From positions 62,001-126,000 of the forward strand of contig JACQZU010000020.1 of NCBI GenBank assembly GCA_016213735.1: a stretch of DNA of 64,000 nt, read 5' to 3'. The translations under genes and the position numbers were made by a program. Under the pieces are notes generated by a model. That model saw only the letters and a program-made list of their open reading frames with translations. It was not told the origin of the DNA and made no database searches. Shown here in pieces: positions 1 to 64,000 of the stretch. How positions within the stretch are numbered: position 1 is the first letter of the stretch; each line of letters opens with the position of its first letter. The stretch is from Acidobacteriota bacterium (lineage in GTDB: Bacteria > Acidobacteriota > Holophagae > Holophagales > Holophagaceae).

Positions 1-15
1 ATTGGGAGGGATCCC

Positions 16-204
16 ATGAAGCTGTTCGGTTACCGTTTCCCCGGCTATTTCATGGAATACGGCCCCGTGGAGGCCCGGGACATGGAGGAGGCCCGCCTGG
101 TGGTCCGCCAACGGCTCGGAGTGCGCCGCCTGCCCCCCGGGCTCTCCATCTGGGACCTGGCCGAGCGGCCCCTCGCCCGCTGGCGGGTGGCGGAGGCTTC
201 CTGA
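16..204 (+). CDS. small hypothetical protein, 62 aa
   Basis: I do not recognise this protein. It has an ATG start with a good Shine-Dalgarno (GGGAGGG) a few bases upstream, which argues that it is real. The product is short, soluble-looking and charged. An aromatic N-terminus (residues 4-15 rich in F, Y and G) precedes an Arg/Glu-rich helical stretch (about residues 19-36). No signal peptide, cysteine motif or membrane segment is visible. It converges on the 398-aa orphan gene, leaving only about 20 bases between the two stop codons. Any upstream operon partner lies outside the window. Confidence 0.55.
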   Translation: MKLFGYRFPGYFMEYGPVEARDMEEARLVVRQRLGVRRLPPGLSIWDLAERPLARWRVAEAS

Positions 205-223
205 TCCTGTCCCCTCCCGACCT

Positions 224-1420
224 TCAATCCTCGAACAAGGAGCGGGCCATCCCTCCATCCGGTGACGGGGGCATCGGAAAACGGTCGTGAGGTTCCCAGG
301 GATCCTCCGGGTCGGCGGTCCAGGGGATGGGGTGGCCCGGGGGCAGCCAACGGATGGCCGGGGGGTGCGAAAGCGTTTCCACCAAGGCCTGGGCGGCCCG
401 GCCCGACGGGGGACCGGGAACCAGGAGGAACGCCAAGGGGGATTCCCTCTCCTTCCCCGACCAGGGCTCGGGCCAGGAGCAACGGGTTGAAAGCGGAGAG
501 GGGCGCCAGGGCGCCGCTCCGAAGCCAGGGGAGAAAGTGGCTGGTTCAGGGGGCAAGGACAGGGAAGCTCGCCAGCGAAGCCCCTCCCGCATGGCCTGCC
601 GGCCCAGCAACGCTCCGGCCCCCGGGTCGAAGCCGGGACCAAGGAGGCAGGGAATCCTGAGGGATTCCTGGAGGGAAGCGCGCAGGGCTTCGGCCCCTTC
701 CCAGGCGAGCTTCCAATCCCCCCCGGATTTGAGGAACTGGGCCCCCCCCAGGAGGCTGATCCTCCAGGTCCCCTGCCGGCGCTGGAAGGGAAGGGCCTGG
801 GGCCACCCACCCCCCTGGAGGCGCAGGCTCATGGCCCGCTCGAGGGAGGCCTGGGTTTCTTCCAGGCTTCGGACGAGACCGGGCAGGTCCAGGGCCCCCA
901 GGGCCGGAAAAGGCACTTGGACTTCGCCCCAATGGAATCCAGGCAGGGGTTCGGGCCAGGCTCCCGGTCGGGAACCCTCCCGGACGGGCAGCAGCCCGCG
1001 CCCGGGGAGGATCCAGGAGCCCCCGGCGGAGGGAATCCATCCCAGGTCCCCCTCGAGCCAGGCCCGGCCAAGGGTCGCCGGGGGCTGGGGTGCGTGGACC
1101 CAGGCGCGGAAGGCCCCCCTGGGGAGTTCGGCGCCCAGGGACTCGGGTACATGGTGGACGAGGCCCGGGATGGCCGTCGCAGCGATCCAGAATCCCAGCC
1201 ACTGTTCCGGCGGGAGTTGCCGGAGCCACCCAGGGACCCGATGCCAGACGAGGTCCAGGCCTCCTGGGAAGGCTCCCACCAGGGCGGCCAGGGTCTCCAA
1301 GGCGGCGAAGGCGGGCGCCGCCCCAAGCCCGGCCCCATCCAGAAGGGAAACCGGGACCCAGCCACGCCACGGGCCATCGGGGGCCCGGCGAATGAGGTAA
1401 CCGGGTCCTTCCAGGATCAT
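224..1420 (-). CDS. hypothetical protein, 398 aa, coupled to thiD
   Basis: This is an unrecognised protein whose ATG (1418-1420) overlaps the thiD stop codon in an ATGA arrangement. It is therefore almost certainly translated by coupling to thiD. The sequence is rich in Trp, Pro, Gly and Leu, begins MILEGPGYL, and has no obvious signal peptide, transmembrane helix or cysteine motif. The C-terminal third is very proline-rich. The open frame extends further upstream, but that part runs antisense-frame through thiD, so I use the coupled start. Coupling to a thiamin gene is context only. I cannot assign a function. Confidence 0.6.
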   Translation of the reverse strand: MILEGPGYLIRRAPDGPWRGWVPVSLLDGAGLGAAPAFAALETLAALVGAFPGGLDLVWHRVPGWLRQLPPEQWLGFWIAATAIPGLVHHVPESLGAELPRGAFRAWVHAPQPPATLGRAWLEGDLGWIPSAGGSWILPGRGLLPVREGSRPGAWPEPLPGFHWGEVQVPFPALGALDLPGLVRSLEETQASLERAMSLRLQGGGWPQALPFQRRQGTWRISLLGGAQFLKSGGDWKLAWEGAEALRASLQESLRIPCLLGPGFDPGAGALLGRQAMREGLRWRASLSLPPEPATFSPGFGAAPWRPSPLSTRCSWPEPWSGKERESPLAFLLVPGPPSGRAAQALVETLSHPPAIRWLPPGHPIPWTADPEDPWEPHDRFPMPPSPDGGMARSLFED

Positions 1421-2232
1421 GCGGCCCCCCCCGGCGGCAAGGTGGGCCGCCCGAAGGAGCCTGGAACCGCCGAGGAGCCCCGGCGCCCATCCAGCCATCG
1501 GGAGGCCTCCAGGGCCGCCTCCCGGGATTCGCGTCCGAGAAGCCGGAGGGCCAGCCAGGCCGAGGCCAGGGCGCAGCCGGTGCCCCGAATGGAGCCTGGT
1601 TGGCGGACCCGTGGCCCGAGCCCCTTGACCCCCGCCGGGGTGATCCAGAGGTCCTCGACCACCGCGCCTTCGCGGTGTCCTCCCTTCATCCAGACCGCCT
1701 CTGCCCCCGCGTCCAGAAGGGGCTGGACCATGGCCCCGGGCTCTGCCAGCCGGGCCCCGGCCGCCCGTCCCAGGGCCTCCGCCTCGACCCAATTGGGAGA
1801 CACGATCCAGCCTCCAGCCGGAAGGATCTCGCCGGCCATCTCGAGCAGGGTCTCCCCCGAATGGAGGGGAACGCCCCGGGTGGGGCCCAGGATGGGATCC
1901 CAGATCCGGAACCGGGGCCCGAGTTCCTGAAGCCTCCCCAAGAGTTCCCTCCGCAGTCGAGGAGGGAGGGCCATCATTCCCACCTTGAGCCCCCAAGCGC
2001 CGCGAAGGTGGGGAAGGAGGGCCTCCAGCTGGGCCATGGGATCTGGTTCGGGCGGTGCGATCCCAAGGCATCCCTCCCCGTTCTGCACGGTTTCGGCGGT
2101 CCGCAGGGCCATGGGATGGATTCCGAAACTCGACAGCGTGATGACATCCCGGAGGATTCCCGCACCGCCGGAGGGATCGAAGCCCCCCAGGCAGAGGGCC
2201 AGGGAAACCGACTGTGCAGGACGCTGGCCCAT
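1417..2232 (-). CDS. thiD: hydroxymethylpyrimidine/phosphomethylpyrimidine kinase
   Basis: ThiD phosphorylates hydroxymethylpyrimidine and its monophosphate for thiamin synthesis in the cytoplasm. The N-terminal GGFDPSGGAGILRD motif (about residues 17-30) and the following TAETVQN segment are classic for the family. A ribokinase-fold C-terminal signature GSIRGTGCALASA, with the anion-hole Gly-Thr-Gly-Cys, sits near residue 220. The length of 271 aa is normal. No Shine-Dalgarno precedes the ATG. Instead TACACT lies six bases upstream (2239-2244), which suggests a leaderless transcript. The gene is followed by a stop/start-coupled orphan. thiL lies about 11.5 kb away. Confidence 0.93.
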   Translation of the reverse strand: MGQRPAQSVSLALCLGGFDPSGGAGILRDVITLSSFGIHPMALRTAETVQNGEGCLGIAPPEPDPMAQLEALLPHLRGAWGLKVGMMALPPRLRRELLGRLQELGPRFRIWDPILGPTRGVPLHSGETLLEMAGEILPAGGWIVSPNWVEAEALGRAAGARLAEPGAMVQPLLDAGAEAVWMKGGHREGAVVEDLWITPAGVKGLGPRVRQPGSIRGTGCALASAWLALRLLGRESREAALEASRWLDGRRGSSAVPGSFGRPTLPPGGAA

Positions 2233-2238
2233 GGGCCT

Positions 2239-2244
2239 AGTGTA
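2239..2244 (-). promoter_or_regulatory. putative -10 element of thiD (leaderless start)
   Basis: On the minus strand TACACT is followed by six bases and then the thiD ATG. No ribosome-binding site lies between. This spacing would place the transcription start at or next to the A of the ATG. The element fits a pattern repeated at truA, rapZ, argR and xerD in this window. No convincing -35 box is visible. Confidence 0.4.
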
Positions 2245-2282
2245 CTGGGGCCACCCCCGGGCAGCCCCCGGGGAGTGCCTCC

Positions 2283-2585
2283 TCAGATCTTCCGGTCCGA
2301 GTCCACGATCTCGGTGACGCGAAGGCCGAGATTGTCCTCGAGGACGGTGACCTCTCCCCGGATGATCACCCGGTCCTTGCAGAGCACGTCCATGGGTTCG
2401 CCCGCACTCTTCTTCAACTCGACCAGGGAGCCCACGTCCAGCTCCAGGAGGTCGCGGATGTTCAATCGGGCCCGCCCCAATTCGATCTCGATCCGGAAGG
2501 GCGTATTGATGAAGGGCATCAATTCCCGGATGGCCCCTTCAAAGGTGGGGGCCTTCTCGCTGTCTACCTTTTCCGCGCGTTTCAT
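2283..2585 (-). CDS. fliN: flagellar motor switch protein FliN
   Basis: FliN is a component of the cytoplasmic C-ring that binds CheY-P and the export apparatus. The 100-aa product is essentially the SpoA/FliN C-terminal domain. It includes the conserved stretch IEIELGRARLNIRDLLEL (about residues 32-49), the GSLVELKKSAGEPMDV core and the VLEDNLGLRVTEIV end. It lies 75 bases downstream of fliL on the same strand, so the two probably form one transcript. No fliM or other motor gene is next to them. Confidence 0.93.
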   Translation of the reverse strand: MKRAEKVDSEKAPTFEGAIRELMPFINTPFRIEIELGRARLNIRDLLELDVGSLVELKKSAGEPMDVLCKDRVIIRGEVTVLEDNLGLRVTEIVDSDRKI

Positions 2586-2660
2586 CCAAATCCGCCCACA
2601 CCCAGTCCCGTCAAAGAATGGACCTTGCCGGGCTGGCCCGCAATGGCTGTGCCAGCCGGA

Positions 2661-3281
2661 TCAGGCTGCAATGGCCCAATCCACCACCAGGACCTCCTTC
2701 ACGGGTTTCGTTGGTTTCCCCTTGGGGGGCGCCTCCCCCGGTTTCACTTTGGGTCCGAAGCGTTCGTTGAGCCGCTCCTTCAACTCCCTCCTCAGGTTCT
2801 CCCGGAACTCTGGATCCGTGGCCTCCTCCATGGTTTTCCCCGAGAGCACCTCCAGGGTCATCGCCCGGATCGTGGAATTTTCCACGGTGGGTTTGTCCGA
2901 GGTCGCGAGCTTGCCCAGTTCGGGATCGCGGAAGATGATGTGCAATTCGCACTTGAGGTAGGCGTTCTTCCGGATTCCCTCCAAGTTCACGATGGGCTTC
3001 AGGACCATCACGGAAGTCCCCCCTCCCGCCTCGCCGTGACCACCGCCCTTGGCCTCCTCGGCGTCCTCGTCCTCTTCGTGGGAGGCCTTGGCCGCGGCCT
3101 GGCCGTCCTTCGACTCCCCGGCCTTGAGGGCTGCCTCCGCCTGCCGGGCCGCCTTCCGGGCGGACCACCATCGCCACCCGAAGAACCCTCCCCCCGCCAG
3201 GACGAGCACGCCGCCCGCCAGGATGAGGATCTTGATCAGGCCCCCCTTCTTCGGGGACGGGGGCACTTCTGCTTCCGCCAT
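2661..3281 (-). CDS. fliL: flagellar basal body-associated protein FliL
   Basis: FliL is a single-pass inner-membrane protein around the stator that supports torque under load. A short cytoplasmic tail precedes one membrane helix (about residues 14-32, rich in I, L, V and G). A charged, low-complexity Glu/Ala/Gly/His linker follows (about residues 45-87), then the periplasmic FliL domain. That domain carries the typical VNLEGIRKNAYLKCELHI segment and ends with a VLVVDWAIAA strand. The start has a good GAGGTG ribosome site. fliN follows on the same strand. Confidence 0.9.
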   Translation of the reverse strand: MAEAEVPPSPKKGGLIKILILAGGVLVLAGGGFFGWRWWSARKAARQAEAALKAGESKDGQAAAKASHEEDEDAEEAKGGGHGEAGGGTSVMVLKPIVNLEGIRKNAYLKCELHIIFRDPELGKLATSDKPTVENSTIRAMTLEVLSGKTMEEATDPEFRENLRRELKERLNERFGPKVKPGEAPPKGKPTKPVKEVLVVDWAIAA

Positions 3282-3516
3282 GGGACACCTCGTTCCCCTT
3301 TTCGGATGCAGGCCTCGGGAGCCTTGAATCCTGGGGCCTGGGCAGGGGCGGGGTCCTGGAATCCAGGAGGGGCGGTATTTTCAGGCTGGAGGAACCCCTG
3401 AGGCCCCGGAACCACGACGTTCCACGAATTGTTCCACGGATCCGGATAATGGCCGAAAAAGGACAAAAAAATGCGGTCCACCAGCATGGACCGCATGGGA
3501 CAGGATGGCCTTGGGC

Positions 3517-3813
3517 TTACTTCTTCTTCTTGCCGCCCTTGCCGTTCACATCGTCGGCCAGCTTCTTGCCGGGCTTGAACTTCGCGACCTTCTTGGCGGC
3601 AATCTTGATGGGCTTGTTGTCCCGGGGATTGCGGCCGGTGCGGGGGCCACGGCTGACGACGGAGAAGGTTCCGAAGCCGACGAGGGTGACCTTGCCGCCG
3701 GCGCGGAGGGACTGGGTGATGCTGGAGACAAACTGATCCAGCGCAGCCGCAGCCTGGGCCTTGGTGATGTCCGCCTTCTGGGCAATTGCGTTGACCAGTT
3801 CGGCCTTGTTCAT
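3517..3813 (-). CDS. hup: HU-family DNA-binding protein
   Basis: This is a histone-like nucleoid protein that bends and compacts DNA. The product begins MNKAELVNAIAQKADITK and has the HU signature GFGTFSVVSRGPRTGRNP, including the DNA-wrapping arm (about residues 45-65). A lysine-rich tail ending GGKKKK resembles the extended tails of some HU proteins. I choose the ATG at 3813 because GGAGG sits five bases before it; an in-frame ATG four codons upstream lacks that spacing. The gene stands alone, with a long non-coding stretch upstream. Confidence 0.95.
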   Translation of the reverse strand: MNKAELVNAIAQKADITKAQAAAALDQFVSSITQSLRAGGKVTLVGFGTFSVVSRGPRTGRNPRDNKPIKIAAKKVAKFKPGKKLADDVNGKGGKKKK

Positions 3814-3991
3814 GGAAACCTCCAAAAATGGGGTTCAGGGACCCCAGGGTGGGTGAAAACGCGACACCTCCCCATGGAGATGCCGATGGGACCTCGAAAT
3901 TCGATCCACGGTCGGAAGAAAAGCCGCGCCGTTATTGATTCTCGTCTAAACCATTTGGAAGGTACGCCTCAGATGCAGGCCCGTCAAGCGT

Positions 3992-4015
3992 TTCGGGGCT
4001 TTTTTTTTCCCCGAA
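3992..4015. repeat. inverted repeat with T-run loop
   Basis: Seven-base arms TTCGGGG (3992-3998) and CCCCGAA (4009-4015) enclose a loop of one C and nine T residues. A normal intrinsic terminator has its T-run after the stem, not in the loop. This could still be a structural or regulatory element in the HU/truA spacer. Confidence 0.5.
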
Positions 4016-4220
4016 TGGCTCCCAGTGCGGATTTGCGCATGTTCCACACCTGGGAATGGCCGAAAAAACTGTCTTCTAAGTCCTGGAAAAAAAACAGATG
4101 CCCATGAATGCTGCTTTTGGGGGGGGTGGGCGGTCTGGAATCCTGTTCCACGGCGGGTCGGGGAGCGCCGGGTTGAGCCCCCCCCATGCCGCCGGGCCTC
4201 CGGGATGAGGGGAGCGCCTC

Positions 4221-4226
4221 TAGAAT
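4221..4226 (+). promoter_or_regulatory. putative -10 element of truA (leaderless start)
   Basis: TAGAAT lies seven bases before the truA ATG, and no Shine-Dalgarno intervenes. This fits transcription starting at the initiation codon. No -35 match is seen at the usual distance. Confidence 0.45.
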
Positions 4227-4233
4227 CATTCCG

Positions 4234-5034
4234 ATGAGCACCCCCCACTTCCTCCGTGTGGCCTACGTGGGTACGGGTTTCCACGGGTGGCAGATCCAGA
4301 CTTCCCTTCGGACGGCCCAAGGGGAGCTGTGGGATGCCCTCCGAAAGCTGGAACCCGGGGCACCGTTGCCCCAGGGGACGGGCCGGACCGACGCGGGGGT
4401 CCACGCCCGGGACCAGGGGGTGCTCGCCCACCTGGGCCGGCCATGGGAAGGACACCGCCTCCTGGCGGCCCTGAACGCCCACCTGCCCTGGGACCTGCGC
4501 GTTCAGGAGGCAGGACCGGCCCCCGAGGGGTTCTTCCCGCGCCAGCACGCCGTGGCCAAGCGCTACGTCTACCGGGTGCGCCAGGGGGCGGCCGCGGACC
4601 CCTTCCAGACTGGACGGGTCTGGCATGTCCACGGCAGCGCCCCCTTGGACCTGGAGGCCATGGAACGGGCCGGGGGGGCGCTGTTGGGGACGAGGGATTT
4701 CTCCAGTTTCCGCTGTGCCGAATGCGTGGCGGAAAGCCCCGTGCGGAGCCTCTACCGCTTCGACCTGCGCGCGACGCCCGGAGGCATGGACCTGGTCTTC
4801 GAGGGAAACCGGTTCCTGATGCACCAGGTCCGGATCATGACCGGAACCCTCGTCGAGGTGGGGAAGGGCCGGCGATCCTGGGAGGCCATTCCCGCCCTCC
4901 TGGAGGCACGCCAGCGGGCCCTCGCCGGGCCCACGGCCCCCCCGCAGGGCCTGTGCCTGGACCAGGTTTGGTACGAGAAGAGCTGGGGGCTGGGGCCCGG
5001 CTACCCCCTCCCCTCCGGGGGCGCCGGAGCCTGA
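4234..5034 (+). CDS. truA: tRNA pseudouridine(38-40) synthase TruA
   Basis: TruA isomerises uridines 38-40 of the tRNA anticodon arm. The 266-aa product shows the catalytic motif GTGRTDAGVHA with the nucleophile Asp at about residue 53. It also has the family segments YVGTGFHGWQ near the N-terminus and KRYVYRV mid-protein, and the C-terminal FLMHQVRIMTGTLVEVG motif. I start at the ATG of MSTPHFLRVAY. An earlier in-frame ATG at 4186 would add 16 non-conserved residues upstream of the -10-like hexamer. The gene is monocistronic or first in line before the NAD(P)-binding protein. Confidence 0.94.
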   Translation: MSTPHFLRVAYVGTGFHGWQIQTSLRTAQGELWDALRKLEPGAPLPQGTGRTDAGVHARDQGVLAHLGRPWEGHRLLAALNAHLPWDLRVQEAGPAPEGFFPRQHAVAKRYVYRVRQGAAADPFQTGRVWHVHGSAPLDLEAMERAGGALLGTRDFSSFRCAECVAESPVRSLYRFDLRATPGGMDLVFEGNRFLMHQVRIMTGTLVEVGKGRRSWEAIPALLEARQRALAGPTAPPQGLCLDQVWYEKSWGLGPGYPLPSGGAGA

Positions 5035-5039
5035 TCCGG

Positions 5040-5056
5040 ACCCGCCCCGGGCGGGT
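5040..5056 (+). terminator. short GC hairpin after truA
   Basis: Arms ACCCGCC and GGCGGGT form a perfect seven-base stem with a three-base loop, six bases after the truA stop. There is no U-tract. It may be a weak terminator, or a structure just upstream of the next gene, whose possible -10 (TATCCT) begins at the hairpin end. Confidence 0.35.
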
Positions 5057-5106
5057 ATCCTGGAGACGCTCACCCACCCTCAATTCGTGTACAGGCAGGA
5101 GGCTGC

Positions 5107-6546
5107 TTGCGGGTCCTCGTGACCGGAGCCACGGGCTACATCGGAGGCAGGCTGGTGGGGCGCCTGCTCGCCAAGGGCCACTCTGTCAGGGTCGTGGTCC
5201 GGGATCCATCCAGGGTGGCGGGCCGTGCCTGGCCAGGGGTGGAGATCCTCGCGGGGGACCTCTCGGATCCTGGAATCCTCGCCGGAGTGATGGAGGGGAT
5301 CGAGGTGGCCTACTACCTGGTCCATTCCATGGCCGAGGGCCACGCTTTCCGGGAACGGGACCGATCCATGGCGGAGGAATTCGGCGCCGCCGCCGCACGG
5401 GCTGGGGTCCGACGCATCATCTACCTCGGGGGTCTCGGTGATCCCGAGAAGGTGCACAGCAAGCACCTGGTCTCGAGGCATGAAGTGGGCGGGAGGCTGG
5501 CCGCTTCCGGTGTGCCGGTGATCGAGTTCAGGGCGGCGGTGATCGTGGGCAGCGGCTCGGCCAGTTTCGAGATGATCCGCTACCTCGTGGAGCGGCTCCC
5601 GGTCATGGTGGTGCCCCGGTGGGTGGACACGCGCTGCCAGCCCATCGGGATGCGGAGCGTCCTGGACTACCTCGTGGAGGCCCTTCGCCATCCCGATGCC
5701 GAAGGGGTCTTCGAGATCGGGGGCAAGGACGTGCTCACCTACCGCGACATGATGCTGGAATACGCGCGGATCCGGGGCCTCCGCCGTTACATCTTCTCCC
5801 TCCCGGTGCCGAAACCTCAATTGAGCAGCCGATGGGTGGACCTGGTCACCCCCATCCCCTACCGGATCGCCCATCCCCTGGTCGAGAGCCTCCAGACGGA
5901 GGTCGTGGTGCGGGACGACCGGGCCCTCCGGACCTTCGCGGTGGAACCCACGGGGTACGCAGAAGCGGTCCGCCGGGCCCTCCTCCGGGTGGCCACGGAC
6001 GGCGTGGAGACCACCTGGGCCTCCAGCGCCGCGAGCCTGTTGCGCGATCCGGGAGAACTGGGGCAGCTCGACCTGAGCGAGGGGCTCCTGCTGCTCCGCC
6101 ACCTCCGCCTGGTCGAGGCCTCCCCGGACCGCGTGTTCGAGGTCATCTGTGCCCTGGGTGGGGAGGACGGCTGGCCCGCGGGGAACTTTCTCTGGCAGTG
6201 GCGGGGGATGCTGGACCGCCTTTTCGGGGGGACCGGCATGCGCCGCGGACGACGCCATCCCCGGGAACTCCGCATCGGGGAGCCGCTGGACTTCTGGCGC
6301 GTGGAGGCTCTGGAACCCAACCATCTTCTTCGTTTGCGCTCGGAAATGAAACTGCCCGGCGCGGCCTGGCTGCAATTCGAGGTGTCGCCCGAGGGATCGC
6401 GATGCCGCCTTGAACAGACGGCCTTCTTCGAACCCCACGGCGTCAGGGGATACCTCTACTGGTGGATTTCCCTACCCTTCCACCGATGGTTGTTCCCGGC
6501 TTTGATCCGCGCCATCGAGGAACGGGCCGAAGCCCTGGGGAGGTGA
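5107..6546 (+). CDS. NAD(P)-binding SDR-like protein with C-terminal DUF2867 domain
   Basis: The N-terminal half is an atypical short-chain dehydrogenase/NmrA-type Rossmann domain. It has the dinucleotide motif GATGYIGG (residues 7-14) and an acidic DLSDP segment around residue 50. The C-terminal part, from about residue 330, matches the DUF2867 type (lipid-binding-like), as in many bacterial 'NAD-dependent epimerase/DUF2867' proteins. The substrate is unknown. The start is TTG at 5107, chosen because AGGAGG lies just upstream and the Rossmann strand begins immediately after it. The length of 479 aa is usual for this two-domain family. It converges on the NrfD module. Confidence 0.8.
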   Translation: MRVLVTGATGYIGGRLVGRLLAKGHSVRVVVRDPSRVAGRAWPGVEILAGDLSDPGILAGVMEGIEVAYYLVHSMAEGHAFRERDRSMAEEFGAAAARAGVRRIIYLGGLGDPEKVHSKHLVSRHEVGGRLAASGVPVIEFRAAVIVGSGSASFEMIRYLVERLPVMVVPRWVDTRCQPIGMRSVLDYLVEALRHPDAEGVFEIGGKDVLTYRDMMLEYARIRGLRRYIFSLPVPKPQLSSRWVDLVTPIPYRIAHPLVESLQTEVVVRDDRALRTFAVEPTGYAEAVRRALLRVATDGVETTWASSAASLLRDPGELGQLDLSEGLLLLRHLRLVEASPDRVFEVICALGGEDGWPAGNFLWQWRGMLDRLFGGTGMRRGRRHPRELRIGEPLDFWRVEALEPNHLLRLRSEMKLPGAAWLQFEVSPEGSRCRLEQTAFFEPHGVRGYLYWWISLPFHRWLFPALIRAIEERAEALGR

Positions 6547-6579
6547 ACGCGGCTCTGGAACCTGAATCGAGGGAACCCT

Positions 6580-6609
6580 GCGCCTCCCCAGCGGAGGCCG
6601 GGGAGGCGC
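6580..6609. terminator. strong hairpin between convergent transcripts
   Basis: Arms GCGCCTCCCC and GGGGAGGCGC form a perfect ten-base stem with a ten-base loop between the convergent SDR-like gene and the nrfD-type operon. A second GC-rich inverted repeat (GGCCGGG...CCCGGCC, about 6624-6662) follows. There is no long T-run. A bidirectional terminator is the likely role. Confidence 0.5.
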
Positions 6610-6672
6610 GGCATGGCATGCGAGGCCGGGCCCGGGATGTCCGTCCCTAGGGGGACCCGGCCTTGCCCTGTT

Positions 6673-7872
6673 TCAGGCCTCCACTCCCGGGTCGGCCGCC
6701 ACGGCATCCTTGGCGCCCCAGGGCGGCAGCAGCTTGAGGAATCCCCAAAGGATGCCCAGGGGCATGACCATGAGGATCAGGGCGGGCAGGAGGCCTTCCT
6801 TCGTGGCAAACCCCATCTTGTACGTGGTGTAGCCCAGGAAGCTCTTGCTGAAGAGCTGGCCCCCGATCACGACGTTCCAGCGCATGGCGAAGATGCCGGC
6901 GAGCGTCAGGAGGCCGGCCGTGATGTAGATCCCCTTCCGGGCCTTTTCAGACAACTTCATCACCAGGGTCAGGCCCAGCATGCCCATGGGGATGAGTCCC
7001 CCGAAGATGACCTGGATGAGGATCTGGGAGGTGAAGAGCTGGGTCTGGACCATGAAGTCCAGGGTCTTGAAGGATTCGTCCGCCTCGTAGGCCCGGTGAA
7101 GGAGGTCCAGACCCTCCAGGGTGAAGTCCACCACGAAGGCGAAGAAGAGGAACTTGGCGATGGTATCCAGGCACGGCATTTCCACAGGGTGCTGGCGGAA
7201 CCAGGACACGAGCATGTAGATCACCATGACGCCGGCGATCCCGGACACGATGGCCGAGAAGAGGAACACGATGGGCATCATGGGGGTGGACCACCACGGG
7301 TTCGCCTTGATGGATCCGAAGATGAAGCCGACGTAGCCGTGGAGCAGGAAGGCGCTCGGGATGCCGATGACGGTGAGGATGTGCCCGATCTTCTCGTCCA
7401 GGGCGAGGGATTCGGGGCTGCGGTCGTTCACCCCCAGGGCCATGACCTGGTAGAGGCGGGCCTTCCAGCCGGTGCTCTCCTGCCAGGTCTGGACGATCTC
7501 CCCCCGGTAGTCCAGCCAGATCTCCAGGACCAGGACGCCCATGAGGTACCAGAGGTACACGAAGCCGAACATGGCCATGGCGGAGGAAGTGTGCGGCGTC
7601 AGGTACATCTGGAAGGAGCGCTCCGGATGCCCCAGGTGGAGCTGGAGGGGCAGGGGGGCCACCAGGAGGAAGGCCAGGGCGGTGAGGAGGGAAAGGCGAT
7701 AGGCGGGTTCCAGGGCCTTCACCCGGAAGACCCGCACCAGGGAGGCCAGGATGAAGGCCCCGGCCACCAGGCCCGTGATGTAGGGGTACAGGACGATCAG
7801 GATGCTCCACTGGAGCTCCACCTCGTTGGGGTACATGAAGCCCCTGACGGCGTAGAGAAGGCTTTCGTTCAT
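6673..7872 (-). CDS. NrfD/PsrC-family quinone-interacting membrane protein (second of two)
   Basis: This is a polytopic membrane subunit (399 aa, about nine or ten hydrophobic helices) of the NrfD/PsrC family. These proteins bind menaquinone and pass electrons to or from an Fe-S partner. Helices are evident throughout, for example YITGLVAGAFILASL near residue 32 and the LLTALAFLLVAPLPL stretch. The LHLGHPERSFQMY loop is typical of the family. It overlaps the preceding NrfD-type gene by ATGA and is the last gene of the six-gene operon. No haem-binding motif is present. The physiological partner and redox direction cannot be read from sequence. Confidence 0.88.
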   Translation of the reverse strand: MNESLLYAVRGFMYPNEVELQWSILIVLYPYITGLVAGAFILASLVRVFRVKALEPAYRLSLLTALAFLLVAPLPLQLHLGHPERSFQMYLTPHTSSAMAMFGFVYLWYLMGVLVLEIWLDYRGEIVQTWQESTGWKARLYQVMALGVNDRSPESLALDEKIGHILTVIGIPSAFLLHGYVGFIFGSIKANPWWSTPMMPIVFLFSAIVSGIAGVMVIYMLVSWFRQHPVEMPCLDTIAKFLFFAFVVDFTLEGLDLLHRAYEADESFKTLDFMVQTQLFTSQILIQVIFGGLIPMGMLGLTLVMKLSEKARKGIYITAGLLTLAGIFAMRWNVVIGGQLFSKSFLGYTTYKMGFATKEGLLPALILMVMPLGILWGFLKLLPPWGAKDAVAADPGVEA

Positions 7873-9152
7873 GGTGTGACCTCACGGGCGGAATGGTTGT
7901 GGTCCGAAGGTTCGGGATGGGAACCCCCTCCCAGGCGCCGCCGGGCGGTGAATTCCCCGAGCATGACGGGAACGGCGGCCTTGAGCATGAGGGTGAAGAC
8001 CAGGAACCCCGTGGCGAAGATCCCCGCGGCGACGAAGGCCTCGGTCACGGAGGGGCGGTACTCGTAGATTTCGCCCAGGACGTCGGGGGTGAGCCCGGGA
8101 ATGATGAGGCCCATGCCTTTCTCGATGTAGACGCTGGCGTAGATGAGGAGGCAGCCCAGGTTCAGGGTGATCCAGTTCTTCCGGGTGCGGGGAATGAGGA
8201 AGAGCAGGAAAGCCGCGAGCCCGGTCAGGATCGAGGCCCACGCGAAGGGGACCAGGGTGGTGTGCCCCTTGAGGCCGAAAAAGAGGTACTGGATGAAGAC
8301 CAGGTGCTCGGTGCCGGAATAGAACTCCTTGAACACCTCGGCCGCGGTGAGGAAGAGGTTGAAGCCCATGGTGTAGGCCATCAGTTCGGCAATCTTGAAG
8401 ATGGCCTCATCGGTGATCCGGAGCTTGGTGGTCTTCCGGAGCACCTGGAGGAGGATCAGGAGGATGGCCGGGCCCGAGCAGAAGGCGGAGGCCAGGAATC
8501 GGGGCGCCAGGATGGCGGAATTCCAGAAGGGGCGTGCGGCGATCCCGTTGTACAGGTAGGCGGTCACGGTGTGGATGCTCACCGCCATGGGGATGGAGAG
8601 GAGCACCAGGGGAAGGACGATGGCCTTGACGTAGTGCCGCTCGGTGTAGGCGCAGAAGAGCAGGTAGGTCACCACGAACCAGTTCAGCAGCAGGTAGAGG
8701 TTGAGGACGATGACGTCCCAGGCCAGCAGGGACGCGGGCCAGTTCAGCTTCCCCACGAGAGGGATGATGTGCCAGAAGCGGTCGGGGCGGCCGATGTCCA
8801 CCAGCACGAAGCCCAGGCACATCACCAGGGCGCTGATGGCCAGCATTTCCCCCAGGATGGTGATCTCCTTGATCGGCTCCCAGTCGTAGATGTAGGCGGG
8901 GATCACCAGCATGATGGCCGCCGCGGCCACGCCCACCAGGAAGGTGAAGTTGCCGATGTAGAAGCCCCATGAGACCTGGTCCCGCATGTTGGAAATGATC
9001 AGGCCTTGGCTGAGCTGTCCCGTGTAGGCGAAGACTCCGCAGAGGATCAGCGCCAGGAGGAAGCCCACCCAGGCGTAGTAGTAACGGTTCCCCACCAGCA
9101 GGAGCCTGAGGGTATCCAGGGCGAATCGGGAGAGATTCCGGAGTGAGTCCAT
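7869..9152 (-). CDS. NrfD/PsrC-family membrane protein, HmcC/DsrP-like (first of two)
   Basis: This is a 427-aa polytopic protein related to the NrfD, HmcC and DsrP integral membrane subunits. The N-terminal pattern SWGFYIGNFTFLVGVAAAA and the LVDIGRPDRFWHI loop are characteristic of this branch. It lies four bases after the Fe-S subunit gene and overlaps the next NrfD-type gene by four bases. Subunit stoichiometry is therefore probably set by translational coupling. It is expected to carry the menaquinone/menaquinol site and to contact the Fe-S protein on the outer face of the membrane. Confidence 0.88.
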   Translation of the reverse strand: MDSLRNLSRFALDTLRLLLVGNRYYYAWVGFLLALILCGVFAYTGQLSQGLIISNMRDQVSWGFYIGNFTFLVGVAAAAIMLVIPAYIYDWEPIKEITILGEMLAISALVMCLGFVLVDIGRPDRFWHIIPLVGKLNWPASLLAWDVIVLNLYLLLNWFVVTYLLFCAYTERHYVKAIVLPLVLLSIPMAVSIHTVTAYLYNGIAARPFWNSAILAPRFLASAFCSGPAILLILLQVLRKTTKLRITDEAIFKIAELMAYTMGFNLFLTAAEVFKEFYSGTEHLVFIQYLFFGLKGHTTLVPFAWASILTGLAAFLLFLIPRTRKNWITLNLGCLLIYASVYIEKGMGLIIPGLTPDVLGEIYEYRPSVTEAFVAAGIFATGFLVFTLMLKAAVPVMLGEFTARRRLGGGSHPEPSDHNHSAREVTP

Positions 9153-9156
9153 CTCC

Positions 9157-10086
9157 CTACACCCCGTAGAAGTAGTAGAACTTCGGTTTGGTGTTCAGGT
9201 CCTCCTTGAAGAGGAAGACCCGCTTGTTCTCCAGCACGTACCGGATCTCGCTTTTCGGGTCCATCAGGTTGCCGAACTTCCGGGAACCCGTCGGGCAGAT
9301 CTCGGCGCAGGCCGGGTAGAGTCCCTTCCGGGTGCGTTGGATGCAGAAGGTGCACTTCTCCACGACGCCTTGGGGGCGGGGCCGGTTCCCCAGGTAGTGC
9401 GTCTCGGTGTTCAGCTCGGCGGCGGGGAGCTGGGGTTCTCCCCAATTGAAGTGCCGGGCCCCGTAGGGGCAGGCGGCCATGCAGTAGCGGCACCCGATGC
9501 ACCAGTTGTAGTCCACCACGGTGATGCCGTCGGGCTCCTGCCAGGTGGCACCCACGGGGCAGACCTTGACGCAGGGGGCCCGGCGGCACTGGTGGCACTG
9601 GACCGGCATGTAGAAGTGGCCTTCCCGTGGCACCACCGCGGGATCGTAGTAGTGATTGGCGTGCTGGACGTCCACGCCCAGCTCCTTCTCCATCTCCATC
9701 ACCCGGATCCACTGGATCTGGGGGTCGCGGGACTGATTGTTCTCCCGGACGCAGGCGTGGACGCAGCGCCGGCAGCCGATGCACCGGCTGAGGTCCAGGG
9801 CGTAGCCGAACACCACCCCCTGCATGGGCTCCTCGATGCCCACGCGGACGGGCTTCCCGAACTTGGCCCTGTATTCCTTCTCCAGGCGCAGGAGGATCTT
9901 CTGGATCTCGTCCTTCGCGAGTTCCCGGAAATTCCGCTGGAGGAACTCCTCCATGCTCAGCTTCCCGCAACCCGCCAAGGCCCCGGCCATCCCGGCCACG
10001 GCGGCCGCGAGGAATTCCCTCCGGCCCGGGGTGCCCTCTCCCCCTGGGCAGGAGCCCGAGCACGGTCCTGGGTGGCTGGCGTTCAC
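9157..10086 (-). CDS. periplasmic four-cluster Fe-S protein (NrfC/DsrO/HmcB type), Tat-lipoprotein
   Basis: This electron-transfer subunit should link cytochromes and NrfD proteins. The N-terminus carries a twin-arginine motif GRREFLAAAV (RR at residues 22-23) followed by a lipobox LAGC (Cys about residue 40). That suggests Tat export and lipid anchoring. Four [4Fe-4S] motifs are complete: CIGCRRCVHAC, CHQCRRAPCVKVCP, CIGCRYCMAACP and CTFC followed by CAEICP. I use the GTG at 10086, which overlaps the preceding cytochrome's TGA (GTGA) and has GGGAGG upstream. The longer open frame upstream is antisense-frame noise inside that gene. Length is 309 aa. Confidence 0.88.
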   Translation of the reverse strand: MNASHPGPCSGSCPGGEGTPGRREFLAAAVAGMAGALAGCGKLSMEEFLQRNFRELAKDEIQKILLRLEKEYRAKFGKPVRVGIEEPMQGVVFGYALDLSRCIGCRRCVHACVRENNQSRDPQIQWIRVMEMEKELGVDVQHANHYYDPAVVPREGHFYMPVQCHQCRRAPCVKVCPVGATWQEPDGITVVDYNWCIGCRYCMAACPYGARHFNWGEPQLPAAELNTETHYLGNRPRPQGVVEKCTFCIQRTRKGLYPACAEICPTGSRKFGNLMDPKSEIRYVLENKRVFLFKEDLNTKPKFYYFYGV

Positions 10087-10667
10087 GGTCGGCCTCCCTT
10101 GGAGGGACGGATCTTCTCGGGGGGCACGGGGGGAGGCATCGGCTTCAGCGGCTTGAACCGTGGCCCGTGGGGGTTGTGGCAGTGCACGCAGAGCAGGTAC
10201 TGCTTCTCCCCGTTCCATCGCCCCGTGCGCTTTCCGTGGATGCCCACGCGCCAGTCCCGGAATTTGTCCCCGTGGCACTGTCCGCACAGCATGTAGGAAG
10301 ACGTGAAGGGTATGCGTTCCCCGCTGGCCAGGCGGAGGCTGTCCCGGTCCGCCAGGTCGTGGCAGTCGAGGCACCACCTGGATTCGGGGCCGTGCTTCAG
10401 CTCGATCTCCGTGTGCATTCCGAGTTCGCGCCGCTTCGGGTCGGGCTTCATGGTCTTGCCGTCGTGGCAGGACGAGCAGGGGAACACTCCCTCGCTGAAG
10501 GGCGGAGCCGGAACTTGGATCTCAGGGGCCTGGGGGGCAGGATGCTCGGCCTTCTCCTTGACACCGTGCTGAGCCCTGGCGGGCAGGAACAGCAGCGCCC
10601 CCAGAAGGAACGCGAGGCGGCGTCCCCGGCGGGGGGCGCAGGCGATGGCTGGGGTCCGGAGCGGCAT
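10083..10667 (-). CDS. tetrahaem c-type cytochrome, periplasmic
   Basis: This is a 194-aa exported cytochrome. An Arg-rich N-terminus, a hydrophobic core (LAFLLGALLFLP) and an ARA-Q cleavage site near residue 32 form a signal peptide. Four CxxCH haem motifs are present (CSSCH, CLDCH, CGQCH, CVHCH), and extra His residues could serve as distal ligands. The spacing resembles the cytochrome c3/NapC-NrfH-like superfamily in a loose sense. The C-terminus is proline-rich. The start ATG lies five bases after the upstream Fe-S gene stop, and the gene overlaps the next Fe-S gene by GTGA. Confidence 0.82.
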   Translation of the reverse strand: MPLRTPAIACAPRRGRRLAFLLGALLFLPARAQHGVKEKAEHPAPQAPEIQVPAPPFSEGVFPCSSCHDGKTMKPDPKRRELGMHTEIELKHGPESRWCLDCHDLADRDSLRLASGERIPFTSSYMLCGQCHGDKFRDWRVGIHGKRTGRWNGEKQYLLCVHCHNPHGPRFKPLKPMPPPVPPEKIRPSKGGRP

Positions 10668-10672
10668 GGGGG

Positions 10673-11434
10673 TCAGCGGACCGATCCGTCCAGGCCGTTG
10701 TAGTAGGTCTTGGACTGGGTTGCGAGGTGGGCCTTGAGGACCTGGATCTTGTTCTCCCTCAGGTACTGGTGGACGTAGTCCTTGGGATCCTTCAGGTCTC
10801 CGAGGCGGCGAGCGCCGGTGGGACAGACCTCGGCGCAGGCCGTGGTGAGGCCCTTGGTGATGCGGTGGTAGCAGAGGTTGCACTTGTCCACGGTCTCGGT
10901 GCGGGGATCGATGTAGCGGCAGCCGTAGGGGCAGGCCTGGATGCAATACCGGCATCCCAGGCAGTATTTCTTGTCCACGAGCACGGCCCCGTCGGGGGAG
11001 ACGAAGGTGGCGCCCACCGGGCAGACCTGGGTGCAGGGGCTGTCCGCGCACTGGTTGCACATCTTGGGGACGAAGAAGTTCTTGGAACCGTCGCCCTCGT
11101 GGAATTTCTCCGGGAAACCGTGGTAGCCACCGTCCGGGCTGTCCACTTCGGGATGTTCCTTCTCGGGATCCACGTGGTAGCGCTCCACCCAGGTCCGGAA
11201 ATAGAAGGGCTCCAGGGGCACGTCGTTCTCGGCCTTGTCCGCGCGGACGCAGCTGCCGCAGCCGATGCACTTCTCGATGTCGATCATCATGGCCCACCAG
11301 TGGTCCATGGTCCGGTAGCCCGGTGCGTTGTGCGGCTCGGCGGCCAGGACGTATTCCAGGGCGGAGCCCGCGGCCGCGGTGAAGATGAAGAACTTCCCGC
11401 CGACGGTGAGGAAATTGCGCCGGTCCATGGTCAT
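10673..11434 (-). CDS. periplasmic Fe-S protein (NrfC/DsrO/HmcB type) with one Asp-substituted cluster site
   Basis: This is the second Fe-S electron-transfer subunit, 253 aa, with a Tat motif DRRNFL (RR at residues 5-6) and a hydrophobic h-region. Three complete motifs are visible: CNQCADSPCTQVCP, CLGCRYCIQACP and CNLC followed by CAEVCP. The first motif reads CIGCGSCVRAD, so its expected fourth Cys is Asp. The sister subunit in the same operon has Cys there. The Asp codon is plain in the DNA (GAC). The start ATG overlaps the upstream cytochrome stop (ATGA). Confidence 0.87.
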   Translation of the reverse strand: MTMDRRNFLTVGGKFFIFTAAAGSALEYVLAAEPHNAPGYRTMDHWWAMMIDIEKCIGCGSCVRADKAENDVPLEPFYFRTWVERYHVDPEKEHPEVDSPDGGYHGFPEKFHEGDGSKNFFVPKMCNQCADSPCTQVCPVGATFVSPDGAVLVDKKYCLGCRYCIQACPYGCRYIDPRTETVDKCNLCYHRITKGLTTACAEVCPTGARRLGDLKDPKDYVHQYLRENKIQVLKAHLATQSKTYYNGLDGSVR

Positions 11435-12003
11435 GACTTGGTCTCCTTCGCGGGGCTCTTGGGGGCGGGAGCGGGTGGGGCGGCCTTCGCAGCCACCGGC
11501 GGGGAGGCCTTGCCCGGGGCCGGGGCAGACGCCGGCACCTGGGGGGCCGGGGCGTGGGCCGCGTGGCAGGACTTGCAGGCCGCGCCGCCGCTGTGCCCCT
11601 TGGTGTCCACCTGCTTGAATTTCCGGGGCTTGGAAATGCTCTTTTCATGGCACCCCGCGCACAGCTTCTCCCCGTCCGGGAGCTTCGGCTTGGAGGCGCT
11701 CGGGTCCGCGGCGGCGGCGTGGGCGCCCTGGGGTCCATGGCAGTTCTCACAGGAAACCGATTCGTGCAGGGAGCCCTTCTGCTTCTCGGCGACATCCGTG
11801 TGGCAGTCGACGCAGGCCTTCCGACCCGCATGGACCGGGGTCCTACTGGCCACTTCGTCCAGGGCGCCACGGCGGTAGTGCCCCAGCTCCCCGAACCCCT
11901 TCGGGATGAAGATCGCGCGCAGCACGATGAAGGCCAGGAGGCCCACACCGAACATGCCGACCATCCTGACGATGTGCCGGGAATGGCGGAACAGGGTTCC
12001 CAT
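11431..12003 (-). CDS. membrane-anchored tetrahaem c-type cytochrome
   Basis: This is the first gene of the six-gene respiratory operon (190 aa). A basic N-terminus and one uncleaved-looking helix (about residues 14-33) anchor a periplasmic domain with four CxxCH sites: CVDCH, CENCH, CAGCH and CKSCH. The last about 50 residues are an Ala/Pro/Lys linker without haem sites. The ribosome site CGGAGG is well placed, and a promoter-like -35/-10 pair lies at 12048-12075. Together with the downstream tetrahaem cytochrome, the complex would hold eight c haems. Confidence 0.85.
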   Translation of the reverse strand: MGTLFRHSRHIVRMVGMFGVGLLAFIVLRAIFIPKGFGELGHYRRGALDEVASRTPVHAGRKACVDCHTDVAEKQKGSLHESVSCENCHGPQGAHAAAADPSASKPKLPDGEKLCAGCHEKSISKPRKFKQVDTKGHSGGAACKSCHAAHAPAPQVPASAPAPGKASPPVAAKAAPPAPAPKSPAKETKS

Positions 12004-12047
12004 GGCCGTTTCCTCCGAGAGGTGATTTCCGGAACAAGATTTCCTTA

Positions 12048-12075
12048 TCTATATGTCTCGTGGTCCTGGGGTAAA
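12048..12075 (-). promoter_or_regulatory. putative sigma70-type promoter of the cytochrome/NrfD operon
   Basis: On the minus strand TTTACC (12070-12075) and TATAGA (12048-12053) are separated by 16 bases and lie about 45-70 bases upstream of the first cytochrome ATG. This stretch is markedly AT-richer than its surroundings. I saw no clear FNR-type palindrome. Confidence 0.45.
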
Positions 12076-12213
12076 GAAGAAAAAAGCGACAATCAGGTCC
12101 CCGTAAGGTTTCGTCTCGATTCTCAACCAGGGCGGCCCCCGGAACCCCGGGCCTTCCCGCCCAGGCTGGGATTCCTGACATTCCTGGCCTCCTGCGGGCC
12201 TTCCGGATCCCGG

Positions 12214-12816
12214 TCATCCCCCCAGGGGACGCCGACCCTCCAGGGCCCGGTCCAGGGTCAGTTCGTCCGCGTATTCCAGGTCCGCCCCCACGGGAAGGCC
12301 CAGGCCAATTCGGGTCACCCGGATTCCCAGGGGCTCGAGGAGACGGGCCAGCCAGGCCGCGGTGGCCTCTCCGTCCAGCGTGGGGTTGGTGGCGAGGACC
12401 ACTTCCTCGACCTGGCCGTCCTCCAGCCGGCGCAGCAATTCGCGGATCCTCAGCTGGTCCGGGCCCACCCCGCGCAACGGGCTCACGAGGCCCCCGAGGG
12501 CGTGGTACCGGCCCCTGAAATGCCCCGTCCGCTCGAAGCTGAGGACGTTGCTGGCCTCGGCGACCACGAGGATCACCTTGGGATCCCGGCGGGGATCTTC
12601 GCAGACGGCGCACCGGGGGCCGTCGGAGAAGGCCCCGCATTCCTCGCAGAAGCCCACCCGGGTGGCGGCATGGTGGAGCACCTCCGCCAAGTGGTCCATC
12701 GCTCCAGGACCCTCCTTCAGGAGGTGGAGGGCCATCCGCTGGGCACTCTTGGCCCCGACCCCGGGGAGCCGCTGGAAGCTCTCCACCACCGCTTCGAGGG
12801 GGGCCGGGAGCTTCAC
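12214..12816 (-). CDS. recR: recombination mediator RecR
   Basis: RecR works with RecF/RecO to load RecA at gaps. The 200-aa product has the N-terminal helix-hairpin-helix (LPGVGAKSAQRMALHLL), a Cys4 zinc site (CEECGAFSDGPRCAVC, about residues 57-72) and a Toprim domain starting at ILVVAEASNV with the family loop HALGGLVSPLRGVGPD. The start codon is GTG at 12816. ebfC lies 25 bases upstream on the same strand, the usual ebfC-recR pair. Confidence 0.95.
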   Translation of the reverse strand: MKLPAPLEAVVESFQRLPGVGAKSAQRMALHLLKEGPGAMDHLAEVLHHAATRVGFCEECGAFSDGPRCAVCEDPRRDPKVILVVAEASNVLSFERTGHFRGRYHALGGLVSPLRGVGPDQLRIRELLRRLEDGQVEEVVLATNPTLDGEATAAWLARLLEPLGIRVTRIGLGLPVGADLEYADELTLDRALEGRRPLGG

Positions 12817-12841
12817 GGGAGGGACCCGGCCTGGCCGGCCA

Positions 12842-13144
12842 TCAGAGTCCCAGCCCTGGAATCCCAGCGGCGCCGGCCATTCCGCCGGTGACCTGCTTCA
12901 TGCCCTCGTCCGCCTTGAGAACCGCGTCCTTGAAGGCCGCCAGGATCAGGTCCTCCAGCATGGAGGGGTCCTCCGGGTCGCAGGCCTCCTTGGCGATTCT
13001 GACTTCCTGGACTTCCTTGGCCCCGTTCATGACGATCCGGACGGCCTCGCCCCCGGCGGTGCCCTCGACCCGAAGCTTCTGCTGGGCTTCCTGCAGCTTG
13101 GCCTGCATCTGCTGGGCCTGGCGCATGAGGAATCGCATGTCCAT
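12842..13144 (-). CDS. ebfC: YbaB/EbfC nucleoid-associated protein
   Basis: This is a small dimeric DNA-binding nucleoid protein, 100 aa, with the typical MDMRFLMRQAQQMQAKLQEA N-terminal helix and a Gly-rich C-terminus. The start at 13144 is supported by AGGAGG five bases upstream. The adjacent downstream recR is the conserved gene neighbour in many bacteria. Confidence 0.93.
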   Translation of the reverse strand: MDMRFLMRQAQQMQAKLQEAQQKLRVEGTAGGEAVRIVMNGAKEVQEVRIAKEACDPEDPSMLEDLILAAFKDAVLKADEGMKQVTGGMAGAAGIPGLGL

Positions 13145-13164
13145 GGAAGCCTCCTGAGTCCAGG

Positions 13165-13788
13165 TTACTTCACCTTGGGGCCATCCTCGCCCTGCCCGGC
13201 CTCGGCCCTGGACTCGTCCGGGGAAGGGTCCCCGGTCCGGTGGAAGGAGGGCAGGTGGGGGTGGGGAAGGTGGATGTCCTGCCAGTGGATCCTTCGGAGC
13301 CGGTTCGTGAGCCAGCGCATCGCGAAATAGCCCACCGGGATGGAAAGGGCCGTGAGGGCGAATCCCCCGAGGAGGTAGGGAAGCAGGATGGGCCGGAGCA
13401 TGGCATGCATGGCGCGGAAACCTTCCGCGCTGGTGAAGCTGGCCAGACCGATCTGCTTCCAATGAATCCCGCCCAGTTCCAGGCGCAGCCCCTTTCCGAG
13501 AAGGATGTTCCCGAAGTAGGCGGAGGCCGTGGCCATGGGAATGGTGGTCCAGGGATTGTTGATGAAGGTGGCCAGGAGCAGCAGGGGCCTGTGAAGCCGC
13601 CGGAAGAGGAAACAGGTGAGGAGCACGAGCCCCGTGTGGGTTCCGAGCAGGGGATTCCAGGCCATGGCCAGGCCCACGGCGAAGCTCCATGCAACCTGCT
13701 CGGGACTCAATTCCGGGTGCAGGATGTGTTCCCGCATCCGGCGCCAGAGGCCGGGGCGGGGGCTGGAGGGAGAGGGTGTTCCATTCAT
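13165..13788 (-). CDS. DUF2062 membrane protein
   Basis: This is an integral membrane protein of the DUF2062 family, 207 aa. The conserved segment SFAVGLAMAWNPLLGTHTGL (about residues 35-54) is followed by the INNPWTTIPM motif, which is diagnostic. Three to four hydrophobic helices are visible. The family has no settled biochemical role; some members sit next to glycosyltransferases. Here the ATG overlaps the thiL stop by ATGA, so it is coupled to thiL. Its C-terminus is a charged Pro/Glu/Asp tail. ebfC follows 20 bases downstream. Confidence 0.8.
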   Translation of the reverse strand: MNGTPSPSSPRPGLWRRMREHILHPELSPEQVAWSFAVGLAMAWNPLLGTHTGLVLLTCFLFRRLHRPLLLLATFINNPWTTIPMATASAYFGNILLGKGLRLELGGIHWKQIGLASFTSAEGFRAMHAMLRPILLPYLLGGFALTALSIPVGYFAMRWLTNRLRRIHWQDIHLPHPHLPSFHRTGDPSPDESRAEAGQGEDGPKVK

Positions 13789-14714
13789 GGCCGGAAATGG
13801 TCGAAGGCCCGGTCGGGGACGGGGACCCAGGCGTCCCCCTCCCGGCCGAGGGGCGAGCCGGCCCGGGGCAGGGCCCGCCCGACCTGGCGGAAGGACAGGC
13901 CCAGGCGGTCCCGAAGCTCCTCGGGCCCCAAGGGGGTGGCGAAGCAGCGGGCGTAGTCCTCGCCTCCTTCGATTTCGTCCGGGCTGAGGTCCGGGGCCAG
14001 GGCGACCGAGCAATTGGAAGCCAACGCCATGCTTCGGAGGTCCCGGCTGAGGCCATCGGAAAGGTCCATGCAGGCATGCACCTCGGGGAGTTCGGCCAGA
14101 CGACGGCCCAAGCCGAGCCTGGGCTCGGGGCAAAGGTGGGCCCTCAGGGCAGGATCGGGGAGGGCGGGGTCCCATCGGTCGCCCCCCTGCAAACGGCGGA
14201 GGCCCTGCAGGCTGAGGCCCAGGGGCTGGTCCACGAAGATGCGGTCTCCAGGCTGCATCCCGCTCCGGCGAAGCCATCGCCGTGCGCTTCCGAAGGCGGT
14301 CATGCCCAGTCCAAGTCCAGTGGGGCTTCCGACGGTGTCGCCACCCAGGAGGCGAAGCCCTCCTTTGGTGGCGGTTTCGGCCAGGGCGCGAAGGAAGGCG
14401 TCGAGCCAGGATGGATCCAACGCCGGGGGCAGGGCCAGGGTCAGGGTGAAGCCCATGGGGTTGGCCCCGCTGGCGTCCAGGTCCGAGAGGTTCACCGCGA
14501 GGAGTTTCCTCGCCAGGAGTTCAGGTGGATGCCAGGAAAGGATGAAGTGGATCCCCTCCTGCAGCAGGTCCGTGGTCACGAGGAGGCGTTCGCCGGAAGC
14601 GGGAGGGGGGACCAGGCCGCAGTCGTCGTCCAGCTCCCGTCCACCGGGGAACAGGTCCCGGATCCGGGCGAGGATTTCCAGTTCTTCGAGGGCCACGAGG
14701 GAAGTGTCCCACAA
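13785..14714 (-). CDS. thiL: thiamine-monophosphate kinase ThiL
   Basis: ThiL makes thiamine diphosphate from thiamine monophosphate with ATP. The AIR-synthase/SelD-type fold is recognised by the Mg-binding DDDCG (about residues 28-32), the TTDLLQEGIHF segment, AVNLSDLDASGANP, LLGGDT, and CMDLSDGLSRDL in the second half. Length is 309 aa. The start is uncertain. TTG at 14714 opens the frame, while GTG six codons in (14696) is also possible; neither has a good Shine-Dalgarno. It is coupled downstream to the DUF2062 gene. Confidence 0.92.
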   Translation of the reverse strand: MWDTSLVALEELEILARIRDLFPGGRELDDDCGLVPPPASGERLLVTTDLLQEGIHFILSWHPPELLARKLLAVNLSDLDASGANPMGFTLTLALPPALDPSWLDAFLRALAETATKGGLRLLGGDTVGSPTGLGLGMTAFGSARRWLRRSGMQPGDRIFVDQPLGLSLQGLRRLQGGDRWDPALPDPALRAHLCPEPRLGLGRRLAELPEVHACMDLSDGLSRDLRSMALASNCSVALAPDLSPDEIEGGEDYARCFATPLGPEELRDRLGLSFRQVGRALPRAGSPLGREGDAWVPVPDRAFDHFRP

Positions 14715-14806
14715 GCCCCGAGGATCATGGCTTGGGGGGATGGGGACGGGATGGTAGCGTAATAGATGCGCCCACGCCGGGCCCGGGCTACCGAAAGGAG
14801 AGAGGG

Positions 14807-15061
14807 ATGGCCATCACGAAGGTATGGATCGAGGAAGGCTGCATCGTTTGCAACGCCTGCGAGGCGGAGTGCCCCGACGTGTTCAAGGTGACGGACACCA
14901 GCTGCAACGTGAACGGCTCGGTGCGCAAGGACGGCGTGGACAGCGAGAACAGGGAAGAAATGTCCGAACTGCTGGACGACAAGCAGACCGAGCTGGAGGC
15001 CGCCATCGAGGCCGCTGCCGCCGGGTGCCCCGTTGAAGTGATCAAGTTCGACAAAGTCTGA
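14807..15061 (+). CDS. [4Fe-4S] ferredoxin, 84 aa
   Basis: This is a small soluble electron carrier. It has the motif CIVCNACEAECPDVF with Cys at 12, 15, 18 and 22, plus two further cysteines at 33 and 74 (the second in GCPVEVI). The C-terminal Cys-Pro resembles the last ligand of single-cluster ferredoxins. Which four cysteines ligate the cluster is therefore not certain. The middle is acidic and helical. The start at MAITKVW is backed by AAAGGAGAGAGGG. It is a single-gene transcript closed by a strong hairpin. The redox partner is unknown. Confidence 0.85.
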   Translation: MAITKVWIEEGCIVCNACEAECPDVFKVTDTSCNVNGSVRKDGVDSENREEMSELLDDKQTELEAAIEAAAAGCPVEVIKFDKV

Positions 15062-15080
15062 GCGCTCAACCCTGCGCGCA

Positions 15081-15109
15081 CCGTAAGGGCCCCTTGGGGG
15101 CCCTTACGG
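15081..15109. terminator. perfect 13-base-pair terminator hairpin
   Basis: CCGTAAGGGCCCC and its exact complement are separated by only TTG. The hairpin lies 20 bases after the ferredoxin stop and before the converging cheX-like gene. Being symmetric, it could serve both directions. The downstream T-tract on the plus strand is short (TTTCC). Confidence 0.75.
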
Positions 15110-15129
15110 TTTCCTGGGGGCTTCGGGGC

Positions 15130-15591
15130 TCAGTCCAGCAGGCCCACGTTCACCTCGAAGTCCCCGAAATCCGTGCTGAAGGGGATGGCGATGCAGGGCA
15201 CGTCCCCAGGCCGGCAGATTTCGTGGCCTTTCCCCATCACCACCGTGGGAATGGAGATGTTCAGGTGGAATCCCTCCTGCATCAACTGGCGGCGAGCGTC
15301 TCCAACCACGATGTTGCCGACTTCGCCGATCGCGTCCTGGACCGCCGGGGTCATGGATCCGATCTCCTCCATCAGCATGTTGGAGGCAATCCGGCATGCC
15401 AGGACCTCGGGCACGGAAATGATGACGGAGCCGCGGGCGTCCCCGGTGAGGGAGATGATGGAGGAAATGTCGTAGGTGGTGATGAGCCCCTCCTTCACGC
15501 TCAACCCGCTCCGCTCCGCCTGGATGCCGGCCATCATGCCCAGCGTGCGCAGGGTGGAATCGATGAAGGTGTTGATGTAGGAGACATCCAT
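15130..15591 (-). CDS. CheX/CheC-like chemotaxis phosphatase
   Basis: This 153-aa protein of the CheC/CheX/FliY phosphatase fold is predicted to dephosphorylate CheY-P. The core GEVGNIVVGDARRQL contains the E-x2-N catalytic pair (Glu and Asn of EVGN). The preceding GSMTPAVQDAIGE helix and the RGSVIISV strand also fit CheX. It starts MDVSYINTFIDS, as many CheX proteins do. No other chemotaxis gene is adjacent, although fliN and fliL are in the window. The ribosome site is weak. Confidence 0.82.
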   Translation of the reverse strand: MDVSYINTFIDSTLRTLGMMAGIQAERSGLSVKEGLITTYDISSIISLTGDARGSVIISVPEVLACRIASNMLMEEIGSMTPAVQDAIGEVGNIVVGDARRQLMQEGFHLNISIPTVVMGKGHEICRPGDVPCIAIPFSTDFGDFEVNVGLLD

Positions 15592-15716
15592 GGGTGGCCC
15601 GGGCTCGTTCCCCTATCGGCCCCGGGGCCACCAGGGCTTGAGTTCTGTCCTGCCGGATTGCCTGCGAAGGGGATCCGGGTCAGGATGGAAAGTCCCAGGG
15701 AATAAGGAATTTGACC

Positions 15717-16169
15717 ATGCTGGAACTTCTCTTAAAGGACCTGAAATCGGCCATGCTCGCCCAGGACGGCCCCCGGACCCAGGTCCTCCGCATGTTCCTG
15801 GCCGCCTACCGCAACGAGGCCGTGGCCAAGAATATAGGCCCCCAGGGGATCCTGGCGGAGAGCGACGCCCTTGCCCTCGTGAAACGCCTGGTGAAGTCGC
15901 GGGAGGAGAGCGTGGAGCAGTACACCCGGGCAGGCTACCCGGATCGGGCCGAGTCGGAGAAGGCGGAAATCTTGATCCTAAAGGAGTACCTGCCGGCCAT
16001 GCTCGAGGGGGAGGCTCTGGAGGCCGCCGTGCGAGAGGCCGTCTCCGTCACGGGGGCCGCCACCCGGAAAGATCTCGGGAAAGTCATGAAGCACCTGCAG
16101 GCCGTCCACGGCGGAGCCTTCGACGGCAAGGCCGCCAGCCAGATCGCCCAGTCCCTCCTGCCCCAGTGA
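15717..16169 (+). CDS. yqeY: GatB/YqeY domain protein
   Basis: This is a 150-aa YqeY-family protein, related to the tRNA-binding tail domain of GatB. Typical features are the N-terminal LLLKDLKSAMLAQD helix, SREESVEQYTRAGYPD, and EILILKEYLPAML. These proteins are common in bacteria, and their molecular role is not firmly known. I choose ATG 15717 over TTG 15711 because AAGGAA is better spaced. proS follows 85 bases downstream. Confidence 0.87.
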   Translation: MLELLLKDLKSAMLAQDGPRTQVLRMFLAAYRNEAVAKNIGPQGILAESDALALVKRLVKSREESVEQYTRAGYPDRAESEKAEILILKEYLPAMLEGEALEAAVREAVSVTGAATRKDLGKVMKHLQAVHGGAFDGKAASQIAQSLLPQ

Positions 16170-16254
16170 TCCCACCTCCGGGGCCGCCGTCCGGGACCTG
16201 GCGTCCCGGGGCCCTGGACCCCACCCCGCGCAGCGCCGCCCTCCAGGAAGAACC

Positions 16255-18036
16255 ATGAAGCAGTCCAGACTCCTGATCCACACCCTCCGCGAGGTCCCCC
16301 GGGACGCCGACGTGGTGAGCCAGCAGTTGATGATGCGGGCCGGCATGATCCAGAAGGTCGCGGCCGGCATCTACGACTACCTGCCCCTGGCCCTGCGGAG
16401 CATCCGGAAATTCGAGCAGATCGTCCGCGAGGAGTTGGAGCGGGATGGCTGCCAGGAACTCCTCATGCCCACCGTTCAACCGGCCGAACTCTGGCAGGAG
16501 AGCGGTCGATGGCAGTTCTACGGGCCGGAGCTCCGGCGCTTCAAGGACCGGAAGGAGGCCGACTTCTGCCTGGGCCCCACCCACGAGGAGGTCGTCACCG
16601 ACATCGTCCGCGGCCGGGTGAACAGCTACAAGCAGCTTCCGATGAACCTCTTCCAGATCCAGACCAAGTTCCGGGACGAGATCCGCCCCCGGTTCGGCCT
16701 GATGCGTGGCCGGGAGTTCATCATGAAGGACGGCTATTCCTTCCACGCCGACGACGCCGACGCGGACCGGGAATACTGGGCCATGTTCGCCGCCTACAAG
16801 CGCATCTTCTCGAGGGTGGGCGTGAAGTTCCGCCCCGTGGAGGCCGACAGCGGCGCCATCGGAGGGAGCTTCACGCACGAGTTCCACGTTCTCGCGGGCT
16901 CTGGCGAGGACGCGATCCTCAGCTGCGACCGATGCGAGTACACCTCGAACATCGAGAAGACGGAGGCTCCGAGGCTACCCTATCCCCACGCCCACGAGCC
17001 CGTGCTCGGCCTCCAGCACGCGCACTTCCACACCCCTGGGATCATCGCCATGGAAGAACAGGCCCGGGCCTTCCGGGACGCCGAGCACGATGGCCTTCCC
17101 CTGGACCACGCCAGCAAGTACTACCTTTTCCGGGCCTCCAAGGGTGAGGCCTCCTGGGACATTGGCCTCGTGCTGCGCAGCGACCACGAACCCAACACCG
17201 TCAAGCTGAAGAACCTCGTCGGGGCCGACTTCCTGGAACTCGTCCCCGTGGAGGAGGCGGAGTCCCGCGCGGGAACCCGCTCCGGATTCATCGGCCCCGT
17301 GGAGATCGAGGTACCGACCTACGCCGACGCCAGCCTGGAGGGAGCCTTCAACCTCACCTGCGGGGCCAACCGGGACGGCTACCACCATTTCGGCTTCAGG
17401 CCCGACCGCGACCTCAAGCATTTCAAGGGTTTCCACGATCTCCGGCTGGCCGCCGAAGGGGATGCCTGCACCCGCTGCGAGGGAGGTCACTACCAGGCCT
17501 TCCGAGGCATCGAGGTGGGCCAGGTCTTCAAGCTGGGGACCAAGTACAGCAAGAGCATGTCCTGCACCTTCCTGGACAAGGAGGGGAAGGAGAACCCCAT
17601 GGTCATGGGCTGCTACGGCATCGGGATCACCAGGACCGTGGCGGCCGTCATCGAACAGAACCACGACGCCGACGGCATCGTCTGGCCCTGGCCCGTGGCA
17701 CCCTTCGAGGTGCACCTCCTAAACCTGGATCCAGGCAACCCGGAGGTTTCGGCCGTGGCCGAACAGGTGGAGCGCGACCTGGAGGCGGAGGGGTTCGAGG
17801 TTCTGCACGATGACCGGGAGGGCCTCTCCCCGGGCGCCAAGTTCAAAGACGCGGACCTGCTGGGATTCCCCCTGCGCCTCATGGTGGGTTCGAAGGGGCT
17901 CAAGGACGGCGTGATCGAACTGAAGGACCGGCGCACCAAGGAACTCGAGAAATTCCCCCCCGGGGAGGGCCTGGCCCGGGTGCGGGCGGCCCGGGAGCGT
18001 ATCATGGGCGAGTTGGCCGCCGCCGCGGGGAGGTGA
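16255..18036 (+). CDS. proS: prolyl-tRNA synthetase (bacterial type with editing domain)
   Basis: This class II aminoacyl-tRNA synthetase charges tRNA-Pro. Its 593 aa match the long bacterial form. Motif 1 region MIQKVAAGIYDYLPLALRS lies near the N-terminus, motif 2 includes FRDEIRPRFGLMRGREFIMKD, and the INS editing insertion spans about residues 225-400. Motif 3 is MGCYGIGITRTVAAVIEQ, and the C-terminal anticodon-binding domain contains SPGAKFKDADLLGFP. The ribosome site is AGGAAG. The downstream hypothetical gene begins three bases after its stop. Confidence 0.96.
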   Translation: MKQSRLLIHTLREVPRDADVVSQQLMMRAGMIQKVAAGIYDYLPLALRSIRKFEQIVREELERDGCQELLMPTVQPAELWQESGRWQFYGPELRRFKDRKEADFCLGPTHEEVVTDIVRGRVNSYKQLPMNLFQIQTKFRDEIRPRFGLMRGREFIMKDGYSFHADDADADREYWAMFAAYKRIFSRVGVKFRPVEADSGAIGGSFTHEFHVLAGSGEDAILSCDRCEYTSNIEKTEAPRLPYPHAHEPVLGLQHAHFHTPGIIAMEEQARAFRDAEHDGLPLDHASKYYLFRASKGEASWDIGLVLRSDHEPNTVKLKNLVGADFLELVPVEEAESRAGTRSGFIGPVEIEVPTYADASLEGAFNLTCGANRDGYHHFGFRPDRDLKHFKGFHDLRLAAEGDACTRCEGGHYQAFRGIEVGQVFKLGTKYSKSMSCTFLDKEGKENPMVMGCYGIGITRTVAAVIEQNHDADGIVWPWPVAPFEVHLLNLDPGNPEVSAVAEQVERDLEAEGFEVLHDDREGLSPGAKFKDADLLGFPLRLMVGSKGLKDGVIELKDRRTKELEKFPPGEGLARVRAARERIMGELAAAAGR

Positions 18037-18038
18037 GG

Positions 18039-18515
18039 ATGGCCGTGGAGGGACCGGTCTTCCTGACCACCTTCATCGAGGGCATTCTGGTGCACGGCCA
18101 ATCCACGCCCTTCGTGCTCCTCGTGCCCTGCCAGCACAGTCCCCACCGGGGACTCCTCATGCCTCCCCAGATGCCCTGGAGCCCTGGGTTCCTTCCGCCG
18201 GCCCTGCTTCAGGCCCAGGTGGACCAGCATTGGAAGATCCCCTTCCGGTTCGTGGACAAATCCACGCTTCCGGTGGTCTTCGACGAGCGCACCAGCCGGC
18301 TGCCCAGTCCATGGCTCCTGCGCCTGGAGAGCCTGGAGGGCCAACAACGGCTGTACGTGAGCCACCTGATCCGCACCAAGGCCCCGGAGGAGGCCCTGCC
18401 CACTCCCCCCGAGGGCGGCCAGTGGGTGAGCGAACTGGGCCTGCCCAACATGGACCTCATGCCCGGGGTCAGGCGCCTCTGCCTCGCCGCCATCCAGGCC
18501 GTGAAGGAAGGGTAG
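18039..18515 (+). CDS. hypothetical protein downstream of proS, 158 aa
   Basis: I do not recognise this protein. It starts at ATG 18039 (GGAGG five bases upstream); an in-frame GTG at 18033 overlaps the proS stop. The sequence is rich in Pro and Leu with no signal peptide, and has a single central LLRLESLEGQQRLYVSHLI stretch that looks like a beta-hairpin. It is likely co-transcribed with proS. A convergent gap of about 110 bases with the palindrome CCCACGTGGG separates it from ndk. Confidence 0.6.
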   Translation: MAVEGPVFLTTFIEGILVHGQSTPFVLLVPCQHSPHRGLLMPPQMPWSPGFLPPALLQAQVDQHWKIPFRFVDKSTLPVVFDERTSRLPSPWLLRLESLEGQQRLYVSHLIRTKAPEEALPTPPEGGQWVSELGLPNMDLMPGVRRLCLAAIQAVKEG

Positions 18516-18628
18516 GACTCAAGGCTCACCCGTGGTCAGAGGGGAGGCGCCCACAGCCGCGGGATCCCACGTGGGGGCGGAAGGCCGGACCCGGTCCCTG
18601 CGGCCGTCGAAACGCCTGAAGGGCCCTC

Positions 18629-19051
18629 CTAAACGAGATCGAAGGCCTGGCTGAAGAAGTACCCCACCTCGAAGGCGGCGCTCTCGGCCCGATCGGAGCC
18701 ATGGGTGGCGTTGCGGCCGATGTGGGTCCCGAAACGCTTCCGCAAGCTGCCCTCGGGGGCCTTGGCGGGATCGGTGGGTCCCATGAGATCCCGCCATCGA
18801 AGGATGGCGCCTTCCCCCTCGAGGCAGAGGATCACGACCGGGCCTTCGGTCATGAAGGCCTCCAACTCGGGGTAGAAGCCTTTGCCCACATGCTCGTGGT
18901 AGAAGCCCTGGCAGATCCGCGGGGTGAGGCGCACGAGGCGCATGGCGCGGATGGCCAGGCCTGCGGCATGAATGGCGGACAGGATCTCCCCTGAATGCCC
19001 CGCCTTCACGGCATCCGGCTTGATGATGGCGAAGGTGCGCTCGACGGCCAC
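18629..19051 (-). CDS. ndk: nucleoside diphosphate kinase
   Basis: Ndk transfers the gamma phosphate of ATP to nucleoside diphosphates through a phosphohistidine. The 140-aa product begins VAVERTFAIIKPDAVK and contains GRNATHGSDRAESA, with the active-site His at about residue 117. The fourth position after HGSD is Arg rather than the more common Ser. GTG at 19051 is chosen because GGAGG is five bases upstream and the family N-terminus begins there. A TAGACT -10-like hexamer lies at 19077-19082. Confidence 0.95.
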   Translation of the reverse strand: MAVERTFAIIKPDAVKAGHSGEILSAIHAAGLAIRAMRLVRLTPRICQGFYHEHVGKGFYPELEAFMTEGPVVILCLEGEGAILRWRDLMGPTDPAKAPEGSLRKRFGTHIGRNATHGSDRAESAAFEVGYFFSQAFDLV

Positions 19052-19076
19052 GATGTCCTCCAGGATCAAAACATCC

Positions 19077-19082
19077 AGTCTA
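19077..19082 (-). promoter_or_regulatory. putative -10 element of ndk
   Basis: TAGACT on the minus strand lies 25 bases upstream of the ndk GTG. The leader contains a proper ribosome-binding site. The same hexamer recurs before kbl and xerD. Confidence 0.4.
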
Positions 19083-19190
19083 CGGGGGGCGGGCCGGGAT
19101 GGCGATTCCCGAGTTCCGCCCCGGGGGACCCGAGGGGTCCTGGAGGCCTCTCCGGGCAAGGCTTTCCTGGGATTCGTGACTGCCTGCCTG

Positions 19191-19196
19191 TACAAT
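19191..19196 (+). promoter_or_regulatory. putative -10 element of secA
   Basis: TACAAT lies 25 bases upstream of the secA ATG and is preceded by TG. No good -35 match is seen at 16-18 bases. Confidence 0.4.
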
Positions 19197-19221
19197 CGGT
19201 TGTTTAGCCCTCGGATGGCCC

Positions 19222-21885
<2,664 letters not shown>

Positions 21886-21930
21886 GGCCTTGCCCGGCCG
21901 CGCCTCCAGCTTCCCGGAAGCCTCTCCTGC

Positions 21931-21936
21931 TAGGCT
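21931..21936 (+). promoter_or_regulatory. putative -10 element of rapZ (leaderless start)
   Basis: TAGGCT lies six bases before the rapZ ATG with no Shine-Dalgarno. The same hexamer and spacing precede argR. Confidence 0.45.
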
Positions 21937-21942
21937 CTTCGG

Positions 21943-22794
21943 ATGGAACTCATCATCGTCACAGGGCTTTCCGGGGCGGGCCGGAGGGCCATCCTGAGTT
22001 CGCTGGAGGACATGGGATGCGTGGCCCTGGACAACGTGCCCGCCAGCCTGCTCGAACCCCTGCTGGACCTGGAGGCCAAGCTGCACCCTGAACGGGCCCG
22101 GCTGGCCGTGGGGATGGACAGCCGCCACGAGGAGTTCGCCACGGAGTTCGGCCCCTTCCTGGAACGTCTGGCTTCGCGGAACTTCCCGGTGGAGGTGATC
22201 TTTGCCGAAGCCTCCGACGAGGTCCTGGTGCGCCGCTACTCGGAGACGCGGCGGCCCCACAACCTGGCCCCGGACGGGGATCTGAGGCAGGCCATTGCCC
22301 GCGAGCGCAGACTCCTCGCCCCGGTCCGGGAGCGCGCAACCCTCATCCTGGACACCAGCCGCCTCACGCTCTCCCAGCTCAAGCTCCGGCTGGCGGAGGC
22401 TCTCCCGGGAATCCGTGTTCCCGGCGTCACCCTCCGCCTGCTCTCCTTCGGCTTCAAGCACGGCCTCCCGCCGGACGCGGACATGGTCCTGGACGCCCGC
22501 TTCCTCCCCAATCCCCACTATGTTCCGGAGCTGCGCCCCCTCAGCGGCAAGGACGGGGAGGTTCAGGATTTCCTCCTGGCCCAGCCCAATTTCGTCTCCT
22601 TCCTGGAACGCACCGAGGATTGGATCCGGTGGTCATGGCCCCTCATCCAGGACGAGGCCCGGGCCTACCACACCATCGCGGTGGGTTGCACCGGGGGCCA
22701 GCACCGCAGCGTGGCGGTGGTGGAACTGCTCGCCTCGCGGCTAGGGAGCCTCATCCCCCGCATCGCGACCTCCCACCGGGAGCTTCCGGGCTGA
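21943..22794 (+). CDS. rapZ: RapZ/YvcJ-family protein with degenerate P-loop
   Basis: RapZ-family proteins combine an N-terminal P-loop kinase-like domain with a C-terminal domain that in E. coli binds GlmZ-type RNA and senses glucosamine-6-phosphate. The C-terminal domain looks intact (FGFKHGLPPDADMVLDARFLPNP, then IAVGCTGGQHRSVAVVE). The N-terminal P-loop reads GLSGAGRRA where the family has G-x-SG-x-GKS/T, so both Lys and Ser/Thr are missing. The Walker B-like strand reads VIFAEASDE instead of the usual LDA. Length (283 aa) is normal. It overlaps the converging permease gene by 54 bases. Confidence 0.92.
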   Translation: MELIIVTGLSGAGRRAILSSLEDMGCVALDNVPASLLEPLLDLEAKLHPERARLAVGMDSRHEEFATEFGPFLERLASRNFPVEVIFAEASDEVLVRRYSETRRPHNLAPDGDLRQAIARERRLLAPVRERATLILDTSRLTLSQLKLRLAEALPGIRVPGVTLRLLSFGFKHGLPPDADMVLDARFLPNPHYVPELRPLSGKDGEVQDFLLAQPNFVSFLERTEDWIRWSWPLIQDEARAYHTIAVGCTGGQHRSVAVVELLASRLGSLIPRIATSHRELPG

Positions 22795-24183
22795 ACGGCG
22801 GGCCGCCCCATACACGGGGATCCCCAGCCCGATGAGCAACAGGCCCGGCCATGTGAAGGCGGGACGGTAGACCAGGAGGGCCCCGAGGATGGAGGCCACC
22901 CCCGCCAGGTAGAGGATGGGGACCACGGGGTAGCCCAGGACCCGATAGGGGCGTTCCAGGCTGGGCCGGACCCGCCGGAGCCGAAGCACCCCCGCCACAC
23001 AAAGGGCGTAGAAGAGGAGGGTGGCGAAGACCACGTAGTCCAGCAGCTGGTCGAAGGTCCCGGAAAGAGCCAGAAGGCAGGACCAGAGGGCCTGGACCGC
23101 CAGCGCCGCCGCGGGAACCCCCTGGGCATTGAGCGTGGCCGCCTTCCGGAAAAAGAGCCCATCGGCGGCCATGGCCTGGTAGAGGCGGGCCGGGGTGAGG
23201 ATGGCGCCGTTGAGGTAGCCGAACATGGAAACCATCACCCCGCCCGCCATCAGACCCTCACCGGCGGTCCCCAGGATCGCCCGCAGAGCCTGGCTTCCCA
23301 CCCGGTCCTCAGGTGCGCCCCCGATCCCCGCGGGGCCCAGGAGTCTCAGGTAGCCCAGGTTGGCCAGCACGTAGAGGGCCACGATGAGGAGGGTTCCCAG
23401 CACCAGCGCCATGGGCAGGCGGCGCTGGGGTTCCCTCACCTCCGCGGCCACGTAGGTGACGTAGTAGCCGCCGTCCGCGCTGAACAGGGCGCCCACCTGG
23501 GCCACCAGGAAGGCGGCCCCCAGCGGAAGCAGGGGCGTGCCCGGGAGCGGCGAATAGGAGCCTGCCGGGGGAATGGCCGGGCGCAGGGTGAGGCTGAGGC
23601 CCACCAGGAGGAGCAAGGCCCCGATCTTGATCACCGTCAGGACATTCTGGATCCGCGCCCCGAGGCGGACCCCTCCCATGTTGGCAGCGCTCAGAAGGAG
23701 GATCACCGCGATCCCCGCGAGTCTTGATCCCGTGAGGCCGAGGTCGTAGGGACCCAGGGGGATGGGACCGGCCTGGATCCCCGGGATGTGCCAAGGGCCC
23801 AGCAGCCAGCGGCCGTCGCTGGCCCAGGGGAGGAAGGCCCCGAGGTACTTCCCGAAACCGGCGGCCACCGCCGCGATGCCTCCGCTGTCGATGACCAGGA
23901 AGGTGGTCCAACCGAAGAGAAAGGCCGGGAGGGGACCCCAGGCCTCCCGGAGGAAGACGTAGGGTCCTCCTGCCTCGGGGAAGAGACCCGCCAGCTCCCC
24001 GAAGGAGAGGGCCCCCAGGAGGGTGAGGAGGCCCGCGAACACCCAGACCCCCATGAGGAAGGAGGCGGTGTGCCCCAGGCGCACGGTCTCCGCGGGCGCG
24101 AGGAAGATGCCGCTGCCGATCATCGAGCCTGCGATCAGCATCGCGGCGGAAAAGGCCCCCAGCTCCCGGCGGTAGCCGCTCAC
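22741..24183 (-). CDS. APC-family amino acid permease (second paralogue)
   Basis: This is a 480-aa polytopic transporter of the amino acid-polyamine-organocation superfamily with about 12-13 hydrophobic helices. The first-helix motif MLIAGSMIGSGIFLAP (substrate/Na-site unwound region GSGIF) and the GELAGLFPEAGGPYVFLREA loop are typical. I use GTG 24183, because the homologous paralogue starts at the equivalent GYRRELG. The longer frame would overlap the dehydrogenase. It is the last gene of a three-gene operon and overlaps rapZ tail-to-tail by 54 bases. The substrate is not deducible; an amino acid is expected. Confidence 0.88.
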   Translation of the reverse strand: MSGYRRELGAFSAAMLIAGSMIGSGIFLAPAETVRLGHTASFLMGVWVFAGLLTLLGALSFGELAGLFPEAGGPYVFLREAWGPLPAFLFGWTTFLVIDSGGIAAVAAGFGKYLGAFLPWASDGRWLLGPWHIPGIQAGPIPLGPYDLGLTGSRLAGIAVILLLSAANMGGVRLGARIQNVLTVIKIGALLLLVGLSLTLRPAIPPAGSYSPLPGTPLLPLGAAFLVAQVGALFSADGGYYVTYVAAEVREPQRRLPMALVLGTLLIVALYVLANLGYLRLLGPAGIGGAPEDRVGSQALRAILGTAGEGLMAGGVMVSMFGYLNGAILTPARLYQAMAADGLFFRKAATLNAQGVPAAALAVQALWSCLLALSGTFDQLLDYVVFATLLFYALCVAGVLRLRRVRPSLERPYRVLGYPVVPILYLAGVASILGALLVYRPAFTWPGLLLIGLGIPVYGAARRSARKLPVGGRDAGDEAP

Positions 24184-24205
24184 GGCCGGACCCCCTGGAA
24201 GGAGA

Positions 24206-25324
24206 TCATCCCGAGGCGGCTTCGGTGAAGAGAACCCCGCGTTGGGCCAGCTCGCCGCGGATGAAGGGCCAGCATCCTTCACGCCCGAGGAATTCCGGGG
24301 GCGAGATCCCCCTTCGGTTGAAGCGCCCCTGGGCCACGGCCCGGACCGCCGCGGTGCAGGTGTAGCCGGTCGTCCGGGCCATGGAGGTGGTGCCGGTGGC
24401 CGCGTCGAAGCGGTCCAGGAGGTCGTAGACGAATCGGCGGGGCTGGCCCTGGGAGGCGCCCTCCACGATCACCCGCATGACCGTGAAGTCCTCCTCCCCC
24501 TCGCCCATCTGCCAGAGGGGGAAGAGCAGGCGCGTGGTGAGGTCCAGGGGCACCACGGGGTGTCCCTTCACCTCCACGGGCTCCTTGGAGAAGAGGCCCA
24601 TCTCCCGGAGCATGCGCATCTTCTCGATGTGGCCCGGGTAGCGGAGCGTCTTCTCCTTCCGGAACGGGGCATCCGAGGTCCGGATGAGGCTCCGGAGGCC
24701 GTCGGTGTTGAAGCTCTCCAGGGTGCCGACCCCGGGGAAGTCCACCAGTTCCGGATCGCTGAGGGCGGGCCGGGTCACCAGGCGGCCGTGCTCCACGAAC
24801 CGTGCGGGCCGGGTGTACTCCTCCAGGACGTCAATGGGGGAGAAGCCGGCCTTGTACTCGAAAGGCCAGGTGCGCACCACGGGGAGGCCGCCCACCAGGC
24901 AGTCCCAGCGATCCACGCGGTCCAGCTCCCGCTCGAGATGGCCAAGGATCATGTTCCCGCAGCCGGGGGCCACCCCGCAGTCCATGAGCGCGATGCGGTT
25001 CCTGGCCACGTCTTCCAACCCGAAGGGGTCCTCCTCGTAGAAGGAGATGTCCACGATGTCCCGGCCGGCCTCCAGGACGGCCCGCATGGTGCGGAAGCCC
25101 ATGAATCCGGGTACGGCGCCCACGACGACGTCGGCCTGGGCCACCACAGCCTGGACCGCCTCGGGGGCGGAGAGGTCTGCGCGACGGCCGGGAATGCCCT
25201 CCCCCCGGAGAAGGTCCAGGAAGTCCTGGTTCTGGTCCACCACCTCCACCTGGAACTCGGAGGCCAGGTCCCGGGCCATGGCGGCCCCCACGCGGCCGGC
25301 GCCCAGAACGACGATCCGTTTCAT
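24206..25324 (-). CDS. saccharopine dehydrogenase-family oxidoreductase (lysine 6-dehydrogenase-like)
   Basis: This NAD(P)-dependent enzyme of the saccharopine dehydrogenase family (372 aa) starts with a Rossmann motif VVLGAGRVGAAMARDL. Family segments include DCGVAPGCGNMILGHLE, FEYKAGFSPIDVLEEYTRPA and ETLRYPGHIEKM-like residues (here KTLRYPGHIEKM). These recall L-lysine 6-dehydrogenase and relatives more than fungal saccharopine enzymes. Its start codon overlaps the upstream permease stop (ATGA), and a second permease follows 22 bases later. A pathway that imports and oxidises an amino acid such as lysine is plausible but inferred. Confidence 0.8.
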   Translation of the reverse strand: MKRIVVLGAGRVGAAMARDLASEFQVEVVDQNQDFLDLLRGEGIPGRRADLSAPEAVQAVVAQADVVVGAVPGFMGFRTMRAVLEAGRDIVDISFYEEDPFGLEDVARNRIALMDCGVAPGCGNMILGHLERELDRVDRWDCLVGGLPVVRTWPFEYKAGFSPIDVLEEYTRPARFVEHGRLVTRPALSDPELVDFPGVGTLESFNTDGLRSLIRTSDAPFRKEKTLRYPGHIEKMRMLREMGLFSKEPVEVKGHPVVPLDLTTRLLFPLWQMGEGEEDFTVMRVIVEGASQGQPRRFVYDLLDRFDAATGTTSMARTTGYTCTAAVRAVAQGRFNRRGISPPEFLGREGCWPFIRGELAQRGVLFTEAASG

Positions 25325-26748
25325 TCCTGAACCTCCGGGTTCGCCCGCCTTGGGCGGATGACGAAGTAGAGGGGGATTCCGGCGAGCACGATGGCCAGAC
25401 CCGGCCAGGTGACGGCCGGCCGGTGGAGGAGGAGGGCTCCCATGATGGCCAGGGCCCCGGCCAGGTAGAGCAGGGGCAGGGCGGGGTAGAGGGGCACGCG
25501 GACCGGTCGGTCCAGGTCCGGCCTCCGGAGCCGCAGGATCAGCACGCCACCCACCGTGAGGCTGTAGAAGAGCAGGGCCGCAAAGATCACGTAGTCCAGC
25601 AGCTGGCCGTAGCTCCCGGACAGCGTGAGGGCCGAGGCCCAGAGGGCCTGGACCCCGAGGGCGAAGGCCGGCACCCCACGTGCGTTGAGGCGGGCGGCTG
25701 GGGGAAGGAAGAGACCGTCCTCGGCCATGGCCTGGTAGACGCGGGCACCGCTCAGGACGAGGCCGTTCTGGCAGCCGAACATGCTCCACAGGATCGCCCC
25801 CGCCATGGCCAGCTCCCCCACGGGGCCGAAGAGGGCCCGGAGGGCCAGGGACCCCACCCGGTCCCCGGGAGCGGTGGCGATGCCGGTGGGACCCAGGACC
25901 TTGAGGTAGGCCGCGTTGGCCAGCACGTAGAGGGTGCAGACCAGGACCGTTCCGATCAGGAGGGAAAGGGGGATGGTCCGCCGCGGTTCCTTGACCTCCC
26001 CGGCGATGAAGGTGATGGAATTCCAGGCGTCCGCGCTGAAGAGGCTTCCCGTCTGGACGACCAGGAGCAGGACCAGGAGGGATAGGGGCGGGCCGGGAGC
26101 GGCGGGGACGAAGGGAGCGGGGTCGGGGGGACTTCCTGGGCGCAGGGTCAGGCCCAGAAGGATGAGGGCGGCCAGGCTCCCGATCTTCGCCACGGTGAAG
26201 AGGTTCTGGATCCGGGCGCCCATCTTTACCCCGTACGCGTTCAGGAGGCTGAGAAGCAGGATCATGGCGATCCCCGCGAAGCGGGCGGAGGTCAGGCCCA
26301 GGTCGTAGGGACCCACCGCGATCTCCCGGGTCGCCTGGAGGGCAGGAACGTGGAGAGGCCCCACCAGCCACCGGGTCTCGCTGACCCAGGGGAGGAAGGC
26401 CCCCAAGTACTTGCCGAAGCCCACCGCCACCGCCGCGATGGTGCCGCACTCGATGACCGTGAAGAAGGTCCAGCCGTAGAGGAAGCCCGTCAACGGGCCG
26501 TAGATCTCCCGGAGGTAGGCGTACTGGCCCCCCGCCCTGGGAAAGAGCCCCGCCAGTTCGCCGTAGTTGAGGGCTCCCACCACGGTCATCAGGCCCGTGA
26601 GGACCCAGGCCCAGAGGAGGAAAGATCCTGTGTGGCCGGTGCGGACGATGTCAGCGCCGACGATGTACACCCCGCTGCCGATCATGGATCCGGCGATCAG
26701 CATCGTCGCGGAAAAGATCCCCAGTTCCCGCCTGTAGCCCTGAGCCAT
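25321..26748 (-). CDS. APC-family amino acid permease (first paralogue)
   Basis: This is a 475-aa APC transporter with the motif MLIAGSMIGSGVYIVG in helix 1 and GELAGLFPRAGGQYAYLREI in the next loop. It is clearly paralogous to the permease two genes downstream along most of its length; both share GYRRELG at the start and GFGKYLGAFLPW mid-protein. The start at 26748 has GGGGAGGG upstream. It is divergent from mltG and heads the permease-dehydrogenase-permease operon. Substrate unknown, likely an amino acid. Confidence 0.88.
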   Translation of the reverse strand: MAQGYRRELGIFSATMLIAGSMIGSGVYIVGADIVRTGHTGSFLLWAWVLTGLMTVVGALNYGELAGLFPRAGGQYAYLREIYGPLTGFLYGWTFFTVIECGTIAAVAVGFGKYLGAFLPWVSETRWLVGPLHVPALQATREIAVGPYDLGLTSARFAGIAMILLLSLLNAYGVKMGARIQNLFTVAKIGSLAALILLGLTLRPGSPPDPAPFVPAAPGPPLSLLVLLLVVQTGSLFSADAWNSITFIAGEVKEPRRTIPLSLLIGTVLVCTLYVLANAAYLKVLGPTGIATAPGDRVGSLALRALFGPVGELAMAGAILWSMFGCQNGLVLSGARVYQAMAEDGLFLPPAARLNARGVPAFALGVQALWASALTLSGSYGQLLDYVIFAALLFYSLTVGGVLILRLRRPDLDRPVRVPLYPALPLLYLAGALAIMGALLLHRPAVTWPGLAIVLAGIPLYFVIRPRRANPEVQE

Positions 26749-26794
26749 GCCCTCCCCGGTGGATCCCTCGAAGCTACCACGGCATCCTGGGAGG

Positions 26795-27814
26795 ATGGCG
26801 CGGCGCTCCACCTCCCTCCGACTCCTGGCGGCCTGCGCGATCCTGGCCTTGCCGCCCCTCTGGGGCTGGTGGTCCTGGACCCGGGGGGGACCCCTGCAGC
26901 AGGAAGCCACGGTCCTGGTGCGGAAGGGAGCCACCGTGGACCAGATCGCCGACCAACTGGAGCGGGAAGGGGTGATCCGGAACGCCGCATTCTTCAAACT
27001 GTGGGCCCGGGTTCGAAAGCTCCAGCTGCTGCGGGGGGAGTACACCATCGCCCCGGGCGCCAGCCTGGGGGACGTGGCCGGGAAGCTGCGGCGGGGGGAG
27101 ATCCGCTTCACCCAGGTGGTGATTCCCCCCGGCGCCCACGCCTGGAACGTGCAGAAGCGCGTGAAGGAGTTCGTCCCGGAGGAGGTCTTCTGGAGGCTGT
27201 GGAAGAGCCCCCGGCTGGCCCGAACCGCCGGATTCGAGAAGGCGGAGAGCCTGGAGGGCCTGGTGGCCCCCGCCACCTACAACCTGCACCACGCCATGGA
27301 ACCCGAGGAGGTGATGCTGGCCCTGGCGGAGGCCTTCGCCGAGCGGGTGCGCCCCAAGCTGGAGGGCGGCGTGCTCCCGCCCTACGAAACCCTCATCCTG
27401 GCGAGCCTGGCCGAAAAGGAGAGCAATGTCCCCGAGGAATATCCCCGGATCGCGGGGGTGTATTACCGGCGATTGAAGAAGGGCATGCGTCTCCAGTGCG
27501 ATCCCACCAGCCTCTACGCCCGATGGGTCGGAGGGGACCTTCGCTTCAGCGCCCCTCTTCTGGAAGACGTCCGCCGGCCCCACCGCTTCAACACCTACAC
27601 CATCGAGGGCCTTCCTCCCACCCCGATCGCCATCCCCAGTGAATCCGCCATCTCCGCGGCCAAGGCTCCGCTGGAAGGAGGCGACCTCTACTTCGTGGCC
27701 ACGGGCAGGGGCGGCCACCACTTCGCGCAGACCCTCCCGCAGCACAACCGCAACGTCGAACGATACCGGCAGGAAATGAAGAAGGTGCGCCGGAAGGCGA
27801 CCAGCCCCACTTGA
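26795..27814 (+). CDS. mltG: endolytic murein transglycosylase MltG
   Basis: MltG cleaves nascent glycan strands and sets their length at the inner membrane. A basic N-terminus and one membrane helix (about residues 8-28) precede a LysM-like region and the YceG catalytic domain. That domain has the motif LASLAEKESNVPEEYPRIAGV containing the catalytic Glu, followed by LQCDPTSLYA and the PTPIAIPSESAI end. Length from the chosen ATG is 339 aa. The start is not certain: GGAGG touches this ATG, and GTG 26759 or ATG 26747 are in-frame alternatives. Confidence 0.92.
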   Translation: MARRSTSLRLLAACAILALPPLWGWWSWTRGGPLQQEATVLVRKGATVDQIADQLEREGVIRNAAFFKLWARVRKLQLLRGEYTIAPGASLGDVAGKLRRGEIRFTQVVIPPGAHAWNVQKRVKEFVPEEVFWRLWKSPRLARTAGFEKAESLEGLVAPATYNLHHAMEPEEVMLALAEAFAERVRPKLEGGVLPPYETLILASLAEKESNVPEEYPRIAGVYYRRLKKGMRLQCDPTSLYARWVGGDLRFSAPLLEDVRRPHRFNTYTIEGLPPTPIAIPSESAISAAKAPLEGGDLYFVATGRGGHHFAQTLPQHNRNVERYRQEMKKVRRKATSPT

Positions 27815-27917
27815 TTGCAGGGGCTGCGGAGGGTGGCCAGCGCCCAAGGATCCCAAGACCCAGCATGAAGGACCGAAACCCGTTTCCTCTTCGCGCCCCA
27901 CGGGGCCCCCATTCCTG

Positions 27918-28685
27918 ATGACCAAAGCTGCGGCAAGAACCCGTCTGGACCAGCTCCTCGTGCAGAGGGGCCTCTGCGAGACCCGGGCCAAGGCCCAGGC
28001 CCGCATTTTGGCGGGGGAGGTGCTCGTGGGGGACCGCCCAGTCACGAAGGCGGGGACGGCGGTTCCGGAGGACGCCCCTCTCCGGCTCCGCGGGGAGGGG
28101 CTCCCCTTCGTGAGCCGGGGGGGGCTCAAGCTGGCTGCGGCCCTGGATGCCTGGGGGATCTCCCCGGTGGGCTGGATCTGCCTCGACGCCGGAGCCAGCA
28201 CGGGGGGCTTCACCGACTGTCTCCTCCAGCGGGGGGCCGCCAAGGTCTACGCCGTGGACGTGGGGACGAACCAGCTCCACTACAGCCTCCGCTCGGACCC
28301 CCGGGTGCAGAGCATCGAGCAGTGCAACCTCCGCACCCTGGACCCGGCCCGGATTCCCGACCCCATTCGCCTCCTGGTGGCGGACTTGAGCTTCATTTCC
28401 CTGCGGGTGGCCCTGCCGCCGGTCCTGCCCCTCCTGGAACCCGGAGGCGAGGCCGTCGTCCTGGTGAAACCCCAGTTCGAGGCGGGCCGGGAGCAGGTCG
28501 GAGAGGGCGGCATCGTGAGAGACCCGGCCGTGCACCGCCAGGTCCTGGAAGATGTGTGGAGCTTCTTCTCCGCCACCGACCTCCAACCCCAGGCGTGGAT
28601 GGAGAGCCCGATCCGCCGGGGCAACGGCAACCGGGAATTCCTTCTCCACCTCGGAAGGGGGGCTCGTCCGAGGGAGATGCCCTGA
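27918..28685 (+). CDS. tlyA: TlyA-family rRNA (cytidine-2'-O)-methyltransferase / haemolysin-like
   Basis: TlyA proteins methylate 16S/23S rRNA riboses in some bacteria and carry an S4 RNA-binding domain. Here S4 spans about residues 8-65 (RLDQLLVQRGLCETRAKAQ). It is followed by an FtsJ-like methyltransferase with SAM loop CLDAGASTGGFTDCLLQ, YAVDVGTNQLHYSLR, and the DLSFISL and VKPQFEAGREQVG motifs. Length is 255 aa. Target nucleotides cannot be told from sequence. It is followed by the M50 protease gene. Confidence 0.9.
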   Translation: MTKAAARTRLDQLLVQRGLCETRAKAQARILAGEVLVGDRPVTKAGTAVPEDAPLRLRGEGLPFVSRGGLKLAAALDAWGISPVGWICLDAGASTGGFTDCLLQRGAAKVYAVDVGTNQLHYSLRSDPRVQSIEQCNLRTLDPARIPDPIRLLVADLSFISLRVALPPVLPLLEPGGEAVVLVKPQFEAGREQVGEGGIVRDPAVHRQVLEDVWSFFSATDLQPQAWMESPIRRGNGNREFLLHLGRGARPREMP

Positions 28686-28765
28686 ATCAAGGAAGGGCGG
28701 CCCTCCTGGGGCGAGGGGCGCGGGAAAAGGGGAAGCCTCAGGTAGGATGAAGCTTTGGAGCCGGC

Positions 28766-29521
28766 TTGTTCGATTCGATTCCCATCGCCACCATCCTGGT
28801 CAGCTACGTGGCGGTCCTGTTCAGCCTGAGCGTCCACGAGGCGGCCCACGCCACGGCCGCCTACCTTCTGGGGGACGACACGGCGCGGCGGCTGGGGCGG
28901 ATGACCCTCAACCCCGTGCCCCACATGGACCTCATCGGGACGTTCCTGCTGCCCCTGTTGGGCTCCATGGCCAATGTGCCCGTCATCGGCTGGGCCAAGC
29001 CCGTCCCCGTGGACCCCAGCAACCTGACCCGGAAGTTGCGGCAGCGCGTGGGCTACGCCATCGTGGCCGCGGCGGGGCCCGCGTCCAACCTGGTGCAGTC
29101 CTTCATCTTCCTGCTGGCCCTGGGTCTGACCGTCCGCCTCTCCGTGGCCACCGCGGTGCACGATCCCCTGGACGTGTTCATGGGTTCCCTGTTCACCCCC
29201 GTGGAACGATTCCTCGCCCTGGGCACCTTCTCCACCGCCCAGGTGCTGGCCCTGACGCTTCTCGGGCGGCTGGTGATCATCAACGTGGGCCTGGCCCTGT
29301 TCAACCTGATTCCGGCCGGCCCCCTGGACGGCGGGGCCATCCTTCGGGGGTTCCTTCCCTGGCGCTGGCTCCCCCGGTGGGACCGCATGCAGCCCACCAT
29401 CTCCATCGTCCTCCTGGTGATGTTCTTCGTGGGGGCGCTCAAGTACATCCTCATGCCCCTCTACTTCGTGGCCCAGAACTACTACATCGAGCCCCTGGCC
29501 CGCCTCGTCCTTGGAGTCTAG
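28766..29521 (+). CDS. site-2 protease-family (M50) intramembrane metalloprotease
   Basis: This is a 251-aa polytopic membrane protease of the short M50/S2P-like type without PDZ domain. The zinc motif HEAAH (His 24, Glu 25, His 28) lies in the first helix, and the third ligand motif NLIPAGPLDGG is near residue 190. Substrates are unknown. The start codon is TTG at 28766 with a short GGAG upstream. trpS begins three bases after its stop, an arrangement seen in several other phyla. Confidence 0.88.
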   Translation: MFDSIPIATILVSYVAVLFSLSVHEAAHATAAYLLGDDTARRLGRMTLNPVPHMDLIGTFLLPLLGSMANVPVIGWAKPVPVDPSNLTRKLRQRVGYAIVAAAGPASNLVQSFIFLLALGLTVRLSVATAVHDPLDVFMGSLFTPVERFLALGTFSTAQVLALTLLGRLVIINVGLALFNLIPAGPLDGGAILRGFLPWRWLPRWDRMQPTISIVLLVMFFVGALKYILMPLYFVAQNYYIEPLARLVLGV

Positions 29522-29524
29522 GAA

Positions 29525-30514
29525 ATGCAGCGCGTCCTCTCCGGCATCCAGCCCTCCGGTTCCCAACACGTCGGCCACCTCGTGGGAGCCCTGGAGAACT
29601 ACGTGAAGCTGCAGGAGGGACACGACGCCTTCTACATGGTGGCGGACTGGCACGCGCTGACATCGAAGTACGAGCAGGTTGCGGAGATCTGGCCCTCCAC
29701 GCTGGAGCTCACCGCCACCTTCCTCGCGGTGGGCCTGGACCCGGGGCGGGCGACGCTCTTTTCCCAGAGCCTCGTGAAGGAGCACGCTGAACTGCACCTG
29801 CTCTTCAGCATGGTGACGCCCCTTTCCTGGCTGGAGCGGGTGCCAACCTACAAGGAGAAACTCCAGAACTCCTCGGCGGACCTGGGTTCCTACGGGTTTT
29901 TGGGCTACCCCCTGCTCCAGGCGGCCGACATCCTCATCTACAAGGCCCACAAGGTGCCCGTCGGCGAGGACCAGCTCTTCCATTTGGAGCTGACCCGCGA
30001 GGTGGCCCGGCGCTTCCACTTCCTCTTCCAGGCCGAAGTCTTCCCCGAGCCCGACGCCGTGCTGACGAAATTCCCCAAGGTGCCGGGCCTCGACGGCCGG
30101 AAGATGTCCAAGACCTACGGAAACGCGATCCACCTGCGGGACACGCCCGACGAGATCACCCACAAATGCACCCGGCAGATGGCCAGCGACACCAACCGCA
30201 TTCGGAAGAGCGATCCCGGCAACCCGGACATCTGCCCGGTCTTCGAGTTCCACAAGCTCTTCAGCCCGCCGGAAACCGTCCGGATGGTGGACACGGAGTG
30301 CCGGCGGGCGGGCATCGGCTGCTTCGACTGCAAGAAAAAGGTGGCCGACGCGCTCATCGGCCGCATCGAGCCCCTCCGGCAGAAGATCGAGGCGCACCTC
30401 GCGCGGCCGGACGACCTGGAACAGGTCCTGCGGGACGGCAGCGCCCGGGCCCGGGGCGTGGCCTCACGGACGATGGAGGACGTCCGGGCCGCCATGAAGC
30501 TTCCCCGGCCCTGA
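29525..30514 (+). CDS. trpS: tryptophanyl-tRNA synthetase
   Basis: This class I synthetase for tRNA-Trp has the HIGH-type motif HVGHLVGAL near residue 15 and the KMSKTYGN signature near residue 197. [12 protein letters not shown] at the N-terminus and [17 protein letters not shown] mid-protein are diagnostic. Length is 329 aa. A cysteine pair GCFDCKKK near the C-terminus is also found in some bacterial TrpS. The ribosome site AGGA overlaps the end of the M50 gene. Confidence 0.96.
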
Positions 30515-30567
30515 GGGGTTCCGGCGATGTGACGCAGGGCACCCGGGGGACACCGGGCAGGTGACGC

Positions 30568-30573
30568 TAGACT
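30568..30573 (+). promoter_or_regulatory. putative -10 element of kbl-tdh
   Basis: TAGACT lies 35 bases before the kbl GTG in the spacer after trpS. There is no clear -35. Confidence 0.3.
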
Positions 30574-30608
30574 GGCCCCGGTCCGGGACGGATCCCGCGA
30601 GGCGCACC

Positions 30609-31799
30609 GTGAGACAGGCCTTCCTCGACTTCCTCTCCGCCGAAACCGCCAAGCTGCAGGAGCAGGGCCTTTTCAAATCCGAGAGGGTCCTGGCAGGGGC
30701 CCAGGGCGCCTGGGTGGAGGTCAACGGCCGGAAGGTGATCAACCTCTGCGCCAACAACTACCTTGGCCTGGGCAACCATCCGGGACTGGTCAAGGCTGCC
30801 CAGGAGGCGCTGCCCCGATGGGGTTTCGGCCTTTCCTCGGTGCGCTTCATCTGCGGCACCCAGGAACTGCACAAGGAACTGGAGGCCCGGCTGAGCGAAT
30901 TCCTGGGGATGGAGGACACCCAGCTCTACAGCAGCTGCTTCGACGCGAACGGGGGCGTTTTCGAACCCCTGCTCGGCGAGGAGGACGCCATCATTTCCGA
31001 CGCCCTCAACCACGCTTCGATCATCGACGGCATCCGCCTCTGCAAGGCCCAGCGCTTCCGCTACGCCAGCAGCGACATGGGGGACCTGGAAAGCCAGCTG
31101 CAGGAAGCGGCGGGCTGCCGGTTCAGGCTGGTGGTCACGGATGGCGTCTTCAGCATGGACGGCACGCTGGCCAAGCTGCCCCGGATCTGCGACCTGGCGG
31201 AGGAGCACGGGGCCATGGTGATGGTGGACGACAGCCACGCCGTGGGATTCATCGGAGAACACGGACGGGGCACTCCCGAGCACCACGGGGTCATGGGCAG
31301 GGTGGACATCCTCACGGGCACCCTGGGCAAGGCCCTTGGAGGGGCCTCCGGTGGGTACATCTCCAGCAGCCGGGTGGTCATCGAGTGGCTGCGGCAGAAA
31401 AGCCGTCCATACCTGTTCAGCAACACCCTGGCCCCCGCCATCGCGGCTGCCGGCCTCCGGGTGCTGGAACTCCTCAAGGAGGGCGACGGGCTGAGGAAAC
31501 AGCTGCGGGCCAATGCGGGCCACTTCCGGACCCGGATGGAACAACTGGGATTCAACCTCCTGCCCGGCGAACACCCCATCATCCCCGTCATGCTCCATGA
31601 CGCCCCCTTGGCCCAGCGCTTCGCCTCCCGCCTGCTGGAGGAGGGTGTCTACGTCATCGGATTCTTCTTTCCGGTGGTCCCCAAGGGCCAGGCCCGGATC
31701 CGGACCCAGATGAGCGCGGCCCACAGCCGCGAGGACCTGGATCAGGCCATCGCCGCCTTCGAAAAGGTTGGCAGAGAACTCGGAGTACTTGGAAAGTGA
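30609..31799 (+). CDS. kbl: glycine C-acetyltransferase (2-amino-3-ketobutyrate CoA ligase)
   Basis: This PLP enzyme cleaves 2-amino-3-ketobutyrate with CoA to glycine and acetyl-CoA in threonine breakdown. The 396-aa product has [40 protein letters not shown], and the PLP-lysine motif [15 protein letters not shown] start at GTG 30609, where family homology begins; upstream in-frame ATG codons add non-conserved residues. tdh follows after a palindromic repeat, making the classic kbl-tdh pair. Confidence 0.95.
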
Positions 31800-31803
31800 T
31801 TCC

Positions 31804-31881
31804 AACGCAAAGACGCAAAGGCGCAAAGTGAGCCGGACAGACGGCCCCATGCCACCCTTTGCGTCTTCGCGCCTTTGCGTT
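31804..31881. repeat. long imperfect palindrome (dispersed-repeat type) between kbl and tdh
   Basis: Two 25-base arms (31804-31828 and 31857-31881) are inverted copies that differ at three positions, with a 28-base spacer. Each arm is built from the unit CGCAAAG repeated at eight-base steps (AACGCAAAGACGCAAAGG... on the left). This matches a repeat type I recognise from many unrelated bacterial genomes, where it is often mistranslated as a TQRRKDAK-like peptide. It could form a stem at the kbl 3' end and reduce read-through or stabilise mRNA. Confidence 0.7.
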
Positions 31882-31905
31882 AAGAATTCCTCCCTGGGGT
31901 GACCC

Positions 31906-32937
31906 ATGAAAGCCCTCGTGAAATCGGAACGCAAGGAAGGGATCTGGATGGCGGAGGTCCCCAAGCCCGAGATCGGACCGAACGACGTCCTGATCCAGGT
32001 GCACAAGAGCGCCATTTGCGGCACCGACGTGCACATCTACAACTGGGACGCCTGGGCCCAGAAGACCATCCCCGTGCCCATGGTGGTGGGCCACGAATAT
32101 GTCGGCGTGATCGAGGCCGTCGGCGACGAGGTCGAGGGCTACAAACCCGGGGACCGGGTGAGCGGCGAGGGCCACATCACCTGCGGGCACTGCCGCAACT
32201 GCCGGGCCGGGAAGCGCCACCTCTGCATGAACACCGTGGGCGTGGGGGTGAACCGCCCCGGCTCTTTCGCCGAGTACCTGAGCCTTCCGGCATTCAACGT
32301 CTTCAAGGTACCCGACCAGGTGCCCGACGAGGTGGCTGCCATCTTCGATCCCTACGGCAATGCCGCCCACACGGCCCTGAGCTTCGACCTGGTGGGGGAG
32401 GACGTGCTGATCACCGGGGCGGGACCCATCGGGATCATGGCCGTGGCCATCGCCCGGCACGTCGGCGCCAGGCACGTGGTCATCACCGACGTGAACGAGT
32501 ACCGCCTGGACCTCGCCAGGAGGATGGGGGCCACCCTGGCCGTGAATCCGGCCGAGCAGGACCTGCCCGCCGTGATGAAGGGTCTCGGGATGACGGAAGG
32601 TTTCGATGTGGGCCTGGAAATGAGCGGGAACCGCAATGCCTTCGAATCCATGCTGGAGGCCATGCATCACGGGGGGCGGGTGGCGCTCCTTGGCATTCTC
32701 CCCCCGGAGTGCTCCGTGGACTGGAGCCAGGTGATTTTCAAGGGGCTCATCCTGAAGGGCATCTACGGCCGGGAGATGTTCGAAACCTGGTACAAAATGG
32801 CCGCCATGATCCAGTCCGGCCTCGACATCACGCCGGTCATCACCCACCGATACGGGATCGGGGACTTCCAGAAGGGGTTCGACGTCATGCGGAGCGGCCA
32901 GTCCGGCAAGGTGATCCTGGACTGGGGGGCCCCTTAG
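31906..32937 (+). CDS. tdh: L-threonine 3-dehydrogenase
   Basis: This zinc medium-chain dehydrogenase oxidises threonine to 2-amino-3-ketobutyrate. It has the catalytic zinc Cys in [22 protein letters not shown] with zinc His/Glu, the structural zinc loop [15 protein letters not shown], and NAD motif [17 protein letters not shown]-type signatures separate Tdh from other alcohol dehydrogenases. Length is 343 aa, as in E. coli. It works with kbl upstream. Confidence 0.96.
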
Positions 32938-33029
32938 GCGAACCCCTCCCCGAAATGTGACGGGGGTCAGCGTCTGGAGAGACCGGGCCCTGGAAAATGG
33001 ACCTCTTGAGGAATGCCCAGGAGCTGCCC

Positions 33030-34148
33030 ATGGCCCAGTACAAGATTGCGTGGCTTCCCGGCGACGGCGTCGGTGTGGAGGTGATGGAAGCGACCAGGAT
33101 CTGCTTCGAGGCCCTCAAGTTCGATGCGGACTACACCCACGGGGACATCGGCTGGGAGTTCTGGCGCACCGAGGGAGAGTCCTTCCCTCAGCGCACCATC
33201 GACCTTCTGAAACAGAGCCACGCCGCCATGTTCGGGGCCATCACCAGCAAGCCGGTCCAGGAGGCCGAGGCGGAACTGGTTCCCGAACTCCAGGGCCAGG
33301 GCCTGGTGTACCGCAGTCCCATCGTCCGGATGAGGCAGATGTTCGACCTCTACACCTGCCTGCGTCCCTGCAAGGCCTACCCGGGGAATCCCCTGAACTA
33401 CAAGGAGGGGATCGACATGGTGGTGTTCCGGGAGAACACCGAGGACCTCTACGCCGGGGTCGAGTTCAGCCCGGTCCCCGAAGAGGTCAAGGCCGTCCTG
33501 AAGCAGCACAGCAAACCCTTCGGCCACTTCGCGGGGCTTTCCGGGGAGGAGTTCGCCATCACCTGCAAGGTGAACACCCGGAAGGGCTGCGACCGCATCA
33601 TCCGGGCTGCCTTCGAGTACGCGAAAAAGTTCGGCTACCCCAAGGTCACCGTCATCCACAAGGCCAACGTGGTACGCGCCACGGAGGGGATGTTCCTGGA
33701 GACCGGCAAGCGCATCGCAGCGGCGTACCCGGGCATCGCGATGGACGACGCCAACGTGGACGCCATCACCATGTGGATGCTGAAGAACCCGAAAAATTAC
33801 GGGGTCATGGTGGCCACCAACCTCTTCGGGGACATCATCAGCGACCTGGCCGCCCAGATGGTGGGAGGCCTCGGCTTCGGCTGCAGCGGCAACATCGGGG
33901 AGAAGCTGGCGGTCTTCGAGCCCAGCCACGGAAGCGCCCCGAAGTACGCCGGGCAGTACAAGGTGAATCCCATCGCCACCATCCTGGCCGGAAAGATGAT
34001 GCTGGATTGGCTGGGGGAGACCGAAAAGGGGGCGCGCCTGGAGAAGGCCACCGCGCTGGTCATCGCCGAGGGGAAGGTCCGGACCTACGACATGGGCGGG
34101 AGCGCCGGAACCTTGGAGATGGGCGAGGCCATCGCCCGGAAATTGTAG
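33030..34148 (+). CDS. isocitrate/isopropylmalate dehydrogenase-family enzyme
   Basis: This is a 372-aa beta-decarboxylating dehydrogenase that would oxidise a 2-hydroxy-3-carboxy acid to a 2-oxoacid plus CO2. Family marks are LPGDGVGVEVMEA, DMVVFRENTEDLYAG, the catalytic Lys region VIHKANVVR, NLFGDIISDLAAQ, and the cofactor loop FEPSHGSAPKYAG. The substrate loop reads SPIVRMRQMFDLYTCLRP, which lacks the Ser-x-Asn pair of typical isocitrate dehydrogenases and is not standard LeuB either. The substrate is therefore open. ATG 33030 (AGGAG six bases upstream) is preferred over ATG 32997. It leads the lyase/CoA-transferase/LeuCD-like block. Confidence 0.88.
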   Translation: MAQYKIAWLPGDGVGVEVMEATRICFEALKFDADYTHGDIGWEFWRTEGESFPQRTIDLLKQSHAAMFGAITSKPVQEAEAELVPELQGQGLVYRSPIVRMRQMFDLYTCLRPCKAYPGNPLNYKEGIDMVVFRENTEDLYAGVEFSPVPEEVKAVLKQHSKPFGHFAGLSGEEFAITCKVNTRKGCDRIIRAAFEYAKKFGYPKVTVIHKANVVRATEGMFLETGKRIAAAYPGIAMDDANVDAITMWMLKNPKNYGVMVATNLFGDIISDLAAQMVGGLGFGCSGNIGEKLAVFEPSHGSAPKYAGQYKVNPIATILAGKMMLDWLGETEKGARLEKATALVIAEGKVRTYDMGGSAGTLEMGEAIARKL

Positions 34149-34267
34149 AGACGATGACCCCCCAAGTCCCGAGGCCACCCAGCGACAGCAAGGAACCCTG
34201 GCCCTTCGCTCCCCGCTTTCCCCGTTGCTCTTGAAGTTTTGAAGGTGATTTTTCCCCCGAGTGCCGC

Positions 34268-35176
34268 ATGCCCCACGTCCTCATCCATGAAGTCGGTCCC
34301 AGGGACGGCCTGCAGGTAGAGGCAAAGCTCGTCCCGACGGAGAGGAAGCTCGACTGGATCCGCCGGATCGCCTCTTCCGGCGTGGACGTGGTCCAGGTGG
34401 GCTCCTTCATGCGCGCGGACAAGGTCCCCCAGATGGCCGACACGGACGAGCTGTTCAAGACCCTGCTCTCCGAAGCCGTACCCGCGCTCCTTTCGGGCCT
34501 GGTGCTGAACGAGAAGGGTCTGGAGCGGGCCCTCGCGTGCGGCGTCCCGCTCATCTGCATGGGGCTCTCCGCCTCCGACACCCACAGCCGGAAGAATTCG
34601 GGGATGTCTGTGGACGAGGCCCTGCCGCGGGTTCTGGGCATGGCGGACGTGGCGCGGCGAGCCGGGCGGAGGGTGCAGGTGAGCGTCCAGAGCGCCTTCG
34701 GCTGCGGCTACGAGGGGCCCATCGACAGGGAACGCGTGATGGACATCGTGGAGGCGTACATGGCTTCGGGATGCCGGGCCATCAGCCTTGCGGATACCGC
34801 CGGGCATGCTCACCCCGCCCAGGTCCGGGACTACGTGGAGCGGGTGCTGGCCATGGACCCCACGGCGGAGGTCACCGCCCACCTTCACAACACCTACGGC
34901 CTGGGCCTCGCGAACGCGGTGGCCGCCATCGCCGCCGGGGCCAGGTGCATCGAGACCAGCGTGGGTGGACTGGGAGGCTGCCCTTTCACCCGGGTTGCGG
35001 CAGGCAATGTGGCCACGGAGGACCTTGTCCATGCCCTCCATCGGGAGGGGGTGCGGGAGGATATCAGCCTTGAACCCCTCCTCCAGGTGGCCAAGGAGCT
35101 TTCGGCCTTCCTCGGGCGGGAACTTCCTGGATGCGTCTACAAGACAGGACCCATCGCCTTCCACGCCCCGGCCTGA
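34268..35176 (+). CDS. HMG-CoA lyase-family enzyme
   Basis: This is a 302-aa DRE-TIM metallolyase. It has EVGPRDGLQ at the N-terminus, SLADTAGHAHP, the metal-binding AHLHNTYGLG, and the catalytic-Cys loop GLGGCPF. The family cleaves 3-hydroxy-3-methylglutaryl-CoA to acetoacetate and acetyl-CoA; relatives act on other 3-hydroxy-3-carboxyacyl- or methyl-substituted CoA esters. The neighbours (family III CoA-transferase, LeuCD-like dehydratase, Icd/LeuB-like dehydrogenase) argue for a role outside plain leucine breakdown, such as citramalyl-CoA chemistry. The CoA-transferase starts 12 bases downstream. Confidence 0.87.
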   Translation: MPHVLIHEVGPRDGLQVEAKLVPTERKLDWIRRIASSGVDVVQVGSFMRADKVPQMADTDELFKTLLSEAVPALLSGLVLNEKGLERALACGVPLICMGLSASDTHSRKNSGMSVDEALPRVLGMADVARRAGRRVQVSVQSAFGCGYEGPIDRERVMDIVEAYMASGCRAISLADTAGHAHPAQVRDYVERVLAMDPTAEVTAHLHNTYGLGLANAVAAIAAGARCIETSVGGLGGCPFTRVAAGNVATEDLVHALHREGVREDISLEPLLQVAKELSAFLGRELPGCVYKTGPIAFHAPA

Positions 35177-35188
35177 ACAGGACGCCCC

Positions 35189-36388
35189 ATGAGACAGAAG
35201 ATCCTCGACGGCATCAAGGTCCTGGACCTGACCAATGTCCTGAGCGGGCCCTTCGCAACCCTTCATCTGGCGCTGCTGGGTGCGGAGGTTCTGAAGGTCG
35301 AGAATCCCCGGGACGGCGACCTTGCCCGCAAGCTGGGCATCCTCCCTGACCTGAACCGGAAGCTCATGGGCACCAGCTTCCTGGCCCAGAACGCGAACAA
35401 GAAATCCATCACCCTGAACACCAAATCTGCCGAGGGGAAGGAGTTGTTCAAGTCCCTGGCCAAGGACGCCGACATCGTGGTGGAGAATTTCCGGCCGGGG
35501 GTCATGGACCGGCTGGGGATCGGCTACGGGGTGCTCAGGACCCTCAATCCGAGGCTCATCTACTGCGCCATTTCAGGCTTCGGCCAGACGGGCCCCGACG
35601 CCTTCAAGCCCGCCTACGACCAGATCATCCAGGGGCTCTCCGGGGAAATGGCCATCAACGGCGACGACCGTCTGACCCCGCTTCGGGCAGGGTTTCCGGT
35701 CTGCGACACCGTGGGAGGATTGAACGCCGCCTTCGCCGTGATGGCCGCCCTGTTCCACCGCGAGCGCACGGGGGAGGGGCAGTTCATCGATGTGGCCCTC
35801 CTGGACAGCATCATGCCCCTCATGGGGTGGGTGGCGGCCAACCTGCTGATCGGGGGCCAGCCGCCCGTGGTCATGGGGAACGACAATTTCACGGCCGCCC
35901 CCAGCGGCACCTTCCGGACACAGGACGGCTTCATCAACATCGCCGCCAACAAGCAGGAACAGTGGGAGGCGGTGTGCGATGTGCTCGGTGCTCCTGAGCT
36001 GAAGACCGACCCGAGGTTCCAGGAGCGGGACACCCGCAAGGCCAACCGGAAGGAACTGACTCCTCTGCTGGAGGAAAGGCTTGTGCGCAGGCCCACCGCC
36101 TCCTGGGTGGAGGAACTCAACGCGAAGGACGTTCCCAGCGGGGAGATCCTGGACTTGGAACGGGCCCTGCGCCAGCCCCAGGTGCAGCACCGCGGGGTCC
36201 TTCAGACGACGGAGGTCCCCGGACTCGGCCCGGTCGAGGTCTTCGCCCTCACGGCCCTCTTCGAGAAGACTCCGGGGAACATCGAAACCCCGCCGCCGGC
36301 GCTGGGCCAGCACAATGCGGAGGTCTTCGGACGCCTGGGCCTGAGCCCATCGGACCAGGCAGAATTGAAAGCGAAGGGCGTGATTTGA
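35189..36388 (+). CDS. family III (CaiB/BaiF) CoA-transferase
   Basis: This 399-aa enzyme moves CoA between carboxylic acids through an aspartyl-CoA intermediate. It has LDLTNVLSGPFATLHLALLG at the N-terminus, VVENFRPGVMDRLGIGY, and the active-site Asp in PAYDQIIQG (about residue 144). GEGQFIDVALLDS follows. The acceptor acid is unknown. Placement directly between an HMG-CoA-lyase-like and a LeuC-like gene suggests a branched C5-C6 dicarboxylate or hydroxyacid. The gene reads in the same direction as its neighbours with small gaps. Confidence 0.88.
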   Translation: MRQKILDGIKVLDLTNVLSGPFATLHLALLGAEVLKVENPRDGDLARKLGILPDLNRKLMGTSFLAQNANKKSITLNTKSAEGKELFKSLAKDADIVVENFRPGVMDRLGIGYGVLRTLNPRLIYCAISGFGQTGPDAFKPAYDQIIQGLSGEMAINGDDRLTPLRAGFPVCDTVGGLNAAFAVMAALFHRERTGEGQFIDVALLDSIMPLMGWVAANLLIGGQPPVVMGNDNFTAAPSGTFRTQDGFINIAANKQEQWEAVCDVLGAPELKTDPRFQERDTRKANRKELTPLLEERLVRRPTASWVEELNAKDVPSGEILDLERALRQPQVQHRGVLQTTEVPGLGPVEVFALTALFEKTPGNIETPPPALGQHNAEVFGRLGLSPSDQAELKAKGVI

Positions 36389-36494
36389 AACCGCAAACCC
36401 CCAGGCCACCCCACTCCCCAGGAAGCACCCGCAAGGAATGGGGTGCGCCCTGGAGTCCCGGGGGTCCCGGGGGCGATATTTCCTGGAGTTTCCC

Positions 36495-37784
36495 GTGGGC
36501 ATGACGGTGGTCGAGAAAATCCTGGCGCGGGCCTCAGGGCTCCCGGCGGTGAAGGCGGGGGACGTGGTGGAACCTGCGGTGGACCTGGCCATGTCACACG
36601 AGAACGCGGCGCTGGTGATGAACCAGTTCGCCGAGGTCTTCGAAGGAACAGGGCTGCCCGCCATCCCCTGGGACCCCTCCCGGATCGCCATCATCCTGGA
36701 CCACCGGGTTCCGGCGGAGAGCCCCAAGACCGCCACCAACCAGAAGAAGATCCGCGAATTCGTGGCCACCCACGGCATCGAGAAGTTCCACGACATCCGG
36801 GGCGACGTGGGTGGAATCTGCCACCAGGTGCTGCCCGAGTACGGCTACGTCCGCCCCGGGATGGTGGTGGTGGGGACCGACAGCCACACCACGAGCCACG
36901 GGGCCCTCGGGGCTTTCTCCTTCGGCATCGGCGCCACCGAGATGGCCTCGATCTGGGCCCTGGGGAAGGCCGTGAACATCGAGGTGCCCGCCACCATAAA
37001 GGTGGTGGTCAGGGGGAAGTTCGGCAGGCACGTGGGTCCGAAGGACCTCATCCTCCACCTCATCGGTCGCCTCACCGCCCAGGGGGCCAATTTCCGCGTG
37101 CTGGAATTTCACGGCAAGACCATCGAGCGCATGAGCACCAGCGGCCGCCTGGCCATCTGCAACATGAGCGTGGAGGCCGGAGCCACCTGCGGCATCGTCC
37201 CGGGAGACGAGGAGACGCTCCGCTACCTCAAGGAGGAGGCCCGGGTGAAGGGCAAGGTCCCCGTGATCCTGCCCGACGAGGACGCCATGTACGAGCAGGT
37301 GGTGGAGGTGGACGTGCGGGACCTGGCGCCCCAGGTCGCCTGCCCCCACACCGTGGACAACGTGAAGCCCATCCAGGAGGTCCAGGGCACCCGCGTCCAC
37401 CAGATCGTCATCGGGAGCTGCACCAACGGGAGGCTGGACGACCTGGAGGTGGCCGCCGGAATCCTGAAAGGGAAGAAGCTCGCCCGTGGAACCCGCATGC
37501 TCGTCTTCCCCGCCTCCGCCAGGGTCTTCGCCAAGGCCCTGGACCTGGGCTACGTCCACACCCTGATGAAGGCCGGCGCCGTGGTGATGAACAGCGGCTG
37601 CGGACCCTGCCTGGGAGTCCACGAGGGAGCCCTCGGAGACGACGAGGTGGCCCTCAGCACCACCAACCGGAATTTCAAGGGCCGCATGGGCAATCCCCGC
37701 TCGGAGGTGTACCTCTGCAGCCCTGCCGTGGCCGCGGCCTCGGCCCTCACCGGGGTGATCACCGATCCAAGGGAACAGGCGTGA
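36495..37784 (+). CDS. 3-isopropylmalate dehydratase-type large subunit (LeuC/homoaconitase family)
   Basis: This is the large subunit of an aconitase-superfamily isomerase, about 429 aa, of the shorter LeuC2/HacA type. It has ILDHRVPAESPKTATNQ, GTDSHTTSHGALGAF, and the cluster cysteines in GSCTNGR and SGCGPCLG. GTG 36495 is used because it gives the family start VGMTVVEKILARA and sits six bases after GGAG; ATG 36501 is the alternative. Substrate could be isopropylmalate, citramalate, homocitrate or dimethylmalate. The small subunit lies 136 bases downstream. Confidence 0.9.
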   Translation: MGMTVVEKILARASGLPAVKAGDVVEPAVDLAMSHENAALVMNQFAEVFEGTGLPAIPWDPSRIAIILDHRVPAESPKTATNQKKIREFVATHGIEKFHDIRGDVGGICHQVLPEYGYVRPGMVVVGTDSHTTSHGALGAFSFGIGATEMASIWALGKAVNIEVPATIKVVVRGKFGRHVGPKDLILHLIGRLTAQGANFRVLEFHGKTIERMSTSGRLAICNMSVEAGATCGIVPGDEETLRYLKEEARVKGKVPVILPDEDAMYEQVVEVDVRDLAPQVACPHTVDNVKPIQEVQGTRVHQIVIGSCTNGRLDDLEVAAGILKGKKLARGTRMLVFPASARVFAKALDLGYVHTLMKAGAVVMNSGCGPCLGVHEGALGDDEVALSTTNRNFKGRMGNPRSEVYLCSPAVAAASALTGVITDPREQA

Positions 37785-37920
37785 ACGGGATGGCGCGAAG
37801 GGCCGGAGGGTCGGGAAGGGCAGGGCATAGGGTCCACAATCCGCCCCGCCAAGGGAGCGGGCCTGCCCGGAAGCCTTCCTTTGGCCCCTCTGCGCCATGG
37901 CATTGAACAAGGAGTCTCCG

Positions 37921-38415
37921 ATGTCCACCGTCATCCTCAAACTCGGCAATGACATCAGCACCGACGACATCTATCCGGGCCGGTACATGGCCACCGTTCT
38001 GCCTTCGGAGACGCCGCAATTCTGCTTTGCGAACCGCCCGGAGATCAACGCGGCCCTGAATGCGGGGCAGCACCCCCCGGGGAGCGTGATCGCAGCCGGG
38101 GAGAACTTCGGATGCGGTTCCAGCCGAGAGCAGGCTGTCAGCACGCTCAAAGGTCACGGCCTGATCATCGTCGCCCGGAGCATCGCCAGAATATTCCTCC
38201 AGAACAGCATCAATCTGGGGCTGCCCGTGGTCATCTGCCGGGGCCTGGAGGCGGAGGAGGGACAGCACCTGGAGATCGGGCCGGAGACAGTGAAGAACCT
38301 GAGCACCGGCCAGGAGTTCGAGGTTTCCCGTCTGCCGGAGGCCCGCCAGGCCATCCTGGAGGCCGGAGGCCTGATCCCCTACACCCGGTCCCGGCTGAAG
38401 GAGTTCCGCGGCTGA
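37921..38415 (+). CDS. 3-isopropylmalate dehydratase-type small subunit (LeuD family)
   Basis: This is the small subunit (164 aa) of the same aconitase-type isomerase. It has GNDISTDDIYPGRYM near the N-terminus and GENFGCGSSREQAV, the swivelling-domain substrate loop. The short length fits the archaeal-type/LeuD2 group that pairs with LeuC2. The start ATG is preceded by AAGGAG. It closes the five-gene plus-strand block of lyase, transferase, dehydratase and dehydrogenase genes. Confidence 0.9.
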   Translation: MSTVILKLGNDISTDDIYPGRYMATVLPSETPQFCFANRPEINAALNAGQHPPGSVIAAGENFGCGSSREQAVSTLKGHGLIIVARSIARIFLQNSINLGLPVVICRGLEAEEGQHLEIGPETVKNLSTGQEFEVSRLPEARQAILEAGGLIPYTRSRLKEFRG

Positions 38416-38421
38416 TCCCGT

Positions 38422-38802
38422 TCAAATCCCCAGGGACTTACGGCCGGCGGACCGGAACGCCGCGCAGATGTCCAAGGCCTCCCGGACCCTGTCCGGGGGG
38501 ACCGGTTGGGTGGCGTCCCGGGTTTCCATGTAGTGGAAGGTAAGGCGCCTCAGGCGCTCCCGGAATTCCTCCCAGCTGGGCTCGAGGTCCATGCACAGGT
38601 AGAGGAGCACCACCAGATGGGGCGTGGCCGGGAAGGGGACCTCCGCCTCCAGGAGGCGAGCCCGGAGGTAGGCCTGGACGCAGAAGTGGCATGCATAGAC
38701 CACGGCGGCAGGGTTGGGATCCTCGGTGGCTTGGTGTTCCCGGCGGGCGGTGGCGCCGTGTGCCTCCGCACGCTCGGTCCAGGCCCTGGCGGCTGGGTTC
38801 AT
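38422..38802 (-). CDS. HEPN domain-containing protein, 126 aa
   Basis: This is a small, alpha-helical protein with the HEPN pattern: an N-terminal WTERAEAHGATARREHQ helix, then YACHFCVQAYLRARLLE and TPHLVVLLYLCMDL, and the LTFHYMETRDA end. HEPN proteins often pair with nucleotidyltransferases in toxin-antitoxin or antiviral modules. No nucleotidyltransferase gene is adjacent here, and the R-x4-6-H RNase motif is not clear. The start at 38802 has GAGGGG upstream. Confidence 0.65.
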   Translation of the reverse strand: MNPAARAWTERAEAHGATARREHQATEDPNPAAVVYACHFCVQAYLRARLLEAEVPFPATPHLVVLLYLCMDLEPSWEEFRERLRRLTFHYMETRDATQPVPPDRVREALDICAAFRSAGRKSLGI

Positions 38803-38858
38803 CGGTCCCCTCGGTGACTGGTTGATTCTTGCGCGAGGCGGGAAGAATTCCAAGTCCC

Positions 38859-39698
38859 CTAAGCGGAGGGAACCTCCCGGGAACCGGCCGGTTGCTCCAG
38901 ACGACGGTCCAGGAGGTGAGTGGTCTTCACGTTCCGCATGGCCTTCAGCATGGAGTGCTTGAGGTCGGGAATGTTTCCACGCAACTGGGCCACCAGTTCC
39001 TTGGCCTGCCGTCGACGGGATTCCAGACTGGAGGCTCCACAGAGGGGGCACCCGCAGGGCACGATGGGGTAGCCCTTGAGCCAGGCGAAGCGCTGGAGAT
39101 CGGCCTCCTCGCAGGTGGCCAGGGGACGGATGACCACATTGGCACCGTCATCGCTCGTGAGCCGCAGCGGCATCGTGGACAGGCGGCCTTCGAAGAACAG
39201 GTTGATCAGGAGGGTCTCCAGAAGGTCGTCCAGATGGTGGCCAAGGGCGATCTTGTTGAACCCGCGTCGCTTGGCGAAGGAGTAGAGCACCCCCCGGCGG
39301 AGGCGGGAGCAGATGATGCAGGGCAGCTCTTCGGGCTTTCCCCGCACCATCTGATCGATGGCGGCCGGAAGGAGGTGGTGGACGACGCCCCGCCGTTCAC
39401 ATTCCTCAGCGACGCGATCGGGCTGGAATCCTGGGAAGCCGGGGTCGACGGTGGCCCCTTCCAGGTCGAAGTGGATGGGAGCCCTGCGCCTGAGGGAGGT
39501 CAATAGTTCCAGAAGGGCCCAGGAGTCCTTGCCCCCGCTGAGGGCCACGAGGATCCGGTCTCCATCCTGGATGAGGTCGAAATCCGCCACCGCCGTGCCC
39601 ACGCGTCGGCGCAGGCGCCGCTCCAGCCGCTCCAGCCCCGCGAGGTCCTCCTCCCCGGGCACGCCCTGGAGCGTGGGCAGGGCGCAAGGATTGCTCAC
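38859..39698 (-). CDS. ttcA: tRNA 2-thiocytidine biosynthesis protein TtcA
   Basis: TtcA thiolates C32 of tRNA with a [4Fe-4S] cluster and ATP. The 279-aa product has the PP-loop VALSGGKDSWALLELL, the first Cys pair in PCIICSRLRRG, and the second in CGCPLCG, plus GHHLDDLLETLLINLFFEG. GTG 39698 overlaps the stop of the Rrf2-type regulator (GTGA), so synthesis of this Fe-S enzyme is coupled to an Fe-S-type regulator. An N-terminal extension of about 35 residues precedes the PP-loop domain. Confidence 0.92.
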   Translation of the reverse strand: MSNPCALPTLQGVPGEEDLAGLERLERRLRRRVGTAVADFDLIQDGDRILVALSGGKDSWALLELLTSLRRRAPIHFDLEGATVDPGFPGFQPDRVAEECERRGVVHHLLPAAIDQMVRGKPEELPCIICSRLRRGVLYSFAKRRGFNKIALGHHLDDLLETLLINLFFEGRLSTMPLRLTSDDGANVVIRPLATCEEADLQRFAWLKGYPIVPCGCPLCGASSLESRRRQAKELVAQLRGNIPDLKHSMLKAMRNVKTTHLLDRRLEQPAGSREVPSA

Positions 39699-40207
39699 GG
39701 CCCGAGGGCCCCGCAGGGTTTCCGGTCCCCGGAGGCGAGCCGCCCTTCCAGTTCCCGGACGTAATCGGGGCAGGTGCAGTCCGGGCAGGTGTTGCTGGAG
39801 GTCTCGGTGCACAGGTCCGCCACCGTGACGGTGTCCATGAAGGTGGCGATGTGGTCTGAGAGCTGTTTCCAGAGAAGGCGGCTCATCACGGCGTCGGCCA
39901 TGAGGGTGCGGCTCGCTTCGCCCGCGTCTTCCCGGGCCCCGGCGTAGAACGCGCCGTCTGTCAGCCGAAGCACTTCCCCCACACTGATCTGATTGCAAGG
40001 GCGGGTGAGAACATAGCCGCCGCGCGGGCCCCGGACGCTGGCCACGACCCCGGCCTTCTTGAGCTTGTTGAAGATCTGCTCCAGGAAGGGCAGGGAAAGC
40101 GCCTGGCGCTGGGCGATGGCGTGCAGCGGCACCGGTTGACCGTGGCTGTGATGGGCCAGGTCGAAGAGGGCCTGCATGGAGTAGCGTCCCCGCGCCGTGA
40201 TCTTCAC
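39695..40207 (-). CDS. Rrf2-family transcriptional regulator, IscR-like
   Basis: This is a 170-aa winged-helix regulator with MKITARGRYSMQALFDLA at the start and the wing motif VRGPRGGYVLTRP. The C-terminal part has a cysteine group LCTETSSNTCPDCTCPDYV suited to an Fe-S cluster, similar in idea to the three Cys of IscR though spaced differently. It is encoded with ttcA, itself an Fe-S enzyme. A perfect-spacing promoter with a palindrome over the -35 lies just upstream, suggesting autorepression. Confidence 0.87.
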   Translation of the reverse strand: MKITARGRYSMQALFDLAHHSHGQPVPLHAIAQRQALSLPFLEQIFNKLKKAGVVASVRGPRGGYVLTRPCNQISVGEVLRLTDGAFYAGAREDAGEASRTLMADAVMSRLLWKQLSDHIATFMDTVTVADLCTETSSNTCPDCTCPDYVRELEGRLASGDRKPCGALGP

Positions 40208-40239
40208 CGCCGATCTCTCCCCCGTGGCCTGACAGGATC

Positions 40240-40268
40240 ATTTTATTTTAGTTGATCATTTTGGTCAA
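40240..40268 (-). promoter_or_regulatory. promoter and palindromic operator of the Rrf2-type regulator gene
   Basis: On the minus strand TTGACC (40263-40268) and TAAAAT (40240-40245) are separated by exactly 17 bases, the best sigma70-like promoter in the window. The 17-base near-palindrome TTGACCAAAATGATCAA (40252-40268) covers the -35 and part of the spacer. The half-sites differ at one position. This AT-rich block stands out from the GC-rich surroundings and is a natural site for the IscR-like protein itself. Confidence 0.65.
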
Positions 40269-40294
40269 TTTTCGAATCCGCAGCAGAATGGGGC

Positions 40295-40843
40295 ATGCGC
40301 GGGGCCCTCTGGTGTCTACTCCTCCTTCTGGCGGAAGCGGCCTGCCGGGGTCCCGTTCCCGAACCCCCGAAAACTCCGCTGGACCCTCGGGACGGTGAAC
40401 CCGTGCTCCTGGGTGTCGTGGGACGAGAGGCCATTCTCCAACACCGCAGGGCCTTCCGGGACCGCACCGAGTCCGCGGGCCTCGACCCCGGACTCCGTGC
40501 CCGTTGGGAGGGAATCCGGACTCCCTGCATCCTGGTGGCTGCCTTCGGATCCTGGTGCGAGGATTCCCGCCGGGGCCTGCCGGACCTGCTGGCGCTCCAG
40601 GCCTCGCCCAATCCCTTCATCGAGATCCGCTACATCGGCGTCGGACGGGACAAGCAGGCGCCGCCGGGATCCTGGCCGCCGGGGGTCCATGGACCCGCCG
40701 TGGACCGGGTCCCCACGTTCTGGCTCTGGGCTCCCCAGCCCGCCGGGGGATGGAGGCTCGTCGGGAAAATCGTAGAGACCCCCCCCATTCCAGGCCAGCG
40801 AATGGCTGAAGCGATCCTGGCCCTGCTTGAAGAGGCCGACTGA
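40295..40843 (+). CDS. thioredoxin-fold lipoprotein with CxxS motif, 182 aa
   Basis: This is a predicted lipoprotein: a hydrophobic signal (residues 3-13) is followed by the lipobox AEAAC (Cys 17). The mature part has a thioredoxin-like strand and active-site helix, ILVAAFGSWCEDSRRGLPDL. The usual CxxC is WCEDS, so only one cysteine is left in the motif (CxxS). A cis-Pro-like RVPTFWLW follows about 65 residues later. It is divergent from the Rrf2-type regulator and shares its control region. A role in thiol or Fe-S handling is only a guess. Confidence 0.6.
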   Translation: MRGALWCLLLLLAEAACRGPVPEPPKTPLDPRDGEPVLLGVVGREAILQHRRAFRDRTESAGLDPGLRARWEGIRTPCILVAAFGSWCEDSRRGLPDLLALQASPNPFIEIRYIGVGRDKQAPPGSWPPGVHGPAVDRVPTFWLWAPQPAGGWRLVGKIVETPPIPGQRMAEAILALLEEAD

Positions 40844-40872
40844 AGGAGGGGCTGAACCTGGGGCTCAGCCCC

Positions 40873-41835
40873 TCAGAGCCTTTCGATCCGGACCTCCACG
40901 CGCGGCCCCTTGGCGGCGGGCTTGCCCTTCTCCTCGGATTCCCGGGTCTCGCGGTGACGGGGTGGGGGTGGAGGCGGGGCCTGCTGGATGGCGGGTCGGG
41001 GAGGTGGGGGCGGGGCCGCCTGGGCGGCCTTTCCCCCCCAGGTGACGCCCACCTGCTTGATCCGGTCCACGAGGCGCTGGGGTTCCAGGACCTGGATGCC
41101 GTCACCGAACTGCATGCACCATCGGGCGATGGCCCGGAGGTCGGTGGCGGTGAAGGAGACCGAGGCCTTGCCCTCTTCCATGTCCTCCATGCGGAATTCG
41201 GGGAAGGGGGGAGGGGCCTGGCGGACGGCGAAGATCCACTGCTTGAGGAGGACGGCCTTCACCGGGATGGGCTCTCCTCCGAGCCAGCCGCCGATCTGGT
41301 TGGCTGGGGTGCCTTCCTTGTAGGGCCCCTGGGCGCTGCGCCCCACGCCCTCCACCCCGTTGATCTCCTTCAGGAGATCCAGGCGGTGGTGCCGCTCGGC
41401 GTTGTAGCGGCGGTCCCATCCCCAGACGTACCAGGCCTGGGTGAGGGCATCAAAGGAGAGCATCCTGGGCTCGAAGGTGCGGGGCGGATTGGTGTCCCCG
41501 TCCTCGAAAATGAATTCCAGGGCGCGACCCTCCTGGAGGGCCTCCAGGATGGCCTGGGCCCGGGGCTCCAGCCCCTGGGCGGTCGGCCGGGGAGCCTTCG
41601 AGGGCCTGGGTGGAGCCGGCGGTTCAGAAGCCGGCGGTTCGGGCGGCGGGGCCGCCTTGGCCGTCTTCCGGGGGGCTTTTTTCGGCAGGACGGCCGGGGG
41701 GGCCTCCGGCAGGGGAGACGCGGGTTCCGGGACCACCTTCGGGGACGCCTTGGTGGCCTTGCCCTTGGATGGCTTGGCCTGGGGCTCGGCGCCGGGGGAT
41801 TTCGTGGGTTTGGCGGGGGCCTTTTTGGTGGGCAT
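40873..41835 (-). CDS. WYL-WCX domain protein without DNA-binding domain
   Basis: This is a 320-aa protein. A Lys/Ala/Pro-rich, histone H1-like N-terminal tail of about 95 residues precedes a WYL ligand-sensing domain (LEFIFEDGDTNPPRTFEPRM, then QAWYVWGWDRRYNAERHHRLD). A WCX-like C-terminal region (VSFTATDLRAIARWCMQFGD) and a Pro-rich tail follow. WYL proteins usually carry a helix-turn-helix and act as regulators, some in defence or DNA damage; no HTH is seen here. The basic tail might instead contact nucleic acid. ATG 41835 has GGAG eight bases upstream. Confidence 0.68.
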   Translation of the reverse strand: MPTKKAPAKPTKSPGAEPQAKPSKGKATKASPKVVPEPASPLPEAPPAVLPKKAPRKTAKAAPPPEPPASEPPAPPRPSKAPRPTAQGLEPRAQAILEALQEGRALEFIFEDGDTNPPRTFEPRMLSFDALTQAWYVWGWDRRYNAERHHRLDLLKEINGVEGVGRSAQGPYKEGTPANQIGGWLGGEPIPVKAVLLKQWIFAVRQAPPPFPEFRMEDMEEGKASVSFTATDLRAIARWCMQFGDGIQVLEPQRLVDRIKQVGVTWGGKAAQAAPPPPPRPAIQQAPPPPPPRHRETRESEEKGKPAAKGPRVEVRIERL

Positions 41836-41899
41836 TCGGCGATCTCCTGGTCCCATCATGGCCCCGGCCCCGGGGCTCCGTCCATGGGAGCAGGGGGGC

Positions 41900-42325
41900 T
41901 CAGGCCGGAGGGCCGAGCAATTCGACGATCCTTCCCCTCACGATTTCGAGGTCCGCGCCAGGGTTCGTGATCACGAGGAGGGTGTCCAGCCCCGCCAAGG
42001 TGCCCGCCACCCCTTCCACCCCCGTCCGGTCGATGCGGACGGCCAGAGCCATGGCGAAATCGGGCCCCGTCTTGAGGACGAGGAGGTTGGGGGGCGACAG
42101 GGTCAGGCGGTAGGGCGGCAGGGGGTGGTTCTCGGGCACGACCCGCTGGTACCTCCCGTGGCGCTTCTGCACCGACAGCCGGGTCAGCCGCCTGGAGACG
42201 GTCCCCTGGCTGGTGCGGAATCCCTCTTGGGCCAGCAGGGCGATGAGGGTGGCCTGGTCGGGCACCTCCTGCCGTTCGATCAGCATGAGAATGGCCTGGT
42301 CCAGGGTGGGCTTGTTCTTCGGCAT
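41900..42325 (-). CDS. argR: arginine repressor ArgR
   Basis: This hexameric arginine-responsive repressor (141 aa) has an N-terminal winged helix with the signature TSQGTVSRRLTRLSVQKR. The C-terminal oligomerisation/Arg-binding domain includes GVAGTLAGLDTLLVI. It starts ten bases after xerD with no ribosome site. TAGGCT, which includes the xerD stop, lies six bases before the ATG. No arginine biosynthesis gene is in the window. Confidence 0.9.
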   Translation of the reverse strand: MPKNKPTLDQAILMLIERQEVPDQATLIALLAQEGFRTSQGTVSRRLTRLSVQKRHGRYQRVVPENHPLPPYRLTLSPPNLLVLKTGPDFAMALAVRIDRTGVEGVAGTLAGLDTLLVITNPGADLEIVRGRIVELLGPPA

Positions 42326-42331
42326 GGGCCC

Positions 42332-42337
42332 AGCCTA
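42332..42337 (-). promoter_or_regulatory. putative -10 element of argR (leaderless start)
   Basis: TAGGCT, whose first three bases are the xerD stop codon, is followed by GGGCCC and the argR ATG. It is the same hexamer and spacing as at rapZ. Confidence 0.4.
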
Positions 42338-43288
42338 CCCTTCCGGGGCTCCTTCGGGGCCATCCGCCCGGGGGTGGAGGCGGTCGTAGAGGGCCTGCAG
42401 CCTGGCCCGGTGCACATGGGTGTAGATCTGGGTGGTGGAAATGTCCGAATGGCCGAGCATGGCCTGGACCGACCGCAGGTCGGCCCCGTGATCCAGGAGG
42501 TGGGTGGCGAAGGCGTGCCGGAGGACGTGGGGGCTCACGCGCTCCCGGGGAATCCCCGCCCCTGCGGCGTACCCCTTGAGGAGCCGCCAGAGGTGCTGGC
42601 GGGAGAGCGGATCCCCCCCGCGCCCCACGAAGAGGGCCGGTCCGCGAGGCTTGAAGGTCCCCCGGAACCCCAGCCAAAGGCGGATCCAATGCTCGGCGGA
42701 TTCCCCGAAGGGGATGAGGCGCTCCTTCCCTCCCTTCCCGTGGACTTTGAGGAAACCCTCGTCCAGGAACACCGAGAGGGCCGGGAGCCCGGCGAGTTCG
42801 GAGACCCTGAGCCCCGAGGCGTAGAGAAGCTCCATCCAGGCCCGGTCCCGAAGACCCAGGGGGGTATGGGTGTCCGGCGCGGTCAGGAGGGCCTGAACCT
42901 GGGATTCGGAGAGGGTCTTCGGGAGGCGGCCGGGGGGCCGGGGAGGCCGGACCACCGACTCGGGGCCCGGGCCTCCCCCCTCCATCCGGAGAAAGAGCAG
43001 GAACTGCCGGAGGGAGGAACTCAGCCGGGCCAGGCTCCGGGGGGCTCGCCCGGCCCCCTGCTGCTCCACCAGGAAAAGGTTGATGTGTTCCCGGTCGAGG
43101 TCGCAGGGGGGGAGGCCGCGGTGCGCGGCCCAGGGCGCCAGGAGGGCGAGGTCCCCCAGGTAGGCGGACACGGTGTGGGGGGACAGCCTGCGTTCCGCGG
43201 CCAGGTGGGATCCGAATTCCCGCAGGGACTCCGCCCAACCCAATGCGGGCTTGGGCTTTAGCTCGGATCCAGGCTGCCCCTCCCCCAT
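42335..43288 (-). CDS. xerD: tyrosine recombinase XerC/XerD
   Basis: This site-specific recombinase resolves chromosome dimers at dif. The 317-aa product has an N-terminal SAM-like core-binding domain and a catalytic domain. The catalytic residues are Arg in ASGLRVSELAGL, Lys in KVHGKGGKERLIP, HVLRHAFATHLL, and the His/Tyr pair in LGHSDISTTQIYTH. The motif set is complete, so it should be active. XerC versus XerD is not certain from one copy. TAGACT lies seven bases upstream of the ATG with no Shine-Dalgarno. Confidence 0.9.
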   Translation of the reverse strand: MGEGQPGSELKPKPALGWAESLREFGSHLAAERRLSPHTVSAYLGDLALLAPWAAHRGLPPCDLDREHINLFLVEQQGAGRAPRSLARLSSSLRQFLLFLRMEGGGPGPESVVRPPRPPGRLPKTLSESQVQALLTAPDTHTPLGLRDRAWMELLYASGLRVSELAGLPALSVFLDEGFLKVHGKGGKERLIPFGESAEHWIRLWLGFRGTFKPRGPALFVGRGGDPLSRQHLWRLLKGYAAGAGIPRERVSPHVLRHAFATHLLDHGADLRSVQAMLGHSDISTTQIYTHVHRARLQALYDRLHPRADGPEGAPEG

Positions 43289-43295
43289 GCGGGGA

Positions 43296-43301
43296 AGTCT
43301 A
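43296..43301 (-). promoter_or_regulatory. putative -10 element of xerD (leaderless start)
   Basis: TAGACT on the minus strand is followed by seven bases and the xerD ATG, without a Shine-Dalgarno sequence. Confidence 0.42.
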
Positions 43302-43359
43302 GCGTCTTGGCAGCCTCTCCGGGCCCGTGATAGCCTCGCAAGGTTCTAAGGAGAAGGAA

Positions 43360-43599
43360 ATGGCCGAAGTCCGCAAGAAAGTCATCGCGATCATCGCCGA
43401 GCAGTTGGCCAAGCCCGAGGATTCCATCACCGAGTCCAGCCACTTCGTCGACGATCTGGGCGCGGACAGCCTCGACACCGTCGAGATCATCATGGCCATC
43501 GAGGAAGCCTTCAACATCGAGATCCCCGAGAGCGAGCAGGAGAAGATCCGCACGGTCGGGGACGCGATTGCCTACATCGAGAAGAACGTCAAGGCTTGA
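43360..43599 (+). CDS. acpP: acyl carrier protein
   Basis: The 79-aa acidic four-helix carrier holds growing fatty acids on a phosphopantetheine arm at Ser of GADSLDTVE (about residue 37). [17 protein letters not shown] and [16 protein letters not shown] are typical. ATG 43360 has GGAG upstream. fabF follows after a hairpin, the conserved pairing. Confidence 0.97.
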
Positions 43600-43620
43600 G
43601 CCGGCCTCTCTCGGAATTCC

Positions 43621-43649
43621 GCGCCGCAGGTCCTGCCGGTCTGCGGCGC
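43621..43649 (+). terminator. hairpin between acpP and fabF
   Basis: GCGCCGCAG and CTGCGGCGC form a nine-base stem with an 11-base loop, 21 bases after the acpP stop, followed by CTTCTCGTTCC. As a partial terminator it would give more acpP than fabF transcript, which fits the high cellular demand for ACP. Confidence 0.55.
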
Positions 43650-43722
43650 CTTCTCGTTCCTGGGGCCTACCCCGGGTAGCATGGCCGGGGCGGCTCCCAG
43701 GGCCGTCCGGGGAGAGGGTTTC

Positions 43723-44973
43723 ATGAACACCATGCAGCGACGCCGAGTGGCCATCGTGGGGATGGGAACGCTGAATCCCTGCGGAAATACCGTGTCCGAA
43801 ACCTGGCAGAACCTCCTCGCCGGACGCAGCGGCATCGGACACATCGACCGCTTCGACACCACGGAATTCGCCTGCAAGATCGCCGGCCAGGTGAAGGGTT
43901 TCAATGCGGACGATTTCATCGACCGCAAAGAGCAGAAGAAGATGGACCTTTTCATCCGATACGCCATGGGGGCCGCCCAGGAAGCGATGAAGGACGCCGG
44001 ATTCTTCGACGCGGTCCTCGACAAGGCCGAGCGTGAGCGTTTCGGGGTCCTGGTGGGCAGCGGGATCGGGGGAATGATCACCATCTGGGACGAGGCCAAT
44101 GGCTACCGCGGGCCCCGCCGCACCAGCCCCTTCTTCATCCCCAGCCTGATCATCAACTTGGCCAGTGGCTTCCTGAGCATCCGCTATGGGCTCCAGGGGC
44201 CGAATTCCGCCGTGGCCACCGCCTGCGCCACGGGAAACCACGCCATCGGCGACGCCTCCCGGCTCATCATGCACGGCTACGCCGACCGGATGATCGCCGG
44301 CGGATCGGATGCCGTGATCAACCAGCTCGGGGTGGGAGGCTTCGCCTCCATGCGGGCCCTGAGCACACGAAACGACGAGCCCACCCGGGCGAGCCGTCCC
44401 TTCGACCGGGGCCGCGACGGCTTCGTGATGGGGGAGGGGGCCGGAATCGTGGTCCTCGAGGAGATGGAGATGGCCCGGGCTCGGGGGGCCAGGATCTATG
44501 CAGAGGTGGCGGGCTACGGCATGAGCGGGGACGCCAACCACATCACCAGCCCTGCCCCCGAAGGGGAGGGGGGGCAGCGGGTCATGCGGGCCGCCATGGC
44601 GGACGCGGGAATTGCCGCGGAACAGGTGGGCTACATCAACATGCACGGCACCAGCACCCCGGTGGGGGACGAGCTGGAATGCCTGGCCATCCACCGGGTC
44701 TTCGGTCCCCACGCCCGGCAGCTGAAGGTCAGTTCCACCAAATCCCTCCACGGACACCTGCTGGGGGCCGCCGGAGGCATCGAGACCATCGTGGCGGTCA
44801 TGGCGCTGCGCACTGGACGGATCCCCCCGACCATCAACGTGGAGGACCAGGACCCGGCCTGCGACCTTGACGTGACCCCCAATGTCGAGGGCCGCTTCGA
44901 CGCGGAATTCGTGCTGAACAACGGATTCGGCTTCGGGGGCACCAACGCGTGCCTGGCGCTGAGGAAGGCCTGA
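43723..44973 (+). CDS. fabF: 3-oxoacyl-ACP synthase II
   Basis: FabF is the condensing enzyme of fatty acid elongation. It has Cys-His-His residues in TACATGNHAIGDA, NMHGTSTPVGD and KSLHGHLLGAAGG, with the C-terminal NNGFGFGGTNACL loop. ATG 43723 (GGGAGAGGG upstream) gives about 416 aa, the usual size; the frame opens 14 codons earlier without conserved residues. Confidence 0.96.
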   Translation: MNTMQRRRVAIVGMGTLNPCGNTVSETWQNLLAGRSGIGHIDRFDTTEFACKIAGQVKGFNADDFIDRKEQKKMDLFIRYAMGAAQEAMKDAGFFDAVLDKAERERFGVLVGSGIGGMITIWDEANGYRGPRRTSPFFIPSLIINLASGFLSIRYGLQGPNSAVATACATGNHAIGDASRLIMHGYADRMIAGGSDAVINQLGVGGFASMRALSTRNDEPTRASRPFDRGRDGFVMGEGAGIVVLEEMEMARARGARIYAEVAGYGMSGDANHITSPAPEGEGGQRVMRAAMADAGIAAEQVGYINMHGTSTPVGDELECLAIHRVFGPHARQLKVSSTKSLHGHLLGAAGGIETIVAVMALRTGRIPPTINVEDQDPACDLDVTPNVEGRFDAEFVLNNGFGFGGTNACLALRKA

Positions 44974-44993
44974 ACCGACCGGCCCCACCCTCG

Positions 44994-44999
44994 TAGAAT
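44994..44999 (+). promoter_or_regulatory. putative -10 element before the 237-aa orphan
   Basis: TAGAAT sits 15 bases upstream of the next ATG, leaving room for a short leader with CAGGGG as ribosome site. No -35 is evident. Confidence 0.3.
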
Positions 45000-45014
45000 G
45001 CTCCAGGGGCGTCC

Positions 45015-45728
45015 ATGAAAAGCTGGGTGAAGGTCCTGCTCTGGATCGCGGTCGGGATCGCGGGCCTGGGGGCCCTGGGGATCGGCGCCATGGTGCGCAG
45101 CGGCCGATGGGACCAGGCCAAACGCTTCGCCGGAGGCATGACCCAGCTCGTCTCCGGCGCCAAGGCCATGGAGGAGTTCGAGAAGTCCCACCCCTTCACC
45201 CTCCCGGCGGATGGCCTCCTGCGGCCCGAGCGCCTGGAAACCTACCTGCAGGTCTGCGCCCTCCTGAAACCCTACGAAAAACCCTTCAACACCTGGGTGG
45301 CGGAACATTCGGGAAAGCAGGGGGACTTCCGGGAGGCGGCGGAGGCGGTTTCCTTCCTCGGGAAGGTGACGCGGGAAGTGCAGGAGCTCATGAGGGCCCG
45401 GGGCATGGGGACCCGGGAGTTGGCCTGGGTCCACCGGACGGTCCGTGAAGCTCAGCGGGAGTTGGCGGATCGGCAGGGTTCCCCCCGGGTCCAGGCCCTC
45501 CTGCGGATCCTGGAGCGCACCGTCCGGTCTCCCGAACTCCCCCAGACCCTGCGGGACTCTCTGGCGGAGGACCTGGCGCGATTCCGCGCGGAGGTGGATC
45601 CCGCGAAGCCCCTTTCGGCGAACGCAAGGCTGGTGCAGGAACATCAGGAACGGATGGCGGAGACGGATCCCGGAGAACTCCTGGACATGGTCCTGGGATC
45701 CTCCCAGCGCCGCCGCGGTGCCCGGTGA
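45015..45728 (+). CDS. hypothetical membrane-anchored protein, 237 aa
   Basis: I do not recognise this protein. One N-terminal membrane helix (about residues 4-26, rich in Gly, Ala, Leu and Ile) anchors a helical, Arg/Glu-rich domain. That domain could form coiled-coil hairpins (for example residues 105-190). No cysteine pair or enzyme motif is visible. It ends 12 bases before uvrB and probably shares its transcript. The topology suggests a periplasmic or cytoplasmic helical domain tethered to the inner membrane. Confidence 0.65.
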   Translation: MKSWVKVLLWIAVGIAGLGALGIGAMVRSGRWDQAKRFAGGMTQLVSGAKAMEEFEKSHPFTLPADGLLRPERLETYLQVCALLKPYEKPFNTWVAEHSGKQGDFREAAEAVSFLGKVTREVQELMRARGMGTRELAWVHRTVREAQRELADRQGSPRVQALLRILERTVRSPELPQTLRDSLAEDLARFRAEVDPAKPLSANARLVQEHQERMAETDPGELLDMVLGSSQRRRGAR

Positions 45729-45740
45729 GACACTGGACCC

Positions 45741-47786
<2,046 letters not shown>

Positions 47787-49854
47787 CCGGACCATCGTCC
47801 ATCGTTCGCCCCGCCGGGTGGAGGGACTTGTCAGAGGCGCCTGGGCTTTGCTCCTCTCCCAGGAGCCCCTGCAGTTCACGGAGCAGGTCCAGGGCGGCGT
47901 AGGGTTTGGAGACCACGGCCGAGAATCCGAATTCCCTCGGCCGGGACATGACAGGGTCCGCGTTGTAGCCGCTGGTGACCATCAGCAGCGCCCCGGGGTC
48001 GAGGGCGAGAATGCCGCGGGCCGCCTCCTTCCCACCCATGCCCCCGGGGATGGTCAGGTCCATGATGGCGGCGCGGAAGGGCTTCCCCTCCTTGAGCGAG
48101 GTCTCCCAGGCGGACACGGCGGAACGGCCGTCCAGGGCGGTTTCGACCTCGAACCCGAAGTGCTCCAGGATTTCCCTCGTGGTATCCAGGATGATGGGGT
48201 CGTCGTCCATCACCAGGATGCGTCCCGCTCCCCTGAAGGGGAGAGGGGGGGCCGCGGGTTGGCTTCCGGTCAGGGGAGATTCCGTGGCGGGCACATGGAG
48301 GGTGAATTCGGTCCATTCTCCCGGGACGGATTCGACGCCGATGCACCCTCCATGGGAGCGCATGATGTTGTAACTGCTGGCCAAGCCGAGCCCATGGCCC
48401 CCCGGCTTGGTCGTGAAATAGGGCTCGAAGATTCGATCCATCAGTTCGGCCGGAATCCCCGGGCCCGAATCCCGGATCCGGATGACCACGAAGGGACCGG
48501 GAGACACGGGCAGGGCGTTCCCCTCGGGCACCACCACATTCTGTGCCGTGATGTCGATTCTCCCATCGCCATCGATGGCTTGCACGGCATTGAGGGTGAT
48601 GTTGTGGACGACCTGGGAGAGCAGGCCCGGATCCACCTCGGCGTTCCAGAGATCGCCAGGGAAATCGTAGGTGCATCCCACGCTTCGCCCCCGGAGGGCC
48701 AATTCGGAAGCCTCCCGGACGAGGTCCTGCAATGCGGTCACCCGCCTCACCGGCTCCCCGCCCTTGGCGAAGACCAGCAACCGGAGGGAGAGATCCTTGG
48801 CACGTTCGGTGGCCTGGACGGCCTGGCGGATGCGCGTTGCGATGCGATGGTCTCCGACCGGGTATTCCAGGGCCAAGGTCAGGTTCCCCAGGATTCCGGA
48901 AAGGTAGTTATTGAAATCGTGGGCGATGCCTCCGGCCAGAACCCCCAGGGACTCGACCTGTTTCACCCTGAGCAGGTCCGACTCCGTGCGGATCTTTTCG
49001 GTGATGTCCCGAATCACGAACACCGTTCCTCCCGCTCCCCGATGAGGGTCGGTGAACGCGGAGCGACGTTCCTCGAGGATCCGCTCCCGTCCCTGGGGAT
49101 CCGTGAGTATCCCGTAATGGGCCTGACCGGTACCTCCAGAGACTCCATGGACCCTGGGCCGGTAGACCTCCTCCAGCGGGAGACCGATGCATCGGGAGGA
49201 TTCCCGCCCCAGCATGCGGCCGGCCATGGGGTTCATGAAGGCGATGCGCTGATCCTGGTCCACGGCGATGACGGCGTCCTGGATGGCCCGGAAGGCCGCC
49301 AGGGAGAGCGCCCTTTCGTCCTCGAAGTCGGAGAGTACCTGCTCCAGGATCCGGACGGGGATGAAGCGGAAGAGCAGGAGCAGGAGGGCCCCCAGGACAA
49401 GGCCCAGCATTCCGGCCAGGAGGACGAATCCCGCTTCGCGGCTCACCGATCGACGGCACTCCAGGTACGCCACAACCTGTCCGGAATCGTGCACGGGAAC
49501 GGTGGACCGGATGCTCGGGCCTGTCATCCCGGGGTCCCATTCCACCAGCACCGTCCCGGAGATCCCCCGGAGCACCCGGGTTTCCAGGGCACCCCCGACC
49601 GGGGCCTCCGACAGCACTTCCTGGAGGCGCAGACTCTCGTACTCCCAGAGGGCAGGCCGGGCCACCACGATCCGCTCCACCGACCGTGCCAGGAGGCTGG
49701 CCTCCGCTTCCAGCGTCCTTCGGGCCCCTCCGAAGGAAACCAGAGCCTGGCTCAGGGGGAGCACCAGCAGCACCAGCGACGCGGCCGCGAGGCCTGCCCA
49801 CTGCATCAACCTCGATGCGGGGCCCGACTCGGAGGCAGAGGCAGTTCCAGGCAT

Positions 49855-50685
49855 TTACCGGCCCGTGGCCCGCGGGAGGGGAAGGCAGCCCGCCCCTCGC
49901 AGGATGCGCTGGCCTGCCGGTGAGAAAGCGAAGGCCACGAAGGCCGTGGCCGCCCGCGGGCCGCGATCCTGGAGGTAGACGAAGTTCAAGGGGGCGGGGA
50001 ACCGGTAACTTCCATTCGCGAGGTTCTCGAGGGAAGGAGACACCCCGTTGATGGGGATGGCTCGGATGTGCCGGCCCTCCGATTGGATGAGCCCCAAGGT
50101 GGTGGTCCCGAAGGAACCGGGGGTGCCCTCCAGATGGTCGGCGGCCTCGCCGTCGGTCATGCCCACGCAAATGCCAGGGACTCCGTGGGCCTTCTCAAGG
50201 GCGGCACCCATCCCCGGGGTCAACGACGCGAGGCGGGCGTGGGCCGCGTCGGAGCGGGGACGGAGGATGAGGCGGATCGGCCTCCCGTCCTTCCAGGTTT
50301 TCTGTACACCCGCGTAGATCCGTTCCACTTCCTCCAGGGTGAGCGAAGCCACATCCGTGCCCGGCTGGGTTCCGAACACGAACGGCGTCAGACAGTAGCC
50401 CTCCTCCCTCAGGTCCCGCCGCTGTTCTTGCGGGAAGAGGGGGCGGGCCGTGCAGGCCAGATCGAGCTTGCCGTCGGCGACGGCCCGGATGGCGCCCCCG
50501 CTCCCGATGCCCGGAAGCACCTCCACCTTGACGCCCGCGTGCTTCTTCATGAAGGCGGCGGCCATGAGCTTGATGCCGCCCAGGGCAGAGCCCGTTCCGG
50601 ATATGCGGAGCGTGTCCATCCCCTGCAGTCCATGGCAGACGACCAGAAGGAGGAAGATGGCCTGGAACAGAGAGCGGAAGCGCAT
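49855..50685 (-). CDS. PstS-like periplasmic substrate-binding protein
   Basis: This is a 276-aa exported binding protein. A hydrophobic signal (residues 8-20) precedes LRISGTGSALGGIKLMAAAFM and GIGSGGAIRAVADGKLDLACT, which match the PBP-like/PstS2 fold used for phosphate or other oxyanions. The C-terminal FVAFAFSPAGQRILRGAGCLP is also typical. It is shorter than transport PstS and has no ABC transporter genes beside it. Its stop codon directly abuts the histidine kinase start, so it is more likely a sensing partner than a transport component. Confidence 0.8.
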   Translation of the reverse strand: MRFRSLFQAIFLLLVVCHGLQGMDTLRISGTGSALGGIKLMAAAFMKKHAGVKVEVLPGIGSGGAIRAVADGKLDLACTARPLFPQEQRRDLREEGYCLTPFVFGTQPGTDVASLTLEEVERIYAGVQKTWKDGRPIRLILRPRSDAAHARLASLTPGMGAALEKAHGVPGICVGMTDGEAADHLEGTPGSFGTTTLGLIQSEGRHIRAIPINGVSPSLENLANGSYRFPAPLNFVYLQDRGPRAATAFVAFAFSPAGQRILRGAGCLPLPRATGR

Positions 50686-51039
50686 GGTCCCTACACGTTT
50701 GGGGAACTTCCTTCACCGGAGCAGATGCCTGGACGCACGCCGGGCTGAAGGCTCTCATGCATGATAGTCGGAGGATCCGTGTCCAGGGGGACCCAGGATT
50801 CCACGGGTGGGTCGGGTGCCTGGGGAGCCACGGGTCGAACCGGGGCGAGGTCCCGAGGAGCACCTGCTTGGTCCCTACGAGGTCTGGGGGCTTCCTGTCG
50901 ATGGGCCCTGGCGAATTCGGTGGTTTCCGGGAGGCTGGGAAACCTCTTCTGGCCCTCCCCGGGCCGGGGCCTTTCGGGGGATTTTCAGGCGGAAAGCTTC
51001 CGGATGGGCAGCCCCCAGGCAGGGTAATCTCAAATTCCT
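50686..51039. other. 354-base divergent intergenic region
   Basis: This lies between the PstS-like/kinase operon and the FHA-GAF phosphatase and should hold both promoters. A seven-base-pair hairpin (GGTTTCC at 50922-50928, GGAAACC at 50938-50944) is visible. The several short open frames have no ribosome sites and ordinary high-GC composition, so I call no gene. I could not find a confident -35/-10 pair. Confidence 0.4.
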
Positions 51040-52683
51040 GTGAAGAAACTCATCGTCCGGGCCCCCGGGCAGCCTCCCAGGACCTTCGAGTACGAGGGTC
51101 CCCGTCTGGCGATCGGGCGTTCCGCCAAGAATGACCTGGTCATCGAGGACCCCAGCCTGAGTCGCAGCCACGCCCGGCTGGAAGCCCAGGAGGATTCCTA
51201 CCTCCTGGAAGACCTGGGCTCCCTGAACGGGAGTTTCGTGAACGGCCAAGCCATCCAGGGCAGGCACCCCGTGAAACCCTCGGACCGGATCCAGTTGGGA
51301 AATGTTGTTCTCGAATTGGACCCGGAACGCCCCTCCGGCGTGCTGATCGAGACTCGGGAGCAGAGCCTCAAGGGCCCGGCCACCCTGGTGATCCGGGCCT
51401 CGGACCTCCGGAGCAGCGGCCCCCTGGCCCAGGTCGAACGGGTGGGGGGAACCGCCTGGGGGGACGCCATCCAGCTCGTGGAGGAGATCACCCTGGACCT
51501 TCTTCACGAGGGCCCCGTGGAACAGCACCTCGAGGGGGTGATGGACCGGCTGTTCACCTTCCTCAAACCCGACCGCGGAGCCCTCCTCCTGCGGGATCAG
51601 GCCGGGGAGCTCAAACCCGTGGTAACCCGAAGCGCCGGGAAGGAATCCCAGATCAGGATCAGCCAGACCCTGGTCGAGGCCGTGGTGGAGCGGTGCGAAG
51701 CCCTGCTGGTGAATGACCCGACGCTGGATCCCGTGCTCTCCGCCGCGGCTTCGATCCGGCTCAGCGGAGTCTCCACCCTGATGGCCGCTCCTCTGGAACA
51801 CGGGGGGGAGGTGATCGGCCTGATCTACCTGGATGCCAAACCCTACCGGGGGGCCTTCACACGGGAAGAACTGAGGCTGGTGGCCTCCATGGCCCACGTG
51901 GCAGCCGCCAAGGTGCTCCAGGCCCGGCTCATCGAGGAGGTGCAGGCCAAACGCCTCATGGAGCGGGAACTGGCCCTGGCCCGTGAAATCCAGCAGCGCC
52001 TCCTCCCGGAAAGTGCCCCGGCCCTGAAGGGGTTCGAACTTCGGGGAATGAACCAAGCCTCCCGGCAAGTCTCCGGGGACCTGTTTGGATACTGGACGCG
52101 TCCCGACGGGAAGGTCTACGCGATCATCGCCGACGTCTCGGGCAAGGGCATCGGGGCAGGACTCCTCATGGCCAGCCTCCAGGCGACCATGGAGGTCCTG
52201 GCCGCGCGACTCCTGCCGACGGGGGCTCTGGCCGGAGAACTCTCCCAGATCCTCCACCGTCACACCACCACCAACCGATTCGTGACCTGCTTCCTGGTGC
52301 TACTGGACCCCGAGCAAGGGAGCATCCAATTCACGAATGCCGGCCACAACCCCGGCCTGCTCTTCCGGAGTGACGGTTCCATCGAGGCCCTGGAATCCCA
52401 CGGAACTCCCCTCGCCCTGCTCTCCGGTACGACCTATGGCCAGGACGAGCGGAACCTGGGGGCAGGAGATCTGCTCGTCCTCTACACCGATGGCATCACC
52501 GAAGCCTGCGACGCCATGGGCAATGAACTGGATCTGGCGGGACTTCGCGCCATCATCAGTCCCATCAGGACCCGCCCCCTGCACCACCTCGAACAGCAGG
52601 TGGAGGAGGGCCTGGAGGCCTTCACGGGCAGCCAGCCCCCCTCCGATGACCGGACCCTCCTGCTCATCCGGAAAAAACGGTGA
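51040..52683 (+). CDS. FHA-GAF-SpoIIE/PP2C phosphatase
   Basis: This is a 547-aa cytoplasmic signalling protein. An N-terminal FHA domain (LAIGRSAKNDLVI, LSRSHARLE, LGSLNGSFVNG) binds phosphothreonine. A GAF domain follows (about residues 150-305). A short linker helix (MERELALAREIQQRLLPE) leads to a PP2C-type SpoIIE phosphatase with GDLFGYW, IADVSGKGIGAGLLMA and DLLVLYTDGITEA metal sites. RsbU-type phosphatases act on anti-anti-sigma partners; none is adjacent. The start is GTG at 51040. The yhbY-like gene starts four bases after its stop. Confidence 0.9.
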   Translation: MKKLIVRAPGQPPRTFEYEGPRLAIGRSAKNDLVIEDPSLSRSHARLEAQEDSYLLEDLGSLNGSFVNGQAIQGRHPVKPSDRIQLGNVVLELDPERPSGVLIETREQSLKGPATLVIRASDLRSSGPLAQVERVGGTAWGDAIQLVEEITLDLLHEGPVEQHLEGVMDRLFTFLKPDRGALLLRDQAGELKPVVTRSAGKESQIRISQTLVEAVVERCEALLVNDPTLDPVLSAAASIRLSGVSTLMAAPLEHGGEVIGLIYLDAKPYRGAFTREELRLVASMAHVAAAKVLQARLIEEVQAKRLMERELALAREIQQRLLPESAPALKGFELRGMNQASRQVSGDLFGYWTRPDGKVYAIIADVSGKGIGAGLLMASLQATMEVLAARLLPTGALAGELSQILHRHTTTNRFVTCFLVLLDPEQGSIQFTNAGHNPGLLFRSDGSIEALESHGTPLALLSGTTYGQDERNLGAGDLLVLYTDGITEACDAMGNELDLAGLRAIISPIRTRPLHHLEQQVEEGLEAFTGSQPPSDDRTLLLIRKKR

Positions 52684-52687
52684 CCCG

Positions 52688-52984
52688 ATGCTCACCCCGA
52701 AGCAGCGACAGCACCTCAAGGCCCTGGCCCACCCCCTGAAGCCCCTGCTCCGGGTGGGCAAAGGGGGATTCAGCCCCTCGCAGGCCGAGGAGCTCGAGGG
52801 CCTCCTGGAGGCCCACGAACTGGTGAAGGTCAAGCTGAACCAGAACACTTTCGAGGACGCGGGCTCGATGCTGGCGGCTCTCCAGGCCCGGATCGAGGGC
52901 CTCGAGCACGTCTGGACCATCGGCCATACCCTGCTCCTCTTCCGACCGAGCCGCAACAAGCCGACCCGGTACCCCCTTTCCTGA
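52688..52984 (+). CDS. yhbY: YhbY/CRM-domain RNA-binding protein
   Basis: This is a 98-aa CRM-domain protein that binds pre-50S ribosomal RNA in its known relatives. It has LTPKQRQHLKALAHPLKPLL, the GxxG-like VGKGGFS loop, HELVKVKLNQN, and IGHTLLLFRPS. It sits between two FHA-GAF signalling genes with a four-base gap upstream, so it is likely in the same transcript as the phosphatase. The functional link is unclear. Confidence 0.9.
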   Translation: MLTPKQRQHLKALAHPLKPLLRVGKGGFSPSQAEELEGLLEAHELVKVKLNQNTFEDAGSMLAALQARIEGLEHVWTIGHTLLLFRPSRNKPTRYPLS

Positions 52985-53044
52985 GCCCCTCCGGGATTCA
53001 ACCCTCCCGGCGCCGCCGCCGATGAGGCTGTTCGGGAGGCCTGC

Positions 53045-55171
53045 TTGAGCTATATCTCCTGGCTGGAAGGGGGGCACCTTCACCGCCATTTCCTGCAGGA
53101 GGACTGTTTCCTGGGGCGCGACCCTCTGCTCTGCGCCGTGGCCAACCCCAGGGAGGAAAGCCTTTCCCGGAAGCACGCCGCCCTCACCCGAATCGGAGAA
53201 ACGTGGTGGGTCCGGGACTTGGACAGCCTGAACGGATCTTTCATCAACGGCCTCCGCGTGAACACCCCCATGGGGAACGGCCTCCAGGACGGGGATGAAC
53301 TCCGCTTCGGGGACTGGACCCTCACCTTCACCGATGGGTTCCCCGGACTGGAGTCGGAGCATTTCGTCGAGCGGGTTGGGACGATCTTCGAGGAGGTGAG
53401 GCCCGAACCCCAGCAGGCGATCGTGCTGATGCGAGGCCTGGAACTCCTGCAACGGTGCACCGAATCCCTTCTGGCGGAGAAGGATTCCGACCGGATCCTC
53501 CAGGGCATGCTCGAGGAATCCATCCGCCTTTTCGGCGCGGGTCGGGGCTTCCTGGTGATGCAGGCGCCGGGGCAGGGGTGGCGCACCGCCCACCGGGTGG
53601 GGGACATCCAGGAAAGCCTCGGGCTGTCGAGGACCGTCCTGGACTATGTGGCCACCCACGGGACTGCCGTGCTGTCCAACATGCCCACGATGGATCCCCG
53701 TTTCGGGGGTTCCAGCCTGGTGGAGTTCCAGCGAGGGGCCTTGATGTGCGCTCCGCTGGTGGTGGAAGGCCGGGTGGAGGGGGTGCTCTACCTCGACCGG
53801 GCCCTGGAGGCGGGGGGCTTCATGCGTTTCGACCTCGCTCTTCTGCAGGGCCTGGTGCGCCAGGGGTCCCTCATCCTCCGGCACGCCCAGCTCAACACCC
53901 GTGCCCTGGGACAGGCGGAGCTGGAGGGAGAACTGTTCCGGCTCAAGGCCCTGCACGGCCGAACCGTGGAAGGGGTCGGAGAACTGCTTTCCGCCATGGG
54001 CAGCAGCCTTCGCTGGATCCTGTCCTGGTGCGCCCAGGGAGGGGCCGAGGGCCGAGAGGTCCTGCGCCACCAGGCGGAACGTCTCGCAGCCCTCGTGGAG
54101 GAGGGCCTCCACAACACGCATGTGGACGTTCCCGACCCGGGAACATCCATGCCCCTGCAGAACCTTCAGGGAATCCTGCGACGCCCCTGGGAAGATCTTC
54201 TACGGCTCGGCGGGTCGGACCTCAAGCTCGCCGACCCCCCGCCGGGACAGGTGTGGATCGCCACCAACCACGCCATCCAGGCCCTGGTGGGACTCGTTGA
54301 GCCGTTGCTGATCCAGGCTGGCCGGGGGACGACGGTCGGGGCCTCCTGGGTCCAGGAGCCGGGGACCTGGGTCCTCCGCCTCTCCTTCCCCGAAGGAATC
54401 CACGGCCCCTCGCCGGATCCCTGGACTGCCCGAAGCCTCCTGGACTCGGGGATCCGATGGAAATGGGCCGAGAACACTCTCAGCCTGGCCTTCGCCCAGG
54501 GGCCCGAAGGGGTGCCGGAAGAGAACGCCCGCCCCCTCATGGGGCTGGTGACGGAGGAATACCAGCTCCTCGGGCTGTTCCAGAGCATCGCCGAAAGCGG
54601 GGACCTCAACCTCTTCCCCCTGGAGGCCGCCCCGCCCCTGCCGCCCCTGCCGAGGTTCCGGTACCTGGTGGTGGATGCCGGGGGAATCCAGGATCCCGTC
54701 GCCTGCATCCAGGCCTACCGGCGCCATCCCTCCTTCGTGACCTCCCCCATCCTCGTGGTCCGGGCGCCGGAGGACCTCACCCCTTCCATCCTCGCCGCGG
54801 GGGCCACGGACTGGTTGCCCGAGGGATTCCGGTGGGAGGCGCTCCACAACCGGCTGCAGGTGCTCCGGGGCCACGACGAGCTTCAACGGAAGGCCCTGGC
54901 GGCCGAACGCCTGGACTCCTTTCGCCAGATGGCGGGCACCCTGAAGCATGAGATCAACAACCCGCTCGCCGTGATCTCCATGCAGGTGGAGCTGCTTCAG
55001 CGGAAGTACCCGGAGGAAGTGAAACTGGGGAAGATCGAAGAGATGGTGGACCGGATCCAGGGGCTGGTGCAGGTGCTCCAGAAGATGCGGGAAGCCGCCA
55101 CCGTGGATTACGCCGACGGATCCTCGATCGCCCAGCTTCCCTCACCGCCGACCCGGGGCGCGGCTCCGTGA
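53045..55171 (+). CDS. FHA-GAF protein with pseudo-receiver and C-terminal HisKA-like domain
   Basis: This is a 708-aa multidomain protein. An N-terminal FHA domain (DCFLGRDP, LSRKHAAL, LDSLNGSFINGL) and a GAF domain (about residues 130-285) come first. A poorly conserved helical/ATPase-like region follows (about 300-480). The next section resembles a receiver (FRYLVVDAGG, PILVVRAPED, AGATDWLPEGF) but lacks the acceptor-site acids and the Lys. Last is an HisKA segment with an H-box MAGTLKHEINNPLAVISMQV, after which the protein ends without a canonical ATPase domain. The start is TTG 53045. It probably works with the FHA-GAF phosphatase upstream. Confidence 0.78.
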   Translation: MSYISWLEGGHLHRHFLQEDCFLGRDPLLCAVANPREESLSRKHAALTRIGETWWVRDLDSLNGSFINGLRVNTPMGNGLQDGDELRFGDWTLTFTDGFPGLESEHFVERVGTIFEEVRPEPQQAIVLMRGLELLQRCTESLLAEKDSDRILQGMLEESIRLFGAGRGFLVMQAPGQGWRTAHRVGDIQESLGLSRTVLDYVATHGTAVLSNMPTMDPRFGGSSLVEFQRGALMCAPLVVEGRVEGVLYLDRALEAGGFMRFDLALLQGLVRQGSLILRHAQLNTRALGQAELEGELFRLKALHGRTVEGVGELLSAMGSSLRWILSWCAQGGAEGREVLRHQAERLAALVEEGLHNTHVDVPDPGTSMPLQNLQGILRRPWEDLLRLGGSDLKLADPPPGQVWIATNHAIQALVGLVEPLLIQAGRGTTVGASWVQEPGTWVLRLSFPEGIHGPSPDPWTARSLLDSGIRWKWAENTLSLAFAQGPEGVPEENARPLMGLVTEEYQLLGLFQSIAESGDLNLFPLEAAPPLPPLPRFRYLVVDAGGIQDPVACIQAYRRHPSFVTSPILVVRAPEDLTPSILAAGATDWLPEGFRWEALHNRLQVLRGHDELQRKALAAERLDSFRQMAGTLKHEINNPLAVISMQVELLQRKYPEEVKLGKIEEMVDRIQGLVQVLQKMREAATVDYADGSSIAQLPSPPTRGAAP

Positions 55172-55205
55172 GGGGCCGGGCGGCGCCCAGAGGCTGAAGC
55201 CCGGG

Positions 55206-56585
55206 TCAGATCCCACCGAGGGCGATGTCGTCCAGGAGCATGCTCAGCCCTCCACTTCCTCCGTACCAGCGGAGGTCGTCGCCGATGGCCATGATCCGCG
55301 TGAGGAAATCCCGCAGGTTGCCGGCGAAGGTCAACCGGTCCACGGGTTCCGCGAGGCTCCCACCTCGGATCCGGAGGCCGGAGGCGCCCACGCTGAGGTC
55401 CCCGCTGACGGGGTCCACGGTATGAAGCCCCATGATTTCCGTCAGCAGGACTCCGTCCCCCGCATCCCGGAAAAGCTCCTCCACTTTGGAACGGCCCGCC
55501 AGGGGGTGGAGGTTGTGGGTGGCGGCCCTGGGATTGCTGCCTGGGCCCCGGGAGGCACTCGCGGTGGGCTCGCTTCCCATCTCGGCGGCACTGCGAAGGG
55601 TGTGGAGATGGGAGGCGAGGACACCTTCCTCGATGAGTAGGTTCCGGCGTGTCGGAACGCCTTCCCCGTCCCAGGGCTCGCTGGCCAGGCCGTGGGGAAG
55701 ACGCCCGTCGTCCACAAGGGTCAGAAGCGGGGACCCGATGCGCTGTCCGAGTTTTCCCGCGAACAGGCTGCGGCCCCGCAGGATCGATTCGCCCTCCAGC
55801 ATTCCGGCGATGATCCCAAGAAGGTCCACGGTCACTTCGGGGTGGAGCACCACCCTGTAGCGCCCGGCTGGAAGGCGGGATGGCTTCAGCTTTCGCTCCG
55901 CCTTGAGCGTCGCCTCTCGCCCGATGGCCGCGAGGGAGAAGGCCCCCGGGTGGCGCCCCATCTCCCAGTGCCATCCCGCCTGCCGGTCCCCCTCCCGCTC
56001 CACCGCAAGCTCGATGCTCCCGGAGCAGGAACTTCCGAGGTCCGCCACGCGGACCCCCTTGTCCGTCAGGAGCAGGCTGGCCCCGATCCCGTCGCTCCAA
56101 GTGCTCTCCCGGACCGCCGCCACCCTGCCCGAGGCCCTGCGGGCTTCGGCTTCCAATTCCTGGGCACGCTGGATCCGATCCGAGGGCCCCAGGGTTTCCA
56201 CCCGGGGATCGTAGCGGGGGGGGAGGTCGTCCACACCGGCCGGACCCGCTTGGCTCACCCAAGGATCCTCGTCTCCGAGCGCGCTCAATTCCCAGGCCTG
56301 CCGGAACAGCGTTTCGAAGCTCGGCCGGGAGAGGTCGGTGGTGGTGGCAATCCCGGTCTGGATTCCTGACTTCCCTCGCCGGAGGACCCTTGCCCCCAAG
56401 CCGCCGCGCTTGCTCGTGCTCAGGTCCTGGAGCACCCCGTCCTGGACCTTGGCCCGGGAAGACCGGGAGACCGTGACGAAGGCCTCGGCGCCGCAAGCCC
56501 CCGCGCGCATCGCCGAAGCGATGCCCTCTCTCAAGCGTTCCTCCAGGTCCTCGGGAACGAGCTTGCGGAACACCGGCTCCGTCAA
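55206..56585 (-). CDS. pmbA: TldE/PmbA-family metalloprotease subunit
   Basis: PmbA (TldE) is the non-catalytic partner that with TldD forms a heterodimeric protease processing small peptides such as microcin B17 and CcdA. The 459-aa product has SKRGGLGARVLRRGKSGIQT, PSRLPAGRYRVVLHPEV, and GGSLAEPVDRLTFAGNL, with no HExxxH, as expected for TldE. Its ATG overlaps the macrodomain gene stop (ATGA). TldD is encoded two genes upstream on the same strand, fused to CoaE. Confidence 0.92.
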   Translation of the reverse strand: MTEPVFRKLVPEDLEERLREGIASAMRAGACGAEAFVTVSRSSRAKVQDGVLQDLSTSKRGGLGARVLRRGKSGIQTGIATTTDLSRPSFETLFRQAWELSALGDEDPWVSQAGPAGVDDLPPRYDPRVETLGPSDRIQRAQELEAEARRASGRVAAVRESTWSDGIGASLLLTDKGVRVADLGSSCSGSIELAVEREGDRQAGWHWEMGRHPGAFSLAAIGREATLKAERKLKPSRLPAGRYRVVLHPEVTVDLLGIIAGMLEGESILRGRSLFAGKLGQRIGSPLLTLVDDGRLPHGLASEPWDGEGVPTRRNLLIEEGVLASHLHTLRSAAEMGSEPTASASRGPGSNPRAATHNLHPLAGRSKVEELFRDAGDGVLLTEIMGLHTVDPVSGDLSVGASGLRIRGGSLAEPVDRLTFAGNLRDFLTRIMAIGDDLRWYGGSGGLSMLLDDIALGGI

Positions 56586-57103
56586 GGCAGGATCTCGCGG
56601 AGGGCCTTCTGGTGGGCCTGGTAGGTCGGGACGTCGAAGCAGACCAGGACCACCCGCTCGGGCATTTCATTGTGTTCCAGGAATTCCAGGATGGTCCGGA
56701 GAGCCACCGGGGCGGCGAGGTCCAGCGGGATCTGGGGGAGCTGGCCGGAGCCCAGGCTGGGAAAGGCGATCGAATTGACGGCGCGGGCCCTGGCGATTTC
56801 GAGGGATTGCCGGTAACAGGAAGCGAGTTCCTGGAGTTCATTGCGGTCGCCGTCCATCCAGGTCGGGGGAACGGCGTGGAGAATGATCTTGAAGGGGAGT
56901 CGGTGGGCTCCGGTCACACGAACCTCCCCCGCGGGGCATTCGGGAAGCGCGGCGCACTCCGCCATGAGGCCGGGCCCGGCGGCCCGGTGCACCGCCTGGT
57001 GCACGGGGCCGCCTTCTGTGAGGTTTTCGTGGGCGGAACAGACGATGGCCTCCACCTTGGCTGCGATGATGTCGCCGAGTTGCAGGTTGAATCGCCCGTG
57101 CAT
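56582..57103 (-). CDS. macrodomain protein (ADP-ribose-binding/deacylase type)
   Basis: This 173-aa protein is essentially one macrodomain. It has GDIIAAKVEAIVCSAHENLTEGG at the N-terminus (ADP-ribose loop), AGEVRVTGAHRLPFKIILHAVPP, and SIAFPSLGSGQLPQIPLDLA, the phosphate-binding loop. Such proteins remove ADP-ribose or acetyl groups or bind ADP-ribose. Position 38-42 reads SAHEN where catalytic relatives have NAAN, so hydrolase activity is uncertain. ATG 57103 has GAGG upstream. It lies between tldD and tldE with an ATGA overlap to the latter. Confidence 0.82.
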   Translation of the reverse strand: MHGRFNLQLGDIIAAKVEAIVCSAHENLTEGGPVHQAVHRAAGPGLMAECAALPECPAGEVRVTGAHRLPFKIILHAVPPTWMDGDRNELQELASCYRQSLEIARARAVNSIAFPSLGSGQLPQIPLDLAAPVALRTILEFLEHNEMPERVVLVCFDVPTYQAHQKALREILP

Positions 57104-57280
57104 GGGTCCCTCGGGGTGAAGGGGGGCTGGGGGGATGCAGCAGGAGGGCCGGGTCATCCCACCCGCCAGTGGATCAGCATGACAGTCTCGGGGTCCGGGT
57201 GGGCCCGGTTCAAGGGATCCTCCACCCTGGGGCCGGGGGGGGGCGTCATGGACAGCCCGGACCCGGAGCGGCGTGGGGCC

Positions 57281-59359
57281 TCAGAGGAGGGTCGGGAGGG
57301 GGGTGGCCGTCCCTCCCACGACCAGGGCCGGGCAGAGGATCGTGGGGAGGGCGTCGCTCACGGGGACACCCTGGCCGTCCTTCCCGCAGGTGCCGATGTC
57401 GAAGTGCTCGAGGTCCGATCCGATCTGCTGAAGGTCCTTCAGCACCTCGGGCCCGCAGCCGCTAAGGGTCGCGTTCTTCACGGGATGGTGGACCTTCCCG
57501 TCTTCGATCCAATAGCCCTCGGTCACCTGGAACACGAAATTGCCCGTGACCGTGTCCACCTGCCCTCCGCCCATCCGCTTCACCAGGAGTCCCTCCTTGA
57601 GACCCTGGAGCATGGCCTCCGGGTCGGCCGTCCCCGGCGCCAGGAAGGTGTTCCTCATCCGCGGGATGGGCAGGTGCCGGTAGCTTTCCCTCCGCCCGTT
57701 CCCGGTGGGCTGCACCCCCATCCTCCGGGCCGTTTTCCTGGACTGGAGGAAATTCCGGAGGATTCCATTCTCGATCAGCACGACCCGCGTGGTCGGGGCC
57801 CCCTCGTCGTCCATGGCGGCGCTGCCCCGTTGGTGGGGCAGGGTTCCGTCGTCGATGATGGTCACCCCCTCCGCCGCGACCCGCTGTCCGAGCATCCCCG
57901 CGAAGGCGCTCATCCCGGCGAGCGCCAGGTCGGCCTCCAGGCCGTGGCCGCAGGCCTCGTGGATGAGCGTCCCGCCCGCGCTGGAATGGAGGAGAACCGG
58001 GAAGGTGCCCGAGGGGGCCGGCCGGGACTCCAAGCCCAGGACGGCGAGGCGGGCGGCCTCCCGGGCGGTGCGGGCCACGGCTGCGTCTTCGAAGAGTTCG
58101 AAGCCCCGGGCCTCCCCGAGCGGCTGGTAGCCGGACTGGAGCTGATCCCCTTCCCCGGCGGTGACGTTCACCCGCAGCACGCCCTGGATCCGCCGGTCCC
58201 CCGTGAGGGTGGTGCGGGCGGGACCGAGAGAAACCTCCACGGAGGCGATCCAGACCTCCTGGGTGCTGTCCCCGTATCCCACCGCCACCTGGCGCAGGGC
58301 ACCGGGCCGCAAGGATTCCGCGTGTTCCCGGGCCAACGACTCGGCCCGTTTCACGAGTTCCACTTTTCGCTGGAGAGGGACCTCCCGGGGGTCCTGGAGC
58401 ACGGGGACGGGGGTCGGGTGAACACGCTCCACGAGATCAGGGACTTCCCGGGGCTCCCCTGTTCCGGGGGCGGCGAGGAGCCGGGCCGCCTCCTCGAGAT
58501 CCTCGAACGAAGGGGCGATCAGGTCCGCGAAGCGGGTGGTGTCTCCGTCCACGAGGCGCAGGCTCACTCCGAGAGATTCGCTGCTCAGGAGGTCCTCCAT
58601 CCGCCCGTCGTCAAGGCCCAGGGAGCACAGGGTGCGCCGTTCGCCGAACAGTTCGGCGAAATCCCCCCCCCGGGAGAGGAGGATTTCCAGGATCCGCCGA
58701 AGCTGGCCGGAATCGAAGGGGTCGGTCATGGGAGCCTTGAGCGCGCGGCTCCGCCGGCCCTGCCAGTCTGCCAGCAGGGTCCCTTCAGCCTCCTCCAGGG
58801 CTTCCATGAGACTCCGCCCGTCGTTCAGGAACACCCTGTCCGCATGAAGCGCCTTCTCAGCGCTGGTGCTCTGGGCCCTCAGGCGGGCGGAGGCCTCGGC
58901 GGGGGCCAGCCCGTCGCGGTCCATCAAACGCCTCAGGCGCAAGGGTTCGGGAGCCTCCACGACCCAGAAGGCGTCGAAGTGGTGGGCCTTTCCCCGTTCC
59001 ATCCAAAGGGCCGCCTCCAGGACCACCCCTCGGGTCCCTTCCGGAAGGGATCTGACCCGGTCCGCGAGGGCGGCCTCGATCCGGGGGTGGAGGATGGCCT
59101 CGAGGCATCGGCGGGCCTCAGGATCCTCGAAGATCCTCCGCCCCAGGGCGGCCCGGTCCAGCTCGCCGCCCTGAAGGATTCCTGGGCCGAAATGGTCGAC
59201 CAGGAGGTCCAGTGTTTCGGAGGGGGGGCGCACGATCTCCCGGGCCACCTGGTCGGCGTCCACCACCACCCAGCCGCGTCCCGCCAGCCAGGCGGCGAGG
59301 TGGCTCTTGCCGGTGGCGATTCCGCCGCTCAGGCCCAGGACCGGAAAGGGAGGCAACAT
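57281..59359 (-). CDS. coaE-tldD: dephospho-CoA kinase fused to TldD metalloprotease
   Basis: One uninterrupted 692-aa frame encodes two enzymes. Residues 1 to about 208 are CoaE, the last step of CoA synthesis: P-loop [28 protein letters not shown] and LHPRIEAAL. From Met 211 (ATG at 58727-58729) the protein is TldD, with zinc motif [25 protein letters not shown] context and [16 protein letters not shown]. No stop codon separates them, so CoaE can only be made joined to TldD. Free TldD could also arise from the internal ATG (weak AAGG upstream). Each part is full length for its family. Confidence 0.85.
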
Positions 59360-59460
59360 CCAACCAGTCTAGGGCCTGTCCTCCTTCGTGCGCGGGGTTC
59401 AAGGAATCCCGTCCCCGGCGGCCCTGGACCCGGAGCTTCCCGTCCGGCGAGGGGGGGGAC

Positions 59461-59466
59461 TACACT
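59461..59466 (+). promoter_or_regulatory. putative -10 element of the accA operon
   Basis: TACACT lies about 24 bases upstream of the accA start in the divergent 130-base spacer. No convincing -35 is seen. Confidence 0.35.
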
Positions 59467-59490
59467 CAAGTCTTCACCGCCCGAGGAATG

Positions 59491-60453
59491 ATGAGCGTCA
59501 AGCCCGCCCCCCAAGCCGCGGATCTGAGCGAACTGGAAAAGCCCATCCTGGAGCTCGAGGCCCAGATCAGGACCCTGGAAGTGGATCCAGGAAGGTCGAA
59601 GGAACGGGAGAAGCTCCAGCGAAAGCTCGACAAGATGAAGGCCGAGGTCTTCGCGGGGATCACGGACTGGCAGCGCGCCCAGCTGGCCAGGCATCCCCGG
59701 CGGCCCTACACCCTGGACTACATCGAACGAATCTGCGACCGCTTCGAGGAGATCCATGGGGATCGGGCCTTCGGGGACGATTCGGCCATCGTGGGCGGCC
59801 TGGGCTGGATCGGCGGGCAGCCCCTGATGATCATCGGCCAGCAGAAGGGCCGGGACACCAAGCAGAAGATCCTTCGCAATTTCGGCATGCCCCGGCCGGA
59901 GGGGTACCGGAAAGCCCTCCGCCTCATGAAGCTGGCGGAAAAGTTCCGCCGTCCCATCCTGACCCTGATCGACACCCCAGGAGCCTATCCCGGCGTGGAC
60001 GCCGAGGAGCGGGGCCAGGCCGAGGCCATTGCGCGGAACCTGCTCGAGATGGCCAAGCTGAAGGTCCAGGTGGTCGCCGCCGTGATCGGGGAAGGGGGTT
60101 CGGGCGGAGCCTTGGCCTTGGGCGTGGCGGACCGCCTCCTGATGATGGAGTATGCGACCTACTCGGTGATCACTCCCGAGGGCTGCGCGTCCATCCTGTG
60201 GAAGGACGCGGGGCAGGCGCCCCAGGCCGCCGCGGCCCTGCGCCTCACGGCCCCGCACCTCCGGGAGCTCGGCGTCATCGACACGATCATTCCCGAACCT
60301 CCGGGGGGGGCCCAGATGGACTGGGACGGGGCGGCCCAGAACCTGAAGCAGGCCGTCCTGCAGGCCTTCGCGGAGCTGGCTTCCGCCGGTCCCGAGGAGC
60401 TTCTGGAAACCCGCTATCAGAAGTACGCCAAGATGGGCAGCGTCGGATCATGA
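59491..60453 (+). CDS. accA: acetyl-CoA carboxylase carboxyltransferase subunit alpha
   Basis: AccA, with AccD, transfers the carboxyl group from carboxybiotin to acetyl-CoA. The about 320-aa product has an N-terminal [16 protein letters not shown] helix, [29 protein letters not shown], the oxyanion motif [11 protein letters not shown] and a [13 protein letters not shown] segment. Two consecutive ATG codons occur (59488 and 59491). I favour the second because GAGGA would touch the first. recJ starts inside its stop codon (ATGA). Confidence 0.95.
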
Positions 60454-62114
60454 GGCTCCCGGGGTGGCGGCTCCGCCGGGAGCTTCCCCCGGGACCGCCC
60501 CCCTGGAGCAGGCTGCAGGAAGCGTGGGGGCTGGGCCCGGCGAGCGCCCGCCTCGCCTGGCTGAGGGGCCTCGACGAACCCGGGGAACTCGGCTGGCGGC
60601 TCGACGCGTCCTGGGACCGGTTGGGAGACCCTCTCGCCCTCCACGGGGTCGGGGAAGCCGCGGACCAGATCCGCAAGGCCGTGTCGGCGGGGCGCCCCGT
60701 CTGGGTCTACGGGGACTACGACGTGGACGGCGTGACCGCCACCGCCCTCCTGGTTCGCTGCCTTGAACGCCTTGGGGCGCGGTGCGGGTTTTTCATTCCC
60801 AACCGGTTCAGCGACGGGTACGGCCTGAACCTGGACTGCATCCGGGAACTGGCAACCCAGGTGCCGGGGGCCCTGGTGGTGTCCGTGGACTGCGGGGTCC
60901 GCTCCGTGGAGGAGGTGGCCGCGAGCGCGGACCTCGGCCTGGACTGGATCATCACCGACCACCACACGGTGGGCGAGCGGTTGCCTCGATCCCTGGCCGT
61001 GGTCCACCCCGCACTGGGGGAGTCCCCGGACCCCCACCTATCCGGGGTCGGGGTCGCCTTCCGGCTCGCCCAGGCCCTCCTGGAGGGTCCGGGGCGAAGC
61101 CAGGACCGTTCCTTCCTGGAAGGGCTCCTGAAGCTGGTGGCCATCGGAACCCTGGCCGACATGGTTCCCCTGGTGGGGCGCAATGCCTGGCTGGTCCGCC
61201 AGGGCCTCCAGGCCATGGGCGGGAAGAACGGCCCGGGCCTGGCGGCCTTGTTGAGGGCAGCCCGTGTGGTTGGAGCGCCCCGCTCGGCGGACGTGGCCTT
61301 CGGTCTCGCCCCCCGGCTGAACGCCGTCGGGCGCATGGGCGGGGCGGAGGACGCCGTGCGGCTGCTCCTCACCCGGGATCCGGGAGAGGCCGCCCGCCTC
61401 ATGGAATTCGTCGAACGCCTCAACCAGCAGAGGAAGCTGGAGCAGAAGGGCCTGTCTTCCCAACTGCCTCCCCTGGACGGGAAGCCCTTCGACCTGGCGG
61501 TGGAGCCCTCGGCCCACAAAGGGGTCATCGGCATCATCGCAGGACGCCGGATGCGGGAGTCGGGCCGCCCCGCGGGGGTCTGCACGGTGGATTCCGGAGT
61601 GGTCCAGTGCTCCCTTCGGGCCCCGGAAGGGTACGACCTGGTGGAACTGCTCCATCTGGCCGGCCCTTTCCTGCGCACCGGAGGAGGCCACCGGGGCGCT
61701 GCGGGCATCACCTTCGACCCCTCGAAGCTGGCCTTCGTGCGTCAGAGCCTGGAGCGGGGAGCCGAGGGCCAGGCCAGGTCCCTCCCGCCCCCCGCCGCCG
61801 GCGTGGACGGCCACGGGGCCTCGTGCGTTCCCGATCCGGAAGAACTCGGCCGGCTGGAACCCTTCGGACAGGGCTTCCCGGTCCCTGCGGTGGTGCTCGA
61901 AGGACGCCTGGAGGCGCCTCCGCGGACCTTCGCCGGGGAGCACCTGCGGATTCCCCTGGGGGGGGTCCCCGAACCCGTCAACTGGTACTTCGGGAAGGGG
62001 CGGGAGGCCTTCCTCAGGACGGGCGAGACCCTCGCCCTCGTCGCCAGCCCCCAGGACCACCCTACCTGGGGGCGATCCTGGGTCCTCGAGACCTTCCTCG
62101 GGGAGGCGACTTGA
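60450..62114 (+). CDS. recJ: single-stranded-DNA-specific exonuclease RecJ
   Basis: RecJ is a 5'-3' ssDNA exonuclease of the DHH/DHHA1 family used in recombination and repair. It has [16 protein letters not shown] (motif I), [27 protein letters not shown] (DHH), GTLADMVPL, and the C-terminal [12 protein letters not shown] of DHHA1. Length is 554 aa, normal. It overlaps accA (ATGA) and the next gene (TTGA), so three genes are translationally chained. Confidence 0.94.
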
Positions 62115-63835
62115 GCTTCCTCCGTTCCCTTCCCGCCACGCGGAGCCCAGTCTGGACCCTTCTGGGATCCCTGGTCCTCCTGGGGACCCTGGGGGCGACC
62201 TTCCTCTTCTCCGGCCGCAGGGTGGGGCCCACGGCCATCACCCACGGCCAGGGCGGGAGCGTCACCCCCGGGGCCTTCGGAAGCCTGGGCACCTTGACCG
62301 AACGGATGGGCGAATCCCGTTTCGACCTCCACTACGCCCGCATCCGCGGGGAGGAGAGGGACCTCAGCCTGGAGGAGGTGCGCGGGCGCCTCACCGAGTC
62401 CCAGGCCTCCTGGGAGCTGGACGCTCCGTCGGCCCGCAGGGCGGAACAGGGCATCTGGGCGATGGACGCCCCCGTGGCCATTCGCGGGCTGGACCTCGGA
62501 GGGCGGGTGCTGGGGCAGGGCGAGATCCTCGGGGAGGGCGAGGCCCTCCGCTGGGAGAAGGGCGTCTGGCGCGGCCTGGCCCCCCTGACCTGGGAGTCCA
62601 CCGAAGGCCGGGGGAAGGGCCGGTGGCATCTGCCGGCGGGGTGGCGCCGGGATTCGGAGGGGGTCCTCCTGGTGGATCACGGCCCCGTGGTCTGGGAGGC
62701 GGCCCCGGGAGGCAGCATCCTCCGCCTGGAATCCCAGCGCCTGAGCCTGGGGCCCGCCTTTCTCACGGGAAGGATGTACGAGGTCCGGGCGCAGCTCACG
62801 GAGGGGCGCCTGCAGGCCCCCATGGCCGAATTCACGCCGGACCGGGTGCGATGGGCCGCCCCCCTCCATTTCGATCACATGGAGGGTTGGTCGGGCGAGG
62901 CGGACGGGGGCAACGCCCCCCGCCCGGCCCCAGGGGCAGGAGTGGAGCGATTGGAATTCATGAAGTTCCGTGGCTCCAGGGCCACCCCAGCCGGCCCGGA
63001 ACGCATCCAGGCCGAGGGGGCCCGGTGGACCCCCGCCGGCTTCCGCCTCGAGGGATCGGTGGCCTGGGATCAGCCCCTCGAGGGGCAGCGTCTCAAACTC
63101 CAGGCCCCGGTGGTCCTGATGCGCGAAGGCCCCGGAGAGGACCTGCCCGCGGACCTCCCGGTGGGCATCGGCCGCGCCGAAGGGCACCCCGTCCTGAGCT
63201 GGGGTTCCCGCAGCCTCACGGGGCCCCGGATGGAGGCCGACCGCGCCCGCCGGACCTGGACCATCCAGGGCCCCGTCCTGGGCCGCGCCGAGGAAGGAAC
63301 CTTCCAGGCCCGTTCGGGATCCGGGAACCCCAGCGCCTGGTCCTTTGAAGGTCCCGTGACCCTCAGCCTGTCCAAGGGTGGAGAACTTCGGGGCCTCCGC
63401 CTGGCCTGGGAGGGCACCACCTGGACCATGACGGGTCGCCCCGCCACCTGGTCCCGGCTCCGAGAGCGGCTCTCAGGGCACCGCATCGTGCGCCGAGGGG
63501 AGAACATCCTCTTCCCGGAGGGGCTGAGTGCGGCCCTCTCCACCTCGGAGGGCGACCTGAGCCTCCAGGCGGACCGGGGCGAGCGGTCGGAAGGATCCCT
63601 GCTGGTGGAAGGGCACGTGGACTGCCAGGGAAGGGGCTGGCGGCTTCGGGCGGATCGCCTTCGGGCCGAGTTGGGGCCGGGGCGGACGGTCCTGAAAGTC
63701 CAGGCGAAGGGACGGGTGAGCCTGCAGGGGAACCTGGGTGAGGGGCGGGGTGATTCTCTGGAACTCGAGATCGCCGGCCGCAAGGTGAACTGGTCGGGCC
63801 GGGTCCATGGCTACGCCGAGACCCAGCCGTGGTAA
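62111..63835 (+). CDS. LptC/LptA-like LPS-export protein, 574 aa
   Basis: This is a large periplasmic-facing protein with one N-terminal membrane helix (about residues 12-34) and a long beta-rich region. The spaced [17 protein letters not shown] and [18 protein letters not shown]-type repeats suggest LptC/OstA-fold strands, and a C-terminal [20 protein letters not shown] segment resembles the LptA/OstA core. The downstream lptB supports a role in LPS transport. At 574 aa it is far longer than LptC or LptA alone, suggesting a fused or extended bridge. The start is TTG 62111 overlapping the recJ stop. Confidence 0.65.
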
Positions 63836-63845
63836 GTCTGTTGCC

Positions 63846-64000
63846 GTGAACCCTACCCCCTGCCTCGAGGCGACCGGGCTCCAGAAGAGCTACGGCGACC
63901 GGACCGTGGTCCGGGGGGTCTCCCTCTGCATGTCGCCCGGAGAGGTGGTCGGGCTCCTTGGACCCAACGGGGCAGGTAAGACCACGACCTTCTACATGGT
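63846..64000 (+). CDS. lptB: LPS-export ABC ATPase LptB (5' part, cut by window end)
   Basis: LptB powers extraction of LPS by LptFG. The visible 51 residues begin at GTG 63846 and contain the [20 protein letters not shown] segment and Walker [16 protein letters not shown], which is typical of LptB. The rest of the gene lies beyond the window. It is ten bases after the LptC/A-like gene. Confidence 0.85.

Follow-up and report, generated by a model that had tools for sequence, protein, structure and literature searches.

A Holophagaceae protein family with a decayed kinase-like middle and a conserved C-terminal DHp domain that probably acts on the signals of other proteins

Gene and domain order

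The window analysed here, a stretch of 64,000 nucleotides from an Acidobacteriota genome (GenBank assembly GCA_016213735.1, contig JACQZU010000020.1, positions 62,001 to 126,000), carries on its forward strand a reading frame at 53045..55171 that is open throughout and encodes a protein of 708 aa with the order FHA-GAF-pseudoDHp-pseudoCA-pseudoREC-DHp-tail; all features of this gene given below lie on the same strand. Translation begins at a TTG codon, which aligns with ATG or GTG starts at the same position in relatives. The N-terminal FHA domain (residues 1-98, 53045..53338), a phosphothreonine-reading fold, is matched by Pfam at residues 23-89 (E 4e-12), and its residues R25, S41 and H44 are kept in at least 90% of 20 members. 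It is followed by a GAF domain (residues about 122-284, 53408..53896) recognised both by Pfam (residues 149-275, E 4.7e-10) and in the predicted structure. At the C-terminus, residues 627-676 match Pfam HisKA (E 5.7e-9; 36.3 bits against a cut-off of 26.9), and the FHA, GAF and C-terminal H-box domains named in a preliminary description of this DNA are thus matched by Pfam. The Pfam scan of the 708-aa protein gave no HATPase_c and no Response_reg match, and in a scan of the protein against NCBIfam no model reached its cut-off.

In the AlphaFold2 model of the full-length protein (pLDDT 79, 37 sequences), the FHA and GAF domains are followed by a long helical hairpin (residues 261-329 and 334-357). 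Next come an alpha/beta domain at 367-485 and a receiver-like one at 498-608, and the chain closes with another helical hairpin (597-683) and a low-confidence tail. VIA-align matches to this full model cover chiefly its FHA, GAF and receiver parts.

The reading frame is a real, conserved gene of the Holophagaceae. The preliminary description had called for a search for the same architecture, and this order, ending at the DHp, is indeed present in dozens of species; since it is found so widely, the architecture occurs beyond chance. Conservation was assessed in an alignment of 52 long members (the window plus 51 loci, lengths 684-708 residues) and four short ones, from which any fragment at a contig end or a frame break was excluded. 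Truncation through a frameshift or sequencing error was considered and rejected, because the 52 members share the stop position and the next gene in the window, on the opposite strand, begins 35 bases downstream. An order-wide search gave some match in 72 of 77 genomes, most of the weaker ones being FHA-GAF proteins only, and a single-sequence scan of a collection of genome contigs returned zero matches.

A degenerate kinase core and receiver

Predicted folds and alignment assign the middle of the protein to a degenerate DHp hairpin (residues 285-357, 53897..54115) followed by a degenerate CA/HATPase-like fold (residues 367-485, 54143..54499). Folded alone with AF2, residues 283-492 give a DHp-CA histidine-kinase core (pLDDT 84, pTM 0.74), for which the top Foldseek matches are histidine kinases, ChpT and DivL included. 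The best VIA-align match of this model is 5c93 (Z 12.1, rmsd 4.8, 176 residues); the CA domain of ThkA on its own (3a0z) aligns with Z 11.7 and rmsd 2.5 over 126 residues. The residues of catalysis have gone. The His position of the pseudo-DHp (about residue 320) is His in none of the 52 members, the Asn pair of the N-box is replaced by Gly416 (51/52) and Pro420 (46/52), and the D-box Asp (position 448) has become Phe or Leu in 50 of 52 and Cys and Met in the remaining two. There is no G2 box and no ATP lid, nor room for one; the motif register was set by profile alignment and by eye. The arrangement of an autophosphorylating HisKA kinase, a DHp His followed by a CA with N, G1 and G2 boxes, is therefore absent. 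When the middle was compared profile to profile with 25 real histidine-kinase cores, the match fell short of significance (E 0.053, probability 1%), so the kinase ancestry of this part rests on the predicted folds. On these models, the middle is read as a dead histidine-kinase-like DHp-CA core in canonical order.

The following domain (residues 495-608, 54527..54868) is assigned by predicted fold and alignment as a pseudo-receiver, with residues 495-618 aligning to the KdpE receiver (4kfc) with a VIA-align Z of 15.8 and rmsd 2.1 over 115 residues. A phosphorylatable receiver has two acids past strand beta1, an Asp past beta3, a Ser/Thr past beta4 and a Lys past beta5; this domain keeps Asp544 at the phospho-acceptor position (52/52) together with Glu or Asp at position 504 (51/52), whereas the first acid is Ser/Thr, the switch Ser/Thr has become Arg573 (51/52) and the Lys position, 593, holds Glu in 45 members, Asp in six and Val in one. 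The charge swap between Arg573 and Glu/Asp593, with the acceptor Asp kept, probably forms an internal, lock-like salt bridge.

These results modify the preliminary description in several respects. It had noted Glu at the expected Lys of the receiver-like part, which is borne out, and the loss of the acidic pocket, which is true of the first acid but not of Asp544 or the acid at 504. Its weak ATPase-like region in the middle does have a predicted CA-like fold, but not the intact N and G boxes. The proposed reversal of domain order falls away, since the folds of residues 283-492 and 495-618 give the normal order of DHp, CA and receiver, and a permuted kinase is likewise not what is found, the middle core having no ATP-binding motifs and possessing a decayed DHp of its own in the normal place.

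An intact C-terminal DHp and tail

The protein ends in an intact DHp/HisKA hairpin (residues 609-683, 54869..55093) that contains the predicted phospho-acceptor His635 (codon 54947..54949) in the motif H-E-I-N-N. Where a CA domain would begin, there is instead a conserved tail (residues 686-698, 55100..55138), and all 52 long members end about 0-10 residues past it. As had been noted from the sequence alone, no ATPase domain follows the last H-box domain: HATPase_c is not matched and the protein stops after the DHp. Residues H635, E636, N639 and P640 are present in all 52 long members and in all four short forms, all of which thus carry the H-E/D-x-x-N/T motif of HisKA kinases, and Tyr689, Gly692 and Ile695 of the tail are equally invariant in the 52, with Tyr689 kept in all four short forms too. 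Omega, computed as pooled Nei-Gojobori values over 418 related, non-independent pairs, is lowest for the last DHp (0.049) and the tail (0.034), compared with 0.137 for the receiver, 0.142 for the GAF domain, 0.232 for the FHA domain, 0.235 for the pseudo-DHp and 0.245 for the pseudo-CA. Judged by this conservation, the last DHp appears to be alive.

A natural deletion separates the two halves of the protein. In four Geothrix relatives (genomes G005, G006, G007 and G012), two of which are Geothrix campi and G. oryzisoli, FHA-GAF is joined straight to DHp-tail in proteins of 376-385 aa. These short forms cluster inside the family (support 97/89) and require one change on the tree, which indicates that the middle was lost once and the DHp and tail were kept, and hence that selection retained the input domains and the DHp. 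The middle, comprising the dead kinase and the receiver, is dispensable, and its deletion alongside the retention of FHA-GAF-DHp-tail marks the DHp as the output.

Genome context

The genome of the window has 48 HisKA and 67 HATPase matches, and when these were paired by place and by eye a HATPase adjoined the HisKA in 47 of 48 cases; the sole HisKA that lacks one belongs to the gene at 53045..55171. Its immediate upstream neighbour on the same strand (52688..52984) encodes what we take to be a YhbY-like RNA-binding protein. This gene adjoins in 47 of the 52 named loci, the contigs of the other five starting inside the gene, and UvrB lies further upstream in many loci. Upstream of the YhbY-like gene, also on the forward strand, the window has an FHA-GAF-SpoIIE (PP2C) phosphatase gene (51040..52683), the FHA-GAF part of which is 26% identical to that of the 708-aa protein. 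Besides the window, 3 of the 52 loci have an FHA-GAF-SpoIIE gene (40-43% identity) ahead of YhbY.

Across the 52 named loci, no kinase or receiver gene is a constant neighbour. The hybrid kinase at 47749-49854, put forward in the preliminary description as a kinase that might phosphorylate the protein, has matches in 12 of the 52 loci at 28-33% identity and in varying places, and was rejected as a partner as the neighbourhood is not conserved. The nearest DHps elsewhere in the window's own genome are distant (best 4.9e-11, against 1.7e-32 for self).

Related CA-less DHp proteins outside the family

A profile of the DHp and tail finds REC-DHp, PAS-PAS-DHp, pseudoREC-GAF-DHp and DHp-tail-REC proteins with a similar tail (domain names by eye, except Pfam in L183). 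Five loci from other Acidobacteriota combine a CA-less REC-GAF-DHp-tail gene with a complete histidine kinase. In four of them, L183 (1120-5173), L184 (1208-5024), L185 (2956-6610) and L187 (2-3743), a complete PAS/DHp/CA kinase follows directly on the same strand, and in L182 (1-5017) one gene lies between the two. A sigma-54 (NtrC-type) response regulator comes after the kinase in all four loci scanned with Pfam (L182, L183, L185 and L187; 10 proteins). In L183 and L185, Pfam also places a flagellar rod protein domain farther along, and these five loci possibly encode a three-part flagellar control system.

The tail motif was counted with a profile cut before the tail and run on the reading frames of the fetched loci. 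Outside the family, 24 of 26 rows without a CA have it, or 22 of 24 if each twice-fetched locus is taken a single time; among the 61 rows of CA-holding length, 4 have it (three CA-less DHp-tail-REC proteins and one chance match). This count is biased, because the profiles used to fetch the loci included the tail. A census of two genomes (G132 and G275), with HisKA and HATPase paired by eye, is less biased: five of 84 HisKA matches had no HATPase. One of these five (L233) has a degenerate region of CA length (230 residues), and the tail occurs in one of the other four (L213), which implies that only part of the CA-less DHps carry the tail. No description of such a tail was found in the open-licence literature on CA-less DHp or HisKA proteins, searched with terms other than the tail motif itself.

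Comparison with known systems

Several known systems resemble parts of this protein. Spo0B, ChpT and PhyT pass phosphoryl groups between receivers through the His of a DHp derived from a histidine kinase, as the Holophagaceae protein may do, and likewise have pseudo-kinase parts, but they carry a degenerate CA straight after the active DHp, where the Holophagaceae protein has only its 13-residue tail. The split kinases CheA3/CheA4 have phospho-acceptor and catalytic domain on separate proteins, as may be the case here, although these belong to different domain families. In REC-DHp-CA hybrids of the LvrB type, a REC helix also runs into a HisKA DHp, and residues 611-676 give a weak NCBIfam match to this type (E 0.0011); unlike these hybrids, the Holophagaceae protein has no CA and its receiver is degenerate. 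EspA, an FHA-containing hybrid histidine kinase of Myxococcus, shares the N-terminal FHA domain, but its partial NCBIfam match (37 bits against a cut-off of 1400) is limited to the FHA domain and a second weak stretch.

CA-less HisKA proteins as such are already catalogued. A SMART-based survey counts 1556 HisKA proteins without HATPase among 42417, 711 of them with the phosphatase motif (PMC3591291), so such proteins make up a few per cent of HisKA proteins. In archaea, 'HisKA, no HATPase' proteins and REC-PAS/GAF-HisKA proteins such as AF_1472 are listed, in an account that describes the receiver-HisKA class as without experimental study (PMC5847659), and P2CS catalogues phosphotransfer proteins and incomplete histidine kinases (PMC2716373). 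The present protein falls among the HisKA proteins without HATPase, with its HisKA above the cut-off and no HATPase match; with regard to the absence of a receiver used in P2CS, Pfam finds no Response_reg, yet the predicted fold is that of a receiver. The proteins in these catalogues likewise have a C-terminal HisKA with a conserved His and no CA, sometimes with a receiver and GAF or PAS domains ahead, whereas FHA-GAF input, a decayed kinase and receiver, a conserved tail, an internal deletion and long-term conservation set the Holophagaceae family apart from them as they are described there (PMC5847659, PMC2716373, PMC3591291). What is new is the conserved family, its natural deletion and a tail held in common with other CA-less DHp proteins, some of which are encoded in one operon with a complete kinase and a regulator of the NtrC type.

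Proposed function and alternatives

The explanation that we somewhat favour is that a former hybrid sensor kinase (FHA-GAF-DHp-CA-REC) was fused to a second REC/DHp-type output and lost its autokinase chemistry, leaving the last DHp as a trans-acting histidine module. Inputs at the FHA (phosphothreonine) and GAF (ligand) domains would travel via helices to a DHp dimer, in which His635 would be phosphorylated by another protein, either the CA of a complete kinase or, by back-transfer, a phosphorylated receiver. From the DHp the phosphoryl group could then go to an unlinked response regulator, which the DHp might also, or instead, dephosphorylate. The tail may stand in for the CA by covering the DHp or docking a partner, and the dead kinase and receiver would act as a regulatory but expendable spacer. 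The best reading of the sequences is thus of a signal-gated, CA-less DHp that would act in trans, through phosphotransfer and/or phosphatase activity on an unlinked receiver or through pairing with a kinase, and the protein probably acts on the signals of others rather than generating its own. This accords with the earlier suggestion of a phosphotransfer or scaffold protein phosphorylated in trans, as no CA follows the DHp and its His, Glu(+1) and Asn(+4) never vary.

In HisKA proteins, Glu(+1) is described as needed for kinase activity and Asn/Thr(+4) for phosphatase activity (PMC3510030). The invariance of both residues suggests that more than dimerisation is at work, and it is on this ground that the protein is taken to be an input-gated DHp phosphorylated in trans. 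The DHp-derived phosphotransferase PhyT, with its degenerate CA, is reported to work in trans (PMC5898713). The five loci of other Acidobacteriota in which a CA-less DHp gene accompanies a complete kinase, with a sigma-54 regulator after it in the four that were scanned, also favour this explanation. On the other hand, a CA-truncated ChrS is reported to function without its His (PMC9491836), so a conserved DHp need not imply phosphotransfer, and dimerisation or folding could by itself account for the invariant residues. It also counts against the explanation that the constant neighbour of the family is the YhbY-like gene rather than a kinase or receiver.

A heterodimer, in which the DHp pairs with that of a complete kinase and is phosphorylated by it or gates it, in the manner of split kinases or of RetS on GacS, is an unlikely alternative. 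Split kinases, and EnvZ with its DHp and CA separated, are reported to be functional, and the same source has HisKA proteins without HATPase proposed as split kinases (PMC3591291). The five operon-like loci described above, with their CA-less DHp gene next to or one gene away from a complete kinase, and the invariance of the kinase-specific E636 would both suit such pairing, but for the present family there is no conserved kinase neighbour and the distance of the nearest DHps in the window's own genome likewise speaks against it. Rather improbable is a DHp that merely strips phosphoryl groups from a receiver as phosphatase or sink: N639 is the +4 phosphatase residue (PMC3510030) and some members of the wider class have no acid at +1 (Ala replaces the Glu after the His in HALAQ of L222 and L225, and L217 and L224 have HNINQ), yet E636, which is dispensable for phosphatase activity, is invariant as well and the His is kept. 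A non-catalytic role, as a scaffold or in reading whether a regulator is phosphorylated, has been proposed for DivL and CA-truncated ChrS; it would fit a middle core and receiver that are dead by motif, the reported His-independent signalling of ChrS (PMC9491836) and the reported case of a repurposed histidine kinase reading a response regulator (PMC4211667), but it is improbable given that His, Glu and Asn are kept without exception in 52 diverged members and four short forms, which goes beyond what dimerisation should require.

Extending the trans-acting DHp to the wider class leads to a more tentative proposal, that a DHp with a Tyr-x-x-(G)-x-x-(M/I)-x-(D/K)-L tail may be a recurrent, self-sufficient CA-less output module for phosphotransfer or phosphatase activity, which in Acidobacteriota and beyond is placed behind inputs of the FHA-GAF, REC, PAS or GAF kind. 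In some operons it would join a full kinase and a regulator of the NtrC type in a three-part system, and in the Holophagaceae family the dead hybrid kinase would be a removable spacer. The family offers a clean test, with its conserved DHp and tail, a natural deletion that separates needed from dispensable parts and named Geothrix strains, and the related operons place a likely kinase and regulator next to the lone DHp gene. Work on this family could reveal if a lone DHp serves as a signal-gated module for phosphotransfer or phosphatase activity, and by what route serine/threonine phosphorylation, read by the FHA domain, might feed two-component signalling.

Further CA-less variants

The bacterial family of the window also has a separate, second family of REC-DHp proteins ending in a KPYA.G.ILDL-type tail (L192, L212, L214, L218, L219, L220, L222 and L225). 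Two further CA-less DHps (L227 and L228) have Asp in place of the phospho-accepting His and keep a tail-like end. Three large sensors (L189, L230 and L231) skip the CA, the DHp and tail being followed directly by a receiver.

Follow-up and report, generated by a model that had tools for sequence, protein, structure and literature searches.

Dephospho-CoA kinase (CoaE) has been described as one part of larger polypeptides. In mycobacteria it forms the N-terminal portion of a two-domain protein, CoaE–UPF0157 (GrpB; PRK03333/NF002879), for which the consulted portion of the source describes no internal start (PMC2765170). In mammals, according to the same portion of that source, CoA synthase (PPAT–DPCK) joins the activity, as its C-terminal part, to the enzyme one step earlier in the pathway (PMC2765170). 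The metalloprotease subunit TldD, by comparison, is in E. coli a separate protein without CoaE that acts with a partner, TldE (5NJ5), its metal being held by an HExxxH motif and a cysteine (PMC5810440). Finally, a ribosome profiling census in Salmonella lists in-frame internal initiation events that yield N-terminal proteoform pairs, that is, two products from one frame (PMC11005335).

The locus described here, a coaE–tldD fusion from the Holophagaceae, resembles each of these systems in part. CoaE is again N-terminal in a two-domain bacterial protein, but its partner is TldD rather than UPF0157; unlike mammalian CoA synthase, the fusion neither joins consecutive enzymes of a pathway nor places CoaE at the C-terminus. 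The HExxxH plus Cys ligand set and a nearby tldE are shared with E. coli. As in Salmonella, one frame may give two products, but here the two starts would be those of two formerly separate genes, and the case is built on their conservation among genera, not on ribosome profiling. The first-pass annotation knew of no described CoaE–TldD fusion, and in the literature searched we likewise found none, nor any paper pairing dephospho-CoA kinase with TldD or Geothrix with TldD; an overview of common fusions among metabolic genes mentions neither CoaE nor TldD in its main text.

Within the window, namely the whole 64,000-nucleotide stretch analyzed, the gene occupies 57281-59359 on the minus strand, a single frame of 692 codons with an ATG start and zero internal stops. 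The first-pass annotation had correctly reported this 692-aa frame, leaving its strand unstated, as well as its two complete motifs and Met211. The CoaE part (residues 1-199; 58763..59359, minus strand) contains a CoaE domain at residues 7-182 (PF01121, E 6.6e-46, 156.7 bits against a cut-off of 27) and also exceeds the TIGR00152 cut-off (123.6 bits against 65.55). Its P-loop, GGIATGKS (residues 12-19; nt 59303-59326, minus strand), fits the pattern GxxxxGK[ST], and G12, G17 and K18 are invariant in 53 distinct fusions. A linker, codons 200-210 (58730..58762, minus strand), leads to the TldD part (residues 211-692; 57281..58729, minus strand), which comprises three TldD/PmbA domains at 235-293, 323-441 and 450-683, with PF01523, PF19290 and PF19289 each above cut-off. 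Its metal ligands, HEACGH (residues 467-472; nt 57944-57961, minus strand) and, as the third ligand, Cys658 within GTCGK, are those of the published HExxxH plus Cys scheme (PMC5810440) and occur in all 53 fusions. With 301.7 bits against the 513 of NF008006, the NCBIfam equivalog for E. coli-type TldD, the TldD part is a TldD-family member that lies outside that narrow equivalog. Searches of the window's genome found no second CoaE and no further TldD other than the TldE-type partner. Since the fusion is the sole CoaE of this genome, it is expected to possess dephospho-CoA kinase activity. Both halves are under purifying selection, with ratios of nonsynonymous to synonymous codon differences of 1.08 for the CoaE half and 0.63 for the TldD half. 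An AlphaFold2 model of the fusion built from 33 sequences reached pLDDT 56 and pTM 0.41, too low for use.

The next gene in the operon encodes a macro domain (PF01661; 56582..57157, minus strand) and is followed by tldE (pmbA; 55206..56585, minus strand), the partner subunit, which is PmbA-type and lacks HExxxH. In relatives, tldE adjoins the fusion in 25 of the 27 loci examined, and the operons carry 0, 1 or 2 macro-domain copies, which in many Holophagaceae (e.g. loci L106, L107 and L109) sit between tldD and tldE. Upstream of the fusion lies accA on the opposite strand. An Rfam search of the locus returned no match, and no sigma-70-like promoter was found there.

The first-pass annotation proposed that the fusion be sought in relatives, where separate genes at the same locus would speak against it. 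The same uninterrupted, full-length frame is present in 68 of 77 Holophagaceae genomes, spanning 10 genera, and within the family the objection has no hold. Of the remaining genomes, three are reduced (genus g2), some have the locus fragmented or at a contig edge, and others gave no match. Among the 53 distinct fusions sequence varies most in the linker, and the distance between G181 and F215 is 34 residues in every one, with no length variation. Our search for fusions covered the Acidobacteriota, and in a sample of 396 genomes of this phylum no uninterrupted CoaE–TldD fusion was seen outside the Holophagaceae. Long CoaE frames found elsewhere in the phylum (L091-L097, L099 and L100), mostly in GC-rich genomes, proved to be spurious upstream open frames and not fusions. 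The two sister families have a stand-alone CoaE and encode TldD in a gene of its own, kilobases from coaE or elsewhere in the genome. The 1.2-Mb genomes of genus g2 (L089 and L090) encode a separate, very divergent CoaE, a very long branch in the CoaE tree, and no TldD or TldE; their fusion has possibly lost its TldD half. One contig (L066), in a genome titled Proteobacteria, carries a Holophagaceae-type fusion, and this assembly is probably mislabelled or contaminated.

The likely source of the fusion is visible in other families, where coaE and tldD are adjacent but separate genes. In seven other families (f48, f74, f65, f51, f54, f13 and f41) coaE is followed closely and on the same strand by tldD, in most cases with tldE next; several of the junctions overlap, in ATGA and TAATG arrangements. 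This coaE–tldD–tldE neighbourhood (L214-L225), in which coaE stop and tldD start often overlap, is, as far as we searched, not discussed in the literature. In two f48 genomes coaE and tldD share one reading frame, and the coaE stop precedes the tldD ATG by exactly four codons, beside a GGAG ribosome-binding site, the junctions reading TGA GGA GCA AGC ATG (L214) and TAA GGA GAC AGG ATG (L215). The fusions have Trp TGG, one base from TGA, at that same position, codon -4 from Met211, in 51 of 53 cases. Judging from these present-day f48 sequences, codon 207 (58739-58741, minus strand; CTC in the window) probably held the ancestral coaE stop, a TGA. In a TldD tree the fused TldDs group with the operon TldDs with support 100/100, apart from those of their own class-mates. 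The TldDs of the sister families (L119-L128) form a branch clearly distinct from that of the fused and operon proteins (L214-L226), which suggests that one of the two branches was replaced or transferred. These comparisons make loss of a stop codon in a coaE–tldD–tldE operon the most likely origin of the fusion.

The internal ATG, Met211 (58727..58729, minus strand), marks the place of the stand-alone tldD start and lines up with the region in which separate TldD proteins begin. It is kept in 52 of 53 fusions, close to columns in which between 7 and 12 residues occur. Where codon 208 encodes Arg, 36 of 42 fusions use AGA, compared with at most 7.5% AGA at 53 other Arg columns. This codon has the greatest rare-codon excess of all columns of the gene; ranks two to four belong to codons 197, 195 and 213, all at the junction. 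In most relatives TGG AGA at codons 207-208 produces GGAG at -11 to -8 from the internal ATG, and -11 falls within the range, -9 to -12, where GGAG peaks among 510 genes with ATG starts from two Geothrix genomes. The motif survives the AGA and AGG (Arg) and AGT (Ser) variants of codon 208; in one copy (L098) Trp-Arg has become Arg-Ser (AGG AGC) with the bases still reading AGGAG, and genus g6 has AAGGA in place of GGAG. Predicted anti-Shine-Dalgarno pairing at Met211 averages -6.4 kcal/mol, compared with -2.8 kcal/mol for 545 other in-frame ATGs. By mean pairing energy the position nevertheless ranks only 49th of 673 columns, and since GGAG-like stretches are common elsewhere in these GC-rich genes, it is the conservation of rare codons, not strength, that carries the case. 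Opening the internal site costs only slightly less energy than in randomized synonymous sequences (8.3 against 9.5 kcal/mol). In genus g9, every copy read has lost GGAG and two species lack the internal ATG as well (one with GGC, one with GTG), a joint loss of the kind expected of a disused start site. These statistics come from related sequences, with the gene's remaining columns in those genomes as the main control; together they show selection at the nucleotide level on an internal Shine-Dalgarno sequence and ATG across most of the family.

A further conserved element precedes the internal start. Codons 195-199 (58763..58777, minus strand) read CTG CTG GCA GAC TGG in the window and CTTCTGKCANACTGG in most relatives, where the element spans -48 to -34 from the internal ATG (for example about 6577-6591 in L051). 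At two third positions it is independent of the amino acids, codon 195 keeping a third base T whatever the residue (CTT, ATT, GTT) and codon 197 a third base A (GCA, TCA), and in genus g9 it has disappeared along with the internal start. The pattern at codons 195-197 may in part reflect avoidance of CTCC, a sequence able to pair with GGAG; with CTC at codon 195 the opening energy worsens by an average of only 0.2 kcal/mol. A candidate RNA hairpin upstream of the internal site, CCUUCUGG-CANA-CUGGAAGG, found no support in covariation, T195 staying T opposite C. As for an internal promoter (extended -10, TGnCANACT), the whole motif is not over-represented genome-wide; across 370 upstream regions extended -10 boxes are only marginally enriched and TTGAC-N16..20-TANNNT is enriched 9-fold, and a promoter at the junction is unproven.

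The window's own junction reads CTC AAG GCT CCC ATG, with Leu-Lys in place of Trp207-Arg208, so that the ATG is present and GGAG absent. What is left of the tldD Shine-Dalgarno sequence is a weak remnant, AAGG (58735..58738, minus strand), and predicted pairing in this genome is correspondingly weak at -2.8 kcal/mol. Given this weak ribosome-binding site, internal initiation is least certain in the window's species: production of two proteins there is slightly the less probable outcome, and the cell may make little or no free TldD. Thus the first-pass annotation's suggestion of internal initiation at Met211 gains comparative support for most of the family but meets a weak site in the very species for which it was made.

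The reading we favor, with a probability of about 0.78, is that stop loss in an operon created a dual-product gene that encodes both a CoaE–TldD fusion and free TldD. A coaE–tldD–tldE operon would have lost its coaE stop in the ancestor of the Holophagaceae when the stop at codon -4 became Trp207, joining complete CoaE to complete TldD through about ten codons. Because the frame contains no stop, translation from the coaE start must yield the fusion, and ribosomes starting there would make a bifunctional CoaE–TldD, the sole CoaE of the cell. In most of the family selection still keeps the old ribosome-binding site and ATG of tldD, which now lie within the frame, so that the same message would also give free TldD (about 482 aa) for pairing with TldE. 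That both products are made is inferred from the conservation described above. In principle fusion and free TldD could each pair with TldE; in E. coli TldD/E the N-terminal domain places its helices on the outside of the shell-forming sheet (PMC5810440), and by analogy CoaE could sit outside the shell.

Several other accounts bear on the same observations. The fused protein might be the only product made and relevant, beneficial through shared regulation, CoaE folding or tethering to the TldD/E shell, with the internal signals unused. The fusion has indeed been kept through ten genera, it persists in genus g9 without the internal site, the species of the window has only a weak internal site, and M. 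tuberculosis CoaE needs its C-terminal partner domain for folding according to the consulted part of that source (PMC2765170). However, a protein-only account does not predict the retention of AGA, GGAG and ATG at points where the encoded residues vary, and we consider it unlikely. Rare codons might instead slow the ribosome at the domain boundary and so aid CoaE folding with no start signal involved, as the clustering there of the four strongest rare-codon columns (195, 197, 208 and 213) could suggest; yet what is conserved is the base and not rarity (T at 195, A at 197, GGAG with Arg or Ser), and Met211 is nearly invariant beside variable residues, which makes this account quite improbable.

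Cleavage of the linker, releasing free CoaE and TldD, would fit the linker's variable sequence. We judge it highly improbable: no cleavage motif was seen in the linker, whose length is fixed, TldD/E digests unfolded peptides from the N-terminus (PMC5810440), and an internal start accounts for free TldD without any cleavage. Last, an error of sequencing or assembly that removed a stop or shifted the frame is refuted, to the point of negligible probability, by the uninterrupted frame in 68 genomes, among them the isolates Geothrix fermentans DSM 14018 and G. rubra.

Under the favored dual-product reading, the reason for linking CoaE to TldD could be co-expression, use of TldD as a folding partner for CoaE, or coupling of CoA and proteolysis; the first-pass annotation had put forward this coupling too, and also localization of CoaE, both of them hypothetical. 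A more far-reaching proposal, which we regard as tentative and on balance doubtful, is that one gene sets the ratio of TldD tethered to the sole CoaE to free TldD, both acting with TldE, and that a physical and functional link would thereby join the CoA pathway to TldD/E proteolysis in the Holophagaceae and, through the operon of separate coaE, tldD and tldE genes, in other Acidobacteriota. The junction is an unusually clear record of gene fusion by stop loss in which the second start is still under selection, and a single annotated name could mask one of the two enzymes. It also offers an exact synonymous change, AGA to CGC, that would be expected to remove one product and spare the other. 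The cellular role of TldD/E beyond peptide maturation is poorly known, and the coaE–tldD–tldE operon, together with a fusion found throughout a family, provides a concrete and testable genetic link to CoA metabolism.
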